Both the position numbers and the translations under genes were made by a program. Below, piece after piece: positions 1 through 64,000 of a stretch of 64,000 nt of DNA. Positions within the stretch are counted from its first letter, which is position 1. Each line of letters opens with the position of its first letter. The DNA is from Aromatoleum bremense (GTDB taxonomy: Bacteria > Pseudomonadota > Gammaproteobacteria > Burkholderiales > Rhodocyclaceae): positions 1-64,000 of the forward strand of contig NZ_CP059467.1 in assembly GCF_017894365.1 (NCBI RefSeq), in the 5' to 3' direction. The notes beneath the pieces were generated by a model, which worked only from the letters and a program-made list of their open reading frames with translations, searched no databases and was not told where the DNA came from.

Positions 1-50
1 CACAAATGCCGGGCGCGGAGAAAAGCGTGCGCGAATTTCACGGCCGCCTC

Positions 51-917
<867 letters not shown>

Positions 918-983
918 TCATGAAGCCGAGGTCTTGATCCCGGCCTCATCGGTTACTGCCAAAGTTCAAACGTGGCATCTCAG

Positions 984-1649
984 CTACTGAATGGTCCGAC
1001 GACGTCGGTTAAATTCCGTATCTCCCTCGACAAACTGTGCGAGAACCTGGGCCAAGGACCCGTAAGGGGTGTCTTCCGCCATTGAGCGAAGTTTCTCGCT
1101 AAACTTCGGAACCCAGTCGGCAACATGTTTTTCCAGAAAGTCGCCTTCGGCCGCCACGTAAATGTCTGCCACGTCCTCAGGCGCCCCAGCCTCCAGGAAT
1201 GTCAGGTAATGCAGAAATTCAAGTTGAATGCCAACGTGATCGGGCCATTCCTTGCATCTACCGAGGTCGTAGTTCAACCCAAAATGCTCATAGAATCGAA
1301 TCAGTTCTTCCCAGACGTACTTGGTGTCTTTCTTGGAATAGTCCTTTTCGTGCAATGACACGGCTGGCCGCCCCGAGCAATTGTCGAAAATACCGCTGTA
1401 CATCACCGCGAAGTTCTCGGCATCCGCCCCCTGCGACGCATCAAACTGCGCGATGGATTCGATTGCGGGAACCGGGAATGGAAGTTCGTCCGCCGCCTCA
1501 CGTAACTGACGCCTGGTTTCAATCAAGAAATCCTGCTGCAAGCCGTCCGGCGGATAGGCGAAAACCCGACTCAATATCTTGTAAAATTGCGACCGAGCGG
1601 CCGTGATTCGGTTGTGCGACGAGAGTTCAACATCAAGATCGCTGTTCAT
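984..1649 (-). CDS. ebdD: ethylbenzene dehydrogenase maturation chaperone EbdD (NarJ/TorD type)
   Basis: This 221-residue soluble, acidic, helix-rich protein matches the TorD/NarJ/DmsD chaperone type. It contains the EKDYSKKDTKYVWEELIRFY segment typical of the chaperones paired with dimethylsulfoxide-reductase-family enzymes. Such proteins assist molybdenum-cofactor insertion and Tat export and are not part of the mature enzyme. The start at 1649 gives a usual length and lies 10 bp after the ebdC stop, so ebdC and ebdD are translated from one message. A longer in-frame start at 1751 would overlap ebdC by about 90 bp and is less likely. Confidence 0.85.
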   Translation of the reverse strand: MNSDLDVELSSHNRITAARSQFYKILSRVFAYPPDGLQQDFLIETRRQLREAADELPFPVPAIESIAQFDASQGADAENFAVMYSGIFDNCSGRPAVSLHEKDYSKKDTKYVWEELIRFYEHFGLNYDLGRCKEWPDHVGIQLEFLHYLTFLEAGAPEDVADIYVAAEGDFLEKHVADWVPKFSEKLRSMAEDTPYGSLAQVLAQFVEGDTEFNRRRRTIQ

Positions 1650-1659
1650 TTGACGGCCC

Positions 1660-2304
1660 TCATTTCCGAATATCGAAATCAACAAAATCGCCGGAAAAGG
1701 ACTTTCGTCCCGACCGCTCGGCATTCCCACCGCTCCAGACGGCAAATGCAATCTTCGAACTGCCGCCGGCCTGAAGCGTGGCGAATCCTTCGCCGCTCGT
1801 CAATGACCGGCGAAGGATCACGTTCCATTCTCCGTTCCGATGCTGGGCAACAGCCTTGAGGTCGCTGCCCGCATTGTCTTTCAAGCGACGAACCGCAGAA
1901 AACCCTTCGGCAACAATCTCCATTGGCTCTTTCGCATTCGCCTTCCAGTACCACGCATTTACCGGCTTGCCCTTCGCGCCCATCGTGACTGCGGTCGCAC
2001 CTCGTGCCACAGGAAAAAGTACGCCGACACCATCGACAAAGGAATCCAGATCAGCCACCTTGTCGTGCTTATCCGACGCCCACTTAAGACGAAGCGCAAG
2101 CATGCTTCCGTTGTGCAGTGCCGCGACCTCCAAACGCCTTATCACCCCGTGGCCTTCACTCAGTGCCAGGAAAGGGGAAACCTCCTGCACGATTGCCAGA
2201 GGTGTGGGAAACATCTCGAACGCCGCATTTTCAGCACCTGACCAAATTGCCGCGTCCAGATCAAGCAGCGCGTCGTTACTACCCTCAATTCGTTTCGCTT
2301 TCAT
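1660..2304 (-). CDS. ebdC: ethylbenzene dehydrogenase gamma subunit, heme b protein
   Basis: This 214-residue protein has the size of EbdC of A. aromaticum and belongs to the DmsC-unrelated heme b gamma subunits found in ethylbenzene, selenate, chlorate and dimethylsulfide dehydrogenases. In those enzymes it binds heme b through a Met and a Lys and passes electrons from the iron-sulfur subunit to a periplasmic acceptor. Candidate ligands here are Met108 in VTMGAKG and Lys142 in RRLKDNAG; this pairing is inferred from the known Met/Lys ligation. There is no Tat or Sec signal, consistent with export in complex with the Tat-tagged EbdA. It lies 17 bp after ebdB. Confidence 0.87.
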   Translation of the reverse strand: MKAKRIEGSNDALLDLDAAIWSGAENAAFEMFPTPLAIVQEVSPFLALSEGHGVIRRLEVAALHNGSMLALRLKWASDKHDKVADLDSFVDGVGVLFPVARGATAVTMGAKGKPVNAWYWKANAKEPMEIVAEGFSAVRRLKDNAGSDLKAVAQHRNGEWNVILRRSLTSGEGFATLQAGGSSKIAFAVWSGGNAERSGRKSFSGDFVDFDIRK

Positions 2305-2321
2305 CTCTTTCCCCGGTACCG

Positions 2322-3380
2322 TTAGGACTGAGTCAGCGGGTCATTGGTGAACCCCCCGAACCGATCGGTCCACGTCTTGCTAATCAAGATGTCCATCAAT
2401 TCGGATCCACGGCCAGCTTTCATGTTTGCCCTCTCCGCGTGCAACACCCCCAACACGCGCTTTACCTCCAACCCGAACAGCCCTTCGAGGACATCGAGCG
2501 GGATGCGGGTCTCGTCAGTAATTTCACCATCCTGCCCGAAGCCGCGCGCACCCATCGGCGGCACATAGTAGATATTTGGGCCTGTTCCGTATTCAGCATG
2601 AAGCGGCAAGGCAACCTTCCATTTTCGAACCAGCTTGTAGACTTGACTGTCCTTGTCATCGAGATAGCCGAAGGCGCGGACCCGACCGGGACATTGCCGG
2701 TTACACGCATTCGCGATCCCCTTCTCGAGCCGGGGATAGCACAAAATGCACTTCTCGCTCGTCTGCGATACCGGATTGAAATAGATTGCCTTGTAGGGAC
2801 AAGCCTCGACGCAATGGCGATGCCCCTTGCAGCGCTCTTGGTCAACAAGAACGACACCGTTGTCTTCGCGTTTGTAGATTGCTCCGGTCGGGCAAGCGGC
2901 AAGGCATGCCGGATTCGTGCAGTGGTTGCACATTCTCGCCAGATAGAAGAAGAAAGGATTTGGCCACTTTCCACCGCCCTGATCCTCGTCCCAGTTGTAC
3001 CCCCAGTCGGGGTCCTTGCCGGTCGCCTTGCTGGTCGGGTGAAATCGAACTGTCTGCCCTTTTCCCTCGTAAAACACCTCGTTGTGGTTGAACTGGAAAT
3101 CATCTCCAGAATCAATCATCGTTGGCAGCTTTCCCGGTTGCGGCTGGCCCTTTTGGAAGCCGCCCCCCTTCTTCTCATAGTCGCGCGGGTACCCCTTGCC
3201 GGGATAGGTCGTCACATTATTCCAGCGCATGTGTTCTGTTCCCGGCCGCTTGGTCCAAAGATTCTTGCAAGCGACGGTGCATGTCTGACACCCCATGCAC
3301 TTGTTCAGGTCAATCACCGTGGCGAGTTGCCGCTTCGCCTTTCTCAGTTCACTCTTGTTACCGTCTTGCACGTAAGTCAT
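2322..3380 (-). CDS. ebdB: ethylbenzene dehydrogenase beta subunit, four-cluster Fe-S protein
   Basis: The 352-residue product has four cysteine groups of the NarH/DmsB type. The first is CMGCQTCTVAC near residue 30. The others are CNHCTNPACLAAC, CKGHRHCVEAC, and a final CILC with a later CNRQCPG. These would hold three [4Fe-4S] and one [3Fe-4S] cluster carrying electrons from the molybdenum subunit to the heme subunit. The start at 3380 gives the length known for EbdB; an ATG four codons upstream (3392) is also in frame. The gene begins 30 bp after the ebdA stop. The product should move to the periplasm by hitch-hiking with EbdA. Confidence 0.9.
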   Translation of the reverse strand: MTYVQDGNKSELRKAKRQLATVIDLNKCMGCQTCTVACKNLWTKRPGTEHMRWNNVTTYPGKGYPRDYEKKGGGFQKGQPQPGKLPTMIDSGDDFQFNHNEVFYEGKGQTVRFHPTSKATGKDPDWGYNWDEDQGGGKWPNPFFFYLARMCNHCTNPACLAACPTGAIYKREDNGVVLVDQERCKGHRHCVEACPYKAIYFNPVSQTSEKCILCYPRLEKGIANACNRQCPGRVRAFGYLDDKDSQVYKLVRKWKVALPLHAEYGTGPNIYYVPPMGARGFGQDGEITDETRIPLDVLEGLFGLEVKRVLGVLHAERANMKAGRGSELMDILISKTWTDRFGGFTNDPLTQS

Positions 3381-3410
3381 GTTCGTCTCCAACGACTGAT
3401 CCCAGAGGCA

Positions 3411-6344
3411 CTATGCCTTTTTGATGCTCACCCGTACGCCACGGTCCGTTACTGGCGCTGGACTTCCGTTCATGAAGTAGTAACGGAACTGTTCGTAGCC
3501 GCCTGCCAGGTGAAGGGGCTTGGGCATTCCAATGAGCAGGATGTCATAGGGCTTCCAGTCCTTGTATTGGTGGGCATCCCAGAAATACACGATGCACTGC
3601 TTCGGCTGAACATTTGGTGCCGTGCGGACCATGATTTCGCAATCCGCGAAATCGTTGAACAACTTAGCCATCTCTCCGTCCTTGATGCCGAGCTCTGCAG
3701 CATCCTTGGCATTCATGTGGACGACCGGTTGTCCGCGATGTAGCCGAGACAGGTGGGAGTTCGTAAGGTGAGTGGAATGGATGCTCACGCGCGGGTGTCC
3801 CCCCGTAATCTTGAAAGGATGATCGCCACCCACCATTGGCGTATCTTTGTGCGTCGGCAGCCCTTCGCCCGCCTCAAGATACCAGTCGTGATCCAGGTAG
3901 AACTGTGCGCGCCGCGTGTGCGTCGGGAATACCTTCTTGTCCTCCACATGCCAACGCAGCGGATAAATCGGCTTGGTCACGTCGATCTCGTTGCCCTGCG
4001 CATATTTCGAAGCGCCTGCGCCAAAGCTCAGAAACCGGGTCTGGCCATCTTTCTTGAATTTTTCGTAGCTATAGTCCTTGGCGAACACGCCGACCGCCTT
4101 GTTGATCTCCACCATCTCCTTCATGCAATCGTCGTTGGTAAGGAGGCGACCGTTCATGGTGAATTTGTCATACAGTTCGCCATACTTGCGTTTTTTCCCG
4201 TTATGGTCGGTGTACTCAACAAGCCCCCTTGCCTTGGCGCGCTCGCCCATCTTTTTCAGGATCAACGCGATTCCGTCCCACTCCTCGCGGCATTCGCCCG
4301 GTGGTGGCACGGCGCGATCGACAAACGTAAAGAAGGGATTGCCGCTGCATGGCGTAGTCATTTCGTGCTTCTCGTAATACCACGCACAGGGCAGCACGAT
4401 ATCCGCGTACATCGCCGACGAAGACATGCGGGTTTCCAAGGCAAAGATCATCTTGAGCTTGGGAAACAGGACTTCCGGGAACATCTTGGCGCCACTGCGC
4501 TTGCGCCGCATCGGATTCTGGGAAAGCAGCATGTAGACGTGCGGCGTCTTGTCGGGCGCGGGGCGAATATGATCTTTAGTCCACCACCCTTTCTTGATCG
4601 CCTCGTCCAAATATCCGCCATAGGACTTCTTCAACGCCGGATCTGACCATGCCTGGTTGTTCCACAATTGGTCGTAACCGACGTGGTAATACAGCCACAT
4701 CGCCGGTGGCACCAGACCCACCGCAGCAGTCACTGCCTTGATGAATTCGATGTTGCTCATCTCGTCTGTGGCTGTGGAATCTGCCGCGATGGTGCGCTTG
4801 TGGAAGTCTTCGGCCATGTGATGCAGTTCATCCATGCCGCCTTCCGCCACGGGCTTGTTCATCACGCCCAAGAACAGCATGTTGTCATCGGCATATGACC
4901 ACGCAAAGAAACCCGTGCCCGGCTTGCCCCAATTTCCACTGAGCGCCATCGCCAGGAGCAGGCTCCGCTCCATCAGGTCGCCGTGGTAGCTCTTCGCCGA
5001 AGAGAAGCCGATGTAACTACTCGTGCGTTTCTTGGCGACCTTGCGACCGATTTCCCGGATCAAGGATGCGGGAACGCCACTCTTCGCACTCGCCTGCTCG
5101 GGCGTATATTCCTTCAAGTGCTCCTTGAGCGCCTCGAAAACAGTTCTGACCTGAACGGACGTTCCATTTTTCAGCTTGACAGTAGACGCCCCCTCAAGGG
5201 CAGGCACAATATCCAGCTTCAGCGTGCCACGGTTCGCCTTGTGCAAGGCTTTCGATTTCTCGTCGAAGAAGTAGAACTGCTTCTCGTCGCCGCCATCAAT
5301 GTCCGCGGCGCTCAAGAATTTCCCCGTGTCCATCCGCACCAACAAGGGCATGTCGGTCTGCTCGCTGACGAACTGGCGATTGATCAATTTCTCCTCGACC
5401 ATTACCTGGGAAACGCCAAGCCAGAAAGCGGCGTCGCCACCGACCCGGACCGGGACATGGAGATCGGCGGCAGGGGTCGTCGGGTTGAAGTCGGGCGCAA
5501 CCACGACTACCTCGGCGCCCTTGTAGCGCGCCTCGGTCATGAAGTGATAACTGGACGGATAGGTATACGACCAGTTGCTGCACGTCATGAAAATCAGTTC
5601 GGAGTCCAGGAGGTTATCGGCAGAATAGCCCATATGCATCTTGCCGAACGTATGAAACGCCCCCATGTAGGTGTCGCCGATATCGACGTTGATGTCCGGC
5701 GAAACGCCATCCATCAGATAGGTCATCCGGAAGCCGGCGCCCCAGGCAATCGAACCCGCATGCACGTGCGGTGCATCCAGAATGAACCCGTCCGAAGTTT
5801 TCTGTTCTTCGAAGCTGTCTATAATGGAATCGGCAATCGCGGTCGTCGCTTCGTCCCAGGAAACCCGCTTCCATTTGCCTTCGCCACGCTTGCCCACGCG
5901 CATAAGCGGGTATTTGACGCGCTCGTCGCCGTATAGGTTGTTGTTGAACGCGGAACCCTTTTGGCAACCCAATGGATTGTAATCGACATAATCGACGCTG
6001 CATGCCGCCGTCTTGGCCGCCTGCTCCTCGCGCCAAACAATTCCATTTCGGACGTATACGTAGAACTTGCACGACCCCTGTGGCCAGCAAACATTCAAAT
6101 GGGAACCCCAGGTGACCTTGTCCCATTTCCACTCTTTTCGATAGATGTCTTCCCAACTCGCATACTTCGGCGATGCTGTACCGGCGTTCGCATCCTTCAC
6201 GAAACCAGGCGCCAGCCCACTGGCCAGCGACGACAACGACAGGGAAAGCACACCCGCCCCGCTGCGCTTCAAAAAATCGCGCCGGTGTTTGTCGGGTACG
6301 ACGGTAGTTTCGGGTTCCACAGAAATCGTTTTGTCTCGAGTCAT
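3411..6344 (-). CDS. ebdA: ethylbenzene dehydrogenase alpha subunit (molybdopterin, Tat-exported)
   Basis: This 977-residue DMSO-reductase-family type II catalytic subunit would hydroxylate ethylbenzene without oxygen to (S)-1-phenylethanol in the periplasm. A twin-arginine signal (RRDFLKRSGAG) occupies about residues 20-45. Next comes the FS0 cluster region, with His and Cys in SHLNVCWPQGSC. The DTYMGAFHTFGKMHMGYS segment contains candidate molybdenum-ligating Asp and substrate-pocket residues. The start at 6344 is preceded by AGGAAGGGG and gives the length known for EbdA; a frame extending to 6446 would put 34 residues before the signal peptide and is rejected. It is first in ebdABCD-ped. 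A motif shared with apcA lies about 100 bp upstream. Confidence 0.9.
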   Translation of the reverse strand: MTRDKTISVEPETTVVPDKHRRDFLKRSGAGVLSLSLSSLASGLAPGFVKDANAGTASPKYASWEDIYRKEWKWDKVTWGSHLNVCWPQGSCKFYVYVRNGIVWREEQAAKTAACSVDYVDYNPLGCQKGSAFNNNLYGDERVKYPLMRVGKRGEGKWKRVSWDEATTAIADSIIDSFEEQKTSDGFILDAPHVHAGSIAWGAGFRMTYLMDGVSPDINVDIGDTYMGAFHTFGKMHMGYSADNLLDSELIFMTCSNWSYTYPSSYHFMTEARYKGAEVVVVAPDFNPTTPAADLHVPVRVGGDAAFWLGVSQVMVEEKLINRQFVSEQTDMPLLVRMDTGKFLSAADIDGGDEKQFYFFDEKSKALHKANRGTLKLDIVPALEGASTVKLKNGTSVQVRTVFEALKEHLKEYTPEQASAKSGVPASLIREIGRKVAKKRTSSYIGFSSAKSYHGDLMERSLLLAMALSGNWGKPGTGFFAWSYADDNMLFLGVMNKPVAEGGMDELHHMAEDFHKRTIAADSTATDEMSNIEFIKAVTAAVGLVPPAMWLYYHVGYDQLWNNQAWSDPALKKSYGGYLDEAIKKGWWTKDHIRPAPDKTPHVYMLLSQNPMRRKRSGAKMFPEVLFPKLKMIFALETRMSSSAMYADIVLPCAWYYEKHEMTTPCSGNPFFTFVDRAVPPPGECREEWDGIALILKKMGERAKARGLVEYTDHNGKKRKYGELYDKFTMNGRLLTNDDCMKEMVEINKAVGVFAKDYSYEKFKKDGQTRFLSFGAGASKYAQGNEIDVTKPIYPLRWHVEDKKVFPTHTRRAQFYLDHDWYLEAGEGLPTHKDTPMVGGDHPFKITGGHPRVSIHSTHLTNSHLSRLHRGQPVVHMNAKDAAELGIKDGEMAKLFNDFADCEIMVRTAPNVQPKQCIVYFWDAHQYKDWKPYDILLIGMPKPLHLAGGYEQFRYYFMNGSPAPVTDRGVRVSIKKA

Positions 6345-7147
6345 ATCAAGGCCCCTTCCTGTTGATCGCGCAGTCCGCGCTTGCCAATCCAAGTACGGTT
6401 CCGACTCTATGTCGAATTGCGAAGCCGGAAAATTGGCAATGGACACCTAAGAGCTAAAGAACTACCCGTATTGCGGCGCACCACTCAATAGGTCGGAAGG
6501 AACAAATTTGCCGCGCAGTCTCGATGTGCTTGCAGCCTGCTTGATATACTCAGCGCCAGCGCGGACCCAGGTGACAGTTTGGCGAGTCGATTCCGCGGGA
6601 TTCAGCCAATCGCGATAGACGTTGTCGATCCGTCCATTGCAGGCCATAACACGAAGTTCGCCTCCTCGCTTGTCGTGAGCCGATGCGGTTCGCGTGAAGT
6701 GCGCCGTGGGTTTCGAGAATTGTCTGGCAAACCAGTGACAGCAACCGGCGATTTCGTAGCATAGGCCGCCGTCGCGTTACCAGCCCGGAGCCCGGTCGAC
6801 TACGGCTGCGGCCCGGGGGAGGGGCGATCGCACCACCCGGGCGCGTGCCGGTAAATTCACGCACGTCTCGCGACGACGCCCTATCGTCCCGCTGGTCGCC
6901 TGCTGCGCAAAGTACCCCCTGGATCTTCGTGCCAACGAGACCGTTATGGATGCGGTCACCGCCGTTCTGGTACAGCGTCAACATCAACGCCGTGCATGCA
7001 GCAAAGAATGCTTGCATCATCTTGGCGATGATGGCCGGAGGTACTTGGCCCGGTGGCTGTACAAGCGACCGGGGCCAGCGCAGAGACAAGTCACACTGCC
7101 AGGTTACCCGGCGCCAACCGCAGTCCTGGACCTACTACAACACCTGG
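6345..7147. other. long non-coding upstream region of ebdA
   Basis: About 800 bp separate the ebdA start from the EthD remnant. Apart from the shared 37-bp motif at 6444-6480, I see no reading frame with recognisable protein similarity. Frames of 60-180 codons exist on both strands but lack plausible ribosome sites. The stretch probably holds the ebd promoter and activator sites. A GC-rich block lies near 6780-6860. Confidence 0.5.
6444..6480 (-). promoter_or_regulatory. shared ebd/apc motif, copy 1 (upstream of ebdA)
   Basis: On the plus strand it reads CACCTAAGAGCTAAAG, four variable bases, then ACCCGTATTGCGGCGCA. The same two blocks in the same order and orientation recur at 19848 and, less well conserved, at 17705. 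All three lie upstream of minus-strand genes. The nearer end is 99 nt from the ebdA start. On the coding strand copies 1 and 2 contain GG-N10-GC, the spacing of a sigma54 promoter, but copy 3 does not keep it. It could be a promoter, an activator site or both. Confidence 0.6.
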
Positions 7148-7378
7148 CTATATAACTGCATCGCTGATCTGAATTGTGGGATTAATGTTGGTAAACATTG
7201 GAAGGTCTCTCATGATCGCTTCGGCGTTTGGTCCGAAAGCGGTTTGGAAGGCATCAACAGAATCAAATGTCAGGTGAGCCATCGCAGCAAACGTTGCCGA
7301 TAGTTCTGGCTGCGCGCCTGCCAGTCCATGGTCGACGTCAATCCGCTTGCACGCTATTCCGAGTAACTGTTTGACCAT
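7148..7378 (-). pseudogene. EthD-family protein, C-terminal part only
   Basis: The 76-residue frame starts abruptly at MVKQLLG. It contains the EthD-type sequence VDHGLAGAQPELSATFAAMA and a later FGPNAEAIM, which normally form the second half of the roughly 100-residue EthD dimeric alpha-beta barrel protein. The first 25-30 residues, including the usual N-terminal beta strand, are absent. The bases just upstream belong instead to an MMPL exporter gene in another frame. I read it as a deletion scar rather than a functional gene. Confidence 0.65.
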
Positions 7379-7517
7379 AGGGCAGGCACAGGGCGAACAG
7401 AATGGTGACAGTGAAGATGAGGCTCAGGACGATCTTGGGGTTAGCAAACAACCATTCCTCACCCTGTTTGAGGACATGAGTGATCTTGTGGCGCAGGGCA
7501 TGCGGACTGCTGACCAT
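7338..7517 (-). pseudogene. MMPL/RND exporter, N-terminal stub
   Basis: A 59-codon frame begins at ATG 7517, 12 bp after the lipoprotein gene. It encodes MVSSPHALRHKITHVLKQGE followed by one hydrophobic segment (about residues 28-46, PKIVLSLIFTVTILFALCLP). This is the cytoplasmic tail and first transmembrane helix of an RND/MMPL-type exporter, which would normally be about 800 residues. Right after CLP the sequence switches to the EthD gene out of frame and stops at 7338. Exporters of this type commonly follow YCF48-like lipoprotein genes, which supports the reading. Confidence 0.55.
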
Positions 7518-7529
7518 GGGTATCTTCCT

Positions 7530-8483
7530 TCAGTTGACTTGGGTGCTGATGACGCGGACGAGTCCGCCCGGCCCACCGATGGCTATGGCGGCTTGTCCGG
7601 GCAGCGCCGCGCCAGCACCGAGAAACACCGGCGCGACGTCCGGGTAGGGCATTGGCTGGAACGCGTTGCCTTCCAGCCGGGCGACGATACCGCCGCCGCC
7701 GACGCCGTAAGGTTTGCCTTCATGCAGGAATAACCGGTACAGAGGCGCTTGCGCGGCGTTCTCGATCTTGTTCCAGGTATTTCCGCCGTCTTGGGTACGC
7801 AAGATAGTTCCGGCAATACCGCTGGCGTAGCCTTCCTTGCGGTTCATGAAGACTGTGCTGTATGGGTAGAACTCGCCGCCAATGCGCGCGCCCTTCTTCC
7901 ATGTGGCGCCGCCGTCTTCAGTAGCGGCGACGAGACCGAATTCGCCCAAGGCAATCCCAACTTGAGCGTCGACCATGTCTAACGCAGTGATTTGCGCGTC
8001 CTCTCCCATGTCGGTGACTTGCCAACTCGCGCCTCGATCGGCGCTTTTGGCGATGATGGCGCGCGACCCGCCAATATGCCATTGCGCTTTCGCATCGCAA
8101 ATGATCGTGAGCGGAATCCGCGGCTTCTCGAGGGCGATGCTCTTCCACCCTGTGCCTCGCGCATCCGCGCTCCAGACCTTGTGGTTGAAGTCGATGCCGA
8201 CAAAGCTGCCATCCGGGCATGCCGCGAGCCCGATCATTGAGACCGGGCCAAGAACTTCCCGCGACCACGTCTTGCCCTGGTCCGCTGACACCACCACCGC
8301 GCCGCTTTGCGTCCCCGCCACCACTACTGTTCCATTCGCTGCCAGCGATTGGGAAATGTCGTAACGTTTGATGGGTTTGGCTCGCTCAGCGTCCGTCGTG
8401 CGCAAGTCCTGCGCTTCGGTGCACGCGCCGAGCAGCATGGCCAGCAACAACGTGACAACGATTCGGCTGTTTGGCATGTTCAT
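7530..8483 (-). CDS. YCF48/Hcf136-like beta-propeller lipoprotein
   Basis: The 317-residue product begins with a lipoprotein signal ending in LLGAC, so it should be acylated and membrane anchored outside the cytoplasm. The body contains repeated Asp-box/BNR-like motifs (SADQGKTW, SADRGASW, TEDGGATW, TQDGGNTW) about 45-60 residues apart, which predict a seven-bladed propeller of the YCF48 type. Such proteins are often encoded beside MMPL/RND exporters, and an exporter stub follows here. A second ATG at 8477 has AGGA at better spacing and may be the true start. Its role in ethylbenzene metabolism is unknown; it might support export of aromatic compounds. Confidence 0.7.
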   Translation of the reverse strand: MNMPNSRIVVTLLLAMLLGACTEAQDLRTTDAERAKPIKRYDISQSLAANGTVVVAGTQSGAVVVSADQGKTWSREVLGPVSMIGLAACPDGSFVGIDFNHKVWSADARGTGWKSIALEKPRIPLTIICDAKAQWHIGGSRAIIAKSADRGASWQVTDMGEDAQITALDMVDAQVGIALGEFGLVAATEDGGATWKKGARIGGEFYPYSTVFMNRKEGYASGIAGTILRTQDGGNTWNKIENAAQAPLYRLFLHEGKPYGVGGGGIVARLEGNAFQPMPYPDVAPVFLGAGAALPGQAAIAIGGPGGLVRVISTQVN

Positions 8484-8561
8484 TCCTGGTTCAGTTGCTG
8501 TGTCATGATCATCTCGATTGTTCGACCACGGTGCGCGGCAACGCGCTAGCGCCCGTTTGGC

Positions 8562-9947
8562 TCAAGCAGCGCCACGAATCGCGAGCAGTGAGTTCTTGTA
8601 GACGCTGCGGGGCAGGCTGCCTGGTGCCAGCACCGTGACCGCAATGCGGACCTGCAATTGCGTGCGGACGCATTGGACGATGGCCTCGGCCAAGCCCGGG
8701 TAGATGCCGGCATCCATCGACGGGTGCGCCTCAACGTCAACCGGGATCGGATCGTCGAAGCGGACCTGGTCGGCGCGCTCCTTCCAGATACGCAACATCG
8801 GCTCGATTTCGCCGGCGAAGCGCTCGGTGACCAAATCCCGGATCGCGGTCGGAAACACGTTCATGCCCTTGTAGATCAGCATGTCGTCGGTGCGTCCGAT
8901 GCAACGGATTCGCGGGCTCGTACGTCCGCAAGCGCATTCGGTGCCGATCACGAGCGCGTGGTCGCGGGAGCGATATCGGACCAGAGGGGTCGCATCCCGC
9001 GCAAAGGTGGTATAGACGATTTCCCCGGTTGCTCCCGCCTCCCAAGGAACAAGGTCGCCGGTATCTGGTTCGATCAGCTCAATCGCGACATGTTTCTGCG
9101 CATTGAAGTGCATGCCATCGTGCTCCTCGCACTCCCCCCACATTCCGGAAATGACGTCTCCCAGTCCCATCACTTCGCGCAGTTGCGATATACCCAAGCC
9201 GCGCATGATCCGGTCGCGGATTTCCGGCTGATTCAGGCCAGGCTCACCGCCGCACAGAACCTTCCGCAGGGCTGACGGCACACCTGTTTCACGACCGACC
9301 GCATCCCACTGCTCGGTGAGGTAAAGGCCGAATGACGTCGTCGCAAGCAGCGCCGAGGTGCGGAGGCGCCGCATTTCCCGCAGGATGCGGTCGGTTGGAA
9401 AGCCTCCGAGCCAGCATAACGTCGCGCCAATGCGGCGAAATCCGTCGGCATAAGGAAGGCCGCCGGCCACCATCGGCAAACCGACCAGGTGCGCGACAAC
9501 ATCCGATTTGCGCACCCCTGCGGTGAAGAAGTTGTTGGCGATAGCATCCGACCACACCTCCATGTCCCGTTGCGTCAAGGCATAGTAGAGCGGCCGGCCG
9601 GTAGTACCCGACGACGACACCGCCTGTACGATGTCAACGAGCGGAGCCGACTGATTTCCACCGAAGGGCTCGGTATCGCTCGCCTGATCCTGAGCATTCC
9701 GAATGGCATCTTTCATCGTGAACGGCAGCTTGCTTAGATCGGCCAGGGAGCGGACTTTCAAATCCGCACTCAGATCAGCATGCAGCGTCCGATAAAGCCC
9801 CGAGCGCTCGCGGAGTGGCAACAACATGTTGCCGATTTGCTCTGATTGCCAGCGCTCGACTTCCTTCCACGGCATCGTTTCCAATGCTTCATTCCAGTAT
9901 TCGCGCGTCCCCGTATGGCGGCGCTCGGCGACAAGTTCGGTGTGCAT
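8562..9947 (-). CDS. bal: benzoylacetate-CoA ligase
   Basis: This 461-residue AMP-forming ligase of the phenylacetate-CoA-ligase family has the ATP-binding SSSGTTGRP motif near residue 110. Other family features are GEIVYTTFARDATPLVRYRSRD and a C-terminal GRTDDMLIYKGMNVFP segment. The A. aromaticum homologue activates benzoylacetate, the product of acetophenone carboxylase, to benzoylacetyl-CoA for thiolysis. The ATG at 9947 follows GGAGGAGAAG and lies 16 bp after the apcE stop. Substrate is inferred from position as the gene after apcABCDE; the family alone would allow phenylacetate. Confidence 0.85.
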   Translation of the reverse strand: MHTELVAERRHTGTREYWNEALETMPWKEVERWQSEQIGNMLLPLRERSGLYRTLHADLSADLKVRSLADLSKLPFTMKDAIRNAQDQASDTEPFGGNQSAPLVDIVQAVSSSGTTGRPLYYALTQRDMEVWSDAIANNFFTAGVRKSDVVAHLVGLPMVAGGLPYADGFRRIGATLCWLGGFPTDRILREMRRLRTSALLATTSFGLYLTEQWDAVGRETGVPSALRKVLCGGEPGLNQPEIRDRIMRGLGISQLREVMGLGDVISGMWGECEEHDGMHFNAQKHVAIELIEPDTGDLVPWEAGATGEIVYTTFARDATPLVRYRSRDHALVIGTECACGRTSPRIRCIGRTDDMLIYKGMNVFPTAIRDLVTERFAGEIEPMLRIWKERADQVRFDDPIPVDVEAHPSMDAGIYPGLAEAIVQCVRTQLQVRIAVTVLAPGSLPRSVYKNSLLAIRGAA

Positions 9948-9963
9948 GACTTCTCCTCCCAAT

Positions 9964-10878
9964 TTACTGAGCACGCACGTGCTCGACGTGCGCCTTGAGC
10001 ACTGCGATTTCCGTTTCCGGTGGAACTTCGCATTCCGTCGTAATTACTCGCTCGGGCGCCGGTTCCCCCGACAGGACGGGCCACGACGCCGGATCGCAAA
10101 GCCAGGTTCGTCCATGAATCCGCGCCGGCGGCAGCGGCGGATGCCCGATTGCCGGGCACGGCACGGCTTGCCCCGGCCAGACACCCGGCAATCCGGCGGC
10201 GGGGAGCACCAGCAGTGGCGGGACGCGGTGGAAGCGCGCGACATTGCCTGCGGTGGCGAGGGCGGCTTTCCAGAAATCCTCCTGGCCATCCCCCGGTCGC
10301 TCCGCTTCGTGCCACGCAAGGAGATTCACCCCGGCCTCGGCATACATGCTTGCCAGCGCAGCAAGCAGTCGACCGGCAAAGTCATAGGCCGACTCGTCGT
10401 TCGCCTCGATGCCCGCAGCGCGCAATTGGGACACCAACGAGGCCGGTCCGGTCAGCGCTGCGGCGATCACCGGTTCGCTGGCATCCGTGGCGGCGATCTG
10501 GCGCACCGCGTCGAGCGAGGCGGCGATCCTCGGGCTGGCCCTTAACCGCCCGACATCAATGTCGCCGGCAACGGCCACACGCCCTGCACCCGATACCCGC
10601 GGCGGCCAGACATCCTGCGACACGTCGACACCGACGGCTTCAACTTCCATGCACGACGGCACCGCACAGATCAGCGCGTCGAGCTTCAGCATGCGCCTGA
10701 GTTCCGTGAGGTTCTTGCGCAGACGCGTGCCGTCACGGACCATGTCGGTGACCGAGATCGCCTCAATCTGGGCGGCGCTGCCCAGAATCAGCGGGGCAAA
10801 CAGCGGAGCATGGGGCTTGCCCGCACCGCGGGCGAGTTCCTGCATGCGCCGTCGCCAGGTTGCTCCAGCGGCATCCAT
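9964..10878 (-). CDS. apcE: acetophenone carboxylase epsilon subunit
   Basis: This 304-residue soluble protein matches in size and position the roughly 34-kDa fifth subunit (Apc5/ApcE) of acetophenone carboxylase. In the enzyme from A. aromaticum this subunit must be added to the four-subunit core to obtain activity. I recognise no catalytic motif. A middle segment ([17 protein letters not shown]) faintly recalls the UroD/methyltransferase barrel, which is only suggestive. It starts 12 bp after the apcD stop and is followed closely by bal. Confidence 0.8.
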
Positions 10879-10890
10879 GTCGCACTTGTC

Positions 10891-12945
10891 CTATGCGCGC
10901 AGCAGCGGCTGGATGACTTTCGCGTCGGGCCAAGAGCCGTAATACTTGAGGATCTCGTCCGCCGGCTTCTGCTTGAGCCATTCCGGCTCAAACTTGTCAT
11001 AGGACACGCCGCGCTTACGACGTGCGCTGTGCTCCTCGGCACGCAGGCGCGCCGTGCCATCGAGATTGACCCGGCGCTGCACCTCATCCCAATCCACTTT
11101 GTAGATTTGTCGGGCGGTGTCCGCGGTGAGGACGCCCTTGATCAGGTCGACTTCGACCGACTTGGGGTCGCGGTCAAGCGGATCACCATAGCCGGTCCCT
11201 CCGCAGGAGAAGGCGAAGGTGACGACATCACCATTGTCGTATGGCCTTACCGAACGCCCCTGAAACTCGATTTCGTAGTCGCCTTCGATCGTCCGCTCAG
11301 CCAACAGGGTCTCGACGTCCAGTTTGATCTTGTCGTTACCCTCCGCCATCAATTCCTTGATGTTGGCTTTGCGGATGCCGATGCCAGGAACTGTGCATGG
11401 TGCATAACCACCAAACAACGGCTGCGGCGTTTGCAGCTTCGTGTTGTCGGCGATCGCCATCATGTAGAGATTGGGTACATGGTGAGCGACCCACACCTGC
11501 GCCGTGCCGACGCCGCCACGGTACTTTCCATGGCCGCAAGAGTCCTTCCAGTGATTGGAAAGTGGCACCAGCAAGGGAAACTCGTTCTCCACCGATTCCG
11601 TGTTGGGCGCGCGGCCGAACACGCACCACGGGAAGCCGAACGCATCCATGCCGTCCTCGGTCGGACGCGCGCCTTGCCCCTCGGTGTTGATCGAGTAGGC
11701 GAGCATGTCGGCAAACGGTGCTCCCCACTGGTTTTGCCCAGCCAGAACCAGTGCATTACCGCCATTGCCCATGGAAGCCCCTGACTGCTTCCACAACGAG
11801 GTCGAGAACATCGCTTTGGCGCAGGAGTTGTGCACCGCACTCATGACGCCGGTGGATATCATGACCGAGCACGATGTTGCCGCGCGCGGATCCGGACTCA
11901 GACAGGTGCGCTCGCCGAATTTGAAATCGATATTGGCGAACGTGCCGTTGCTGATCGGCAGGTCATGAAACAGATACTCGTAGATGTAATTCGAGAAGTG
12001 GGCGATCGCCGCCTGCGGGTGGGCGTTGTACGGCGACGGCGTCTCGGGACCGGTTTCCGACAGGTCGACCAGCATGCGGTCGCCTTTCTTTTCGATCGTC
12101 ATATAGCATGAGCGCACGAGACCCTGCTTCAGACCGACTGCGTCGCTGAAAGTCACGCAGCGGTACTTGCCGTCGGGCCACTGCTCGATCAGTTCCTTCG
12201 CGCCCGCTTCCGACACCTGCAGCATCTTGCGGAACAGTCCGGTCACATAGTCCGCACCTTCGCGCTCACACAGTTCGATAATGCGCGTGCGGACGCGGTC
12301 GGTAGTGGTGCAACGGGCCTTCAGATCGACTGCGATCATCGAGGGCGCGCGAAGGCCGAAGGCGGTGAACATCGTCACCACGTCTTCGCGAAGCTTGAAG
12401 TTATCGCCGATGCGCATCGGCGGCAGGTTCATTCCTTCTTCGAAACGCGTCGTCGCCGACACCGGCATGCCGCCGGGCTCGATGGCGCCAGTCTCGGTGG
12501 TATGCACCAGCGCCGCCGTCCAGGCGATCAACTTGCCTTGATAGTACACAGGCATGCACACCATCTGGTCGGGGTTATGTACCCCGCCATAGACTGCGTC
12601 GTTGGCGAACCACAGGTCACCATCACGAATTTCATCGCCATAGGTGGCGAGGATGTACTTGATGATCAGTGGCGGAATGACTGCGTGCAGGTAGGTACCG
12701 CAGGAACCATTCACAATGTCGCCGTCGGCAGTCATGATCGCGACCAGCGAGTCGCCGGCAACGCCCATCGCGCAGCGGCAGGAGCGGACGAACACATCCA
12801 TGCCTTCGTCGAGGATGTCGTTGGTACGCTGAAAGCCGATTTCAAACTGCGCCGGATCAATCTGTGCCGCCAGTTCGAGTTCGCGCGAACTCGCCGGTGC
12901 CGGCTTAAGCCAGGTCAGCTTCTGCTCGAGTGTTGGAATAGCCAT
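10891..12945 (-). CDS. apcD: acetophenone carboxylase delta subunit (HyuB/hydantoinase B family)
   Basis: The 684-residue protein (about 75 kDa) is of the HyuB/AcxB type found in ATP-dependent hydantoinases and acetone/acetophenone carboxylases. Typical stretches are GDSLVAIMTADGDIVNGSCG near the start and FSCGGTGYGDPLDRDP near the end. It is thought to carry the carboxylation site that receives phosphorylated enol-acetophenone and carboxyphosphate from the HyuA-type subunits. The start at 12945 follows AGGAGACAGA and matches the known subunit mass; the longer frame to 13047 would overlap apcC. It is translated between apcC and apcE. Confidence 0.87.
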   Translation of the reverse strand: MAIPTLEQKLTWLKPAPASSRELELAAQIDPAQFEIGFQRTNDILDEGMDVFVRSCRCAMGVAGDSLVAIMTADGDIVNGSCGTYLHAVIPPLIIKYILATYGDEIRDGDLWFANDAVYGGVHNPDQMVCMPVYYQGKLIAWTAALVHTTETGAIEPGGMPVSATTRFEEGMNLPPMRIGDNFKLREDVVTMFTAFGLRAPSMIAVDLKARCTTTDRVRTRIIELCEREGADYVTGLFRKMLQVSEAGAKELIEQWPDGKYRCVTFSDAVGLKQGLVRSCYMTIEKKGDRMLVDLSETGPETPSPYNAHPQAAIAHFSNYIYEYLFHDLPISNGTFANIDFKFGERTCLSPDPRAATSCSVMISTGVMSAVHNSCAKAMFSTSLWKQSGASMGNGGNALVLAGQNQWGAPFADMLAYSINTEGQGARPTEDGMDAFGFPWCVFGRAPNTESVENEFPLLVPLSNHWKDSCGHGKYRGGVGTAQVWVAHHVPNLYMMAIADNTKLQTPQPLFGGYAPCTVPGIGIRKANIKELMAEGNDKIKLDVETLLAERTIEGDYEIEFQGRSVRPYDNGDVVTFAFSCGGTGYGDPLDRDPKSVEVDLIKGVLTADTARQIYKVDWDEVQRRVNLDGTARLRAEEHSARRKRGVSYDKFEPEWLKQKPADEILKYYGSWPDAKVIQPLLRA

Positions 12946-12970
12946 CTTCTGTCTCCTAATCGTGCCGTTT

Positions 12971-15172
12971 TCAGGCGATCGCTGCGTGTTCGACGCCACC
13001 AATCCGGCGCGTTTGCGGTGCGGGACCAATCGCCTCAAGGACGCCAAGCCCGTGTTTGTCGATCGTCAGTCGCTGCGTCGGCGGGACCACGATCGTCGTC
13101 AGTTCGGCCTCGACGATCGCCGGTCCCGCGATGACGTTCCCGGCCTGCAGTTGTTCGAACTGGTAGGTCGGGGTGTCGACCCAGTGCTTTGTTTCCGGCC
13201 AGTAGGCTTTGCGCTTGCCCAGGAACGCGGCGGACGGATCAGCGCCTTGCAGCGGATATTCGGGGATCGGCGGCTTCCAGGTCGGCAAGGTCACCCGTAG
13301 CACGAAGTTGTCGAGGAACACGCCACCTGGCTTATTGACGACCAGCGGACTGAAGGCTTCGGAGAATTCCTTCTCGAACGCCTGGTACACCAACAGCGCA
13401 TCTTCGTCGTTACGAATGTGCAGCAAAGGCGACGACATGCGCTTGAGGTTAACTTGACCGCCGTACAGCATGTCGAGCTCCAGGCCGAAAACGGCATCGT
13501 CGACTTCGAGTCCTTCGCTGCTCAATTCCTGACGGGCACGACTGATCATTTGATCAACGGTCCGGTTGAAGTGCTCGTAATCGACGACGAATTTCTCCGT
13601 GATCGGCTCCATAAAGACCATGCGTCGCGACTGCTCGTACATGTGGACGATGTCCATGATCGACGAGCCCATTGCGCAAAATACCGGTGCTGCCGGAAAG
13701 ACGACCGCCGTGGGTACATCGCCCTTGAGACCCGCCATATGGGTGGGACCGGCACCGCCAAAGGCAAACAACACGAAATCTTCCGGGTGATAACCGCGCA
13801 TGTGGACTTCGCGCTTGATCGCCGAAGCCATGTTCTCGTCGACGATGTGGCGAATGAGCGCGGCGGCCTCAATGGTTTCGATGCCAAGCGGTTGAGCAAT
13901 CTTTTCGCGGATTGCCTTTTCCGCCTTCGCCTTGTTGAGCGGCATGCGCCCGCCGTAGTAGGTGTCCGGGTTGATGTAGCCCAGAACCACATCAGCATCG
14001 GTCACCGTCGGCTCGGTGCCCCCGAGGTCGTAGCACACCGGCCCGGGCATCGAGCCGGCGCTGCGCGGACCCACTTCGAGACGCGTTCCGTTACGGTCCA
14101 CCTTCGCGATCGAACCGCCGCCGGCGCCGACCGAAATCGTCTGCATCATCGTGACGTTCACCGCCCACTTGTCGATGACCGGGCGGAACGTATAGTTGCG
14201 CACGCTGGACTCGACCACCAGCGCGACGTCGAAGCTCGTCCCACCAACATCGCCGGCGATAACGTTCTTGTAGCCGAGCTTGCTGGCGAAGTAGGCCGAC
14301 CCCATCAGACCGGCAACCGGGCCGCCGTTGAAGGTCCGCGACGCCGGCGTCTTGAAGATGTCGGCGCTGCCGCCAGAGTTGTGGATCATCAGGAAGGCGC
14401 CGTGGTAACCCTTCGCCCGCAGCTTGTCCCAAGTGGCGCCAATGTCGTTCTGCATGGACTGCTGCAAATAGGCGTCGAGCACCGCGGTCATCGTGCGCTC
14501 GTACTCGCCGATCTTGGCGGTCACCGAGTGGGACATCACGACCGGCACGAAGCCGATGTGGTACTCCTTGTACTCCTCGCGGATGATCTCCCGTACCCGC
14601 TTTTCATGTACGGGGTTCATGAACGACCACAACAACGACACGACAATCGCCCGCGCGCCACGGTCCATTAGCATGCGCAGCTTGGTACGCACGTCCTCCT
14701 CGTCGAGGGGGCGAACCACGGCTCCGGATGAATCGACGCGCTCACGAATGCCGAGGATCAGGTCGCGCTCGATCAGCGGTAGCGGCTTGTTCTGCACCGC
14801 GATATTGCGCCGCTCGGATACGCGCTTGCCGTCGGTCCATTGCGCGCCTCGGCCGATCAGGATGCCGTCCTCGTGGCCTTCGGTCGTCAACAGGCCGATA
14901 CGCGGCCCCTGGCGCTGCAGCAGCCGGTTCAGAGCAACGGTGGTCGAATACCGGATGATGTCGATACGCGGCAGCAGTTCCTCGACCGACAGCCCCACCT
15001 TGTCGCCTCCGGCCTCAACCGCGTTCAGGAATCCAATTGACAGGTCGTGCGGCGTCGTTGGACATTTTGCAATGTGGCGCTCGCCATCGAGCGTCAGAAC
15101 AAAGTCAGTGAACGTGCCGCCGACATCGATATCGATCGAATTGATCGCGTCCAGGGTCGTCAGCGAGCTCAT
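12971..15172 (-). CDS. apcC: acetophenone carboxylase gamma subunit (HyuA/hydantoinase A family)
   Basis: The 733-residue protein is a hydantoinase A/5-oxoprolinase-type kinase subunit with the N-terminal acetate-kinase/actin-like phosphate motif DVGGTFTDF near residue 16. Further ATPase motifs are GDVGGTSFD and FAFGGAGPTHM. In acetophenone carboxylase the two HyuA-like subunits use two ATP to phosphorylate bicarbonate and the enol form of acetophenone. It overlaps apcB by 4 bp (ATGA), indicating translational coupling. It is the larger of the two HyuA-like subunits in this operon. Confidence 0.87.
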   Translation of the reverse strand: MSSLTTLDAINSIDIDVGGTFTDFVLTLDGERHIAKCPTTPHDLSIGFLNAVEAGGDKVGLSVEELLPRIDIIRYSTTVALNRLLQRQGPRIGLLTTEGHEDGILIGRGAQWTDGKRVSERRNIAVQNKPLPLIERDLILGIRERVDSSGAVVRPLDEEDVRTKLRMLMDRGARAIVVSLLWSFMNPVHEKRVREIIREEYKEYHIGFVPVVMSHSVTAKIGEYERTMTAVLDAYLQQSMQNDIGATWDKLRAKGYHGAFLMIHNSGGSADIFKTPASRTFNGGPVAGLMGSAYFASKLGYKNVIAGDVGGTSFDVALVVESSVRNYTFRPVIDKWAVNVTMMQTISVGAGGGSIAKVDRNGTRLEVGPRSAGSMPGPVCYDLGGTEPTVTDADVVLGYINPDTYYGGRMPLNKAKAEKAIREKIAQPLGIETIEAAALIRHIVDENMASAIKREVHMRGYHPEDFVLFAFGGAGPTHMAGLKGDVPTAVVFPAAPVFCAMGSSIMDIVHMYEQSRRMVFMEPITEKFVVDYEHFNRTVDQMISRARQELSSEGLEVDDAVFGLELDMLYGGQVNLKRMSSPLLHIRNDEDALLVYQAFEKEFSEAFSPLVVNKPGGVFLDNFVLRVTLPTWKPPIPEYPLQGADPSAAFLGKRKAYWPETKHWVDTPTYQFEQLQAGNVIAGPAIVEAELTTIVVPPTQRLTIDKHGLGVLEAIGPAPQTRRIGGVEHAAIA

Positions 15173-15576
15173 GCCATCACCTCCGCTTCGGGCTTGGTCA
15201 GTTTTCCGTTCTTGATCACGATTTCCCCCCCCTTCAGCCGCGCCTTGAGGCTTTCGATGTCGACTTCAATATCCACCGTGATCGGGTGACCCGGCGGCAG
15301 GTACTCCGTTTCGATCTGCCGGGTACAACCTGGGCAGTAAAACTCCAGGATGCGGACCCAGTTCTCGTCCGGCGCGAAGGTGTATTCGCCGGCGATGACG
15401 GGGTTGTGGATCTCCTGCGGACGACGCTCGGCAACAAGGCAACCCTTCTTGTAGCTTTCGCGAGCCGAGATCAGCTTGGCTCCGCAGTCATGGCAGTACC
15501 AATGCTCGTCGTTCAGGTCGAGATCCAGGTACTCCGTAAAGCGAATACGTTCATATGTGATGTCGTGCGCATGCAT
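15169..15576 (-). CDS. apcB: acetophenone carboxylase beta subunit, zinc-binding small subunit
   Basis: The 135-residue protein resembles AcxC-type small subunits of acetone/acetophenone carboxylases and the roughly 15-kDa Apc subunit. It contains CHDCG near residue 27 and CPGC near residue 85, which together could ligate a structural zinc. The start at 15576 has AGAGGAGAAAA upstream and 26 bp of space from apcA; an in-frame start 10 codons earlier would overlap apcA. The stop overlaps the apcC start. Confidence 0.83.
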   Translation of the reverse strand: MHAHDITYERIRFTEYLDLDLNDEHWYCHDCGAKLISARESYKKGCLVAERRPQEIHNPVIAGEYTFAPDENWVRILEFYCPGCTRQIETEYLPPGHPITVDIEVDIESLKARLKGGEIVIKNGKLTKPEAEVMA

Positions 15577-15602
15577 TGCGTTTTCTCCTCTTGAGCTGCG
15601 GC

Positions 15603-17579
15603 TCATTTCGCTCGGGTCATTTCGGCATTGCCGTAGTCATCAACGCGAAGTTTCCAGCCGGGCGGGACCGGGCATGTCAACGTACTTCCGTTGATTACAG
15701 CGGGACCTTCCGCCACGTCGCCCACGTTCATCGACTCCCAGCTGTACACCGGAGAGGCCGACTCGGCGGCACCGTTGAAACGCATCTCGCGTTCGCCTGG
15801 AGCCTTGATCGCAACGCGATCCGCCCGCTTCTTCATGCCGTGTGACCCAACGACAAAGCGGCTCGAAAGCCGCACGCCCAAGAGCGGCAGACGGGATACG
15901 GACGCCGCAGAAACGGCCTTGCTGAGAGCGTCGAACACATTCTTCGCCTCAGACTGCGACAGTTCGACGCGGACGGTAGACACGTCCGCCTCGGTCGCAC
16001 CGAAGTCGATCTCCCACGTATAGACAGCCTTGGCCGGATCGAAGCTCTCGCCACGCAGATCGCGTTCGGCTTGCGTCTGCAAGCCGGAGAGGATGGGAAG
16101 CAAATTGTCGCGAACTGCCGCATCCCAGAGGAGATCGACACCGCGCTCGTAGACGTGCACTACGTCGGAAATTGCAGAGCCGAAGGCACTAAACACCGGG
16201 CCGAGGTTGAAGGTGTACGCGACAGGCATCTGGAGTTTCTCGGCCACGAACGCCGCAAACATCGGACCATTGCCCCCAAAACAAAACAGCGCGGCTTCAC
16301 TGGCCGAGAGTTTCGCTTCTGCGAGGGTCGCCTGTAGCAACTCCGCCATCATTGCCACTGCCTCGTCGCGGATCAGTAGAGCCGCGACCTCCGGCGAGAC
16401 TCCCATCGGCTTGGCCACCATCCGCTCGATCGCGGCACGCGCCAAGTCGACCTTGAGTTGGCGGCGACCGCCGAGAAAGTTGCAGGGATCGAGATAGCCA
16501 AGGACGAGCAGCGCGTCGGTCAGCGTCGCCTCGTTGCCACCAAGGCCATAGCACGCCGGCCCCGGTGCCGCCCCCATGCTTTCCGGACCGAGCACAACAC
16601 TCCTGTCCTTGACTCGCGCAATCGAACCACCACCGACGACTGCAGAACGCAACATTGCGAATGACGATTGCACCGGCACTTCCATCAATTCGCCACCGCG
16701 CTGGAACATTGGCTGCCCATCGCGGATGATTGAAGCCTTCGTCGTCGTACCACCCACATCGAAGCACACGACGTTCTTCAGACCGTAGAGACGGGCCATA
16801 TACGCGCCGCCAAACGTGCCGAACACCGGCCCCGATTCGATCGTATCAACCGATTTTGTCTTGCCAATGCGGGCGACTCCGCCGTTCGTGTTGCCGATCA
16901 GCAGCGGACCAGTCCAGTTGTGCTCGTCCCGCAACACGTCCTCCGCTTTGAACAGCGAAGTCGCCAGCTGCGTGTGCGTGTAGGCATTCATCAGCGAGTA
17001 GTGCACCCGCGTCTGATCGTGCCGCAGCGTCGCCATCTCACTACCAAGGAGCACCGGAACCGCGCCGATGATGTGATCGGGATACTGATCCTCGATCACG
17101 GCCTTGATCTCCCGCTCCGCACCGTTATCCGGAAAGGAATTCGCCAAGCAGACGCAAATGCGGCGCACCCCACCTTCAAGCAACTGCTTCACGCCTTCGA
17201 GGATATCGACGGCTGTCGGACTAGGCGGCAGACCGATGACGTTGCATTCATCGATCAGTTCGCCGACGACTGGCGACTTCGCCGTTCCGTAAAGTGTTTC
17301 CTCATGACCTTCAGTGACCAGCAGGCCGACCTTCGAGCCGCGTCGCTCGCCGAGCACGTTCGTTGTGATCGTCGAGGACCAGCGAATCATTCCGACCTTC
17401 GCGAGAAAGGCTTCGGTATTGGGGTAACCCAGCCTCTTTGACGCCTCGCTCAGGCAACCGATGAAGGAAACGGTGTAATCGTGCGGTGTGGTGTCCACCT
17501 TGATCGCATGCCGCTGTTCCCCATCGGAAACCAGCGCATCGGTCATCGTGCCGCCGGTGTCGATGTCCACGGTGTACAT
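15603..17579 (-). CDS. apcA: acetophenone carboxylase alpha subunit (HyuA/hydantoinase A family)
   Basis: This 658-residue (about 70 kDa) HyuA-type ATPase subunit starts with the phosphate-binding motif DTGGTMTDA near residue 7. It also contains [13 protein letters not shown] and [12 protein letters not shown]. Its mass and place as the first gene fit the alpha subunit of acetophenone carboxylase, which carboxylates acetophenone to benzoylacetate at the cost of two ATP. It heads the apcABCDE-bal-lipoprotein operon. About 125 bp upstream lies the divergent third copy of the motif found before ebdA. The two HyuA-like subunits are only distantly alike, as is usual. Confidence 0.87.
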
Positions 17580-17704
17580 GAAGTTCTCCTGTATGTACGT
17601 TCTTCAATCTACCTGGCAGACGAACCTCTTATTGCCCGCCAGTCGTAAAGGCTCAATACGGCTGCACTGTACCGATCGAGCATTCACGCCGCATCGGGAT
17701 CAAG

Positions 17705-17740
17705 CACCTAGGCAATAAAGCAAACCCGTAGTGCGCCGCA
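17705..17740 (-). promoter_or_regulatory. shared ebd/apc motif, copy 3 (upstream of apcA)
   Basis: The plus strand reads CACCTAGGCAATAAAG, three bases, then ACCCGTAGTGCGCCGCA. It matches copies at 6444 and 19848 at 12 of 16 and 15 of 17 positions of the two blocks, with one fewer base between them. It lies 125 nt upstream of the apcA start. The weaker match may mean a weaker or differently controlled site. The region from here to the MITE at 17893 shows no gene. Confidence 0.55.
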
Positions 17741-17892
17741 ACACACCGCCACGCCCGACCCTATTTCTTTGTTCTTGTCGCACATGAATAGGTGTAAGAC
17801 CAGGGCGCTACGGCGGCACGGCGATTCTGGGACTTGCAAAATGCGCCGCCCGGAGTTCCGCCGCCGCCCATTTGAGAACCCCTGACTCAAAG

Positions 17893-18098
17893 CACCTCGT
17901 TATACACAAGTCCGTTCAGGATGCTTTCTTGGGCCGTGAAACACAGGCTTTCGCCCAAAAATTGGGCAAATCTGAGCATTCTGCGGCTCTATGCGCTTGT
18001 CCGGAGCGTGTGATTATCGTTGCCAGTGCCGCATCGGTCGCGCAGAAACGCGCATAGCGCTTTGTTTTTAAACACTAAAAGATGTGTATAACGAGATG
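17893..18098. mobile_element. 206-bp MITE-like element with terminal inverted repeats and 9-bp target duplication
   Basis: The left end reads CACCTCGTTATACACA (17893-17908). The right end, 18083-18098, is its inverted copy with one mismatch. Immediately outside both ends is GACTCAAAG (17884-17892 and 18099-18107), a perfect 9-bp direct repeat expected of a target-site duplication. The interior has no frame that could encode a transposase, so it would need an enzyme in trans. It lies between the flavoprotein gene and apcA, about 315 bp upstream of apcA. The parent transposon family is not identified. Confidence 0.85.
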
Positions 18099-18107
18099 GA
18101 CTCAAAG

Positions 18108-18471
18108 ACGTCGCCATTCTCGCGTCGTACGCTTGAGAAACACGCGAGTAGGCAATTGCTATTTACAGAGGCAGTTCTGGTGACAGGCGTGAGGCACGGC
18201 GGTGCGAGGCAATAACTATGCTCACTGCAATAGTCAGCATCGCCCACGACGAAGAGGCGGCGCCGAAAGCATGGCAGCGAACGGAGTTCAGCGATCTTGG
18301 CGAAACACCGGTTGAAAGCCGACTGCCGCTCGATATACGGCGAAGAAAGATGAGCCGCCGGTGCCCTAGCCAAGCCACGAACGTGCGGGCGGCTCCGCTG
18401 ACGCGCGCATCGTCACTTGTTTCCGCAACCTCAACGATTTGATGTTCAAGCCCGGATTCAATACGACCAGG
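18108..18471. other. intergenic region without recognised gene
   Basis: These 360 bp between the MITE-like element and the end of the flavoprotein gene contain only short frames with no recognisable similarity. A small minus-strand frame of about 100 codons (18068-18373) crosses the MITE boundary and is judged spurious. No clear terminator hairpin for the flavoprotein gene was seen. Confidence 0.45.
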
Positions 18472-19551
18472 TCATGCCACTTGTGAGGCTAGAAAGCGAG
18501 CCTGGGAAAGACATTTCGTGACATGCGCGACGATATCCATCGAGTTCTCAGCATAGCGCGGCAGCGCGCTCTTCCCTTCGCGGAATGACTGGGCTATCGC
18601 CTTTCCGCATCGATATCCGCTGTCGATCGCTGCACTGATTCCCTCCCCGTTCAGGTACACAAAGTTCGCAGCCTCACCCGCGAGTAGCACGCGTCCCCGA
18701 CCCAAGTAAGGCGGCGCGATCTGCATTTGGCACCCCTCGTTGCGCCACCAATCGCCCAGGCGTACGTCAAACTGCTCAGCGAGAAAGCACCGCAACCTGG
18801 CCATCGACGCCTTTAGTTCTCGTCCCGCAAGCCCGCCAACGCTGAGGACCAGATACTCGTCTTTCTGATGCACGCAGTTAAGCATTTCGCCGACTTCTGG
18901 AAGAAAGAATACGGTCCAGGCATCCCTGTTCAACAATCCGAGCGACTCCAGTTTGAAGTAACTCTGCAAAGTCTCTACTGCAATGCCGTTGCCGACTCCC
19001 AGGGATTGGGGGGTCAGCAGTCGCCGGACGATGGAATTGCCGCCATCAGCACCTACGAGATATTTGCAGCGATATCCTCTGACGCTCTCCTGCCCATTTT
19101 CCGAAGACTCGTCCACCCGGACCCGGACGTAATCCGCAATCTCTCCGAATCCTCTGACGTTTGATTGGTCGCGACACTCCGCCGCGGAGAGTTCCAACAG
19201 CCACTTGTCGAATAGGTTGCGCCAAACATTCACATACCGCTCCGAAAAGCACCGGCCGTCCTTGGCTATTTCCAAAGGGTAACGGCGATAGCCATATTCA
19301 GCGCCCCACTCCCGAACGTTGCGCGCCTCAATGACCTCGGGAGAGCAATGAATGGACGCCGGCGTCTCGGCTTGAAAATAGCGCCGAACAAGCGCTTGCG
19401 TTTGCCCGAACAGGACGCCTGAACAACACTTGTAGCGGGGCAAAACTTCCTTTTCCAGCACCAAGACGTCGATACCTTCGTCCCGGAGCGCCTTGGCACA
19501 ACTTGAACCTGCGGGCCCCGAACCGACGACGATAACGTCCCGTTCCTCCAT
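18472..19551 (-). CDS. FAD-dependent geranylgeranyl-reductase-family oxidoreductase
   Basis: This 359-residue flavoprotein has the N-terminal dinucleotide motif VVGSGPAGSSCAKAL, then RYKCCSGVL typical of the geranylgeranyl reductase/FixC group. A C-terminal GRVLLAGEAANFVYLNGEG follows, where most relatives have GDAA in place of GEAA. The start at 19551 has GGGGAGGGACG before it. Family members reduce isoprenoid double bonds or hydroxylate aromatics, and the substrate here is unknown. It stands alone between the apc operon and a sigma54 activator. Its upstream region carries an almost exact copy of the motif before ebdA, suggesting induction with the ethylbenzene pathway. Confidence 0.72.
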   Translation of the reverse strand: MEERDVIVVGSGPAGSSCAKALRDEGIDVLVLEKEVLPRYKCCSGVLFGQTQALVRRYFQAETPASIHCSPEVIEARNVREWGAEYGYRRYPLEIAKDGRCFSERYVNVWRNLFDKWLLELSAAECRDQSNVRGFGEIADYVRVRVDESSENGQESVRGYRCKYLVGADGGNSIVRRLLTPQSLGVGNGIAVETLQSYFKLESLGLLNRDAWTVFFLPEVGEMLNCVHQKDEYLVLSVGGLAGRELKASMARLRCFLAEQFDVRLGDWWRNEGCQMQIAPPYLGRGRVLLAGEAANFVYLNGEGISAAIDSGYRCGKAIAQSFREGKSALPRYAENSMDIVAHVTKCLSQARFLASQVA

Positions 19552-19847
19552 GCGTCCCTCCCCAAGTTCCATCCGAGGCAGCAGCGTGACGGCAGGCTGC
19601 GCACATCCGCGGCAATCCATTCCGCATTAGCCGAAGCCGCCGGGAACTGATCCGAACGGAAGTCGGCCTGATTCGTTCGCCTGCAAACCTGAGTCGTATC
19701 CGCCGCTGCGGCTAATCCCGATTTGGCCTGCACATTATGAGTTTTCCAACGAGTTGCTCAATGCATAGCCGCAGCGAAGTAATCGCGCTGACGTGCTAGC
19801 GGTGGGAACCTTAAATCAGATTGGAGTAGTTCAAAATCGGTGTTGAA

Positions 19848-19883
19848 CACCTAAGAGCTAAAGGTGTACCCGTATTGCGGCGC
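19848..19883 (-). promoter_or_regulatory. shared ebd/apc motif, copy 2 (upstream of the flavoprotein gene)
   Basis: The plus strand reads CACCTAAGAGCTAAAG, four bases, then ACCCGTATTGCGGCGCA. Both blocks are identical to the copy before ebdA. Here the second block is also the left half of an inverted repeat, CCCGTATTGC followed by GCAATACGCGGG. The site is 296 nt upstream of the flavoprotein start, within a 560-bp gene-free stretch after the sigma54 activator gene. It may act as a promoter or activator site. Confidence 0.6.
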
Positions 19884-20113
19884 AATACGCGGGTGATGGA
19901 TCGGAAAGAATAGGGTTCAGGGAAATAGCGATCGATCGCAGCTGAATAGCCGAAACCGCGGGCTCAGCCTTCGCGACCGCGCCGTCTTGCGCTGCCCGGA
20001 AACCACTGAACGACAGCAGCAGACAAGATTCGATCAGCGCCGATGGGTCGCTGATGATGGGACACACAGAGGACGTCTAGCGGGATTCGCGGTTCACACC
20101 GGCCCGCGGCCCG

Positions 20114-21925
20114 TTATCGCCTGGCGCGGCCCGATTCTATGCCGTACTTCTCCATTCGATAGGCCAGGGTAGCCCTGGAGATTTCCAGCATACGCGCGGC
20201 ACCGGATAGATTGCCCTTTGACTGTGCCAGCGCCGCTTGAATTAGAGCCGCTTCGGCTTGAGAGAGTGACGGCACCTTGCTCTGCGCACCGCTCGCTCGA
20301 AATGGCAGGACAGCCCCCTGTGCTGCGAGCACTTCAGCATATCCGTCTTCCTGCACGGTTGGCCCAACTCTGCCACTAGCATCGAGAGTGAAGGACTCCG
20401 CGCTCAACTCCTCGCCGCAGAGAAATAGATGACCGACGTCAAGCGCGCTCCCATCGTCGGCGAGGATTACGGCGCGTTCGATCATGTTCTCTAGCTCCCT
20501 GACGTTGCCTGGCCAGTCATAATTGATAAGAGCATCGACGGCGCGCTCTCTGAAGCCTGTGACGTCTTTGTTGTAGCGTTTTGAAAACCGCTGAAGAAAC
20601 CAGTCCATTAGCAATGGTATGTCGTCGCGGCGGTCTCGAAGGGATGGCACCCGGATAGGAAACACGTTCAGCCGGAAGAAAAGATCCTCCCTGAAACGCC
20701 CGGCTTTTGCTTCATCGCGCAGGTTAACGTTCGTTGCGGCAATCACCCGTACGTTAACCTTGAGAATCTTCGTTCCGCCCACCCGCTCCACTTCACCTTG
20801 CTGTAGCACGCGGAGCAATTTTCCCTGGGCGGTGAATGGGAGGGTTCCGATCTCATCCAAGAACAAAGTTCCGCCGTCTGCTCGTTCGAATCGGCCAGGA
20901 CGCGACGCGGTGGCGCCCGTGTATGCGCCCTTCTCCACCCCGAACAGTTCTGATTCCGTCAGGTGTTCTGGAATCGCCGCGCAGTTGACAGCAACGAACG
21001 GCCCGTCTGCTCGTCCACTCAATGCGTGAAGGTTATTGGCGAATATCTCTTTCCCTACGCCGCTCTCGCCCAGGAAGATGACTGTCGCGTCGGTCGGGGC
21101 AGATTTCTTTACCAGATGGCAAACTGTGTTGAAACCCGCGGAAATCCCCACCATGCCAAAGTCGCTTGCATTTGCCGATTCTGTGGGCTTGATGTTGAAA
21201 TTTCGCGGCTTTCCTCTTGTTTTCGAACTCAAGGTGGCGAAATCGCCAACTTGCAGGAAGCGCGCATCCTCTTCAGCGTCATCCCACTCGTCCAACGGTT
21301 TCCCGATTACCCGGCAAAATTCGTGCCCCATCCCCTGGCATTCCACCTCGCGATAGAAGATTGGCTTTCCCATGAATGTGCTCGTAAACCCGCACGCATA
21401 CCCTATTTGCATCCAACACACGGGGGCACTGCCAATTCCATAGGCGCCAATATGAGCCTCGTTTTCCGATGAATCGCGCCAAATCCATTCACCGAAATAG
21501 CTGCCGCGCTCGACATCCATCTTAAGGTTCAGCGGCTCCGAATAGACAACCCCTTCGAGTGAAAGAAGTTGGGGGCCGATCAGAAAGTCGTCGTAGGTGT
21601 CTCCTTTGCGCCGTACCTTCTTGGTCAGTTCGGCGTCCTTGGCTCCTGCCAGATAGCCCATCCGGGTCAGGATGCCTCGCGCCGCTTCAATCCCGACGCT
21701 GTCAATGAGTTCTCTGCGCAGGATGCCGAGAGACGATACATGCAGAAGGATCATCCTTCTATCGTCGAGCATGATCCTTCCCTGTTGAGGCGAGAACCGC
21801 AAACGCTTGGACAGGTCGCGAATATCGGGGAAATGCGGGACGTACTTCAGATCCCGCGGGTCGACGAACGGAATTTCGTTGATGGAACTATCAGATTCCT
21901 TGGGCGCTTCTGGCTTTGATCGCAC
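20114..21925 (-). CDS. XylR/DmpR-type sigma54-dependent activator
   Basis: The 603-residue protein has an N-terminal XylR_N/V4R ligand-sensing region (about residues 40-215, ending in a GHEFCRVIG segment). A central AAA+ domain contains Walker A GESGVGKE, the sigma54-contacting GAYTGA loop and Walker [11 protein letters not shown]. The C terminus is a Fis-type helix-turn-helix ([20 protein letters not shown]). Such proteins bind an aromatic effector directly and activate sigma54 promoters. The GTG at 21925 is preferred since AAAAGGAGGG precedes it. Position next to apc and ebd suggests acetophenone or a related ketone as effector, by analogy with ketone/ethylphenol regulators of A. aromaticum. 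Confidence 0.82.
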
Positions 21926-22393
21926 TCGGCCCTCCTTTTGACCTGCCGGTCTGTGGCTGAAAACGGCACGCACCGCCAGTTAGATTCTGGCACACTTTCA
22001 TGTACAGGTGAAATCAACTTCATCGTGTTTCAACCCATTTTTTATCACTACATAAAACTTCGAGCTGCATCCACGGCATGGTGCCTTGCAGCATAGTGGT
22101 TGCCTTGCAGTGACTGAACGCTCGCCTATCGGCTGGATAGCACATTGGTGCAGCGCAAGCAGAACCGGCGCCGCTCAGCCAGTGGCACACACGTTGCTCA
22201 CAAGTGGGTGTCGGAACAACGTCTTTAGCCTTTTGCGAACCGGGCGTTAAACGAGGAGGGGCGTAATGAAATCGGAAATCCGCATCCAAGTGCGCTCGGC
22301 TGCGACGTTGCTTTCTGGCAAGGATCGAGAAACTGAACCAGCAACCACGCGGGTGCACATAAACGGCAGTACCGCCAATCGCAGACCGAGAAA
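21926..22393. other. intergenic region between divergent regulators
   Basis: About 470 bp separate the sigma54 activator from the kinase remnant. The right half (22260-22390) may encode frameshifted coiled-coil sequence belonging to the same broken kinase. Nothing else is recognisable. Confidence 0.4.
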
Positions 22394-22660
22394 ATGCTGG
22401 CAATCGAGCAGTTGGCCGCCGGAGTCGCCCATGAGATCAACAGTTCCGTCGCGTGGATTCAATCCAATCTGGGTAGCTTGGAGCGATATATGAACGACCG
22501 TCTGGAACTAATGCAGGTCTATGAACACACCGAGAAACTTCTGCCCCCCAATTCATTAGCGGCGCGTGCAGTCCGGGCAGCAAAATCCAAGGCGAACTTG
22601 AGGTTTCCGAAAGTAGATTTCCCGGCGTTGTTTCGAGTATCGATCGCCAGTGGCGCATAG
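22394..22660 (+). pseudogene. histidine kinase fragment (dimerisation/phosphoacceptor region only)
   Basis: The 88-codon frame begins MLAIEQLAAGVAHEIN, an H-box with the phosphoacceptor His, and continues NLGSLERYMNDRLELMQVYE into a helical DHp domain. It stops after RFPKVDFPALFRVSI, before any ATP-binding motifs. Upstream the same frame is closed by a TGA about 65 bp earlier, although a neighbouring frame keeps coiled-coil-like sequence. It differs from the complete kinase that follows. It is probably the remains of a second sensor gene deleted on both sides. Confidence 0.6.
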
Positions 22661-24470
22661 TTGGTTGCATGTGCATACAGCAAGTCAAATTGGACATACG
22701 TCCGTGACTAATAAGCAACCTTCGAGCAGCGCTTCTCATTGCCCATGCCAAGAGGAACGCGAATTGATCACTCAAACGGGCAGTTCCACAAATGAGCCAG
22801 ACGAAGAAATTCGCTGTGTCGCACACGAGGCCGACATCCCATTTGACTTGATCTTCGACAACGCTTTCCTCGGCATATGCATCATGCGGAATCGGCAGTT
22901 TGTCAAAGTGAATCCAAAAATGGAACTGATGTTCGGGTACGGGCCGGGAGAGCTGACGGGAAAATCCGTACGCGTGGTCTATGCAAGCGAAGATGATTAC
23001 GATTCAATAGGAAAATTGTATCCCACTTTCGCGCGCAACCATGGCTATGTTTACGAAAATCCGCTCGTAAGGAAGAACGGCGAAATCTTCTGGTGTCTGA
23101 TCTCCGGACACGTTGTCTCTTCGGACCCAACCCGCTCATCGGTCTGGATTGTGCAGGACATCGACGCACGAAAGACCGCGGAGAACCAGCTCAATCGGTC
23201 AAAGGAGCGCCTCGCGCAAGTAGTTGAGCGCCGTACCATCAATTTGCAACGCACCAACCACGCCTTAAAGGAAGAAGTTGTGCGACGCAGAAATACAGAA
23301 CGGGAGATGCTCGAGAGCCGAGAGAAATACAGGGCGTTATTTCGCCACATTCCGATGGGAATACTTGCCACCGATGATGCAGGGAATGTCATCGAAATCA
23401 ATCCGGCGATACGAAGCATGACCGGTACGTCGACCCTGGAGGACTTCGAGCGCGTTGCCTGCGATCCAACTCGTGTCATCACCGAAGACGGCCAATTGCT
23501 GTCTTTGAATCAACTCATCCATTCCAAGTCACCTCACGACGGGCGCCGTGTGGAAAGAGCCCATATTCATTGGCGCACAGCCAGCGGCACCTTGGCGGAA
23601 TATGATGTCAGTTGTATTCGCCTGGCAGTCAGGGGACTGGGAGCAGCTTTCGTCTTCGAGGATACGACGGAGCAAAGCCGCGCGCGCCAGCGCGAACACG
23701 AACAGCAACAGCGACTGGCTCATGCAGCACGTTTGGCGTTAATGGGGCAGTTCGCGTCAGCCCTGGCGCATGAACTTGGGCAACCTCTCAACTCGTGTCG
23801 AAGCTACCTCGCCGGGCTTCAACATCGTTTCGCACCGGAACTATCGAGCCGCCCGGAATGGCGCGACGTGATAGATAGAGTCGATCTCCACCTCGAACAG
23901 GCCGGAGACATCGTGCGGAATGTGCGCAGCTTTGTGGCTCATCACCGTCCGGACGATACTGAAATCCATCTATCCACATTGATTGCGCAAACCCTCGATC
24001 TTCTTCGGTTGCAGTTGCGCGACGAGGGCGTTCAGGTGCGGGTGCATGCGAGATGCGAGTTGCCTCCCGTTCGCGGGAATCGAGTCGAGCTGCAACAAGT
24101 ACTGATCAATCTGATGGTTAACGCGCTGGACGCAATGCGAGATACACCCATTGGCAAGCGCGTGATCGAAATCCGTTTGTCACGGGAAAGCCAATCACAG
24201 GTCGCAGTACGATTGAGCGACAGCGGAGTCGGAATTCCTGCCGACGCTTGTAGCAAGATTTACGAACCCTATTACACAACAAAACCCGACGGACTCGGAC
24301 TGGGACTGATGATGTGCCGAACGATACTTGAATCACATGGGGGAAACCTCAAGCTGATTCCCACCTCTCGTGGCGGCGCAACATTCAAATTTGTGTTACC
24401 GAGTCGCCTCGCGGTGAATGATGAGGAGGAGGAGAATGGAACCGCATCAAGTGAAGGTATATCTGGTTGA
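22650..24470 (+). CDS. PAS-domain sensor histidine kinase
   Basis: The frame encodes up to 606 residues, and the exact start is uncertain: the first codon is GTG and overlaps the kinase remnant, so translation may begin later. There are two PAS domains (about residues 65-190 and 225-350) joined by a coiled coil. A HisKA domain with ALAHELGQPLN and a HATPase domain with DSGVGIPADA and GLGLGLMM follow. There is no transmembrane segment, so it should sense a cytoplasmic or membrane-dissolved compound. It overlaps the response-regulator gene by 35 bp. By analogy with Tcs/Tcr systems of A. aromaticum it may sense ethylbenzene; this is inferred. Confidence 0.78.
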   Translation: MAHSWLHVHTASQIGHTSVTNKQPSSSASHCPCQEERELITQTGSSTNEPDEEIRCVAHEADIPFDLIFDNAFLGICIMRNRQFVKVNPKMELMFGYGPGELTGKSVRVVYASEDDYDSIGKLYPTFARNHGYVYENPLVRKNGEIFWCLISGHVVSSDPTRSSVWIVQDIDARKTAENQLNRSKERLAQVVERRTINLQRTNHALKEEVVRRRNTEREMLESREKYRALFRHIPMGILATDDAGNVIEINPAIRSMTGTSTLEDFERVACDPTRVITEDGQLLSLNQLIHSKSPHDGRRVERAHIHWRTASGTLAEYDVSCIRLAVRGLGAAFVFEDTTEQSRARQREHEQQQRLAHAARLALMGQFASALAHELGQPLNSCRSYLAGLQHRFAPELSSRPEWRDVIDRVDLHLEQAGDIVRNVRSFVAHHRPDDTEIHLSTLIAQTLDLLRLQLRDEGVQVRVHARCELPPVRGNRVELQQVLINLMVNALDAMRDTPIGKRVIEIRLSRESQSQVAVRLSDSGVGIPADACSKIYEPYYTTKPDGLGLGLMMCRTILESHGGNLKLIPTSRGGATFKFVLPSRLAVNDEEEENGTASSEGISG

Positions 24471-25116
24471 CGACGAGCCAGACGTGACGCGCGCGTTGAC
24501 TTGGCTATTGGATTCGATCCATGTGCCGTCAACCGCATTTTCCTCACCCCAAGGATTCCTGAGGGAGTTTGACTTCTTCGCAGGTCCCGCCTGTCTCGTG
24601 CTCGATCTGCGCATGCCTGAAATGGGTGGCCTGGAGGTGATGCAAAAGCTAACTGAACTGAATTACGACCTTCCTGTGATTTTTCTATCAGCCCATGGCG
24701 ACATTCCTGCCGCGGTGCGCGCAATGCAACTCGGCGCAATGGATTTCTTGCAGAAGCCCTTCAAGCCACAAGACTTCATCGACTGCATAAACAGATCGAT
24801 TCGCGTTGCTCGCGAGAATTTCGAGCAACGACAGGCAAAGGAAACAGCTGAAATATCCTTACAACGATTGTCACCGCGAGAAAGGGAAGTACTTCATCAC
24901 CTTCTCGATGGTGCCACAAGCAAGGAAATCGCCCGTATCCTCAACATCAGCTACAAAACGGTTGATGTTCATAGATCCAATGTCTTGCGCAAACTCAAGG
25001 TGGTATCGTATTTGGCTTTAAAAAGAAAATTTGAGCAAGGGTCACCAATGGCAAGTAAATGTCAGGCCGAGCCTGTCAGAAGAGCCTCTTGCAAAAGTCC
25101 CACTTCGGAATTGTGA
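24436..25116 (+). CDS. FixJ/NarL-type response regulator, C terminus altered by an IS
   Basis: The 226-residue product has a receiver domain (VYLVDDEPDV near the start, phosphoacceptor in LVLDLRMPEMGG, conserved Lys in FLQKPFK) and a LuxR-type helix-turn-helix (LSPREREVLHHLLDGATSKEIA). The ATG at 24436 follows GGAGGAG. From codon 216 the reading continues into an IS. Removing the IS and one AGAA copy changes the end to R-N-F-V-C-E-A-stop. The DNA-binding domain is complete in either form, so the protein may still work. It partners with the kinase just upstream. Confidence 0.8.
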   Translation: MEPHQVKVYLVDDEPDVTRALTWLLDSIHVPSTAFSSPQGFLREFDFFAGPACLVLDLRMPEMGGLEVMQKLTELNYDLPVIFLSAHGDIPAAVRAMQLGAMDFLQKPFKPQDFIDCINRSIRVARENFEQRQAKETAEISLQRLSPREREVLHHLLDGATSKEIARILNISYKTVDVHRSNVLRKLKVVSYLALKRKFEQGSPMASKCQAEPVRRASCKSPTSEL

Positions 25117-26577
25117 AGCTGAGGCACTCGCCCGCCGGGAGCGAGATTTCCTCGTTGGCGAAGTCGGCAGGGCTTTTCGGCCAGGTCATTGGCATGTTCT
25201 TGCTATTTTTGGACGTAGGAGTCCTGCGTCATCGATGGCAGCGATGTCAGCGTAGGTGTCGCGGTGCGGAGTGTCATTGCCGCAATCGCATCAACTGATC
25301 AGCAGACAGCGCCAAGACACCGAACATCAGGTGCCCCATGACCTTGGTGCCGCCCTTGACCCGGAGAGTGTTGCCGCCGAACTCATCCTTGAGCCGCGCA
25401 TTGCTGCGCTCGGCGACGGTGCGTTCGTTGTAACGGATCGCGTCAGCAGGCTCGAACGCCTCTTTCATCCCGCCACGCGGATTGTGGTCGATCAAGGGGA
25501 CATGGCCGAGGCTGCGGCAGTGCTCATGCAACTCGAAGCTGCAATAGGCGGCATCCATGACGTCGTAGAGGTTGGTGACACGCTGCGCGCTGATCAGCGA
25601 CAGGGGGATGGCAGCGCGGCTGTCGTGCATCGAGGCCGACGACAGCAGCGCCGCAATCGGCACGCCACAGTCGGCGGTGTCCAGGTGCAGCTTGTAGCCG
25701 TTCCAGCTGACTTTGTACCCTTGGGCATTGCACTTGGTGCCACGGTCGCACCCCGAGGGGATATCCTTGAGCATCTGCGCCAGGCTCTGCTGACGTTGGC
25801 GCTGGATGGGCGAAACCTTGGCAGGGGCACGGACTTTGCCGCGCCGGGGGCGGCCGCGGCCCCGTTTCTTCGCCGGAACCGCGGGCGTTGGCGCAGCCGG
25901 CGCCGCCTCGGTGATCAAGCACGATTGGGCCGCCGGCGCCGGCGCCGGGGTCGCCGCTGCACGCCGGCTCTGGGCCGGGCGCTCGCGCGCTTCGATCGCG
26001 GTGCCGTCGCGGCTGAGGTGCCCGATCAGTTCATTCCCAAGGTGTTCCTTGATGAGCGCCTCATGCACCCGTTCGGCCAGACGCGCCGCGGCGAACTCGT
26101 CAAACGCGCGCGAGAACGTGGACTCGGAGGGCAGTTTCCGGCACAGCGCAAAGCCACAGATGCGCCGCAGCGCACGATCGACCGTCAGACGCTCAATCAG
26201 CCCGACCGTGGTCGTCAGCCCCAACACGGCTTTGGCTACAAAGGCATTCGCCAGCCAGCTGCGCTCATGGGGCGGACGGCCCGTACCGCACCAGGATGCC
26301 GAAACGAATTCCTCGATGCGCACCCATTCCAGGGTGTGGATGACCCGCTCCAGCTTCGGCGTCAGTGCGCCCACCTCGTTCTTCAACTTGGGCAGCAGTT
26401 CGTGCTGAACCACATTCCACCGTTGCAGGATTACAGCGCGTCCGATAGCATCCATTTTGCGGGCGTTATGATGTTTGTGTGAGAACTTCATCATGCCAGA
26501 AATGGCCGCCCGCCCCCTCCGCCTTTGCCTCGCGCTGCAAAAAATTCCCCGCGCAGAGCGCTTTTTGCAAGAGGCTC
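25082..26577 (-). mobile_element. insertion sequence (IS5/IS1182-like) with TIRs and AGAA duplication
   Basis: The element is about 1496 bp. It begins with GAGCCTCTTGCAAAA at 25082 and ends with the inverse complement TTTTGCAAGAGGCTC at 26577. The bases AGAA lie directly outside both ends (25078-25081 and 26578-26581), consistent with a 4-bp target duplication. It carries one transposase gene on the minus strand. It inserted in the last codons of the response-regulator gene and looks intact. Confidence 0.87.
25274..26494 (-). CDS. IS transposase, DDE type with DUF772 region
   Basis: The 406-residue transposase has an N-terminal DUF772-like segment (WLANAFVAKAVLGL, then LCRKLPSESTFSRAFDEFA). 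A catalytic domain follows, with a first Asp in SRDGTAIEARE and a later SADQLMRL tail. A basic, Ala/Pro-rich linker sits near residues 180-215. It fills most of the IS and appears uninterrupted. It belongs to the IS4/IS5/IS1182 DDE superfamily; the exact family would need ISfinder comparison. Confidence 0.8.
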   Translation of the reverse strand: MMKFSHKHHNARKMDAIGRAVILQRWNVVQHELLPKLKNEVGALTPKLERVIHTLEWVRIEEFVSASWCGTGRPPHERSWLANAFVAKAVLGLTTTVGLIERLTVDRALRRICGFALCRKLPSESTFSRAFDEFAAARLAERVHEALIKEHLGNELIGHLSRDGTAIEARERPAQSRRAAATPAPAPAAQSCLITEAAPAAPTPAVPAKKRGRGRPRRGKVRAPAKVSPIQRQRQQSLAQMLKDIPSGCDRGTKCNAQGYKVSWNGYKLHLDTADCGVPIAALLSSASMHDSRAAIPLSLISAQRVTNLYDVMDAAYCSFELHEHCRSLGHVPLIDHNPRGGMKEAFEPADAIRYNERTVAERSNARLKDEFGGNTLRVKGGTKVMGHLMFGVLALSADQLMRLRQ

Positions 26578-26621
26578 AGAAATTTTGTGTGTGAGGCATA
26601 ACATGTCACCAAGGAGCATGT

Positions 26622-26942
26622 ATGCCAAGCAAGACGAGCCAGAAGAAAGCGGCAGCGGAGCTGCCCACCATTCCGAACGAACTGATTGACCGTTTCGTCC
26701 GTGGGCCAATGAGCGCGGAGGCGGGCAATGCCGCGTCGATGGCCTTCAAGAAGGCGCTGATCGAGCGCGCGCTGGGCGCCGAACTCAGTCATCACCTAGG
26801 CTACGCACCCGGAGCGGAGAAACCCGGCGAGGTCGGCAACCACCGGAACGGCGTCACCAGCAAGACCGTTCTGACGGAAGACGGTCCATTGCGGATCGAA
26901 ATCCCTCGGCGCCCTCCCCCGAAAGCCTTTCTCGATCGGTAG
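26622..26942 (+). pseudogene. IS256-family transposase, N-terminal fragment
   Basis: The 106-codon frame starts MPSKTSQKKAAAELPTIPNE. It contains the IS256-type region ERALGAELSHHLGYAPG and GNHRNGVTSKTVLTEDG up to IEIPR. IS256 transposases normally run to about 400 residues; here the sequence changes after IEIPR (about 26910) and stops at 26942. The DDE catalytic domain is therefore missing. AAGGAGC upstream of the start is an intact ribosome site. Confidence 0.8.
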
Positions 26943-27109
26943 CTGGCACACCGATCCCGGCGGCTCACGCCGACCGTTCCTGCCAGCCTTGGAGTTCCTT
27001 CCCTTAGCGCCGACCCGGATGGTTCCGGGCCGGTCGTTCAATCACCCCCTATAAGCTTACGCCTCCAGACGTGATGCACGTTGCTTCCTGCTTTTCATTG
27101 GAGACAACG

Positions 27110-27820
27110 ATGCTGAACCCGCCACTATCCACGCCTTCCCCCCGAGCCGCCCGCTCCGCACCCGTTGGGCCTGCATTGCCGCCCTATGCGGCCACCTCCC
27201 GTCACCGTCCGGCGGCGATTCCAGATCGCGCTGCCACGGAGCAGTTGCTCGAGGACGAGGACTCGCCCGTCGAGTGGAGCGAGGAGGACGTCGTCTTCCT
27301 CCATTGGCGCCTGCTGCGGGAAGTCAGCCAACTGGCAGCCCCTGCGACACCGCTGGAAGAGACGTTCGACACCCTGCGCCGGGTGTTCGCCGAGCGCGAG
27401 AAATACGGCATGCCGTTTTCCTTCGTGAGCTTCCTGCGCGTCGTCGGCTGCAGCCCGTTGTCGCCGATCGCCTATTGCGGCCGGGTCGCCCACCGCCACC
27501 GCGGCAAGTATGGACGGCCGCGACTGACGGCCGATCTGCGGGCGGCATGCTTCGCAATCAATCCCAAACGGGTACGCCGGCTGATGCTGCGCGAGGGGCT
27601 GTGCGCGCAGCGGCGGCGTCGCTTCGTGCGCACGACCGATTCACGCCACCGCTTCGCGGTGGCGCCCAATCTGTTCGGGCAGCGTTTCGAAGCCGAGGCG
27701 CCGGACCGCATCTGGCTCGCCGACATCACTTACGTCGGCACGGACGAGGGGTGGTTGTTCGTGGTCCTAGTGATGGTGAGGTTGCCCCCGAAAAACGGAC
27801 GCCATGAAGTGGAGCTCTAA
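27110..27820 (+). pseudogene. chimera of a truncated conserved protein and an IS3 OrfB fragment
   Basis: One open frame joins two unrelated pieces. About codons 1-125 (VEWSEEDVVFLHWRLLREVS, then GCSPLSPIAYCG) belong to a small conserved protein of unknown function that I cannot name. From about 27485 the sequence becomes HRGKYGRPRLTADLRAACFA and PDRIWLADITYVGTDEGWLF, a stretch of IS3-family OrfB including the first catalytic Asp of the integrase core. The rest of the core is absent, and the frame ends in unrelated sequence at 27820. The ATG at 27110 follows GGAGACAACG. It is a recombination product in an IS graveyard. Confidence 0.6.
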
Positions 27821-27841
27821 AGCTTCATGGAAGACAGGGCA

Positions 27842-27970
27842 ATGAAGACGAGAATACCGAAACGGGTCTACACCGAGCAGTTTCGAGACGCCGCGGTGCG
27901 TCAGGTGATCGAGCCGACTACGCCGAGCGGCTTGCGATGCACTTCGACGCGCGCCTCGTCATTGTCCTAA
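27842..27970 (+). pseudogene. IS3-family OrfA, N-terminal fragment
   Basis: The first 24 codons, MKTRIPKRVYTEQFRDAAVR followed by QVIE, are a typical IS3-family OrfA start containing the first helix of the helix-turn-helix. After about 27912 the bases belong to the aldehyde dehydrogenase fragment on the other strand, and the frame closes at 27970. The bases just before, including TTGCCCCCGAAAAACGGACG, resemble an IS3 left end. Confidence 0.6.
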
Positions 27971-28107
27971 ATGATCTCGACGGGCAATGACAACGACGCC
28001 GTGTAACGAGTCCACGCCGGCGAAGCGCCGACCTCCATGCCGGCGCCGTTCAGGCCACCGAGCGGCTTGCCGGTTTCGCGGGTTACGAATTCCATCATTT
28101 CCGGCAT
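27903..28107 (-). pseudogene. aldehyde dehydrogenase fragment, probably former styD
   Basis: Read on the minus strand from 28107, the sequence encodes MPEMMEFVTRETGKPLGGLN, later LSLPVEII, a TAG stop, then DNDEARVEVHRKPLGVVGSI. This is an internal piece of an NAD-dependent aldehyde dehydrogenase (roughly residues 80-150), with one amber codon where Gln is common. Both the N-terminal part and the catalytic Cys/Glu half are missing. It lies 12 bp beyond styC and is cut by the IS3 fragment. By position it is the likely remains of phenylacetaldehyde dehydrogenase. Confidence 0.68.
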
Positions 28108-28118
28108 GTGAGCGGGAC

Positions 28119-28718
28119 TCAGCCCACGCTCTCGTGCATTCGCGCATCCGTCCTGGAAGCGGTGACCGGCATCGCGCCCGGGGCGGTCTGCGAGGGCTCT
28201 TCATCCCTGAACGCCTTTCGCGCAATCACGATCAGCCCGACCATGCTCAAGACACCGAAGAAATAGGCCGGGGCAAGGGCGATGAAGCTCTCGATACTCC
28301 CCGGGCCGAAATGATTCGCGCCAAACGTGAGGCCACGGTTCTGCGCGAAATTCGAGAAGAAATAGAAGACGGTGTTCGACCAACCGGTAGCGACGATGGT
28401 CCAGCCGAGCAGGGATTGCGCGCGCGCCGAAAACCCCAGGCCCGGCAGGATCAATGCGACCGCGATCACCATGAAGGCGTTGAGCGGTGTGCCGCGGTGG
28501 GCACGCGCCCAACCTTCAGGGGTGCCGGGAATCTGAAACTCGATGACGGAGCCGGGAATGAACTCGAAGCCACCGACGAGCGACATCCACAGTCCCAGTC
28601 CTGCCACGAGGGTCATGAAGAGGATCAGGACGCCATGGGCGACCATAAGGCGCTGGAGGCGGGTGAAGCGGTAGGTCTGTGTGGCGGCGGGATCGGCGTA
28701 TTGCGAAGTCGTTCTCAT
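28119..28718 (-). CDS. styC: styrene oxide isomerase, membrane protein
   Basis: The 199-residue protein has four hydrophobic segments and matches the StyC pattern GLWMSLVGGFEFIPGSVIEF, GTPEGWARAHRGTPLNAFM and FSNFAQNRGLTFGANHFGPG. StyC isomerises styrene oxide to phenylacetaldehyde in the cytoplasmic membrane without added cofactor. The His in GWARAH probably corresponds to the heme-ligating His reported for StyC. The start at 28718 follows GAGGACA and makes the N terminus about 24 residues longer than the usual protein of about 170; a later Met at residue 25 (MVAHG) would give the classic length. Gene order is styA-styB-araC-styC. Confidence 0.88.
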   Translation of the reverse strand: MRTTSQYADPAATQTYRFTRLQRLMVAHGVLILFMTLVAGLGLWMSLVGGFEFIPGSVIEFQIPGTPEGWARAHRGTPLNAFMVIAVALILPGLGFSARAQSLLGWTIVATGWSNTVFYFFSNFAQNRGLTFGANHFGPGSIESFIALAPAYFFGVLSMVGLIVIARKAFRDEEPSQTAPGAMPVTASRTDARMHESVG

Positions 28719-28764
28719 TTTGAATGTCCTCGGGGTGGGGGTTGTGGCGGTAGAAACTCCGTCG

Positions 28765-29742
28765 TCACGGAGGCACGCCTGCGAGGCAGCGTTCGGTCGC
28801 CGGTTTGGAGGCGACGCGCTGCCGGTAAGCGGAAGGGCTTTCCCCGTAGCGCTCGTGAAACCGGCGGCTGAAATGCGCGGCGTCGGAAAAGCCATGGTCG
28901 TAAGCAATCGTGGTGATGGGGTTGCGCGCCAGGAGTGGATCGGCGAGGGCATCCCGGGCGCGTTCGAGTCTTCGCCTTTGCAGGTAAGCGCAGGGGCTGT
29001 CGCCGCTGTGCTCGAACAAGTTGTACAGGCTGCGTCGGGACATGTTCAGCGCGCGCGCCACAGTGGCCGGCTCCAGAGTCGCATCGTGCAGGTGCCGGTC
29101 GATATGGCTCCGTGCCGCGGACAGTCGGTCGCCGCAGTGCGCATCCGTGCCGACGCGCGACATCAGCTCCAACCGCAGTGATGCCTGAAGCATGTTCATC
29201 AGCGACTGATGTAGCAGGGATCCGCTGAACGCATCGATTGGACTGCTCGCGTGCAACATCTGGCGCAGCAAATCCAGGGCGACCCGTGCATACCCCTCGG
29301 TCTGCAGCGCCGATGCGGCGAGGCGGCGTACGAGTCTCGGCGTTTCGTCCTTATCGCTCCAGGGCATCAGCAACGTGATGAAATGCGAGTTCGCGCTGAG
29401 TTCCAGCGCGTAGGGGCGACTCGCGTCGTAGGTCGCCCAGCTTCCGGGCCCCAGGCGTGCCGCCGCACCATCCTGCTCAAGGAAAGTCTCGCCATTCAGC
29501 TGCCATAGCGCCTTCACGTACGCGCTGTCCGAACGGCCCGCGAGTTGGGGCGTACGCGCCACCTTTTGCGCCGATGCGCAAATCTCGGTGGCCCGTCCTG
29601 CCCCGATCGAAGCCATCCGCGCCGTGCCATGGAAATCGGCATGACGGTGGCACCGGAACTCCAGCGGCAGGAAGTTCTCGCCGATTGCTTCGCTCCACTG
29701 CGCAAGGCGCGCAGTCTTGAGCAATACGGGTACGGAAATCAC
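28765..29742 (-). CDS. AraC-family regulator within the styrene cluster
   Basis: The 325-residue protein has an N-terminal AraC-binding-like domain of the FeaR type (EFRCHRHADFHGTARM near residue 30). A C-terminal double helix-turn-helix contains VARALNMSRRSLYNLF and ITTIAYDHGFSDAAHFSRRF. The GTG at 29742 is chosen since GGAGG sits 5 bp before it; the frame also extends to 29766. It lies 47 bp upstream of styC on the same strand and 190 bp after styB. It may control styC or a downstream aldehyde dehydrogenase in response to an aromatic intermediate; the effector is unknown. Confidence 0.75.
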   Translation of the reverse strand: MISVPVLLKTARLAQWSEAIGENFLPLEFRCHRHADFHGTARMASIGAGRATEICASAQKVARTPQLAGRSDSAYVKALWQLNGETFLEQDGAAARLGPGSWATYDASRPYALELSANSHFITLLMPWSDKDETPRLVRRLAASALQTEGYARVALDLLRQMLHASSPIDAFSGSLLHQSLMNMLQASLRLELMSRVGTDAHCGDRLSAARSHIDRHLHDATLEPATVARALNMSRRSLYNLFEHSGDSPCAYLQRRRLERARDALADPLLARNPITTIAYDHGFSDAAHFSRRFHERYGESPSAYRQRVASKPATERCLAGVPP

Positions 29743-29932
29743 ATCTTCCTCCAACGAGTGCGGCACCGACGGTCAGGCGGTCGTTCGGTTGATAAGCGAA
29801 CCCGAAGGGAATATTCACAACCGGCAGCCGGCTTGCATTCGGTAGCCCGACCTCGGTGCCGGACGACGTACGCGAGGGGAAGCTGTGCTTGCCGTATTTT
29901 GCCCGCAGCCCACTGATGACCGCATGGCTCCC

Positions 29933-30466
29933 TCACGCACAAGCCTGCTCTTCAGAAGCGATCTGCTGAAACGCGCCGCCATGGAACAGCAAGGGGCGAC
30001 CGGAAAACCGTCGGAAACGCTCGACGTGACCGATGAAGATCACGTGGTCGCCCCCCTCATGCGACCGCACCATGTGGCACTCGAACTGCGCGAGGCTGTG
30101 GGCGAGGAGGGGAGCGCCGTCCGCACCGGGCTGCCATGTGATCCCGTCGAACTTGTCGAGCAGGGGCGTTGCGAACTGCCGTGCCGTCGCCTCCTGGTCC
30201 TCGCGCAACACATTGACGGCGAAGTGCGAGGCGTCGAGGAAGGCCTGCAGGTTCGGCGAACGCTGCACAAGACTCCACAGGATCAAGGGCGGATCGAGCG
30301 ACAGCGACGAAAACGAGTTCGCCGTCAGACCGATCGCCCGACCATCGGCCGCACGTGCGGTGATAACCGTGACGCCGGTTGCGAACTGCCCGAAGGCGTG
30401 GCGCAGTTCGCGGCCGTCACTTGTGGTTTGCGGCGCAGACACCGCGGGGGTTGCAATCGCATTCAT
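29933..30466 (-). CDS. styB: styrene monooxygenase flavin reductase component
   Basis: The 177-residue protein belongs to the HpaC/StyB flavin reductase family, with FATGVTVITARAADG, GLTANSFSSLSLDPPLILW and a C-terminal GGDHVIFIGHVERF segment. It uses NADH to make FADH2, which diffuses to the epoxidase StyA. It begins 15 bp after the styA stop, so the two components are co-translated. Length is close to the 170 residues of pseudomonad StyB. Confidence 0.88.
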   Translation of the reverse strand: MNAIATPAVSAPQTTSDGRELRHAFGQFATGVTVITARAADGRAIGLTANSFSSLSLDPPLILWSLVQRSPNLQAFLDASHFAVNVLREDQEATARQFATPLLDKFDGITWQPGADGAPLLAHSLAQFECHMVRSHEGGDHVIFIGHVERFRRFSGRPLLFHGGAFQQIASEEQACA

Positions 30467-30481
30467 GCGGCTTCTCCCTGG

Positions 30482-31729
30482 TCACGCGGTCACTTCGAGG
30501 CTGCCGGTGTGGCTCCCGACGTAGCGTTCGCAGGCCAGCGGATCCATCCACAACCGGTAGAGCTTGCGGGGGTCGTCGAAGCCGTTGACGATCGTCCGGG
30601 CAATATCGGGGACCTTGCCCGCCGCACCGAGCAGATTCAGCACGTGCGATTCCGGCGGCAACAGCATCGCGTTGGTCCACGCGCTGACGTCGTGCGCATA
30701 GGCCCAGAAGCGCTCGAAGGTTTGCGTCATCCATTCCTGCGTCGGCGCGCGCTCGCCGAGTTCGAGGATCGACTTCAGGTAGGACGTGGCGCACTTCGCG
30801 GCGTTGTTCGATCCCTGTCCGGTGATCGGGTCATTGACCACCACGGCGTCGGCCATGCCGAGCACGACGCGCCCCGAGGGAAGGCGCGCCAGCGGCTTGC
30901 GCACGGTCGGTGCGAAGCGTCCGGAAAGGATGCCGTTCGGGTCGGTGAGCTCGATGTTGCGGCAGCGGTCCGCCTCCCACGGGAAGAAGGTATCCAGCAG
31001 CCACCGCGTCTTCTCGAGGTGCTGATCCGGTGTCACGACGTCGGACCAGCAGTCCATCGGTCCGCCGGGGATGCCGAAGAAGGACACGATCTCGCACTGC
31101 CCGCTGACGGTCAGCGCGGGAAAGATCACCAGTTCGCCAAGGCCCGGTCGTGCGTTGAAGGAGATGCCCGGCAGCGGGCTGCGCGGTACGACGCCTCTCA
31201 CGTAGGTGAGCGCAAGCGCGCGCTGCGGCCGGTCGAACTGGCTGCGTTCGGCGTCCCGTTCGAAGAGCTTCACGATTTCGCCCTTGCCGGCGGCGACGAT
31301 CACGAGGTCGTACGCCGCCGCGTACGCTTCGAGATCCTCGATGCCGGCGTCGCAGATCACCAGGCGTCCGCCGCGCCGTTCGAACTCGTCCATCCACGCG
31401 GGCATCTTGACCCGTTGATCGACCGATTGCGCGTAGCGATCGAGCGGAGCGACGAAGTGGATCTGCTTCCGGCGCGGTGCGTCCGGATCGGCAATCGCGA
31501 TGCCGAAGCCTTCGATCTGCGGGGTGTCCGCCTCCCAACCGTTCAGACCGAGATCGCGCTCGATCTGCAGTGCGGTGTCGAACATGCACTGGCTCGACAT
31601 CACCTTGCCGGCGCGGATCTGGTCCGCGGTGCGATTCGAAATCAGCGTGACCTCATAGCCGTGTTGCAGCAGTGCAAGGCCGAGTTGCAGGCCGGACTGA
31701 CCGGCACCGACGATAGCGATCGACTTCAT
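30482..31729 (-). CDS. styA: styrene monooxygenase epoxidase component
   Basis: The 415-residue protein, exactly the usual length, has the FAD-binding motif IVGAGQSGLQLGLALLQHGY at the N terminus. Other StyA features are SSQCMFDTALQIERDLGLN, and GMADAVVVNDPITGQGSNNA near residue 300. With FADH2 from StyB it epoxidises styrene to (S)-styrene oxide using O2. The ATG at 31729 follows GGAGATGGAAG; frame extending upstream to 31870 lacks similarity. It is divergent from an AraC-type regulator across a 370-bp region. Confidence 0.92.
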   Translation of the reverse strand: MKSIAIVGAGQSGLQLGLALLQHGYEVTLISNRTADQIRAGKVMSSQCMFDTALQIERDLGLNGWEADTPQIEGFGIAIADPDAPRRKQIHFVAPLDRYAQSVDQRVKMPAWMDEFERRGGRLVICDAGIEDLEAYAAAYDLVIVAAGKGEIVKLFERDAERSQFDRPQRALALTYVRGVVPRSPLPGISFNARPGLGELVIFPALTVSGQCEIVSFFGIPGGPMDCWSDVVTPDQHLEKTRWLLDTFFPWEADRCRNIELTDPNGILSGRFAPTVRKPLARLPSGRVVLGMADAVVVNDPITGQGSNNAAKCATSYLKSILELGERAPTQEWMTQTFERFWAYAHDVSAWTNAMLLPPESHVLNLLGAAGKVPDIARTIVNGFDDPRKLYRLWMDPLACERYVGSHTGSLEVTA

Positions 31730-31808
31730 CTTCCATCTCCTCTGTTGGCTATTCGCCGGCGCGCGTTCCCTCGTCCGGGGAACGTCACGCCAAATTCTTT
31801 TCGCCCTG

Positions 31809-31825
31809 CGATGCATTTCGCATCG
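31809..31825. promoter_or_regulatory. inverted repeat between styA and the divergent araC gene
   Basis: CGATGC, five bases, GCATCG forms a perfect 6-bp-arm inverted repeat 80 bp upstream of styA. A second, weaker one (CGGTC, seven bases, GACCG) lies at 31982-31998, 100 bp before the regulator gene. Either could be an operator, but AraC proteins usually prefer direct repeats, so the role is open. Confidence 0.35.
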
Positions 31826-32100
31826 GCTCACGGCGTGAATGCTGATCCGCATGCTACGGTCCGCTCGCACCAGCCGCCCGGCCGGGAGTGCAGACTTCTT
31901 GTTCCTGCGTGCACCGTTGCGGTGCTCTCGCGGACTTTGCGGAAGGGGCCCTGGCCTTGCCTTGGCTGCGCCTCATCCACGCGGTCACTTTGCGACCGGG
32001 GGCGATATCTGCGCTATCCTTGAAGCGAGGCCGTTGTCCCGTGACCGCCGGAACTTGCAGGTGCGCCGGCACGGCGAGAAGCTGCAGGAGGAAAAACAGG

Positions 32101-33153
32101 ATGGCCGGCTTGATCGACGCTCGTAGCGTGAAGACCTGCCTCGCGGCGCACCGTCTGATCGCAGCCGCGGACGATGTCGAGGAAACGTGCACCCGGGTCG
32201 GGGAGGTTTTCCGACCCCACCGGCTCGGCGTCGTGGGCCGCGAGCAGCGACTGAGCGCCCGGCTCGACCACATGCCCGTTTCGCCAGCATCGACCACGAC
32301 CTTGAATCTGCTGCATTACGGCGCGGACGTCTCGATTGCGTCCGAGCCCTTCGACAGCTTCTACCTCGTGATGATGCCGCTGCAGGGGACGGCGGAAGTC
32401 AGTTCACGCCAGCAGAAGATCGTATCGACGCCGGATGTCGCCTCCATCGTCGGCCCGGTGGCGCCGATGTCGATCCGCTGGCACGACGACTGCGAGCAGT
32501 TGATCGTGCGCGTCGACCGCAAGATGCTGGAGGACGCATGCGCCACGCATCTCGGGCACGAGCTGAACCGGCCGCTGGAGTTCGAGCTCGGCATGGATTT
32601 GCGTCGGCAATCCGCGTCGAGCTGGGAGAGCGTCGTCGGATTTCTTGCCTCATCGCCCGCATTCCTGTGCAGCACGATTGCGCACCCACTCATCGCTGCG
32701 CAGGTTCAACAGCTGCTGATGTCCGCGCTATTGACCGGCCAGACCCACAACTATCTCGACGAACTGCTGCGCCCATCGCCCGCGTTGGCGCCTTACTACG
32801 TCAAGCGCGCGGAAGAATTCATCTGTGCCCATGCCGATCAGGCAATCACGGTCCAGGAAGTCGCCGCACATGTCGGGGTGAGCACGCGTAGTCTTCATAC
32901 GGGCTTCCAGCGTTATCGCGACACGACTCCGATGGCGTTCCTCAGGAACGTCCGGCTCGAACGCGTCCGCCTGGATCTCCTACGCGCCAAGGAAGAAAAC
33001 CGGCCCGCGACAGTGACCGACGTCGCATTGACCTGGGGTTTCAGCCACCTGGGTCACTTCACGGCGGCCTACGCACGGAAATTCAACGAATTGCCCTCCC
33101 AGACGCTGCGATGCGCTGGCTTGCTGCCAGCGTCACGGAAGAAGGCGCAGTAG
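32101..33153 (+). CDS. AraC-family regulator divergent from styAB
   Basis: The 350-residue protein has an N-terminal AraC-binding-like domain (about residues 40-200) and a C-terminal AraC DNA-binding domain with VQEVAAHVGVSTRSLHTGFQ and VTDVALTWGFSHLGHFTAAY. It resembles regulators of aromatic dioxygenase and benzoate-type operons. The ATG at 32101 is preceded by GGAGGAAAAACAGG. It is transcribed away from styA and is the best candidate activator of styAB in place of the usual StyS/StyR pair. Effector unknown. Confidence 0.78.
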   Translation: MAGLIDARSVKTCLAAHRLIAAADDVEETCTRVGEVFRPHRLGVVGREQRLSARLDHMPVSPASTTTLNLLHYGADVSIASEPFDSFYLVMMPLQGTAEVSSRQQKIVSTPDVASIVGPVAPMSIRWHDDCEQLIVRVDRKMLEDACATHLGHELNRPLEFELGMDLRRQSASSWESVVGFLASSPAFLCSTIAHPLIAAQVQQLLMSALLTGQTHNYLDELLRPSPALAPYYVKRAEEFICAHADQAITVQEVAAHVGVSTRSLHTGFQRYRDTTPMAFLRNVRLERVRLDLLRAKEENRPATVTDVALTWGFSHLGHFTAAYARKFNELPSQTLRCAGLLPASRKKAQ

Positions 33154-33356
33154 GGCGGGGTCAAGGAATCAACCGGCCAGGCGATGGCCTAAAGGGAGGC
33201 GACCTGACACACCGACAGTCAGCGCTTGTTCCGTGGCGACCGCAATGACGCCTCGCTCGGCGCCTTTGTCTATAGTCCGCGACTGCATATCGGATCCACT
33301 CGTAACGCGACCACGGGCGACCGGCGCCACGGTTCGGCGGATTCCGTAGGAGGTGA

Positions 33357-33632
<276 letters not shown>

Positions 33633-33761
33633 TAGCGGCGGCGTGAATCCGCACAAATCTGGCGGCAATAAATGGCGGTGGATTGTGGCGTCGACACGGG
33701 CGGCGGGTGGAAACGAAACAGGGACCACTGGGGCCCCTGGGTAGTGAAGGTTTGATTCGGC

Positions 33762-33974
33762 TCAGAACGGCGGATCGGTCGTCGGTACGTCGTTGCGGCT
33801 GACACGTTCGTCACGAAGTTTGGTCACCAGCGCGAGTTCGTAGTGCGCCCAGATCCGGTCGCGCAGATCATCGAGCAACTCGATGACCGCCAATGCCTGC
33901 TCGGGCGACCAGTGGGGATCGATGACTAGTTCGACGCCGCGGTGCAGGCCGGACGGTTGATGAGGTCGTTTCAC
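33762..33974 (-). CDS. small accessory protein of an IS21-type element
   Basis: A 70-residue frame starting with GTG at 33974 overlaps the istB stop by 4 bp. The product begins MKRPHQPSGLHRGVELVIDP and contains SPEQALAVIELLDDLRDRIW. Small proteins like this follow istB in a subset of IS21 elements; function unknown. It is complete but its element is broken. Confidence 0.55.
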   Translation of the reverse strand: MKRPHQPSGLHRGVELVIDPHWSPEQALAVIELLDDLRDRIWAHYELALVTKLRDERVSRNDVPTTDPPF

Positions 33975-34353
33975 GGCGCCTCCTTCGCCTTGCGCTTGCT
34001 GGATCTGGCGGCGGCATGCTCCTGTGCCTCCTTGCGCCGGTAGGATTCCCCCTTGATGGCGATGATCTCGGCGTGATGCACGAGGCGGTCGATCATGGCC
34101 ACCACGCAGCTGGCGTTGGGGAACACTTCCGACCATTCCGAGAACGACTTGTTCGTCGTAATCAGGGTGCTCTTCTTCTCGTGACGCCGGTTGATCAACT
34201 CGAAGAGCAGATCGGCGTGGCGGTTCGAGTACGACAAATAGCCGACCTCATCGATTACCAGGAGATCGGGCGCCGCATAGCGGCGCAGCCGGTAGCGCAG
34301 CGCCGAATCGCTGTCGAGGCCGGCCAGATCGCCGAGCAACTGCCCGGCGGTGG
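33971..34353 (-). pseudogene. istB, 5'-truncated (IS21 ATP-binding helper)
   Basis: About 127 codons of the C-terminal half of IstB remain, including Walker B in LLVIDEVGYL, the sensor segment KKSTLITTNKSFSEWSEVF and the end MIDRLVHHAEIIAIKGESYR. The Walker A part and N terminus are missing since ISAs1 DNA starts at 34354. IstB normally assists the IstA transposase. Confidence 0.8.
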
Positions 34354-35386
34354 CAGGGCAATCGCATATATATTGCATAGGCAATACAGGTAAACGGTTT
34401 ACGATCATTGACTTAGCGACCCCCTGTTCACAACGTCATATTTTGTGTAGCTTACTGTCTTTTTGGGACTCCCATGAAGACAGGCCAGTTGATGCCCGTG
34501 AGCGAAGTGTTCGTGTCGGTACCCGACCCGCGCAGCAAGCGGCAGGCCAGGCACGATCTGTCCGAGTTGCTGACGGTGGCGGTGTGCGCGGTGCTGTGCG
34601 GGGCGAACGATTTCGTGGATGTGGCGCTGTGGGGCAAGTCCAACCTGGCCTGGCTGCGCAAGTTCCTGAAGCTCAAGGCGGGCGTGCCCTCGCATGACAC
34701 GTTCTGCCGGGTGCTCGCGATGATCGATCCCGCGGCCTTCGAGGCGGCCTTTTTGCGCTGGGTGGGCGTGCTGGTGCCGGCGCTGGCGCCGGACAGCGTG
34801 GTGGCCATCGATGGCAAGACCAGTCGGCGCAGTGGCGGCAAGGATACGTCGGGGCCGTTGCACATGGTCAGCGCCTTTGCCGCCGGGATGGGTCTGGTGC
34901 TGGGGCAGCGCGCCACCGATCAGAAGAGCAACGAGATAACAGCGATTCCCGAGTTGCTCGCCATGCTGGCGCTCGAAGGCACCATCGTCACGATCGATGC
35001 GATGGGCACCCAGGCAGCGATTGCCCGCACCATCCGTAGTCGTGGCGCAGACTACGTGTTGTGCGTCAAAGACAACCCCCCCACGCTGACCGACTCGATT
35101 CTGCTCACCCTGGCCGGCGTGGCGGAAAAGATCGCGCCGGCTTCGCATTTCGAAGAACAAACCAAGGGCCACGGCCGTGTGGAGGTGCGCCGCTGCTGGG
35201 CCTATGATGCGGTCAGCCAGTTGTACAAGTCCGAGCAGTGGGCCGGGCTGCAATCGTTTGCGCTCGTCGAGCGCGAACGCACCGTCGACGGCAAGACCAG
35301 CGTCGAGCGCCATTACTACATCAGTTCCCTGCCCGCAGATGCCGCCAGAATCGCGCAGGCCGTGCGCAGCCATTGGGCGGTCGAAA

Positions 35387-37273
35387 GTGTGCCGCAGGCA
35401 CACAGCAAGGAAGTTCAGCATGAACCGACAAACTGTGTCGAAGCTGCACGGAAGATGAGGGTAGGTCCCTCGGAGTCGGCTTTCAGGAGCGGGCTTCAAA
35501 CCACCCCAAGCTGCTGCGGTCAAGAGCCGTCGGTGGTGAGCGTTGGGGTCAAAGCGTCGGGGACGTACCCCGAGCAGGTAAGGATCAGAGAGACGAACGA
35601 AAGTGAACCCTCGATGACGCGTCGTTATCCAAAGAATTGTCGTCAAAACCAGGGGCGTTTCCACTTCCTGGGACAAGCTTGCCGGGCACCTGATTACTGG
35701 GCAAGCGGCGGCCGGCGTATAGGGGGCGTGAAGCTGATCCAGGCTTCCGTGCGGAACTGCGGGAACCAGTCGTTGCGATGTCAAGGGAGAAGCACAAGTG
35801 GCAGAAACCACGAGGCGAGAGTACCGATGCGCAGCACTGGGACGGATCGACCCGTAGTAGTGATGAAGGCCGGTAATGCGGCTGGAGCGAAGGGGTCGAG
35901 TCAAGCGGTTGCATTCAGCGTCCAACTGGCAACAGGAGGAGACGGATGAGTGCAACAAAACCATTTGCCATCGACAAGTGGCAAGTGTACGAGGCGTATC
36001 AAGCGGTCAAGGCCAATGCGGGCTCGGCCGGTGTGGATAGGCAGTCGATCGAGGCGTTCGAGCAGGATCTGAAGGGCAATCTCTACAAGATCTGGAATCG
36101 GATGTCCTCGGGAAGCTACTTTCCGCCGCCGGTCAAAGCGGTCGCCATTCCGAAGAAGAATGGTGGGGTGCGCATATTGGGCGTTCCGACAGTGGCCGAT
36201 CGCGTGGCACAGATGGTGGTCAAGCGGGTGATCGAGCCGGAACTCGAGGCGCGGTTTCTGCCGGACTCCTACGGGTATCGTCCCGGAAGATCGGCGCTGG
36301 ATGCCGTGGCGGTAACGCGTCAGCGTTGCTGGCAGTATCCCTGGGTGCTGGAATTCGATATCAAGGGCCTGTTTGACAACATCGACCACGCGCTGCTCCT
36401 TCGGGCGCTCGGGAAGCATGTCAAATGTGAGTGGGCCATGCTGTACATCAAGCGCTGGCTGACGGCGCCGCTGCAACATGCGGACGGAACCTTGGAGGAA
36501 CGTACCAAGGGGACCCCACAGGGTGGTGTCGTCAGTCCGGTGCTGGCCAATCTGTTTCTACACTACACGTTTGACGTCTGGATTACGAAGCACTATCCGG
36601 ATAACCCCTGGTGCCGGTATGCCGACGACGGGGTGGTGCATTGCCGGACTGAACAGGAAGCGCTGGCCCTGCGGGCAGCGCTCGATGCGAGGTTCGCGCA
36701 GTGTGCCCTCACAATGCATCCGGACAAGACCAAGGTCATCTATTGCAAAGACGGCAGCCGCAAAGGAAGGTATCCGAACACGCAGTTCGATTTCCTCGGA
36801 TACACCTTTCGGGCGCGGACGGTGAAGAACAGCAAGAAGAACAGCCTGTTCGTCAGTTTCACCCCTGCGGTCAGCAGCACGGCGGTCACGGCAATGCGGC
36901 AGAAGACACGCAAACTGAACTATCGGAATCGAACGGACCTGAGTCTGGCAGACATTGCACGCCTGCATAACCCGATCCTCAGGGGTTGGCTGGAGTATTA
37001 CGGCAAGTTCTGTCGCTCGGCGATGTACCCCGTCCTGCGCCATTTCAACATGACGCTGCGAGCGTGGGCGATGAAGAAGTACAGACGGCTGAAGGGTCAC
37101 AAGATACGCGCGGCTCGCTTTCTCGAAGGTCTCGCCGAAAAGCAGGCGTACCTCTTCGTGCACTGGCAACGAGGGATGGTCGGTGCGTTCGCTTGATGGG
37201 AGCGGTGTGAATCGAGAGGTTCACGCACCGTTCTGTGAGAGGCTGGGGGTGCGATTCCCCCGGCCTACTTGCC
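35387..37273 (+). mobile_element. group II intron
   Basis: The 5' end reads GTGTGCCGCAGGC, fitting the GUGYG start of bacterial group II introns. Domain V lies at about 37199-37234 (GAGCGGTGTGAATCGAGA, then GGTTCACGCACCGTTC), with the AGC triad in its first strand. Domain VI follows as a GC-rich hairpin ending GGCCTACTTGCC, where the A is 7 nt from the proposed 3' end, the normal branch-point distance. Boundaries are set by restoring the transposase frame, so they may be off by a few bases. It encodes one reverse transcriptase/maturase. Confidence 0.8.
35946..37196 (+). CDS. ltrA: group II intron reverse transcriptase/maturase
   Basis: The 416-residue protein has the ordered RT motifs of intron-encoded proteins: NAGSAGVDRQSIE, VRILGVPTVADRVAQMVVKR, YGYRPGRSALDAV, the GTPQGGVVSPVLANLFLH block and the catalytic YADD in CRYADDGVVH. 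A maturase X region lies near RGWLEYYGKF. No H-N-H endonuclease domain is seen at the C terminus, so mobility would rely on replication-fork or pre-nicked targets. GGAGGAGACGG precedes the start. Confidence 0.9.
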   Translation: MSATKPFAIDKWQVYEAYQAVKANAGSAGVDRQSIEAFEQDLKGNLYKIWNRMSSGSYFPPPVKAVAIPKKNGGVRILGVPTVADRVAQMVVKRVIEPELEARFLPDSYGYRPGRSALDAVAVTRQRCWQYPWVLEFDIKGLFDNIDHALLLRALGKHVKCEWAMLYIKRWLTAPLQHADGTLEERTKGTPQGGVVSPVLANLFLHYTFDVWITKHYPDNPWCRYADDGVVHCRTEQEALALRAALDARFAQCALTMHPDKTKVIYCKDGSRKGRYPNTQFDFLGYTFRARTVKNSKKNSLFVSFTPAVSSTAVTAMRQKTRKLNYRNRTDLSLADIARLHNPILRGWLEYYGKFCRSAMYPVLRHFNMTLRAWAMKKYRRLKGHKIRAARFLEGLAEKQAYLFVHWQRGMVGAFA

Positions 37274-37644
37274 ATCAGCTTCACTGGTCGCTCGATGTGC
37301 AGTTCAACGATGATCAGTCCCGGGTGCGCCGAGGCTATGCGGCCAACAACTTCGTGGTGCTGCGCCACATCGTACTGAACCTGCTGCGCCATAACACCAC
37401 CCGCAAGGCCAGCATCAAGTCCAAGCGACTGCTCGCCTGCATGGAAGACGACTTCCGGGAACAATTACTTGGGCTGGCCATATGAGCGCCTCGAGTTATG
37501 ACAGGACGGTGCGATTGCCCTGCCAGGCAGGCGCGTTTGGGCTACCTGTCGCCGGCTGCTTTCACTCAGAAATTCTATTCAGAAAAGATAGCTGCTTAAA
37601 CCGTTGGACTCCACGCTTGCCGACCAATCTCACACCGCCGAGCA

Positions 37645-38592
37645 TCAGCTCAAACTGTCTAGCCAAACTTCCAACCCTTGGGCATTGACGTCCAGTTCGT
37701 CGCTGAACATGTCGAACAATTTGGCGTCGCCGATCTGCCATCCCTGACGGACTCGCTCCTCGACCAACAGCTGGCGCAACACATCGACAAGACGGCTATG
37801 CCGCTCCTCCTTCCCATCGGCGTTCACCTTCCACGCCACAGTGCAGTGGGCATCAACCAGCCTGTGCAGATCACTTCCAAGGCGGTGGACGTCAGTCACC
37901 TGCCCAAAATGCGCGAGATAGATTGCTCCGGGTCGTTCCGAGAGAACGTTGTCTATCGACGCGTGTATTGCCTGAGGATCGAATTGCACTGGCGATGTCA
38001 GCGCAAAGACGAATGCGCGACCCTCGACATCGAGCTCACGATGGGAAACACCGAACGCGTCGCCCGCAAAAATGTGCCCCGTCCGGTTGTCCCGCAAGCA
38101 AATATGATGTTTTGCATGTCCAGGCGTGTCCAGCACGGAGAGAATTCGTCCAGCGAGGTCCAGCACCATTCCGTCGCAGGCCTCCACAATTCGCGAGAGC
38201 GGCACAGGCTTGAGATCGCCATATAGCGTCTGCGCCGTTGCTTCTCCGTAAACTGACCGGGCCCCCTCCACCAGTCTCGACGGGTCGGCCATATGCCTTG
38301 CGCCACGCGGGTGCACCACCAGCGTGGCATTCGGAAAGACTTCCATCATCGCGCCGGCACCTCCGGCATGATCAAGATGGACATGCGACGGAACGACATA
38401 TTCGACCCCGCTCGTGGACACCCCGAGGGATTCGAGGGCGTAAAGAACTTGTGGTATCGAAGCGTTTGTCCCGCAGTCAAATATGGCAGCACGGCCGTTT
38501 TGAACGATCAAATAAATCGCTGCGAGACCAGGTCGAATATACATGGCATCGATTGCGTAGATGCCGTAGCCATAGTGAATCACCGGGTTCAT
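37645..38592 (-). CDS. MBL-fold metallohydrolase
   Basis: The 315-residue protein is of the metallo-beta-lactamase fold with the metal motif SHVHLDHAGG near residue 65 (HxHxDH), a later DTPGHAKHH and FAGDAFGVSH. Substrate cannot be told from sequence; related proteins act as thioesterases or lactonases on aromatic CoA or ester intermediates. Its ATG overlaps the stop of the CoA-transferase stub (ATGA), so it is translated from the same message, downstream of the UbiD/UbiX genes in transcription order. Confidence 0.75.
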   Translation of the reverse strand: MNPVIHYGYGIYAIDAMYIRPGLAAIYLIVQNGRAAIFDCGTNASIPQVLYALESLGVSTSGVEYVVPSHVHLDHAGGAGAMMEVFPNATLVVHPRGARHMADPSRLVEGARSVYGEATAQTLYGDLKPVPLSRIVEACDGMVLDLAGRILSVLDTPGHAKHHICLRDNRTGHIFAGDAFGVSHRELDVEGRAFVFALTSPVQFDPQAIHASIDNVLSERPGAIYLAHFGQVTDVHRLGSDLHRLVDAHCTVAWKVNADGKEERHSRLVDVLRQLLVEERVRQGWQIGDAKLFDMFSDELDVNAQGLEVWLDSLS

Positions 38593-38714
38593 GGGCAGGA
38601 TCTCTTGTGTAGGTAGCTGGCCGCCCACGTAACAAAGCATGGATCGGCCAGCAACCGCCCGGCGAGCCAGCCGGTGCGGTTGCTGAGATCCAGGACCCGG
38701 TATGCGCTTAACAT
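38589..38714 (-). pseudogene. class III CoA-transferase (CaiB/BaiF), N-terminal stub
   Basis: A 41-codon frame from ATG 38714 encodes MLSAYRVLDLSNRTGWLAGR followed by LLADP, the canonical beginning of a CaiB/BaiF CoA-transferase, then loses similarity (CFVTWAASYLHKRSCP) and stops. Full-length members have about 400 residues. It lies 28 bp after the UbiD-like gene. In anaerobic phthalate clusters of A. aromaticum and Thauera, a succinyl-CoA:phthalate CoA-transferase sits beside the UbiD-like decarboxylase, so this may be its remnant. Confidence 0.6.
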
Positions 38715-38742
38715 GGGCGCTCCTTGTCGTCCTGGTGGTCTC

Positions 38743-40326
38743 TTAACGTCCGGTGCGTGCCAGCGACAGCACCCATCCGGCCATGCGCGACTTCATCTTG
38801 TCGATGTCCGTGCCGTCGAAGAAGTTCTCCGGCCTGACCAGATCGACGCCATATACCGGGCGGTGGAAGTCGTTCTCGTAGCCGTACGGCACCGTCGCGT
38901 CGATGCCCATGCCGCCCTCGAACTGGGTGTTCGAAGCGGTCCATTGCTTGTCGCCCGAGGTCATGCGCTCGGCCGGCATGAAGGTCTGGCCGCGCCCGCC
39001 CGGCAGCGGATTGAGGATGTCGGTCTGCGGATTCACGCGCGTGGTCAGACACCACATGATGTCGTCCATCGAGTAGATATCCACGTCCTCGCTCACCGCA
39101 ATCGCCAGCCGCATGCCCTGCGAGCAGGCGAGGATGGCGGCGAGGAAGTTGCGCTGCCAGCCTTCCTCGATCTGGTTGCGTTTCTTCACCTGGATGATGC
39201 AGCCGCCCCAGTCGGTCATGCAGTACGGGATGTGCACGTTCTGCACGATGCCCGGTTGCAGCCGCTCGCACAGCGCGAAGATCGCCGATTCGCGCACCGA
39301 GGTGTCGATGTTGGCGTCGTCCGCGGTGTGCACGCCGAGCGGGAAGATGATCGGCTTGCTCTCGCGGCGCCGCATCGTGATGGCGGTGACGTGGAAGGTC
39401 GGCGCCTTGTAGGCCTTGCCCATGTAGCCCGCCCATTCGGGGTGGAAATGGAAGCGCCCCTGGATGTCGGCCGCCTCCGACTCGGCAGTCTCGTAGCGCT
39501 TGTCGCGCGGGTGCAGGTAGCCTTCCAGCACGTACTCGGCATCGGCCAGCGTGTAGGCGTCGATGGTGCGGCACTTGACCAGCCGCACCGGCGTGCCCTG
39601 GATGGCACCGGCGATGCCGATCTCGTCACAGCCCTTGGGCAGGATCGCGTAGTCGAAGCCCGCACCGGCGACGTAGGTGCACGACGGCGGCACGCCGAAG
39701 CACATCGTCAGCGGAATCGGCTCGTCGTCCTTGTAGTGCTCGGTCATCACCTGCCACATGTGCGATCCCGGCGAGATCTGGAAGGTGCCGACGTTGCCCC
39801 AGCGGAAGTTCATGCGGTTGTAGCCGATATGGCTGCCCCCGTCGAAGTACGGGCCGACCACGCACGAGATGCCCGAACCGATCGTCATCTCGGTCTCGAG
39901 CGGCGTGTGGCGGATCGCGGTGAGCCACTTGTTCACGTCCAGATCGCTGGTGAGCACCTCCTCCTGCACCGGCGCCTCGCCCTGCTCGATGATCACCGGC
40001 TTCAGCGGGTGATCGATGGCGTGGGCGACCTTCTTCACCCGCTCGAGCGAGTCTTTCCAGCCGAACAGTTCCTCGACGACACGGATGTCGCCGAACAGGT
40101 TGGTGATGGCACGCGCGTGCGGCATCCCCTTCACGTTGTTGAACAGCATCGGCAGGCTGCCGTCGAAGATCTTCTGCAAGCCCGTGATCTCGAGGTCCGG
40201 ATTGACCTCCTGGTTCGTTTCGACCAGATAGCCCTTGCTGCGGAACCACTCCAGCGCCGCGCGCAGGTCCTTCTCGCCCACCCGCTCCGCCGCCTTGCCA
40301 AGTCCCTTCGTTGCCAGATCGTTCAT
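38743..40326 (-). CDS. UbiD-family decarboxylase, phthaloyl-CoA decarboxylase-like
   Basis: The 527-residue (about 59 kDa) protein belongs to the prenylated-FMN-dependent UbiD family, with GSGISCVVGPYFDGG, MNFRWGNVGTFQISPGSHMW and an HFHPEWAGYMGKAYKAPTFH segment. Size and company (UbiX just upstream, CaiB/BaiF stub just downstream) match phthaloyl-CoA decarboxylase of anaerobic phthalate degradation, which removes CO2 from phthaloyl-CoA to give benzoyl-CoA. Other UbiD substrates, such as phenolic acids or phenylphosphate, cannot be excluded. GGAGGCAGTGCG precedes the start. It is transcribed after ubiX with a 43-bp gap. Confidence 0.75.
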   Translation of the reverse strand: MNDLATKGLGKAAERVGEKDLRAALEWFRSKGYLVETNQEVNPDLEITGLQKIFDGSLPMLFNNVKGMPHARAITNLFGDIRVVEELFGWKDSLERVKKVAHAIDHPLKPVIIEQGEAPVQEEVLTSDLDVNKWLTAIRHTPLETEMTIGSGISCVVGPYFDGGSHIGYNRMNFRWGNVGTFQISPGSHMWQVMTEHYKDDEPIPLTMCFGVPPSCTYVAGAGFDYAILPKGCDEIGIAGAIQGTPVRLVKCRTIDAYTLADAEYVLEGYLHPRDKRYETAESEAADIQGRFHFHPEWAGYMGKAYKAPTFHVTAITMRRRESKPIIFPLGVHTADDANIDTSVRESAIFALCERLQPGIVQNVHIPYCMTDWGGCIIQVKKRNQIEEGWQRNFLAAILACSQGMRLAIAVSEDVDIYSMDDIMWCLTTRVNPQTDILNPLPGGRGQTFMPAERMTSGDKQWTASNTQFEGGMGIDATVPYGYENDFHRPVYGVDLVRPENFFDGTDIDKMKSRMAGWVLSLARTGR

Positions 40327-40369
40327 CGCACTGCCTCCACTGATTTTGTCGAAAATTGAGGGTTACGGA

Positions 40370-40969
40370 TTACTTTTGCGGCTGGAGTTGCGCGACTTTC
40401 TTGCCGCGCATCTCCCCCTCCCACCGCCGCGCAAATTCGGCCGGTATCCCGAACTGATCGAGTATCCGCGCCACCACGTGATCGACCATGTCGTCGAGCG
40501 TCGCAGGATGGTTATAGAACGCAGGCATCGGCGGCATGATCGTCGCCCCCATGCGCGAGAGCTTCAGCATGTTCTCCAGATGAATGTCGCTCAGCGGCAT
40601 TTCGCGGGCCACCAGCACCAGCCGGCGACGCTCCTTCAGGATCACGTCCGCGGCGCGGTGCACCAGGTGGTCGCCCGTGCCGTGCGCAATCGCCGCGAGG
40701 CTGCGCATCGAACACGGCGCGATCACCATGCCTTCGGTGACGAACGAGCCCGACGAGATCGACGCCCCCATGTTGCCCTCGACGTGATCGACGTCGGCCA
40801 GCGCGCGAACCTGCTTCGCCGTGTACGGCGTCTCGTGCTCGATCGTCTGGATCGCCCACTTGCTCAGCACAAGGTGCGTTTCGACATCCGTCGCCTTCAG
40901 CGCCTCGAGCAGGCGAACGCCGAAAATCACCCCCGTCGCACCGGTGACGCCCACAATCAGTCTTTTCAT
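40370..40969 (-). CDS. ubiX: UbiX-family flavin prenyltransferase
   Basis: The 199-residue protein starts with the UbiX signature LIVGVTGATGVIFGVRLLEA and has later SSGSFVTEGMVIAPCSMRSL and VLVAREMPLS. UbiX joins dimethylallyl phosphate or pyrophosphate to FMN, making the prenylated FMN needed by UbiD. It is the first gene of this minus-strand cluster, upstream of the UbiD-like gene. Clustering suggests a dedicated copy besides the housekeeping one for ubiquinone. Confidence 0.88.
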   Translation of the reverse strand: MKRLIVGVTGATGVIFGVRLLEALKATDVETHLVLSKWAIQTIEHETPYTAKQVRALADVDHVEGNMGASISSGSFVTEGMVIAPCSMRSLAAIAHGTGDHLVHRAADVILKERRRLVLVAREMPLSDIHLENMLKLSRMGATIMPPMPAFYNHPATLDDMVDHVVARILDQFGIPAEFARRWEGEMRGKKVAQLQPQK

Positions 40970-41097
40970 TTGATCCCTCGCACAAGAATTGAAAGCGACA
41001 CCGGTTCCATTGCATTAGTCCACATTTCGGACTTCATTTAATCGTCGCCACACACCCTGATGCACTGTTTTCGCGGCGTGCTGCTAACTTTATGTAT

Positions 41098-41109
41098 GTG
41101 CACGTGCAC
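41098..41109. promoter_or_regulatory. palindrome upstream of ubiX
   Basis: GTGCACGTGCAC is a perfect 12-bp palindrome 128 bp upstream of the ubiX start in a gene-free region. It could be an operator for a dimeric repressor such as the IclR-type protein whose remnant lies at 41335-41532. No direct evidence ties the two. Confidence 0.4.
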
Positions 41110-41334
41110 AAACAACCCACCATACTCAATTCGTGTTCCACATATTGAACTTCTTCAGAGCGCCATGGGCAATAGCGGATGAAACGTGCACCTGCGGACA
41201 GGCAGACACAGGCACGCCCGGGGGCGATCCAACTTCACGCCGCAGTCACACCACCCGACTTGTCCGTATGAAGACGGATATGGCAGCACGCCCGGACACG
41301 AAGATCAGACACCCCGGAAAGTAGCGGCACGTCT

Positions 41335-41532
41335 CTACAACCCGCCCGGACAGCCCTCTGCAATCAGGCATTTCAATATCCGATGTACGGTCGGCCGCTC
41401 AAGCCTCGCAAAGGCGAAGATATCCACCAGGCGCACACCGCGGTCATTGCGTAATGCGATGACGCGATGATGCGCAAACATGTGCCGCATGCCGGACGCC
41501 CCATGCTCCAGAACTAGGAGAAACGTTGTCAC
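41335..41532 (-). pseudogene. IclR-type regulator remnant
   Basis: The 65-codon frame ends with LERPTVHRILKCLIAEG, the recognition-helix region of an IclR winged helix-turn-helix, preceded by a shortened LVDIFAFAR segment. It stops right after, so the effector domain is absent. Internal deletions are likely as the first helices are missing. It may once have regulated the neighbouring UbiD cluster. Confidence 0.4.
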
Positions 41533-41757
41533 TCATGGCAGTCTTTCTTATGAATGTCCACATATTGAAACATTAATGCCAACCAGAGGCTTGCCAATCT
41601 TCACTCTGATGAATAGATTCAGCCACACAAGGCGCACGACCCGGCCACCATGCCCAACACGAGTCTGTATGCTGGACATAGCCACGGCGTGGATACCGTT
41701 GCAGGGCGAGTGACACTGCAACCCCTGTAGCACCTGTTTTTCAGATATGGAGCGCTT

Positions 41758-42297
41758 ATGGAAGACCAAGTGATACTGGTTGACCTGAATGACAATCAAG
41801 TCGGCGTGGCCGACAAGATGGCGGCGCATCGCAGCGGCGAGCTTCACCGCGCGATTTCCATATTCGTCTTCGACCGTACCGGCCAGGTCCTGCTGCAAAA
41901 GCGCGCCTCGACGAAATATCATTCAGGTGGGCTCTGGAGCAATACATGCTGCAGCCATCCGAGACCGAATGAAGACACCACCAATGCAGCACAACGCCGA
42001 CTGCGCGAGGAAATGGGCGTGAATTGCGAACTTCAGGAGGTTTTCAGTTTCGCGTACAAGACGCGGTTCGACAATGGACTAATTGAAAATGAATATGATC
42101 ATGTATTTTTTGGTGATCATGATGGCGAGCCCGTTTTGAATCCGGAAGAGGCCGACGACTGGAAGTGGATGGAGACAAAACAGTTGGCCGCCGATCTGCG
42201 CGAACATCCGGAGACCTACAGTTTCTGGCTGGCAGCGTGCTTTGATCGCGTTGTCAGCTTTCGCACCTCGATGCGCGCTGGCGGCCTTGCGGAGTAG
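41758..42297 (+). CDS. idi: isopentenyl-diphosphate delta-isomerase, type 1
   Basis: The 179-residue Nudix-fold protein has the type 1 IDI catalytic pattern: Cys in [12 protein letters not shown] and Glu in YDHVFFG, after the metal-binding [10 protein letters not shown] segment. It interconverts IPP and DMAPP. Bacteria with the MEP pathway make both compounds and often lack idi, so its place here is notable: DMAPP-derived dimethylallyl phosphate is the UbiX substrate. It is followed after 2 bp by aroC, and the UbiD/UbiX pair lies divergently upstream. Confidence 0.88.
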
Positions 42298-42299
42298 AT

Positions 42300-43385
42300 A
42301 TGTCGGGAAGTTCGATTGGCAAGCTCTTCGTCGTAAGCAGCTTCGGCGAAAGTCACGGACCCGCACTGGGGGGCGTGGTGGACGGATGCCCTCCGGGACT
42401 CGAGTTGTCAGAGTCGGATCTCCAGCCCGATCTCGACCGCCGCAAGCCAGGCCAATCGCGCTATACGACCGCACGAGCCGAAGACGACAAGGTAGAAATC
42501 CTGTCCGGAGTATTTGAAGGACGTACTACCGGAACGCCCATAGGCCTCCTGATTCGCAACACGGATCAACGCTCAAAGGACTATGCCCGGATCAAGGATC
42601 TTTTTCGCCCCGGCCATGCCGACTACACCTATCAGCAGAAGTACGGCGTACGGGACTACCGGGGTGGCGGCCGATCATCTTCGCGCGAGACTGCTGTACG
42701 GGTCGCAGCGGGAGCCATCGCGAAGAAGTATTTGAGGGAACGCTTTGGGGTGCATATCCGCGGTTACCTGGCGAAGCTGGGGTCGATTGCCGCGGCGCAC
42801 GTGGACTGGGACGAGATCGGTCGCAATCCGTTTTTTTTCCCCGATGCATCAAGGGTGGATGAGCTCAAGCACTACCTGGACGCATTGCGTAAGGACGGAG
42901 ATTCAGTCGGTGCCCGCATAAACGTGGTTGCCGGCGGCGTGCCGGTGGGACTCGGCGAGCCGGTATTCGACCGCCTCGACGCCGATATCGCACACGCACT
43001 GATGAGTATCAATGCCGTCAAAGGGGTGGAGATCGGTGACGGTTTTGCCTGCGTCGAGCAGCGGGGCAGCGAACATCGCGACGAAATCATGCAGAACGGA
43101 TTCGCGAGCAACCGGGCGGGCGGGACGCTAGGAGGCATTTCGTCAGGCCAGGACATTCTTGCCAGTATCGCGCTCAAACCCACATCGAGCATCCGTATTT
43201 AGGGAAGGACCGTCGACGTCACGGGGGCCCCCGCCGTGATCAAGACGCATGGAAGACATGACCCCTGCGTCGGAATACGCGCAGTCCCAATTGCAGAGGC
43301 CATGCTGGCACTCGTGCTGATGGACCACGCCTTGCGCGACCGCGCCCAGAACGCCGACGTGTCTCGGGCACTGCGCGAAATGTGA
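42300..43385 (+). pseudogene. aroC: chorismate synthase with an in-frame amber codon
   Basis: Codons 1-300 encode a typical chorismate synthase ([20 protein letters not shown], then [14 protein letters not shown] and [14 protein letters not shown]). After SSIRI comes TAG at 43200-43202. The same frame continues [20 protein letters not shown] and [14 protein letters not shown] to a TGA at 43383-43385, giving the usual length of about 361 codons. The lost segment contains the conserved GRHDPC region needed for activity. A CAG-to-TAG change or a sequencing error are both possible. The enzyme needs reduced FMN. A second, intact aroC elsewhere would be expected. Confidence 0.82.
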
Positions 43386-43392
43386 TCCCATT

Positions 43393-43908
43393 ATGCAAAC
43401 CGATCCACGCAACGAACCGCTCACCTATCTCGAGCACCACCACGTGATGACGCTCGCGACCCAAGGTCCCGAGGGACCTTGGGCAGCGGCAGTATTCTAT
43501 GTAAATGACGGAGCGGACCTGTATTTCCTTTCGGCTCCAAGCACACGGCATGCACGCAACCTCGAGAGAGACCCGAGAGTTGCCGCGACCGTGCAGGAAG
43601 ACTACTCCGAGTGGCAAGAAATCCGGGGGATCCAACTGGAGGGGGAAGCACTGCGGTTGAACGCACTGGATAGCGTGCGCGCAGCCAACCTCTTCGCCCG
43701 CAAGTTCACTTTTACAACCCGCGACCACATGAATGGAGCAATTGCGGCAGCTATGAACAAGATTGCCTGGTACAGACTTCGACCTGCGAGGCTTTACTTC
43801 ATCGACAACTCTCGCGGACTCGGTTGCCGCGAGCAATTTGATGTCGCATCCGTCGACAGACCGAAGTCGGCCGCGAAGTTGTCGCCCTCGCCAAGCAAGA
43901 CAACTTGA
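43393..43908 (+). CDS. pyridoxamine-phosphate-oxidase-like FMN-binding protein
   Basis: The 171-residue protein has the split-barrel flavin-binding fold seen in PNPOx-like/YhbP proteins, with VMTLATQGPEGPWAAAVFYV, LYFLSAPSTRHARNLERDPR and VAATVQEDY. Its enzymatic role is unknown; family members bind FMN, F420 or heme. It starts 7 bp after the aroC stop in an idi-aroC series that suggests one operon, and ends just before the RibBA-like gene. Confidence 0.7.
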   Translation: MQTDPRNEPLTYLEHHHVMTLATQGPEGPWAAAVFYVNDGADLYFLSAPSTRHARNLERDPRVAATVQEDYSEWQEIRGIQLEGEALRLNALDSVRAANLFARKFTFTTRDHMNGAIAAAMNKIAWYRLRPARLYFIDNSRGLGCREQFDVASVDRPKSAAKLSPSPSKTT

Positions 43909-43909
43909 A

Positions 43910-45064
43910 ATGGAATGCGACATCTTCAACTGGAGGGGCTCTGAGCATGCTGACTTGGCGCAAGGAGAGCACACAATAACCACCCTATCCCCGATCCCCG
44001 AAATCGTGGAAGAGATCCGCGCCGGCCGCATGGTCGTGCTGGTCGACGAAGAAGACCGCGAAAACGAAGGCGACCTCGTGCTCGCCGCTGAGCACGTCAC
44101 GCCCGAAGCGATCAACTTCATGGCCAAGTATGGCCGCGGCCTGATCTGCCTGACGCTCACCGAAGCGCGCTGCCGGCAGCTCGACCTGCAGCTGATGGTG
44201 CGCGACAACCGCTCGCCGCACGGCACCGCGTTCACCACCTCGATCGAGGCCGCCGAAGGCGTCACGACCGGCATTTCCGCCCACGACCGCTCGCGCACCG
44301 TGCAGGCAGCCGTTGCGCGCAACGCCCGACCCGCCGATATCGTCCAGCCGGGCCACATTTTCCCGCTGATGGCACAGAACGGCGGCGTGCTGATCCGTGC
44401 CGGCCACACCGAGGCCGGCTGCGATCTCGCCTCGCTCGCCGGACTCGAACCCGCGGCGGTGATCTGCGAGATTCTCAAGGACGACGGCACGATGGCGCGC
44501 CTGCCCGATCTGGTCGAGTTCGCGAAGGAGCACGGCCTCAAGATCGGTGCGATCCGCGACCTGATCCAGTATCGCTCGGCGCATGAGCACCTGATCCGTC
44601 GCGTTGCGGAAAAGGACGTCGACACCCCGCACGGCCGCTTCCGTCTCGCTGCCTTCGAGGACAAGACCACCGGAGAGGTGCATTTCGCGCTGTCGCACGG
44701 CGAAATTCACCCCGACCGCGAGACGCTGGTGCGCGTGCATGAACCGATCTCGGTGGTCGATTTCCTCGACCCGGACAGCGGCCGCCACAGCTTCCCGGTC
44801 AACCAGGCGATGGCACGCCTCGCCCAGGCCGAGCAGGGCGTGATCGTGCTGCTCTACCGCCCGCAGTCGGGCACCGAACTGCTTGCCGGCCTGCGTGGCG
44901 ACGACAACCCGCCGGTGAAGTGGGACGCACGCCTGTTCGGCGTCGGCGCACAGATCCTGCGCGACCTCAAGGTCGGCAAGATGCGCCTGCTCGCGAGCCC
45001 GCGCAAGATCCCGAGCATGGCCGGCTTCGGCCTCGAGATCACCGGCTTCGTCGAAACCACCTGA
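43910..45064 (+). CDS. ribBA: RibBA/RibBX-type 3,4-dihydroxy-2-butanone-4-phosphate synthase
   Basis: The N-terminal DHBP synthase domain is complete (LVDEEDRENEGDLVLAAEHV, then DNRSPHGTAFTTSIEAAEGV and RAGHTEAGCDLASLAG) and supplies the four-carbon unit of riboflavin. The C-terminal GTP-cyclohydrolase-II-like domain lacks the zinc-binding Cys triad: LVRVHEPISVVDFLD stands where LVRVHSEC and a C-x-C are expected. It should thus be a RibBX-type protein without cyclohydrolase activity. Start is unclear. An ATG at 43910 is in frame, but the best ribosome site, AAGGAG, sits just before an ATA codon at 43976 where relatives have ATG (followed by TTLSPIPEIV). GC content rises sharply from here. Confidence 0.78.
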   Translation: MECDIFNWRGSEHADLAQGEHTITTLSPIPEIVEEIRAGRMVVLVDEEDRENEGDLVLAAEHVTPEAINFMAKYGRGLICLTLTEARCRQLDLQLMVRDNRSPHGTAFTTSIEAAEGVTTGISAHDRSRTVQAAVARNARPADIVQPGHIFPLMAQNGGVLIRAGHTEAGCDLASLAGLEPAAVICEILKDDGTMARLPDLVEFAKEHGLKIGAIRDLIQYRSAHEHLIRRVAEKDVDTPHGRFRLAAFEDKTTGEVHFALSHGEIHPDRETLVRVHEPISVVDFLDPDSGRHSFPVNQAMARLAQAEQGVIVLLYRPQSGTELLAGLRGDDNPPVKWDARLFGVGAQILRDLKVGKMRLLASPRKIPSMAGFGLEITGFVETT

Positions 45065-45388
45065 GGGTATTACCCTCCCCCGTTCAGTCGGCAGGGTAAC
45101 GCCCACTTGGCATTGCCGCCCGAACGTCTCCGAACCCGTATTGGGGTCGCTTGAGTCACGCGGTCCCAGCCATGAGATTGACGGCGCGACCACGCGGTCT
45201 CTCTCCCCTGCCGACCGTGATTTTCGCGCCGTCGCGTCCCTCCATCGGCAGGTGTGCGCGCGAGCTCACACTGACGGGACAACGGCGTGGCCGCTCCGCG
45301 GATCTTACGAACTTTGCAGGATACGAACGGTGGCCGCCGAGTGATGCCACATATGCTGCGGAAGTACTCAAGGAGACATACCAAAGAG
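45065..45388. other. intergenic region without recognised gene
   Basis: After ribBA there is a small hairpin GAGGGTA/TTACCCTC (45063-45078) without a U-tract, so it is at best a weak terminator. The rest holds only short frames on both strands without similarity I can name. Confidence 0.4.
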
Positions 45389-45600
45389 ATCTACGTCGCC
45401 GTGGAAGTCCTCGGACACAAGGACATGTACCCTCGTCTTGGATTTCGTCCGCCCACGAGCTTCGGCATCGCAAGGCATTTCGACGTGCCGCCGCGCGCGC
45501 CCTTCGTCCTTCAGCAGTCAGGCGCTTTACCTCGCCGCGGTAAAAGTGCTATATCAGCCGGAGATCGAGACAGTGGCACTATAGGCGACAACCGCCCAGC
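45389..45600 (+). pseudogene. GNAT acetyltransferase, C-terminal fragment
   Basis: The frame encodes VAVEVLGHKDMYPRLGFRPP followed by FGIARHFDVPPRAPFVLQQ, which matches the end of small GNAT N-acetyltransferases (VLGHP-YYPRFGF). After this a neighbouring frame continues KVLYQPEIE, the usual last strand, so there is a frameshift. The acetyl-CoA-binding part upstream is missing. Confidence 0.5.
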
Positions 45601-45636
45601 CGCCGCGGCCAGGCTAAGGGATAGAAAGACAAGAAC

Positions 45637-46008
45637 ATGACGCTAACAAAAGCTGAAATCGTCCAGGTCGTCGTCGAAAACGTCGGACTGAACAAGCGGG
45701 AAGCCTTGGAGATGGTCGAGGCCTTTTTTGAGGAAATCAGCGCTTCGCTCGAAACTGGTGAGGACGTCAAGTTGTCGGGCTTCGGCGGATTTCAGCTGCG
45801 CGAGAAGCCCGAGCGTCCGGGCCGCAACCCGAAGACCGGTGAGACGGCGCGGGTGTCCGCGCGCCGCGTCGTGACGTTTCACCCGAGCCAAAAGCTCAAG
45901 CTGACGGTCAGCGGCCTTGCGAGCAAGAGCCAGGAGTCGCGCCAGGCCGACAAATCCGTCGGAGGCTCTTTGGACGTTCAGCGCTGGCGCATAACGGAGC
46001 CGGCGTAA
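45637..46008 (+). CDS. ihfA: integration host factor alpha-like DNA-bending protein
   Basis: The 123-residue protein has the IhfA sequence [40 protein letters not shown] and [20 protein letters not shown], with the Pro of the DNA-intercalating arm. IHF bends DNA and is needed at sigma54 promoters and for mobile element recombination. Normal IhfA ends about 10 residues after FHPSQKLK; here an extra tail of about 30 residues ends in RWRITEPA, perhaps read-through into unrelated DNA. An accessory copy is likely. Confidence 0.78.
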
Positions 46009-46825
46009 GCGACCGGATCGGGCCTCGTCGCCCCCCCACTATGCGACCAACCGTCACATTGTTACGCGAATGACCTACCCGTCCCGTGTTTCAGTGGCGG
46101 TCTACCGCATCTGGCCGATCACCCTGCCCCCGGCGAATCGAAGCCCGATGAGGAGCAGGTGAAGCTTGGAAAGACCCTGATCATGAACCACAATACGTAG
46201 AAACGTTGTGACTCGACCGGCTCTTCAAAGCTGCGTGACCAGTCAGCCCCTCGAACTGGTACGGCCTCCGGCCCGGGGCTCTTATGTTCGATCCACCGAT
46301 CGGAAGGATTTCGACGACGGTGCGCATGAGTCCCTCCGACCGCCAGTGACATACTGCTGCCCCAGCCAACAACAAGACTCTTGAGAATGTGCCCTCCAAA
46401 GGCTACATTTCTTCTAGCGAAACGGCACGGTTTCCGTGTTGTGCGCGCAGCGACGGCCTCAAGCGTTGCATAGCCGCCCCCGCGCGGTCGTTTTTGCTCA
46501 TGGTTGAGCCACGCACCGCGCCGCTCAACCTCGTTGCTCCCCGCACTCCGCTCTTCCGCGTCGCACATCCATGCGTATGGCGTGGACGTTGCGCCGCCGA
46601 ATTCGCGCTTCAGAACCCCGAAAAACGTTGCTCGCCCCGTCGGCGCCTCACCGCTTCGACGCATCAACCGGGTTACCCGCGGCCCGTAGCGTGCGTCCTC
46701 CTCGTTGCCAGTGCTCGCGCGTAGCTCAAGGCTGCGTTGCGGCTCGGCCCTTCGGCGCCAAGAAATTTCTGAAGGGCAAGGCCAATAGGCCATCAACCAA
46801 CGAGAAAACACGATGGAGAGACGCC
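46009..46825. other. unassigned 800-bp region
   Basis: No gene is assigned between ihfA and the GGDEF-EAL gene. The minus strand is open from 46982 to 46119 (287 codons), with a basic, Arg/Ser-rich product lacking a ribosome site or known domains. The plus strand is also open in pieces. Low-complexity composition makes both doubtful. Confidence 0.35.
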
Positions 46826-48673
46826 ATGCATACGACATCCAACCTTTCTCTCGAAAGCCACTACCATCCGAGCGCATCGACGGCCGGGCGGCTCGAGGAG
46901 CACCAATGTACCGAGGCGGACAGACTCCCCGAGGATTCGAGGAGACCACATGTGCTCGTCGTCCGCGACGACCGCAGCACACGCCCGGGGCTGCGCGACG
47001 CGCTTGAACGCAATGGCTTCGTCGTCGACGTGGTCGACAACGCAGGGTTGGCGATCGCGCGCCTCACGCACACCGTCCCCGACCTCCTGCTACTCGATGC
47101 GGCGAGCCCCGGCGCCGACGGCTTCGCGACCTGCGTGCGGCTCAAGGCACTGCCGCAATGCACGGACCTGCCGGTGCTGATGATTACCGCTCCCGACGAG
47201 CGGCAGATCGAGTACGCCTTTGCGGTCGGGGCGAGCGACTGCATTTCGGAACCCCTGCACCCGAACGTCCTGGTGCACCGCGTGCGCCACACCCTCGATC
47301 TCTGCCGCGCCGAACGCGACGTGCGCCACCTCACCTACACGGACAGCCTCACGGGCCTGCCGAACCGCACCGCCTTTCAAGAGTGGTTGCAGGCGCGACT
47401 CGACCCCGCACGATCCGACACGCGGATGCTCGCGCTGCTCTTCCTCGACCTCGACCGCTTCAAGTTCGTCAACGACACGCTCGGACACGAAATCGGCGAT
47501 CGTCTACTGAAAAGTGCCAGCCGACGGCTCGCCCGTAGCGCCGGGGCTTACGTCGCGCGCCTCGGCGGGGACGAATTCGCCGTGGTGCTCGAAGATCTGC
47601 CCTCGGTCGCCGCCGCCGCGTCGGTCGCGCAGGCCATCGCGACCGAGCTTGCGAAGCCCTATCTGATAGACGGCCACGACCTCTTCGTCACGGCAAGCAT
47701 CGGAGTCGCCTTCTACCCGCGCAACGGCGCCGACGTGGGCACCCTGCTCCGCCATGCCGAGACCGCAATGTATCGCGGCAAGCGCACCAACCACGGCATC
47801 ATGTTCTATGAAGACGCAATGGAGACGAACGCCAGTGAGCACCTGCAGCTCGAAAGCGATCTGCGCCGTGCGGTCGAGCACGGCGAGTTTGTGCTCCATT
47901 ACCAGCCCGAGCGAGAGGTGACGACCGGACGGATGGTCGCCGCGGAAGCGCTGGTGCGGTGGCAGCACCCGTTACGCGGACTGATCGGCCCGGACCAATT
48001 CATCCCCCTCGCAGAGGAAATCGGTCTCATCGGACCGATAGGCGCGTGGGTGCTCGACACGGCTTGCGCGCAGCTCAAGGTCTGGCGCGAAGCCGGGAAC
48101 AACTTGCGGATTGCAGTCAATTTCTCCACTGAGCAGCTGCAGGACCACGGCATCGCCGACGCAGTCGAAAACGCGCTCCGCCGCAGCGGGCTGAGATCCG
48201 ACGATCTCGTCGTCGAGATAACCGAAAGCATGTGGCTGGACCGTCGCGGCAACGCGATCGATAACCTCTTCCAGCTCAAGCGCCTTGGGGTGCACCTCGC
48301 GATCGACGATTTCGGCACCGGCTACTCGTCCCTCAGCTACCTGAAGCGAATGCCCGTTGACATCCTCAAGGTCGACCGCAGCTTCATCACCGAGCTCACC
48401 GATACGGGCCCGGAGCCCGCGATCGTGCGCGGCATCATCGCCCTCGCCCACAACCTGGACCTCGAGGTCATCGTCGAAGGTGTCGAGACCGCGATCCAGT
48501 ACGATCTGGTCCGCAAGATGGGCTGCGACGTCGTACAGGGTTACCTGTTCGGCAGAACGTTATCTCCGACGGCGTTTTCGGATGCGTATTTCGGCGAAGC
48601 GTCGTGCGAAGGATCGAGCTTGTCGGCCGAAGGCGACAGTCATGACCAACATGAAGCGGTCTTTCGTCATTGA
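46826..48673 (+). CDS. receiver-GGDEF-EAL cyclic-di-GMP protein
   Basis: The 615-residue protein has a receiver domain ([13 protein letters not shown], phosphoacceptor Asp in [10 protein letters not shown]), then a GGDEF domain with the intact GGDEF motif. An EAL domain follows with EALVRWQHP, the DDFGTGYSS loop and EGVET. It could both make and break down c-di-GMP; all EAL signature acids appear present. No RxxD inhibition site precedes GGDEF. The start at 46826 follows GGAGAGACGCC; the longer frame lacks similarity. No cognate kinase is adjacent. It is convergent with the defence operon. Confidence 0.85.
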
Positions 48674-48799
48674 CCGCTTCTACTGATCCCGAACTCTCGC
48701 CGACCGTTTCGAAATGGTCAGGATTGCAGAAAACAGACATATAGTGTCGAAACTAGCGCAGCGCGGCTTCCATTTCGTGGTTGTGCAAGTGGGTAGCGC

Positions 48800-51625
48800 T
48801 TATTCGCCCTGTTCGAACTCAGCACTCCTGAACTTGAGAACTTTGCAGTTCTCCTTCACCGCCCGCTGCACGTTGTCATCGAAACCGGTCTCGGTTTCGG
48901 CCTGAATCTCGATCGCGATCTTCACCTTCACACCCGGTCGGGCGGTGAACTGCAGCACGACCTCATCAACCAAGTCGGCGAACTGCTTCTTTGCCTGGAA
49001 AGGATCCAGCTCGATGCTGCCATAGAACTGGCGCTTCGGTGGCTGCTGCGAGGTGGCGCCAGGGACCGCTGGATAGGTTGGCTTCGCCGAGTCCTCGACG
49101 CGCGGCGGGGTCGTGGTGCCGGTGCCTGTAGTTGGCGTTGCGCCCTTACGCGCCTCTTCTGCCGCTCGCTGGGCCTCCGCAAACATCGCCGCCGTCACCG
49201 GCTCGATCAGCAGGAGCGACGAGTCCATGAAGATCGACGTTTTCTTGCCGAAGCTGAAGCCTACATAGCGGCCTTCATCCTTGCCCTGCGCGATGCCGAA
49301 GAAGTCGCGGCTGTCGGCGCCGGCACCAACTGTGGTCTGGAACGTTACGTCATCCCTGAGGCGGGGTAGATAAAGGTACTGGCAGCTCTTCTGCCAAACG
49401 TCCACCGCGCTTACCTCGCGAATCTCATCTTTCCAAAACCAAGTCTTCAACACCCCTACAAGATGGATGGGAGCCCACTCGGTAATCAGCAGCTCGTTTT
49501 CCTTCAGGACGCGCTCGATCTCTTGGGATGGGTTCAGTGCGCCGGGATTGAGCGGGAAGTGTTCCCACTGCACTTCTGACATTGCCTTTCCGGGGCGGGC
49601 CTCCTGCATCGGCGCAAGCAGCCATTTGTATGTCTCGCGCACCATGCGCCTGAGTGCCTCGCCTGCGTCCTCCAGGCTTTTGCTGGCTTGCTTGGCCTGG
49701 AACTGGTCCAGGTTCAGCTTCATCTCCCTGATGTCGCTGACGATCGACTGCCAGGCCAGCATCGAGCGGACTTGATCTTTGAGTCTACTGACGTTGTCAT
49801 AATCGGCCGCCAGGAAGATGAGCCGGTTCTGTTTCTGCCTCGGCTGCTCACCGCGGGCCTTCAGAATTTCCTTGGCCCGTTCGGTGGCCAGGTTTTGTCC
49901 GCTGCGGCTGAATGCCGCATCAGGCGGTAGTACCACCAAGCGAAGCTGCCAGTCGTCTGGCACGTCGCCGCTCGCCGTGAAAACGTGGATGCCACCAAAC
50001 ACTCCGGTTGCCAGGCTCCTCTGCACACGTTCGCGAACAGCCGGGAAGACATCTTCCTTATCCTGGAAGCGGCGTTTGCGCTCTTCCATCTCGCGCCGCA
50101 GGTTCGGCCGGGTGTCGAACCAAAAGCGGTTGTTGGCGCTGTTCAGATAGTGCAGCCGGTCACCGAGCCGGCGGAGTGCGTCCTTGTACAACCCGATCTG
50201 CTGGCCGGGCTGAACCACACCAAGCACAACCCGTTCAAGTTCCAGGCCGCGCACAAGCTGGTTCGACGTGCTCGGGGCACTACCCAGAAAGATCGCCCGT
50301 GTCGCGCGCCGGCACGCCTGCACGCTACCGAACTTCGACTCACGGTTCTCGATCTCGACGGGCTCTGACCGCTCGCCGTCCACGTCCCGCTCCAGCACCG
50401 GGTCCCATCCCTGCGGCAGGTACTGGATTGCTTCGTTGCGGGTGTCAGCGTCGTAGATCGGCAAGCTGCCCGGCATGATCAAGGGGTCGTTGTTGCCGTC
50501 CTTCCAGAGGCGGTGGATGACCTTGGCCATCAGCTTCAGTACACCGCGCGTGCGCTGGAAGTTGTCCAGCGTCGACCAATCGTCGTACAGCCGATCGAAC
50601 ATTTCAGGGTGAATGGGATACGCGTGAAGCAGCCGGTCGAAGTAGCGGCTTTCCTGCGTCTCGTGCGGCAGATCGTCCTTGTTCGCGACGTAGAAGTCCG
50701 CGAACGCGCGGCATACCGACTCGGTCGCCAGCTTGTCGCCGATCGTAGTGAACAGCCTCCGGCGCACGATCTCGAACGCCTCCTCGGTGCCAACGGGCTT
50801 CCAGAGCGCCTGAACACGGCCGAAGTAGTGCGACAGCGAGGCGAGCGCCTTGATGCCGCGTTGACTGCCGGCTTCCCTGTCGGACTCGGGCAACGATGCG
50901 AGCAGGACTGCCGTAGGCACGGCTTTCAACGCCTCGGTCAGCGCCTGGACGAACGTCAGGTTCGAGTCATAGGTACCGCCCGTCAGCGCCTTGCCCTCCT
51001 CAAACTGGCGGACGTACGCAACCAGCTCGTCGATCAGGATCACACAGGGCGCGCAGCGGCTCAGCAGCTCTTGCAGAACGGTCTTGCCGGGTGACGTGCC
51101 GGACGCATCAGCGTCTGCCACCATCGAGTAGCCCTCATCGCCGCCAAGCTGCCAGGCAAGATCGCCCCACAGCGTGCGTACGGACTGCTTGCCCCGCGTG
51201 ACTGGCTGGTTGGGGGATGACTTGATGCCGTCCAATACGGCGACGCGCGCGCGGGGTAGCTCCGTCACCCCCGCAGCGTCCAGGATCGCCGGAACGCCAG
51301 GCAAGTCGCTCGGCAATGCCTTGCCATTCGCCAAGTGGTAGATGGCCAGCATGGTGTGGGTCTTGCCGCCGCCAAACGCAGTCTGCAATTGAATGACCGG
51401 GTCGCCGCCCTTACCCGAAAGGCGCTTGACCACTGAATCGAGCAGCAATCGCATGCCCTCGGTAATGAATGTGCGCTGGAAGAACAGGCTCGGGTCCTGG
51501 TATTCGGCGGTCGCCGTACCGTCATGCACGCGCGACAAGTCGGCTGCGAATTCGGCCTGCTGAAATGTTCCTTTCAGCACATCCTCGTGCGGAACGGCGA
51601 TCTCGCGCCACGGCTTCAAGCTCAT
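48800..51625 (-). CDS. DUF499-family AAA ATPase, defence operon
   Basis: The 941-residue protein has a P-loop in [20 protein letters not shown] near residue 65, a Walker B-like [15 protein letters not shown] near residue 150 and an ordered C-terminal domain rich in Pro before [11 protein letters not shown]. It matches the DUF499 ATPases related to BREX BrxC/PglY, large ATPases of methylation-linked defence systems. The start at 51625 overlaps the nuclease stop by 4 bp. It is the last gene of the operon. Possible roles are complex assembly or phage-DNA sensing; no activity is shown by sequence alone. Confidence 0.82.
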
Positions 51626-52689
51626 TGTTCTTCCCCACCCATGTCTTGTTGATGCGTCAACAGCCCTTGCGCCGCGCGCTCTCGCGCATGCTCCACCGCG
51701 CGATGCAATTGGCGTTGCAGCAGCTTCATGTCCGGTATCTGCGCGAGGTATTCGGCGACCCGAATGCCAGCCGATTCCAGGTCCATTAGCTCTACCTGTT
51801 CGCTGTCTGCACCTGCGCACAGAATCAACCCCAGTGGCGAGGCTTCGCCCTCGACGCGGTCATGCTTGTCCAGCCAGCGCAGGTACAGTTCCATCTGACC
51901 TTTGTGGGCGGGCGCGAAGGGCTCGAGCTTCAGCTCCACGGCGACCAGTCTGCGCAGGTGCCGGTGATAGAACAGCAGGTCGAGATAGAAATCGTCGCGG
52001 CCCACGCTGATGCGCTTTTGCCGCGCGACGAAGGTGAAGCCCGCGCCAAGTTCCAGCAGGAAGCGCTCCATGTCACGCAGGATCGCGGTCTCCAGGTCGC
52101 GCTCGCTGTAGCCGTCGGGCAGGCCCAGGAAATCGAGCATGTAGGGGTCGCGGAACACCATGTTCGGCGTCATCTGCCCCCCCACGCGCAGGTGGCTCAG
52201 TTCCTTGCGTACGACCGCTTCGGGCTGTTTGGTTAGCGCAGTGCGCAGGTAGAGCTGGCTAGCGATGCGCTCGCGGAGAGTACGCACACTCCAGCGCTCG
52301 ACCCGGCACATTTCGGCATAGAACTCACGCTCCAACGGTTGTTTGAGCGGCAAAATCTCGACGAAGTGGCTCCAGCCCAGTTCTCGCGACAGCGTCGCGA
52401 CGATCTGCTCGTCCGGAAAGGCCTCGGCGAACTGCACCATCCGGGCGAGATTGCGAGCGCTGAAACCCTTGCCATATTCGGGGACCAATTTTGCCGACAG
52501 TGTCGGCAAAATCTCCTCGCCATACTGAGCGCGTTGCCCTTGCAGTATCTCCCGCTGGATTCGCTCCCCCAGCTTCCAATGCAACAGCGTCAAGGTGCTG
52601 TTGGCTGTCTGGGCAAGGTGCTGCCGGGCCTGTTCGATCAGCCCGCGCAGGTCGGAGAGGAGCGACGGGGTGTGCGCCACATTACTCAT
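51622..52689 (-). CDS. DUF1016/YhcG-type PDDEXK nuclease
   Basis: The 355-residue protein has an N-terminal DUF1016 helical DNA-binding domain ([17 protein letters not shown], then [20 protein letters not shown]). A C-terminal PD-(D/E)XK nuclease core has [20 protein letters not shown] followed by VELK, giving the Asp and Glu-x-Lys of the active site. Such proteins accompany restriction-type loci and may cut non-self DNA. The start at 52689 overlaps the previous gene by 8 bp, and the stop overlaps the ATPase start. Confidence 0.85.
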
Positions 52690-53344
52690 GTCCCGCCTCC
52701 TGCCACGCGCGTTGCAGGAATTCATGGTCTGGCAGCAACGTGAAAAACTGCTCTCCACCCAGCAGCGACTTGCTTAGAACACGTAGCTCGTGTTGAACCT
52801 GAACGTCTAGCCTTTCATCTAGGTAGGCAGTCCCAGTCAGCTTGTGATTGACGCTCCGCCTCAGCTCGCGCAAACCACTCGCAAGCGCCTGCATCGCCTC
52901 AATGTCCGCAGTTTCAAGCGGAATGTTCAGCGTGTGTGCTTCTTTCAACGCTCGGTTCAAGTCATTGTGGCTCAGATACTTGTCACGGACGGTTTTCAAG
53001 CCGGAGCCATCCCAAATCGCCCGAATGGCCTTCTCGTCGAGACAGATCCTTGAATCCTTCTCCACCAACCGTTTCAAGCTCAGGTTTGGCCTCTCGCCTT
53101 CACGCCTGCCGCTGTTTGCCGGGTCCATCAATCGAGATACCCGCATCAGCAATGATTCTATAAAAGCCGTTTGCATCAATCTGAAGAACAAGGGTGCGTC
53201 CTGTCCCAGCGTCGCCAAGCCTTTGCCCTGCGGCTGGAAATACAGGCCATCCACGGCTTCCCAAAGGAGCTGAATGCCCGTGATCTCTCTATTGATGATT
53301 TCCCATAGCTCTGTGGCGGAGGGTTGTGGTGTAGTGGCAGTCAT
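52682..53344 (-). CDS. AbiU2/HEPN-like protein
   Basis: The 220-residue, mostly helical protein contains RDKYLSHND near residue 118, which fits the R-x4-6-H RNase motif of HEPN domains and the AbiU2 pattern. HEPN proteins are frequent abortive-infection RNases or toxins. The start at 53344 overlaps the methylase end (stop at 53352) within the same operon. No other catalytic motif is visible. Assignment to AbiU2 is by motif and architecture, not by search. Confidence 0.6.
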   Translation of the reverse strand: MTATTPQPSATELWEIINREITGIQLLWEAVDGLYFQPQGKGLATLGQDAPLFFRLMQTAFIESLLMRVSRLMDPANSGRREGERPNLSLKRLVEKDSRICLDEKAIRAIWDGSGLKTVRDKYLSHNDLNRALKEAHTLNIPLETADIEAMQALASGLRELRRSVNHKLTGTAYLDERLDVQVQHELRVLSKSLLGGEQFFTLLPDHEFLQRAWQEAGHE

Positions 53345-54952
53345 GGCGGTCTCAAATGTCCAGACGCGCCTGTGAGCCAACGATGCCCGCGTCAGCAGCC
53401 GCTTGTTCGATGCTCGACCATGCGCCGACCAGTTCGTTGTAGGCGCGTGCTTCTTCGGCCCAGCCTTTGCGTTCGCAAAGTGTGTACAGGCGATAGGCCA
53501 GCGCGCGCATCGGTTCAGCCCGTGCTGGCATGCGCGCGAGCAGCGCGCCAGCGGCCGATTCGCCGTCCTGGTTGAGGGCACGGATCAGGTGGTGCAGGGC
53601 TTCCCAGATCGGCGTGCGGGTGTCGGTCTCGGGCGACCAGTCCTTGGGGAGTTCAGCCCAACGCAGCAGGCGCAGCTTGCCAGCACCACTCTCTACGACG
53701 CCGGAATCTTGCAGGCTACCGACGCTGGTGCCCTTGGCGCGAGCCAGCACATCGGCATCGCCGAACTTGCCCACGGCCCAGCCTTGCCCCTCGAACCAGT
53801 GCAAGCAGAACTGGGTGTCGTGGTCGAAATCGTCCTCGCTCAGGAAGCGGTTGATGAGTTGCAACGCGGTGCGCACGCTCATCGGCGTGCCGTCGGCTTC
53901 GAGCACCGCCGCGTACTGGCTGAAGATGGCCATGCCGGGTCCGATGATGGCCTGGCTCAGGTCGACCGGGGCCACGGGACTGTTGACACCATCGCTGGTC
54001 ATATCAAGGAGCGCCGCAGGCAGGACAGCGTTCAACTCTCGGATGAATTGGCGCCGACTTATCGCGGGAGCGTCAGCAGCACGCTGCCGACAAACAAGCA
54101 CTATGCTGGACGCAAGTGCGTTGTTCCCAACTCCAACCTGCCGATTGTCGCCCTCAGTGCGCATCGGCCATGTGCCAGTGATCGCAAAACCGGCTTGAAG
54201 AACAGCCTGGAGGAAAGTTTCCCAGCCGGTGCTGTGGGTACCGGACTCATCGTCAGTTTCGGCCTGCTTGTATGCATAGTAGATCGTTACTGGATATGCA
54301 GGATGGGATCGCTTAACAAGGTTAGCAATCGCACTCCCCATACCGTCTAGGAAAAACGCCTCCGCCGCCTCTTTGCCGCCATGCCGATAGGGGCTCGCCA
54401 CCAATTCCTCTTCTTTGGGTACGGCCAGCGTTGCGAAAAGGTCAGGAAACACGGAGCGCAGTGACCTCCGCAACCAGACATAAAAGAAGTCCGAGAGGTC
54501 CGCGTAACCGATATTGGCGAAATACGGAGGATCTGTACTTACGACCACCGATGACGGGCCGCCGTCAAGAGCGTCTGAGGACGCGGCGCTGCTTTGCGTC
54601 GCTACGCCTGGTGACACGCAATTGAGGGCAGTCTCCAGAACGTTTGCGACGACGCTGATGCATCCCCCAAAGCCCGAGCTGGACTTCGCGAGCGGCGAAC
54701 CCTCGGCATAGTCCCAAGACATCTGGACTGCCTGCTTTGGCATTCCGGAGCGCATGGCATTGTCTTTCGGTCGCCAAGTTGCGAGCGAGCAACCATAGTC
54801 GGCAAGCCGACTGACCGCGCAAGCGAGGTAGACACCGACCGCCTGGGCATACGCCATTGCTCCAGAGCCGCCTGCATCGAGGCTGTGACTATCGTCGGAC
54901 CAGCCAGCTTTCTTGGCATCAGCCAGCACGTGCGCAACCGCCTCGGTTACTA

Positions 54953-56199
54953 GTATATCGTTCCGATAATATATTTACAAAATGACCGGCAAGCGCCATG
55001 CTTCCTGCGGCTATCGGACAGGAGGCGATCGTGGGGCGGAAAAGCGGACGAGCGGCGTTGGTGCTGTCGGAGGAGCAGCGGGCGATGTTGTCTGAACTGG
55101 CGGGGTCGCGGACGGCGCCGGTGCGAGAGGCTGAGCGGGCCGGGGTGTTGCTCCGCTATGCGCAGGGCGCGTCGATCAGCGAGATTCAGCGACAGTTGGG
55201 CGTAAGTCGGCCGATGATTTACAAGTGCATCGACAAGGCTCTGGCGGCAGGCGTTCAAGTCGGTCTGAAGGACGCCTATCACCGCCCGTTTGCGCCCGAG
55301 ATCACCGAGGAGGCGAAGGCCTGGGTGGTGAGCGTAGCGTGTGCTAAACCGAAGGAAGTCGGTTTGGCTGCGGAACTGTGGAGCATCTCGGCGCTGGCGA
55401 GCTATGTCGCCGCGCATGCCGAAGAGGCGGGTTTTCCGCGTCTTGCCGCTGCCGGCAAGAGCACGGTCTGGCGCATTCTCAACGAGCACCAACTCAAGCC
55501 GCACAAGATCAGCTACTACCTTGAGAAACGGGATCCCCATTTCGACCGAAAGATGCATGAGGTCCTGATGGTCTACCGGGACGTTTCGCTCTACACCGAA
55601 GGCGCCGTTCATGATGGGCGGCCGAATCCCATTTACACCGTCAGCGTCGATGAAAAGCCGGGGGTGCAAGCAATCGGCCTGACGGCCCCGGATTTGCCGC
55701 CGGTCCCGGGCAAGGCGCCAGCGGTTGGCCGGGATTATGAGTACGTCCGCCATGGAACCGTGTCGATCCTGGCCGGCATCGATTTGCACTCCGGCCATGT
55801 GTTTGCCCAGATCGAAGACCGGCACCGCAGCCGGGAATTCATCGCCCTGCTCAAATCGATCGATGCTTACTATCCGCCGGCGGCCATCATTCGCATCGTC
55901 CTCGACAACCATTCCTCCCACATCTCTCGCGAGACAATGGCATACCTCGCCTCGCGGCCTGGACGCTTCGAATACGTTCACACCCCCAAGCATGGTTCCT
56001 GGCTCAACCTGATCGAATGCGCCTTCTCGAAAATGGCGCGCACCTTCCTCCGCCACATCCGCGTCGCCTCCGTCGACGAACTCAAGGCACGCATCGCGAT
56101 GGGCATCGACGAAATGAACGCGACCCCCGTCGTCTTCCGATGGAAGAAATTCGACTTGGAGGTCGCGTGATTTGTAAGCATATTTCTGGAACGAACTAC
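54953..56199 (+). mobile_element. IS630-family insertion sequence
   Basis: The 1247-bp element has imperfect 26-bp ends: GTATATCGTTCCGATAATAT on the left and the inverse complement of GTAGTTCGTTCCAGAAATAT on the right. It sits between two TA dinucleotides (54951-54952 and 56200-56201) within a CTAG target, the TA duplication expected of IS630/Tc1-mariner elements. It carries one plus-strand transposase gene, opposite to the operon it interrupts. Confidence 0.9.
55031..56170 (+). CDS. IS630-family transposase
   Basis: The 379-residue transposase has an N-terminal helix-turn-helix ([20 protein letters not shown]) and a DDE domain with [26 protein letters not shown] and a final [18 protein letters not shown]. 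The GTG at 55031 follows AGGAGGCGATC; an ATG 33 bp upstream is in frame. It looks complete, so the element may still be mobile. Confidence 0.88.
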
Positions 56200-57506
56200 T
56201 AGGTCGGCGAAGCAAGTCAGCGCGACAAGTTGGCGTGGGGTGAATAGATCACCCCATTGCGTCAAGCCGTACGGCACGCACGTGCCCCCCGTAAGGCGAG
56301 CAGGAACCTCCCCGACAGGGCGCCACGCCGGAACTGCGCTTCGCGCAATTGCTTCGTGATCAGACGTCGGTGGCAGGTATACGCGACCACGACTGCCTTC
56401 AGCCACGATGGCCATTAGGCGCGCGCTCATACGACCGGCTTGGCCCTCGGCCTTAATGTAGTCACCAGAAATTGGCGTTCCAGACGCGCCAGATAGCAAA
56501 CATATGAAATTGGAGCTGCGCCCGTTGGCCTTGGTACCATTTCCCGCGCCTTCTGGGGGCTCACCGACCTTGACCGTAAACCGGTAGCTATCACCATCGA
56601 CGATGGGCTGCACATAAACCTGCTTACCGGCCTTGCTTGACAGCACAAAGGTCGACACAAGCGGCACATCAGCATGACTGAATGCGGGGTTGGGGCTTTT
56701 CACCGTACGCGCCCATAGCCAGGCGATCACAGTGAGTTTGTCGCCGACATAGGGTTTGAGGTCCGGACGGTCCTCGGCCATCGCCGCCGTGACTTCTATT
56801 GGGGGGTACAGATGGCCGATACGCGATTTAGCCTCGGCGCGCATCCAAGCCCCGTAGCGCCTCACGCTCTCCGCAAGGCCTCTTGCGCCGGACCAGTCCT
56901 CGTGCAATTTTCCCTGTCGCTGGCCATCTAGCACCGACCCAACTGGCAGGCGACCGACGAACTTGGGCGGGATTTGTACCATTGCCTTGTTGATCGTCAC
57001 AGCAACTGGATTCAAGTCAGACGCATAGCTTTCCAACCCGAGGCGTTGCGCTTCCAAAGGCAACGCGCCGCTACCCGCGAAGGGGTCGTAGAAGGCGGGA
57101 AGTCGTTCAGGGTTGAAGAGTTCGGCGGCTTCTGGATGCCCCTTGTTGAGTTCGCACGTCTCGCGCCAGCTTCGCCAAATCTCGGCGCTCGCAGCTTGGA
57201 GTACGGTCTCGTTGTTGGTGTTTTCCCAAAGCACGAGGTCTTCGATGATCTTGAAAAGGCGCTCGCGCTCGATTGCCGCCTTTTCCTTGTTAACGCCGTA
57301 ACGAAAGCCTCCGCCCTGTTGGTATCCAGGATCGTTGACCATTTGAGCAAATACAACTGCGCGAGCAACAGCCACAGGCCGCTGGGCCCACCACTTGTGT
57401 AGCGTTGTGGGGTAACCGCCTGGGGCCTTTCTCTTACGAAGTGCCGCCTCAGTGTTTATTTTGTCGAGCGGGAGCGCAACCTCGATGAGCTTCTTCGGCG
57501 ACTTGA

Positions 57507-57785
57507 TCATTCAATGATTCCTGCTGCGCGGTAGGCCCGCTCCATTTCGTCCTTGGGTACGGTCACGGTGTCGTACTCACCGCGCCGTCCCATGCAAGCG
57601 CACCAGTCGTGCAGTGTGACCTTCTGGCGGGGCGTGAGGCTGAAGCTCTCAAAGCCGGTCTCGCCTCCCTTGGTCATGTACACGTAAACCCCCTTCTCGT
57701 CCTTGCGGATGGATAGCTCCCCCACGCCCTCGCAGGTCTTACCGCTGAACCTATCCACGCGGATGAGCTTCACTTGAATCAGCAT
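57507..57785 (-). CDS. 92-residue protein of unknown function in the defence operon
   Basis: The product starts [20 protein letters not shown], includes two short beta-rich blocks and ends [11 protein letters not shown] recognise no domain. The start overlaps the helicase end by 7 bp and its stop overlaps the methylase start by 4 bp (ATGA), so it is translated with them and is a real gene. A small partner or specificity factor for the methylase is possible. Confidence 0.6.
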
Positions 57786-60700
57786 TGCTGTACTCCTTCG
57801 GCAAACTCCGCACGAGCCAGCAACTGATCCAGGTCGAGGTTAATGCTCGTGACCGCCCAATCCGGCTCCTGGGTGAAGGGCTTCTTCACGTAGAACGGAC
57901 CTTCATGAGCGTCGCCATCCACTAGCACCACGGCGAGCATAAATTTCTCCTGCTGGTTCAAGCCGTACAGCACTTCGTTACGCGTGACGGTGATCGTGGT
58001 CTGGCCTTTGGCGCGGCCCTTGACCTCGATGTGCCGCGACGGCGGAATGCGGCCGTCTACATGCCCGGGGATGCTGGTGACATCCCAGCCGCATTTCTGC
58101 GCGGACACGTCGATGACTTCATGCCCCATGGCGCGCTCGGCCGCCATGACCGCGTTCATGGCAACCTGCTCGACGCGCGTGCGCGCGTCGGCATCCGCCG
58201 ACCAGCCAGGCTCGGCCTTTCGCTGCATCAGCAGACCCACGGGGATGACCACCGCGCCCCCGGCGACGACCGGTGTAGCCGACACGATGTGCCGCAGAGC
58301 TTTGAGTTCCTTCTCACGGGACTCGCGACGAGCCGTGAGGTCATCGATCGAACGGCGGACGTTGTCGAGCGTCAGCCGAACATCCTTGCCCGCCGATAGA
58401 TCGTCCTGCAGCTTGATGTAACGGTCCGACCAATAGTTGATCTCCCGAACCAGGCGCTCGTGCACGGCCGCCATCGTCTTGTCGACGTGGGCCTCTCGCC
58501 GTTCGCGCACTTCGTTGAAGTGCTCGGGCACGAGGTGAGCCGATGCATGAGAGAGGGCAAGCTGCTCCAGGTCTTGGGTGATCCATGGCGCGGCAAGCAC
58601 ATCCTGAACCAAGGCCAGATCCGATGCGCTGATGGCATGCAGGTCCAAGTGGGGAGCCCAGCCGGCGTTGGAGGCCGAGCCCTGCAGATCGATCTCGACG
58701 AACTGCATACGCCGCGATGCTACATGCGCGAGGTCTGGCCCTTCCTTGACCGAATGGTCGATGATGAACATCACCTTGGGGCTCAGACCCAGGTCGCTAG
58801 GGTCTACGAGCACCGTGCCCTGCTTGAGCTTGTTGCGGTGCTGTTCCAGCACGAGATCGGTCACCGACTGCATGAGCGGATGTGCAGGGTGCACGAGGCT
58901 TGCCATGGGTGCGCCAACGCGACCTGCGAGTCGCACGAACTGCTTTTCGAAGCAGACGCGTTCGTAGCGGCGGAGAACAGGATCCGGATTTCGGCGGTCG
59001 CGGCCGGCGATCTGGCGGTCCCGCTCGCGCACATGGGCCGGCACGTGGGTGATCTCGTACCGTCCCTGTTCGCGTGGGCGCAGCTCGCCACCGAGCTGCT
59101 GGAAGGCCTGGTTGAAGAATGACCGGATGAAGTAGGGCTGCAGCTTGCGGGCCTCTGCCTTCTCCATTTCTTCCTTCACTGCGAATAGTCGCTTCTCATC
59201 CATCACCTCTTCGCACAAGGCGTTGCGCTTGATGATGGTTTCCAGATGCTGGGTGTCGAGCGCCCCCTCCACCTTGCGATGAAGCCGGGCCCGAATCTCG
59301 GGATCGTCGCCGTAGCGAATGGCGTCGATCAGCAGGTCCTTCAGGCTGCGGTCTTCGAAGACCTCACCCAGGATGTCGAACACCCGGCCACCGAGCGCCT
59401 TGCGCTCGACTTCGAGCTTTTCGAAGAGGCGGTGAAACACGTCGCCTTCGCGGGTCTCCGACGCGACCATGTTCCAGAGGTGGCAAACCTCGGTCTGGCC
59501 GATGCGGTGGATGCGGCCGAAGCGCTGTTCAAGCCGGTTGGGGTTCCACGGCAGGTCGTAGTTGACCATCAGGTTGGCGTTCTGCAGGTTCACGCCTTCG
59601 CCGGCTGCGTCGGTGGCCAGCAGCACGCGGGCGGCCGGGTCGTTACGGAACAGCTCCTGGACCTTGCGGCGGTCTTCGCGTTTGACGCCGCCGTGGATCA
59701 TGACAACCGACTCTTCGCTGCCGATCAGGCCGCGAATCTTCACCGCCAGGTAGTTGAGCGTATCGCGGTGCTCGGTGAAGATGATGAGTTTGCGCTGACG
59801 CCCTTCGGCGTCATGCATCTCGGGCGTGTTCTGCAGCAGCTTGGACAGCTCGTCCCACTTGCGGTCCTGGCCCGAGTGAACGACTTGCCGCGCCTGCTCC
59901 TCCAGCGATTCGAGGATGATGATTTCGGCTTCAAGTTCCTGGATGGTCTGCGCTGCAGTGGCTTGGTCAACGACCGCTTCCTCGAAGTTCTCGTAGTCAT
60001 CGGGCGACAGTGCGTCGGCCGATTCCCAGATGTCCTCGGGGGTGCCGTTGAAGCTGATGGTCTCGGCGAGCGACTGGCCTCGGCTTCGCAGCTTCTCCTC
60101 TTCAACTCGGCGCTTGAGCTTGTTTCGGCGCCGCTTGAGCGACTGGTAGATCGCCTCCGGGCTTGAGGCCAGACGCCGCTGCAGTGCGGTCAGCGCGAAG
60201 CCGACCGTGCCTTTGCGCGCGCCGTCCTGAAGCTGGTCGGCGCGGTTCATTTCATCCTTCACGTAGCTCGTGACGGCAGCATAGAGCTCGGCTTCCAGGT
60301 CAGACAGTTTGTAGTTGGCAGTGGTAGCGCGGCGCTCGGGGAACAGCGGCGTGCCGTCGAACTTGAGGAGGTCTTCCTTGACCATGCGGCGCATCAGGTC
60401 AGTGACATCGACCTTGTGGGCGCCCGTTTTTCCGTCACCCCGGAACTTTCCATAGAAGCGGTCCGAGTCGAGCAGCGACATGAAGAGCTGGAAGTCCTCT
60501 TCCTTGCCGTTGTGCGGCGTAGCCGTCATCAGCAAGAAGTGCCGCGTGATCGAGCCCAGCAGCTCGCCAAGCAGAAAGCGCTTGGTCTTGTTGATCTTGT
60601 TGCCGAAGTAGTTGGCCGAGAGCTTGTGGGCTTCGTCAACGACGATCAGGTCCCAATGCGACAGCTTCAGCTTCTCCTGCAGGTCTTCGTTGCGAGAGAG

Positions 60701-61324
60701 TTGATCGACACGCGCCACCATCAGGTCGATGTCGTCGAAGGGGTTGCCGCTGCGTGACTGCTCGACCTGCTCGCGCGAGAACAGAGTGAAGGTCAGGCCG
60801 AACTTCTCGAACATTTCGTCCTGCCACTGCTCGACCAGGCTGCCGGGGGCGACGATGAGCACGCGTTTGGCGTCTGCGCGCATCAACAGCTCGCGGATTA
60901 GCAGGCCGGCCATGATGGTCTTGCCGGCGCCGGGGTCGTCGGCCAGCACGTAACGCAACGGCTGGCGCGGCAACATGGACTCGTAGACGGCGGTGATCTG
61001 GTGCGGCAGCGGTTCGACGTTGGAGGTGTGCACGGCCATCATCGGATCGAACAAGTGCGCGAGGTTGATGCGGTAAGCCTCCACGGCCAGCTTGAAGTCT
61101 TCGCCGGGCGCGTCGAAGGCCCAAGGGCGGCCAACCTCCGCTAACGACAGGTTGGCCTCGTCCGCACGGAACAGCATGCGTTCCTGCAGGCGCCCGTCGG
61201 ATGTCTTGTAGTAGACGGTGACCGCATCAGGGCCCACGGGCTCGGTGGTGACGATGCGGACGACCTGGCCAGGCTCGATGCCGCCGATTGCCGCGTTCCT
61301 CTTGATGGATTCGAGCTTCAGCAC
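57779..61324 (-). CDS. SNF2-family helicase with C-terminal DUF3883 domain
   Basis: The 1181-residue protein has SNF2 motifs I ([19 protein letters not shown] near residue 130), II ([11 protein letters not shown]), III ([14 protein letters not shown]), V ([13 protein letters not shown]) and VI ([11 protein letters not shown]). A C-terminal DUF3883-like domain has [20 protein letters not shown]. Similar helicases occur in DISARM-type and other methylation-linked defence systems. Translation begins at GTG 61324, 3 bp after the WYL gene stop. It would act on DNA in the cytoplasm, perhaps translocating to halt phage entry or replication. Confidence 0.88.
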
Positions 61325-61327
61325 GGG

Positions 61328-62221
61328 TCAGGCTCCTTCGTCTTCGGGCTTGTAGCCGGGCGCAAGCACCAAGTTCGCCACGCCGTACAGGGCCTGCCGG
61401 TTCTTCAGCCAGAGATGGTTTTCACCGCCCTTGAGGCTGTGGTCGGGTGTGCAGTCGACATTCCATCGCCGGAGCATGTAGCCCACGAGGGCTGCGCGAA
61501 CTCGGGTCACCAGCTTGCCATCGGACATGCCGTATTCGGTCTCGATCGTGTCGGGGTTGCGCATGTTGGCCGGGTGCGGCACGAGTTCCAGCTCGACAAT
61601 TCGGTTCCATTGGATGTCTTGATCCGGCCGTTCCGCATCCGCGATCGGACCATCGACGAAATGGGCATCGGTGATGCGGGCCAGAACGAAGTCACGGAAC
61701 TCCTGGGATCGACGGTCGTAAGCACGCACGTGCCAGCGGCTGCCGCTGTCGGCCAATGCGAAGGGCACGATCTCACGCGTTGTCAGCCCACTGGTAAGGG
61801 CTCGATAGGTGATCTGCACCGCCATCTTCCGGTGGACCGCCCGCGTGATGACGGACAGCGTTTCCAGGTCGGGCTGACTGATCTCTGTCGCGGCTTCGGT
61901 CGCAATCAGCGGCCGATGGCGTACAGGCTCGTTGTCGCCGTACCCCTGGGTCAACCAGGTTAGGACCCGCGCGGTGCTGAAGTCGAACAGTGGCCGGAAC
62001 CACTCGGTGCGGACATACACCTTGCTCTTGCTGTCGTAGTCGATGTTGCCTGGCACTAACTCTTTGTAAGTAGCCAGATCACGCGTCGCGGCAGCTGCCT
62101 GGATGCTGAAGCGAGTAAACAAGTCCTGGCGCCGAACCTCCCCTAGGAAACGGACGCGCAGCTCTATAAACGCGAGGCGGTCGCGCTGGGGTTGGGTGAG
62201 GTCTTCTGGTTCTGTGGCCAT
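61328..62221 (-). CDS. WYL-domain transcriptional regulator (BrxR/CapW-like)
   Basis: The 297-residue protein has an N-terminal winged helix, a WYL domain (MAVQITYRALTSGLTTREIV, then RWHVRAYDRRSQEFRDFVLA) and a C-terminal WCX-like region. Regulators of this type repress BREX (BrxR) and CBASS (CapW) operons and release when they sense a phage-related signal. It is first in the minus-strand operon and faces the CBASS operon across a region with a perfect palindrome, so it may control both. Confidence 0.83.
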   Translation of the reverse strand: MATEPEDLTQPQRDRLAFIELRVRFLGEVRRQDLFTRFSIQAAAATRDLATYKELVPGNIDYDSKSKVYVRTEWFRPLFDFSTARVLTWLTQGYGDNEPVRHRPLIATEAATEISQPDLETLSVITRAVHRKMAVQITYRALTSGLTTREIVPFALADSGSRWHVRAYDRRSQEFRDFVLARITDAHFVDGPIADAERPDQDIQWNRIVELELVPHPANMRNPDTIETEYGMSDGKLVTRVRAALVGYMLRRWNVDCTPDHSLKGGENHLWLKNRQALYGVANLVLAPGYKPEDEGA

Positions 62222-62292
62222 GTCTTCAGCTTGGCTGTCTTTGCCGCGGATAGATCCGTCGGACCACGAGCATCATACCGGCTAATAAAAAG

Positions 62293-62345
62293 TTTCGATA
62301 CGCCTCTTTTTGATGCTATAGTCAGCCTTATGTTGATCTCAACAT
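62293..62345 (+). promoter_or_regulatory. promoter and palindromic operator between the two defence operons
   Basis: A sigma70-like pair, TTTCGA at 62293 and TATAGT at 62317 with an 18-bp spacer, points toward the CBASS genes. Just downstream lies ATGTTGA-TC-TCAACAT (62330-62345), a perfect 7-bp-arm inverted repeat covering the expected transcription start. A dimer bound there would block transcription. The WYL protein encoded next to it is the obvious candidate. A promoter for the leftward operon must lie in the same 120 bp but is not clear. Confidence 0.6.
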
Positions 62346-62409
62346 GGCTCGTCGATGTCAACTTTCCCGCCGCCGAGCCAGCGCAGTCGTCGCCACTCGA
62401 GTGAGAGCC

Positions 62410-63360
62410 ATGCCGCTAACCGATACCCAGCTTAGTTACTACGACAGCAACATCCTTCGCTTGCCGGCCGACAAGCGCAAGGAATACCACGCTCAGGTTG
62501 ACAGGCTAGTTGTTGAACTGAGCACGAGCGTTCGCGACAAGACTGAAATCAAGATCACCAAGGTGATCAAGGCCGGCTCGTTCGCCAAATTCACGATCCT
62601 GCGCAAGACCTCGGTGGACCCGGTTGACGTGGATGTTGTCTTCTACGTCTCCGGGCGCAACGTCGAGCAGGAAACCCTCGCGAGTCTGACCGACACGATC
62701 TACGACCTGCTCATCAAGATTTACCCGAACAAGGATGTTGAGCACTTCCAGATTCAGCGAAAAGCGGCAACGGTCGCGTTTGTCGGCTCGGGCCTGAGCG
62801 TCGACATCGTTCCCGTGATCGAGGACGCCGCGCGGCCCAACTACGGCTGGCAGTTCGATATCCAGAATGGGTCGAAAGTGCAGACCTGCGCGCCGTGTCA
62901 AATTCAGTTTGTGCGCGACCGGAAGGCCGCCGACAAGGACTTCCGGACGCTCGTCCGGCTCGCAAAGCGCTGGCGAAACCAAGCGGAACTGAAGCCGCTT
63001 AAGTCGTTCATGATCGAACTAATCATGGCCTACGTTCTGGACACGCAAGGGTCTGGCGGGTCAATCGAGCAGCGCTTCCGCCGATTCCTCCACTACGTCG
63101 CGCAGTCGGGATTGAAGGAGGTCATCTCGTTCCCCGAGAACACGACGCCGATCGGTTCTTTCTCGGATCCAGTAGTCATCATCGATCCCGTCTGCTGCCG
63201 CAACAACGTTGCGGCTCGCATTACTGAAGCGGAGCGCAAGGAAATCGTGACCGCGGCGACCGAAGCGTGGGAGACAGCGCACTTCGCGTCGGCCGAGGAT
63301 GACATTGACGCCTGGAAGGAGGTGTTCGGCCCCCGGTTCAAAGTGGAGGATGACGAATGA
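62410..63360 (+). CDS. CBASS CD-NTase (cyclic oligonucleotide synthase)
   Basis: The 316-residue protein is a cGAS/DncV-like nucleotidyltransferase. It has the GS motif in AGSFAKFTILRKTSV, the paired acids in DPVDVDVVFYV and the third acid in LSVDIVPVIEDA. The OAS-like C-terminal helical part includes RLAKRWRNQAELKPLKSFMI. On phage sensing it would make a cyclic di- or trinucleotide to trigger an effector. The ATG at 62410 is chosen as the motif region begins after it; a frame to 62344 overlaps the operator. It overlaps the next gene by 4 bp. Confidence 0.87.
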   Translation: MPLTDTQLSYYDSNILRLPADKRKEYHAQVDRLVVELSTSVRDKTEIKITKVIKAGSFAKFTILRKTSVDPVDVDVVFYVSGRNVEQETLASLTDTIYDLLIKIYPNKDVEHFQIQRKAATVAFVGSGLSVDIVPVIEDAARPNYGWQFDIQNGSKVQTCAPCQIQFVRDRKAADKDFRTLVRLAKRWRNQAELKPLKSFMIELIMAYVLDTQGSGGSIEQRFRRFLHYVAQSGLKEVISFPENTTPIGSFSDPVVIIDPVCCRNNVAARITEAERKEIVTAATEAWETAHFASAEDDIDAWKEVFGPRFKVEDDE

Positions 63361-63851
63361 CTTACACGGCATCCGACACCTATACATACACGGACACGGA
63401 CATCGAGAAGGTAATGCGGCGATTTACCGCCGACATCGTAATGATCGCCCAAAGCACCGGTGCGATCACGGAGGCCAAAGCGCGCGAGTACGCCCACGAC
63501 ATGGAGACGCTCGCGAAGAATGGCTACCTGAAGAAGGTGGACTTGACGCTGCTCAGCGGCATCAATGAAGTTCGCGCCACCCAATACACCGTCAACACTG
63601 TGGGCAGCGATCTCACGTCGAGTAGACCGGGTGGCGTGATGTGGCCGCGCGTGCCTAGCCCAGACCTGCGCGTCATAGTCTTCCACACCGACGCCTACGA
63701 TGCGGTGGCAAGGGAAGTGATGAAGCCGAAGCTGAAGATCGGATGGACCCCCACGAGGGCCGACACGAGCCACTCCGGGCTTACCAACGGCGTGGGCCGC
63801 GACTATGCAAGTAACGGTTGGGGCCTGCAGCGAAAGGACTTTGGACAGTGA
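63357..63851 (+). CDS. HORMA-domain protein of type III CBASS (Cap7-like)
   Basis: The 164-residue protein starts TYTASDTYTYTDTDIEKVMR and has the fold pattern of bacterial HORMA proteins, with a C-terminal segment (TNGVGRDYASNGWGLQRKDF) that could act as the safety belt. In type III CBASS the HORMA protein binds and activates the CD-NTase upon recognising a phage peptide, and a TRIP13 ATPase resets it. Identification rests on its place between CD-NTase and a TRIP13-like start; sequence similarity within this family is low. Confidence 0.7.
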   Translation: MTYTASDTYTYTDTDIEKVMRRFTADIVMIAQSTGAITEAKAREYAHDMETLAKNGYLKKVDLTLLSGINEVRATQYTVNTVGSDLTSSRPGGVMWPRVPSPDLRVIVFHTDAYDAVAREVMKPKLKIGWTPTRADTSHSGLTNGVGRDYASNGWGLQRKDFGQ

Positions 63852-64000
63852 ATCAACCCAAGATATTCGACAGCGAAACGGCCCTCCCCGACGAACAACT
63901 GACGCGCAAGGAGAAGACGCTTCTCGGATTTGATGTGCGGTATGGTCGTGTACGGGACCAACTGCGGCTTCTGCTCAACATCGGCGAGCTCAAGACCTGG
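63848..64000 (+). CDS. TRIP13/Pch2-like AAA ATPase of CBASS (Cap6-like), partial at window edge
   Basis: A frame from GTG 63848 overlaps the HORMA stop by 4 bp and is still open at the window end. Its 51 codons encode LTRKEKTLLGFDVRYGRVRD followed by QLRLLLNIGELKTW, resembling the N-terminal part of bacterial TRIP13-like ATPases found in HORMA-containing CBASS. Walker motifs would lie beyond the window. Confidence 0.6.
   Translation, partial: MNQPKIFDSETALPDEQLTRKEKTLLGFDVRYGRVRDQLRLLLNIGELKTW

Follow-up and report, generated by a model that had tools for sequence, protein, structure and literature searches.

A probable Hma (Type-1 BREX-related) anti-phage operon of Aromatoleum bremense with a split hmaB and exchangeable passenger genes

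The window analyzed is a stretch of 64,000 nucleotides from the genome of Aromatoleum bremense. Its operon at positions 48800..62221 very probably encodes the anti-phage system Hma (Type-1 BREX-related). It has a BrxR/CapW-like WYL protein as its putative regulator, exchangeable passenger genes between the core genes and a split hmaB. The assignment rests on domain content, gene order, the interruption of hmaB, the presence of another Hma in this genome and gaps of variable content. The genes of the operon itself (Table 1) all lie on the minus strand, run in one direction and nearly touch, and matches to Pfam and PADLOC bear out the original prediction of one BREX-related defence operon of the DUF499 type with a methylase, a helicase and two nuclease-type genes. 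The few-base overlaps and gaps described originally were found at the junctions WYL-HmaA (+3 bp), HmaA-92 aa (-7), 92 aa-HmaB (-4), HmaB-HEPN (+7, if the HEPN starts at 53344), HEPN-DUF1016 (-8) and DUF1016-HmaC (-4), but not inside hmaB, which had been taken for a single gene and consists of two frames with an insertion element between them. A CBASS operon adjoins the Hma locus, and the area is a defence island.

Table 1. Features of the Hma operon, from its first gene to its last (positions in the window)
Feature	Position	Strand	Basis
Regulator with WYL domain, BrxR/CapW-like; heads the operon	61328..62221	-	Pfam WYL (50 bits); structure matches
HmaA, Snf2/SF2 helicase with C-terminal NOV_C (DUF3883-type) PD-(D/E)XK-like nuclease	57779..61324	-	PADLOC HmaA; Pfam Helicase_C, SNF2-rel_dom, NOV_C
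92-aa protein, passenger in hmaA-hmaB gap	57507..57785	-	Open frame; no family match
HmaB, 5' part, last residues running into the insertion element	55978..57510	-	PADLOC HmaB (751 bits, 5-455 of 967); Pfam DUF1156; motif DPFAG
Insertion element inside hmaB, TA duplicated at flanks	54953..56199	+	DDE_3 and helix-turn-helix domains; inverted ends
Transposase of the insertion element	54998-56170	+	DDE_3
HmaB, 3' part	53352..54929	-	PADLOC HmaB (870 bits, 449-966 of 967); DPPY motif in translation
AbiU2-type HEPN (220 aa), passenger in hmaB-hmaC gap	52682..53344	-	Pfam HEPN_AbiU2; RDKYLSH motif
DUF1016/YhcG PD-(D/E)XK nuclease, passenger in hmaB-hmaC gap	51622..52689 (likely start 52689)	-	Pfam DUF1016_N, YhcG_C; PADLOC PDC-S02
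HmaC, DUF499 AAA+ ATPase, no N-terminal HEPN fusion	48800..51625 (likely start 51625)	-	PADLOC HmaC (1581 bits); P-loop GGGKTH

The core helicase, methylase and ATPase match the PADLOC families HmaA, HmaB and HmaC almost end to end and in the order A-B-C. HmaA was matched over positions 1-1172 of 1176 (2129 bits) and HmaC over 1-940 of 941, and the two pieces of HmaB jointly cover 5-966 of 967. Because its gene is interrupted, HmaB belongs to the DUF1156 methylase family through its ancestry and no longer as a complete protein. HmaA carries the motifs DPGAGKT at 130 and DEAH at 230 and a predicted C-terminal REase (NOV_C, 78 bits at 1051-1142, with EVKG at 1100). The original prediction included a DNA-cutting component; Hma would already have its own in this helicase domain, based on Pfam and on the reading in PMC12839542. 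No HEPN domain is fused to HmaC, there being just 13 in-frame residues upstream of its start; such a fusion is not a required feature of Hma. The BREX core proteins PglZ and BrxC were absent from the PADLOC matches listed for ten window proteins (the best 25 families for the helicase and the best 25 of 33 for the DUF1016 protein). DISARM was rejected, with the NCBIfam DrmD equivalog helicase at 382 bits, below its cut-off of 610, as was the Type-2 BR system (DUF499-DUF1156-DUF3780-PLD helicase), with 63 and 35 bits for NF042963 (cut-off 1000) and 210 bits for NF042962 (cut-off 1200). The operon had been thought to correspond to no named system and to be perhaps novel; the near full-length PADLOC matches identify it as one already named, Hma or Type-1 BR (PMC8565338, PMC12839542), which takes a supposedly new system off the list.

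The solved structures closest to the WYL protein were 7qfz (WYL domain-containing protein, E 7e-84), CapW (9c5g, 2e-35) and BrxR (7t8k, 5e-22). Based on sequence homology, the regulator is BrxR/CapW-like: it matches these proteins over its whole length and shares with them a position upstream of a defence operon. It differs in its target: provided that it controls the operon which it heads, it would regulate Hma, and not BREX or CBASS.

The element which splits hmaB is 1247 bp long, with imperfect inverted repeats of 32 nt (78% match) at its ends and a transposase opposite in direction to hmaB. It is present as a single copy in the A. bremense genome and presumably belongs to an IS630-like family. 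The split falls between two methylase motifs, DPFAG on the first HmaB piece and DPPY on the second. Among 89 Hma loci, hmaB was found as two non-contiguous frames in the window only; the sole other locus with two tblastn segments for HmaB (L038) encodes a single frame of 1242 aa. Since the insertion element splits hmaB, this copy of Hma is probably crippled, and since it does so between the two motifs, methylation is most likely lost. The original prediction had the system marking self DNA; with hmaB interrupted, the window copy may not do so at all. Genes downstream of the insertion may also be poorly expressed. It is unlikely that the two polypeptides complement each other and keep the system active. 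This would be consistent with the presence of one motif on each piece, with the intact remaining frames of the operon and with the HmaB of L038, which accommodates approximately 200 additional residues where the window gene is split, near residue 450. The length of the element and its reversed transposase argue against it, as do the absence, at the break, of any evident start for the second piece and the occurrence of such a split in none of the other 88 loci.

The same genome encodes a second Hma whose hmaB is uninterrupted and whose two gaps hold other genes. Its HmaA, HmaB and HmaC are 84, about 72 and 73% identical to those of the window (76 and 69% for the two HmaB pieces), and neither the HEPN nor the DUF1016 gene is present there. 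The gaps were compared across the 89 Hma loci (80 in the main scan), which were chosen by HmaB similarity, so that the frequencies do not represent Hma systems as a whole. A gap was counted as filled at a length of at least 200 bp, and B-C lengths were corrected for HEPN-fused HmaC by subtracting the N-terminal extension of HmaC in 19 loci; this extension was HEPN_Swt1 in all 4 which were scanned. By this measure 48 of 74 A-B gaps were filled, as were 39 of 81 B-C gaps. Where both could be measured (70 loci), neither was filled in 17, both in 24, only A-B in 20 and only B-C in 9. The passengers are highly variable between loci, yet they occupy the same two gaps across phyla. All 20 representative passenger proteins matched PADLOC at E<=1e-5, and the sampled matches include Septu PtuA/PtuB, HEC-01, -02, -03, -05, -06, -08 and -09, PsyrTA and Ppl; for one of the 20 (L064:13911-15674) the match was weak, and Pfam identified a Schlafen AlbA protein.

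Three window genes lie between Hma core genes. The AbiU2-HEPN has an open frame at 52682-53581 with a likely ATG start at 53344, chosen because the preceding part overlaps the end of hmaB and because a homologue record of 220 aa (P0009) starts there. It scored 44.4 bits against a cut-off of 26.8 for the Pfam family HEPN_AbiU2 (PF18734), and in its R-x4-6-H motif, RDKYLSH (R-x5-H), R120 and H126 are invariant across 16 aligned homologues. The DUF1016 protein scored 155 bits for DUF1016_N and 153 bits for YhcG_C, and D237, E252 and K254 are invariant in 6 aligned copies borne by Hma. The 92-aa protein matched nothing in Pfam, PADLOC (2023 models), NCBIfam or PHROGs; it has seven relatives (60-73% identity), and its gene is missing from the other 97 loci scanned. 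None of the three was matched to a listed HEC family: the DUF1016 protein gave the PADLOC candidate PDC-S02 (418 bits, among the best 25 of 33 families), while neither the HEPN nor the 92-aa protein matched any 2023 PADLOC model. The presence of these last two, one of them rare, as putative Hma passengers is a new detail.

The HEPN, DUF1016 and 92-aa genes had been taken as parts of the system. Based on their distribution they are assigned as passengers and not as Hma core, for they sit in two gaps which hold other genes, or none, in other Hma loci, the second Hma included. In the loci compared, DUF1016 was found in 4 of 81 and AbiU2-HEPN in 2 of 81 B-C gaps, and the 92-aa gene in 1 of 74 A-B gaps. 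The DUF1016 gene is judged not to be a chance neighbour of Hma because, among homologues in genomes of the family, 7 of the 11 closest lie in Hma-type loci compared to 0 of the 11 next closest (p 0.004), a difference which persists when the query and one member of a near-identical pair of loci are left out (5/9, p 0.008). Four of the 11 closest relatives are without a visible Hma, and in two of these the stretch ends less than 2 kb from the gene. On the question of chance neighbours, raised with the original prediction, the outcome thus lies between: few Hma loci overall contain these passengers, but close relatives of this DUF1016 favour Hma-type loci much more than somewhat more distant ones do. 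That all passengers are neighbours by chance, without a functional link to Hma, would agree with their variability and with the defence island indicated by the adjoining CBASS operon; it is improbable in view of the DUF1016 enrichment, the use of the same two gaps across phyla and the location of the passengers inside, not beside, a translationally coupled operon. Still less probable is one integrated seven-gene system in which the DUF499 ATPase triggers HEPN and DUF1016 as indispensable effectors, since overlapping junctions, the recurrence of the HEPN-DUF1016 order in one relative (L027, 59-75% identity), the enriched DUF1016 clade and the precedent of a HEPN fused to HmaC in another clade (also PMC12839542) are set against the low counts of both genes, their absence from the second Hma, DUF1016 without HEPN in the Thauera locus L044 and in L057, L158 and L161, the 17 of 70 passenger-free loci, and B-C passengers which are not significantly rarer where HmaC has its own HEPN (6/19 versus 33/62 elsewhere, Fisher p 0.12), so that simple substitution is not demonstrated.

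With the operon read as Hma plus passengers, the HmaB of an intact copy would methylate host DNA at adenines, HmaC would assemble on incoming DNA and aid its recognition as unmarked, and HmaA would travel along the DNA by its Snf2 motor and cut with its C-terminal nuclease. Of the two exchangeable gaps, A-B holds the 92-aa protein, and B-C holds the AbiU2-HEPN, a probable RNase which may provide an abortive back-up, and the DUF1016 nuclease, probably an additional DNase. The passengers would share the regulation of the operon and stand outside the core machine. We tentatively propose, as a possibility which is rather doubtful, that the AbiU2-HEPN and 92-aa genes are two undescribed defence modules borne by Hma, that HEPN-DUF1016 is a separable effector cassette which acts once the Hma core is overcome, as an in-trans counterpart of the Swt1-HEPN fused to HmaC, and that cassettes are swapped by recombination in the ends of core genes, because stubs of an earlier junction (hmaA end or hmaB start) remain in 3 of the 48 filled A-B gaps.

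If the AbiU2-HEPN and the 92-aa protein, with its seven known relatives, are active on their own, Hma-embedded genes would be a still productive source of new defences. Because one genome has two Hma operons which share the core but differ in the passengers of the two gaps, and because relatives retain stubs, passenger exchange can be tested directly. The combination of an interrupted methylase gene with intact nuclease genes is also a natural case for asking how self-damage is avoided.

The 2013 survey of the HEPN superfamily (PMC3710099) described DUF499-HEPN fusions in R-M operons with a SNF2-DUF3883 helicase, and AbiU2 HEPN in R-M operons; unlike the window, its passages on these families mention no DUF499 locus with an AbiU2 gene. 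Hma-embedded candidates (HEC), several with tested protection (PMC12111858; also treated in PMC11411939 and PMC12255303), resemble the window in having defence genes between Hma genes, with the DUF1016 protein of the window matching PDC-S02 of PADLOC, and differ from it with respect to the AbiU2-HEPN and 92-aa proteins, which fall outside the 2023 models.

Hma was renamed in 2026 as the Type-1 BREX-related (BR) system, centred on DUF499 (PMC12839542), and the window shares its DUF499 ATPase, N6-methylase and Snf2 helicase with C-terminal REase. In that report this REase occurs in 79% of Type-1 BR taxa, and some loci were already noted to have PD-(D/E)XK, HEPN, HNH or TOPRIM nucleases inside or close to them. 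The HEPN named there is in most cases a fusion to the ATPase, present in a subset of 1370 of 2446 Type-1 BR taxa (Swt1-type in the 4 relatives scanned here), whereas the window has a separate gene of the AbiU2 type. HmaB was described as an m5C enzyme in PMC8565338 and as acting on adenine in PMC12839542; the PADLOC model description is of an adenine methylase. As defined in PADLOC (Payne et al. 2021, PMC8565338), Hma consists of the HmaA helicase, HmaB methylase and HmaC ATPase and frequently co-occurs with Septu type I. The window agrees in all three core proteins and in their A-B-C order, and relatives carry Septu-like pairs in the A-B gap; it differs in its interrupted hmaB, in the extra 92-aa, AbiU2-HEPN and DUF1016 genes, and in the WYL gene located upstream.

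The seven genes of the operon at 48800-62221 are given in order in the table. The likely starts of the HEPN, DUF1016 and ATPase genes are all internal to longer open frames; using these starts, the successive junctions are +3, -7, -4, (hmaB interrupted), +7, -8 and -4 bases, the hmaB-HEPN value following from position 53347 being a GCC codon. No tRNA genes were found in the window. A group II intron is located at 35457-37273 on the plus strand, with D1-D4 and the catalytic core both above the Rfam cut-off.

Features of the operon, of the element inserted in hmaB and of core-gene stubs at other loci (L-numbers)
Feature	Location	Strand	Remarks
WYL regulator	first transcribed gene	minus	
Snf2 helicase (HmaA)	second	minus	C-terminal NOV_C nuclease domain
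92-aa ORF	third, between hmaA and hmaB	minus	
DUF1156 methylase (HmaB)	fourth	minus	in two pieces
AbiU2-HEPN	fifth; likely start 53344	minus	
DUF1016/YhcG nuclease	sixth; 51622-52689, likely start 52689	minus	
DUF499 ATPase (HmaC)	last; likely start 51625	minus	
Transposase, 390 aa	54998-56170	plus	DDE_3 and helix-turn-helix domains
hmaB-start stub	L037 9732-9895		a 45-residue stretch has 98% identity to another locus
hmaB-start stub	L122, A-B gap		
hmaA-end stub	L048 5988-6095, A-B gap		

Based on PADLOC matches, all near full length (HmaA 2129 bits, HmaB 751 + 870 bits, HmaC 1581 bits), the core of the operon is the already known system Hma, also named Type-1 BREX-related (BR). The window's proteins scored below the cut-offs of the DISARM and Type-2 BR models. 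The original prediction of a possibly novel, unnamed set does not hold for this core; what stood up in the PADLOC search was its defence assignment, the DUF1016 protein also being matched (PDC-S02, a PADLOC candidate family, 418 bits).

The two HmaB pieces aligned to positions 5-455 and 449-966 of the 967-position model and are separated by a 1247-bp element (54953-56199), which leaves the motif DPFAG on the first piece and DPPY on the second. The element is single-copy in this genome (one match), has imperfect inverted ends (32 nt, 78%) and is flanked by TA on both sides; as TA is the target of the IS630 family, it was called IS630-like. The window stands alone among the 89 compared Hma loci in carrying hmaB as two non-contiguous frames. 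The HmaB at L038:8716-12444 also aligned in two segments, yet it is a single 1242-aa frame with approximately 200 additional residues around residue 450, at the position of the window's element. Marking by the window's Hma copy is probably abolished through the split.

HmaC gave two matches in the 4.38-Mb genome. The second Hma (L003) is identical to the window's operon at 60% (WYL), 84% (HmaA), 76 and 69% (HmaB, by pieces) and 73% (HmaC), and its HmaB is unbroken (960 aa). Its A-B gap (between hmaA and hmaB) is occupied by an ATPase of the AAA_15 family and by a protein of 196 aa whose HNH match falls below threshold; in its B-C gap (between hmaB and hmaC) are an ATPase of the AAA_21 family and a protein of 170 aa. 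These passengers cluster by sequence with proteins matching Septu PtuA/PtuB and HEC-02 (a Hma-embedded candidate), the PADLOC matches belonging to the cluster mates. The second Hma may travel on an integrative conjugative element. Beside it, at L003:1338-4343, are DUF3262, DUF2895 and DUF3438 genes, presumably genes of such an element.

The gaps were compared across loci. Ninety-eight were gathered: the window, L003, 16 from relatives (an HmaC match was present in 17 of 101 relatives' genomes) and 80 named loci (the best 80 of 476 by HmaB alignment search); 89 remained once one duplicate and eight loci in which HmaB was weak or absent had been removed. The A-B gap was at least 200 bp in 48 of 74 measurable loci, at most 100 bp in 23 and between these in 3; the corresponding B-C values were 39, 41 and 1 of 81, after subtraction of an HmaC N-terminal extension in the 19 loci carrying it (HEPN_Swt1 in all four scanned). 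Where both gaps were measured (n=70), both were filled in 24 loci, A-B only in 20, B-C only in 9 and neither in 17. A long gap may be geneless, as in L047, where a 264-bp A-B gap has no plus-strand ORF of 50 aa. All 17 members of a PtuB-like cluster are in A-B gaps, adjoining an ATPase of the PtuA-like cluster; the one pair scanned matched PtuA1 (668 bits) and PtuB1 (357 bits). PADLOC matches among 20 representative passengers were to HEC-01, -02, -03, -05, -06, -08 and -09, Septu, PsyrTA, Ppl, AbiLii and PDC candidates; passenger L064:13911-15674, whose PADLOC matches are all weak, is Schlafen AlbA-like by Pfam. In an Accumulibacter record (L084) HmaA and HmaC each align as three shifted segments, and because of this its Hma also looks degraded.

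The check for chance neighbours among the seven genes gave a mixed result. Where the B-C gap could be measured (81 loci), DUF1016 is present in only 4 (window, L027, L044 and L057) and AbiU2-HEPN in 2 (window and L027, 59-63% identical), but both HEPN copies directly precede DUF1016, and the close DUF1016 clade is enriched in Hma-type loci. At E<=1e-60 there were 61 DUF1016 matches in 57 of 395 family genomes, and the setting of the top 22 was examined. Six of the 11 closest (at least 74% identity, own included) are part of Hma loci and precede hmaC there (own, G004, G776, G787, G721 and G711, the G721 contig showing hmaC only); another (G681) lies between helicase and methylase homologues of a distant BR-like locus (A, B and C identity 32, 28 and 29%). 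Hma was absent from the examined stretch for the remaining four, the L163 and L166 stretches ending less than 2 kb from the gene on one side. None of the next 11 (59-65%) is in a Hma-type locus (7/11 versus 0/11, Fisher p 0.004; 5/9 versus 0/11, p 0.008, without the query and one of the near-identical G787/G721). The expected nuclease residues D237, E252 and K254 are common to the six aligned Hma-borne copies. The window's DUF1016 protein also matches phage family phrog_22762 (function unassigned, E 4e-64). A 54-residue DUF1016 trace (L046:14460-14621, E 5e-4) between HEC-02 genes and hmaC is perhaps a decayed passenger.

The window's HEPN falls in Pfam HEPN_AbiU2; at E<=0.001, 180 relatives were counted. 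Its RDKYLSH residues R120 and H126 do not vary in an alignment of 16 sequences, so that RNase activity is probable. R-M operons containing AbiU2 HEPNs were reported in 2013 (excerpts of PMC3710099). The 92-aa protein belongs to a family of eight including itself, and turned up in one of the 98 loci and in one family genome out of 326; its predicted model, mainly strands with a C-terminal helix, gave no trustworthy fold match. In 55 loci the hmaA start is complete and sufficient DNA precedes it; 9 of these carry a relative of the WYL regulator that a tblastn search with the window's protein can pick up. The regulator matches BrxR/CapW-type structures along its whole length, which suggests by analogy repression until infection. 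A plus-strand CBASS operon begins 122 bp from the WYL gene (window 62344-63851, on to 66458 in G000:C1, locus L005), in the order SMODS cyclase, bacterial HORMA, AAA ATPase (TRIP13-like by position), Cap17-like protein and RNase_T exonuclease.

Judging from its domains and from excerpts of PMC12839542, the core would be restriction-modification-like: HmaB would mark DNA, HmaC would sense and assemble, and HmaA would translocate and cut. The passengers would form layers separate from the core, DUF1016 as an additional DNase and HEPN as an RNase halting infected cells. Because the hmaA and hmaC frames are intact beside the split hmaB, self-damage may be avoided in one of three ways: expression past the element is lost, the same sites are shielded by the second operon's methylase, or cutting by the complex depends on HmaB. 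Core-gene stubs, apparent recombination scars, lie inside 3 of 48 filled A-B gaps and in none of 52 B-C gaps; their persistence fits passenger replacement by recombination in conserved gene ends, three cases being few.

Hma was described as a three-gene operon with 1,638 occurrences in 26 phyla, often with Septu (excerpts of PMC8565338). Genes between Hma genes have confirmed phage resistance as HECs (excerpts of PMC12111858), and GmrSD-like genes and Septu are likewise embedded (excerpts of PMC11411939 and PMC12255303). Because of this literature and the PADLOC-matched passengers, embedding in Hma is already known. The new particulars of the locus are the insertion-broken methylase and the AbiU2-HEPN and 92-aa passengers, within a known system with embedding of a known type.
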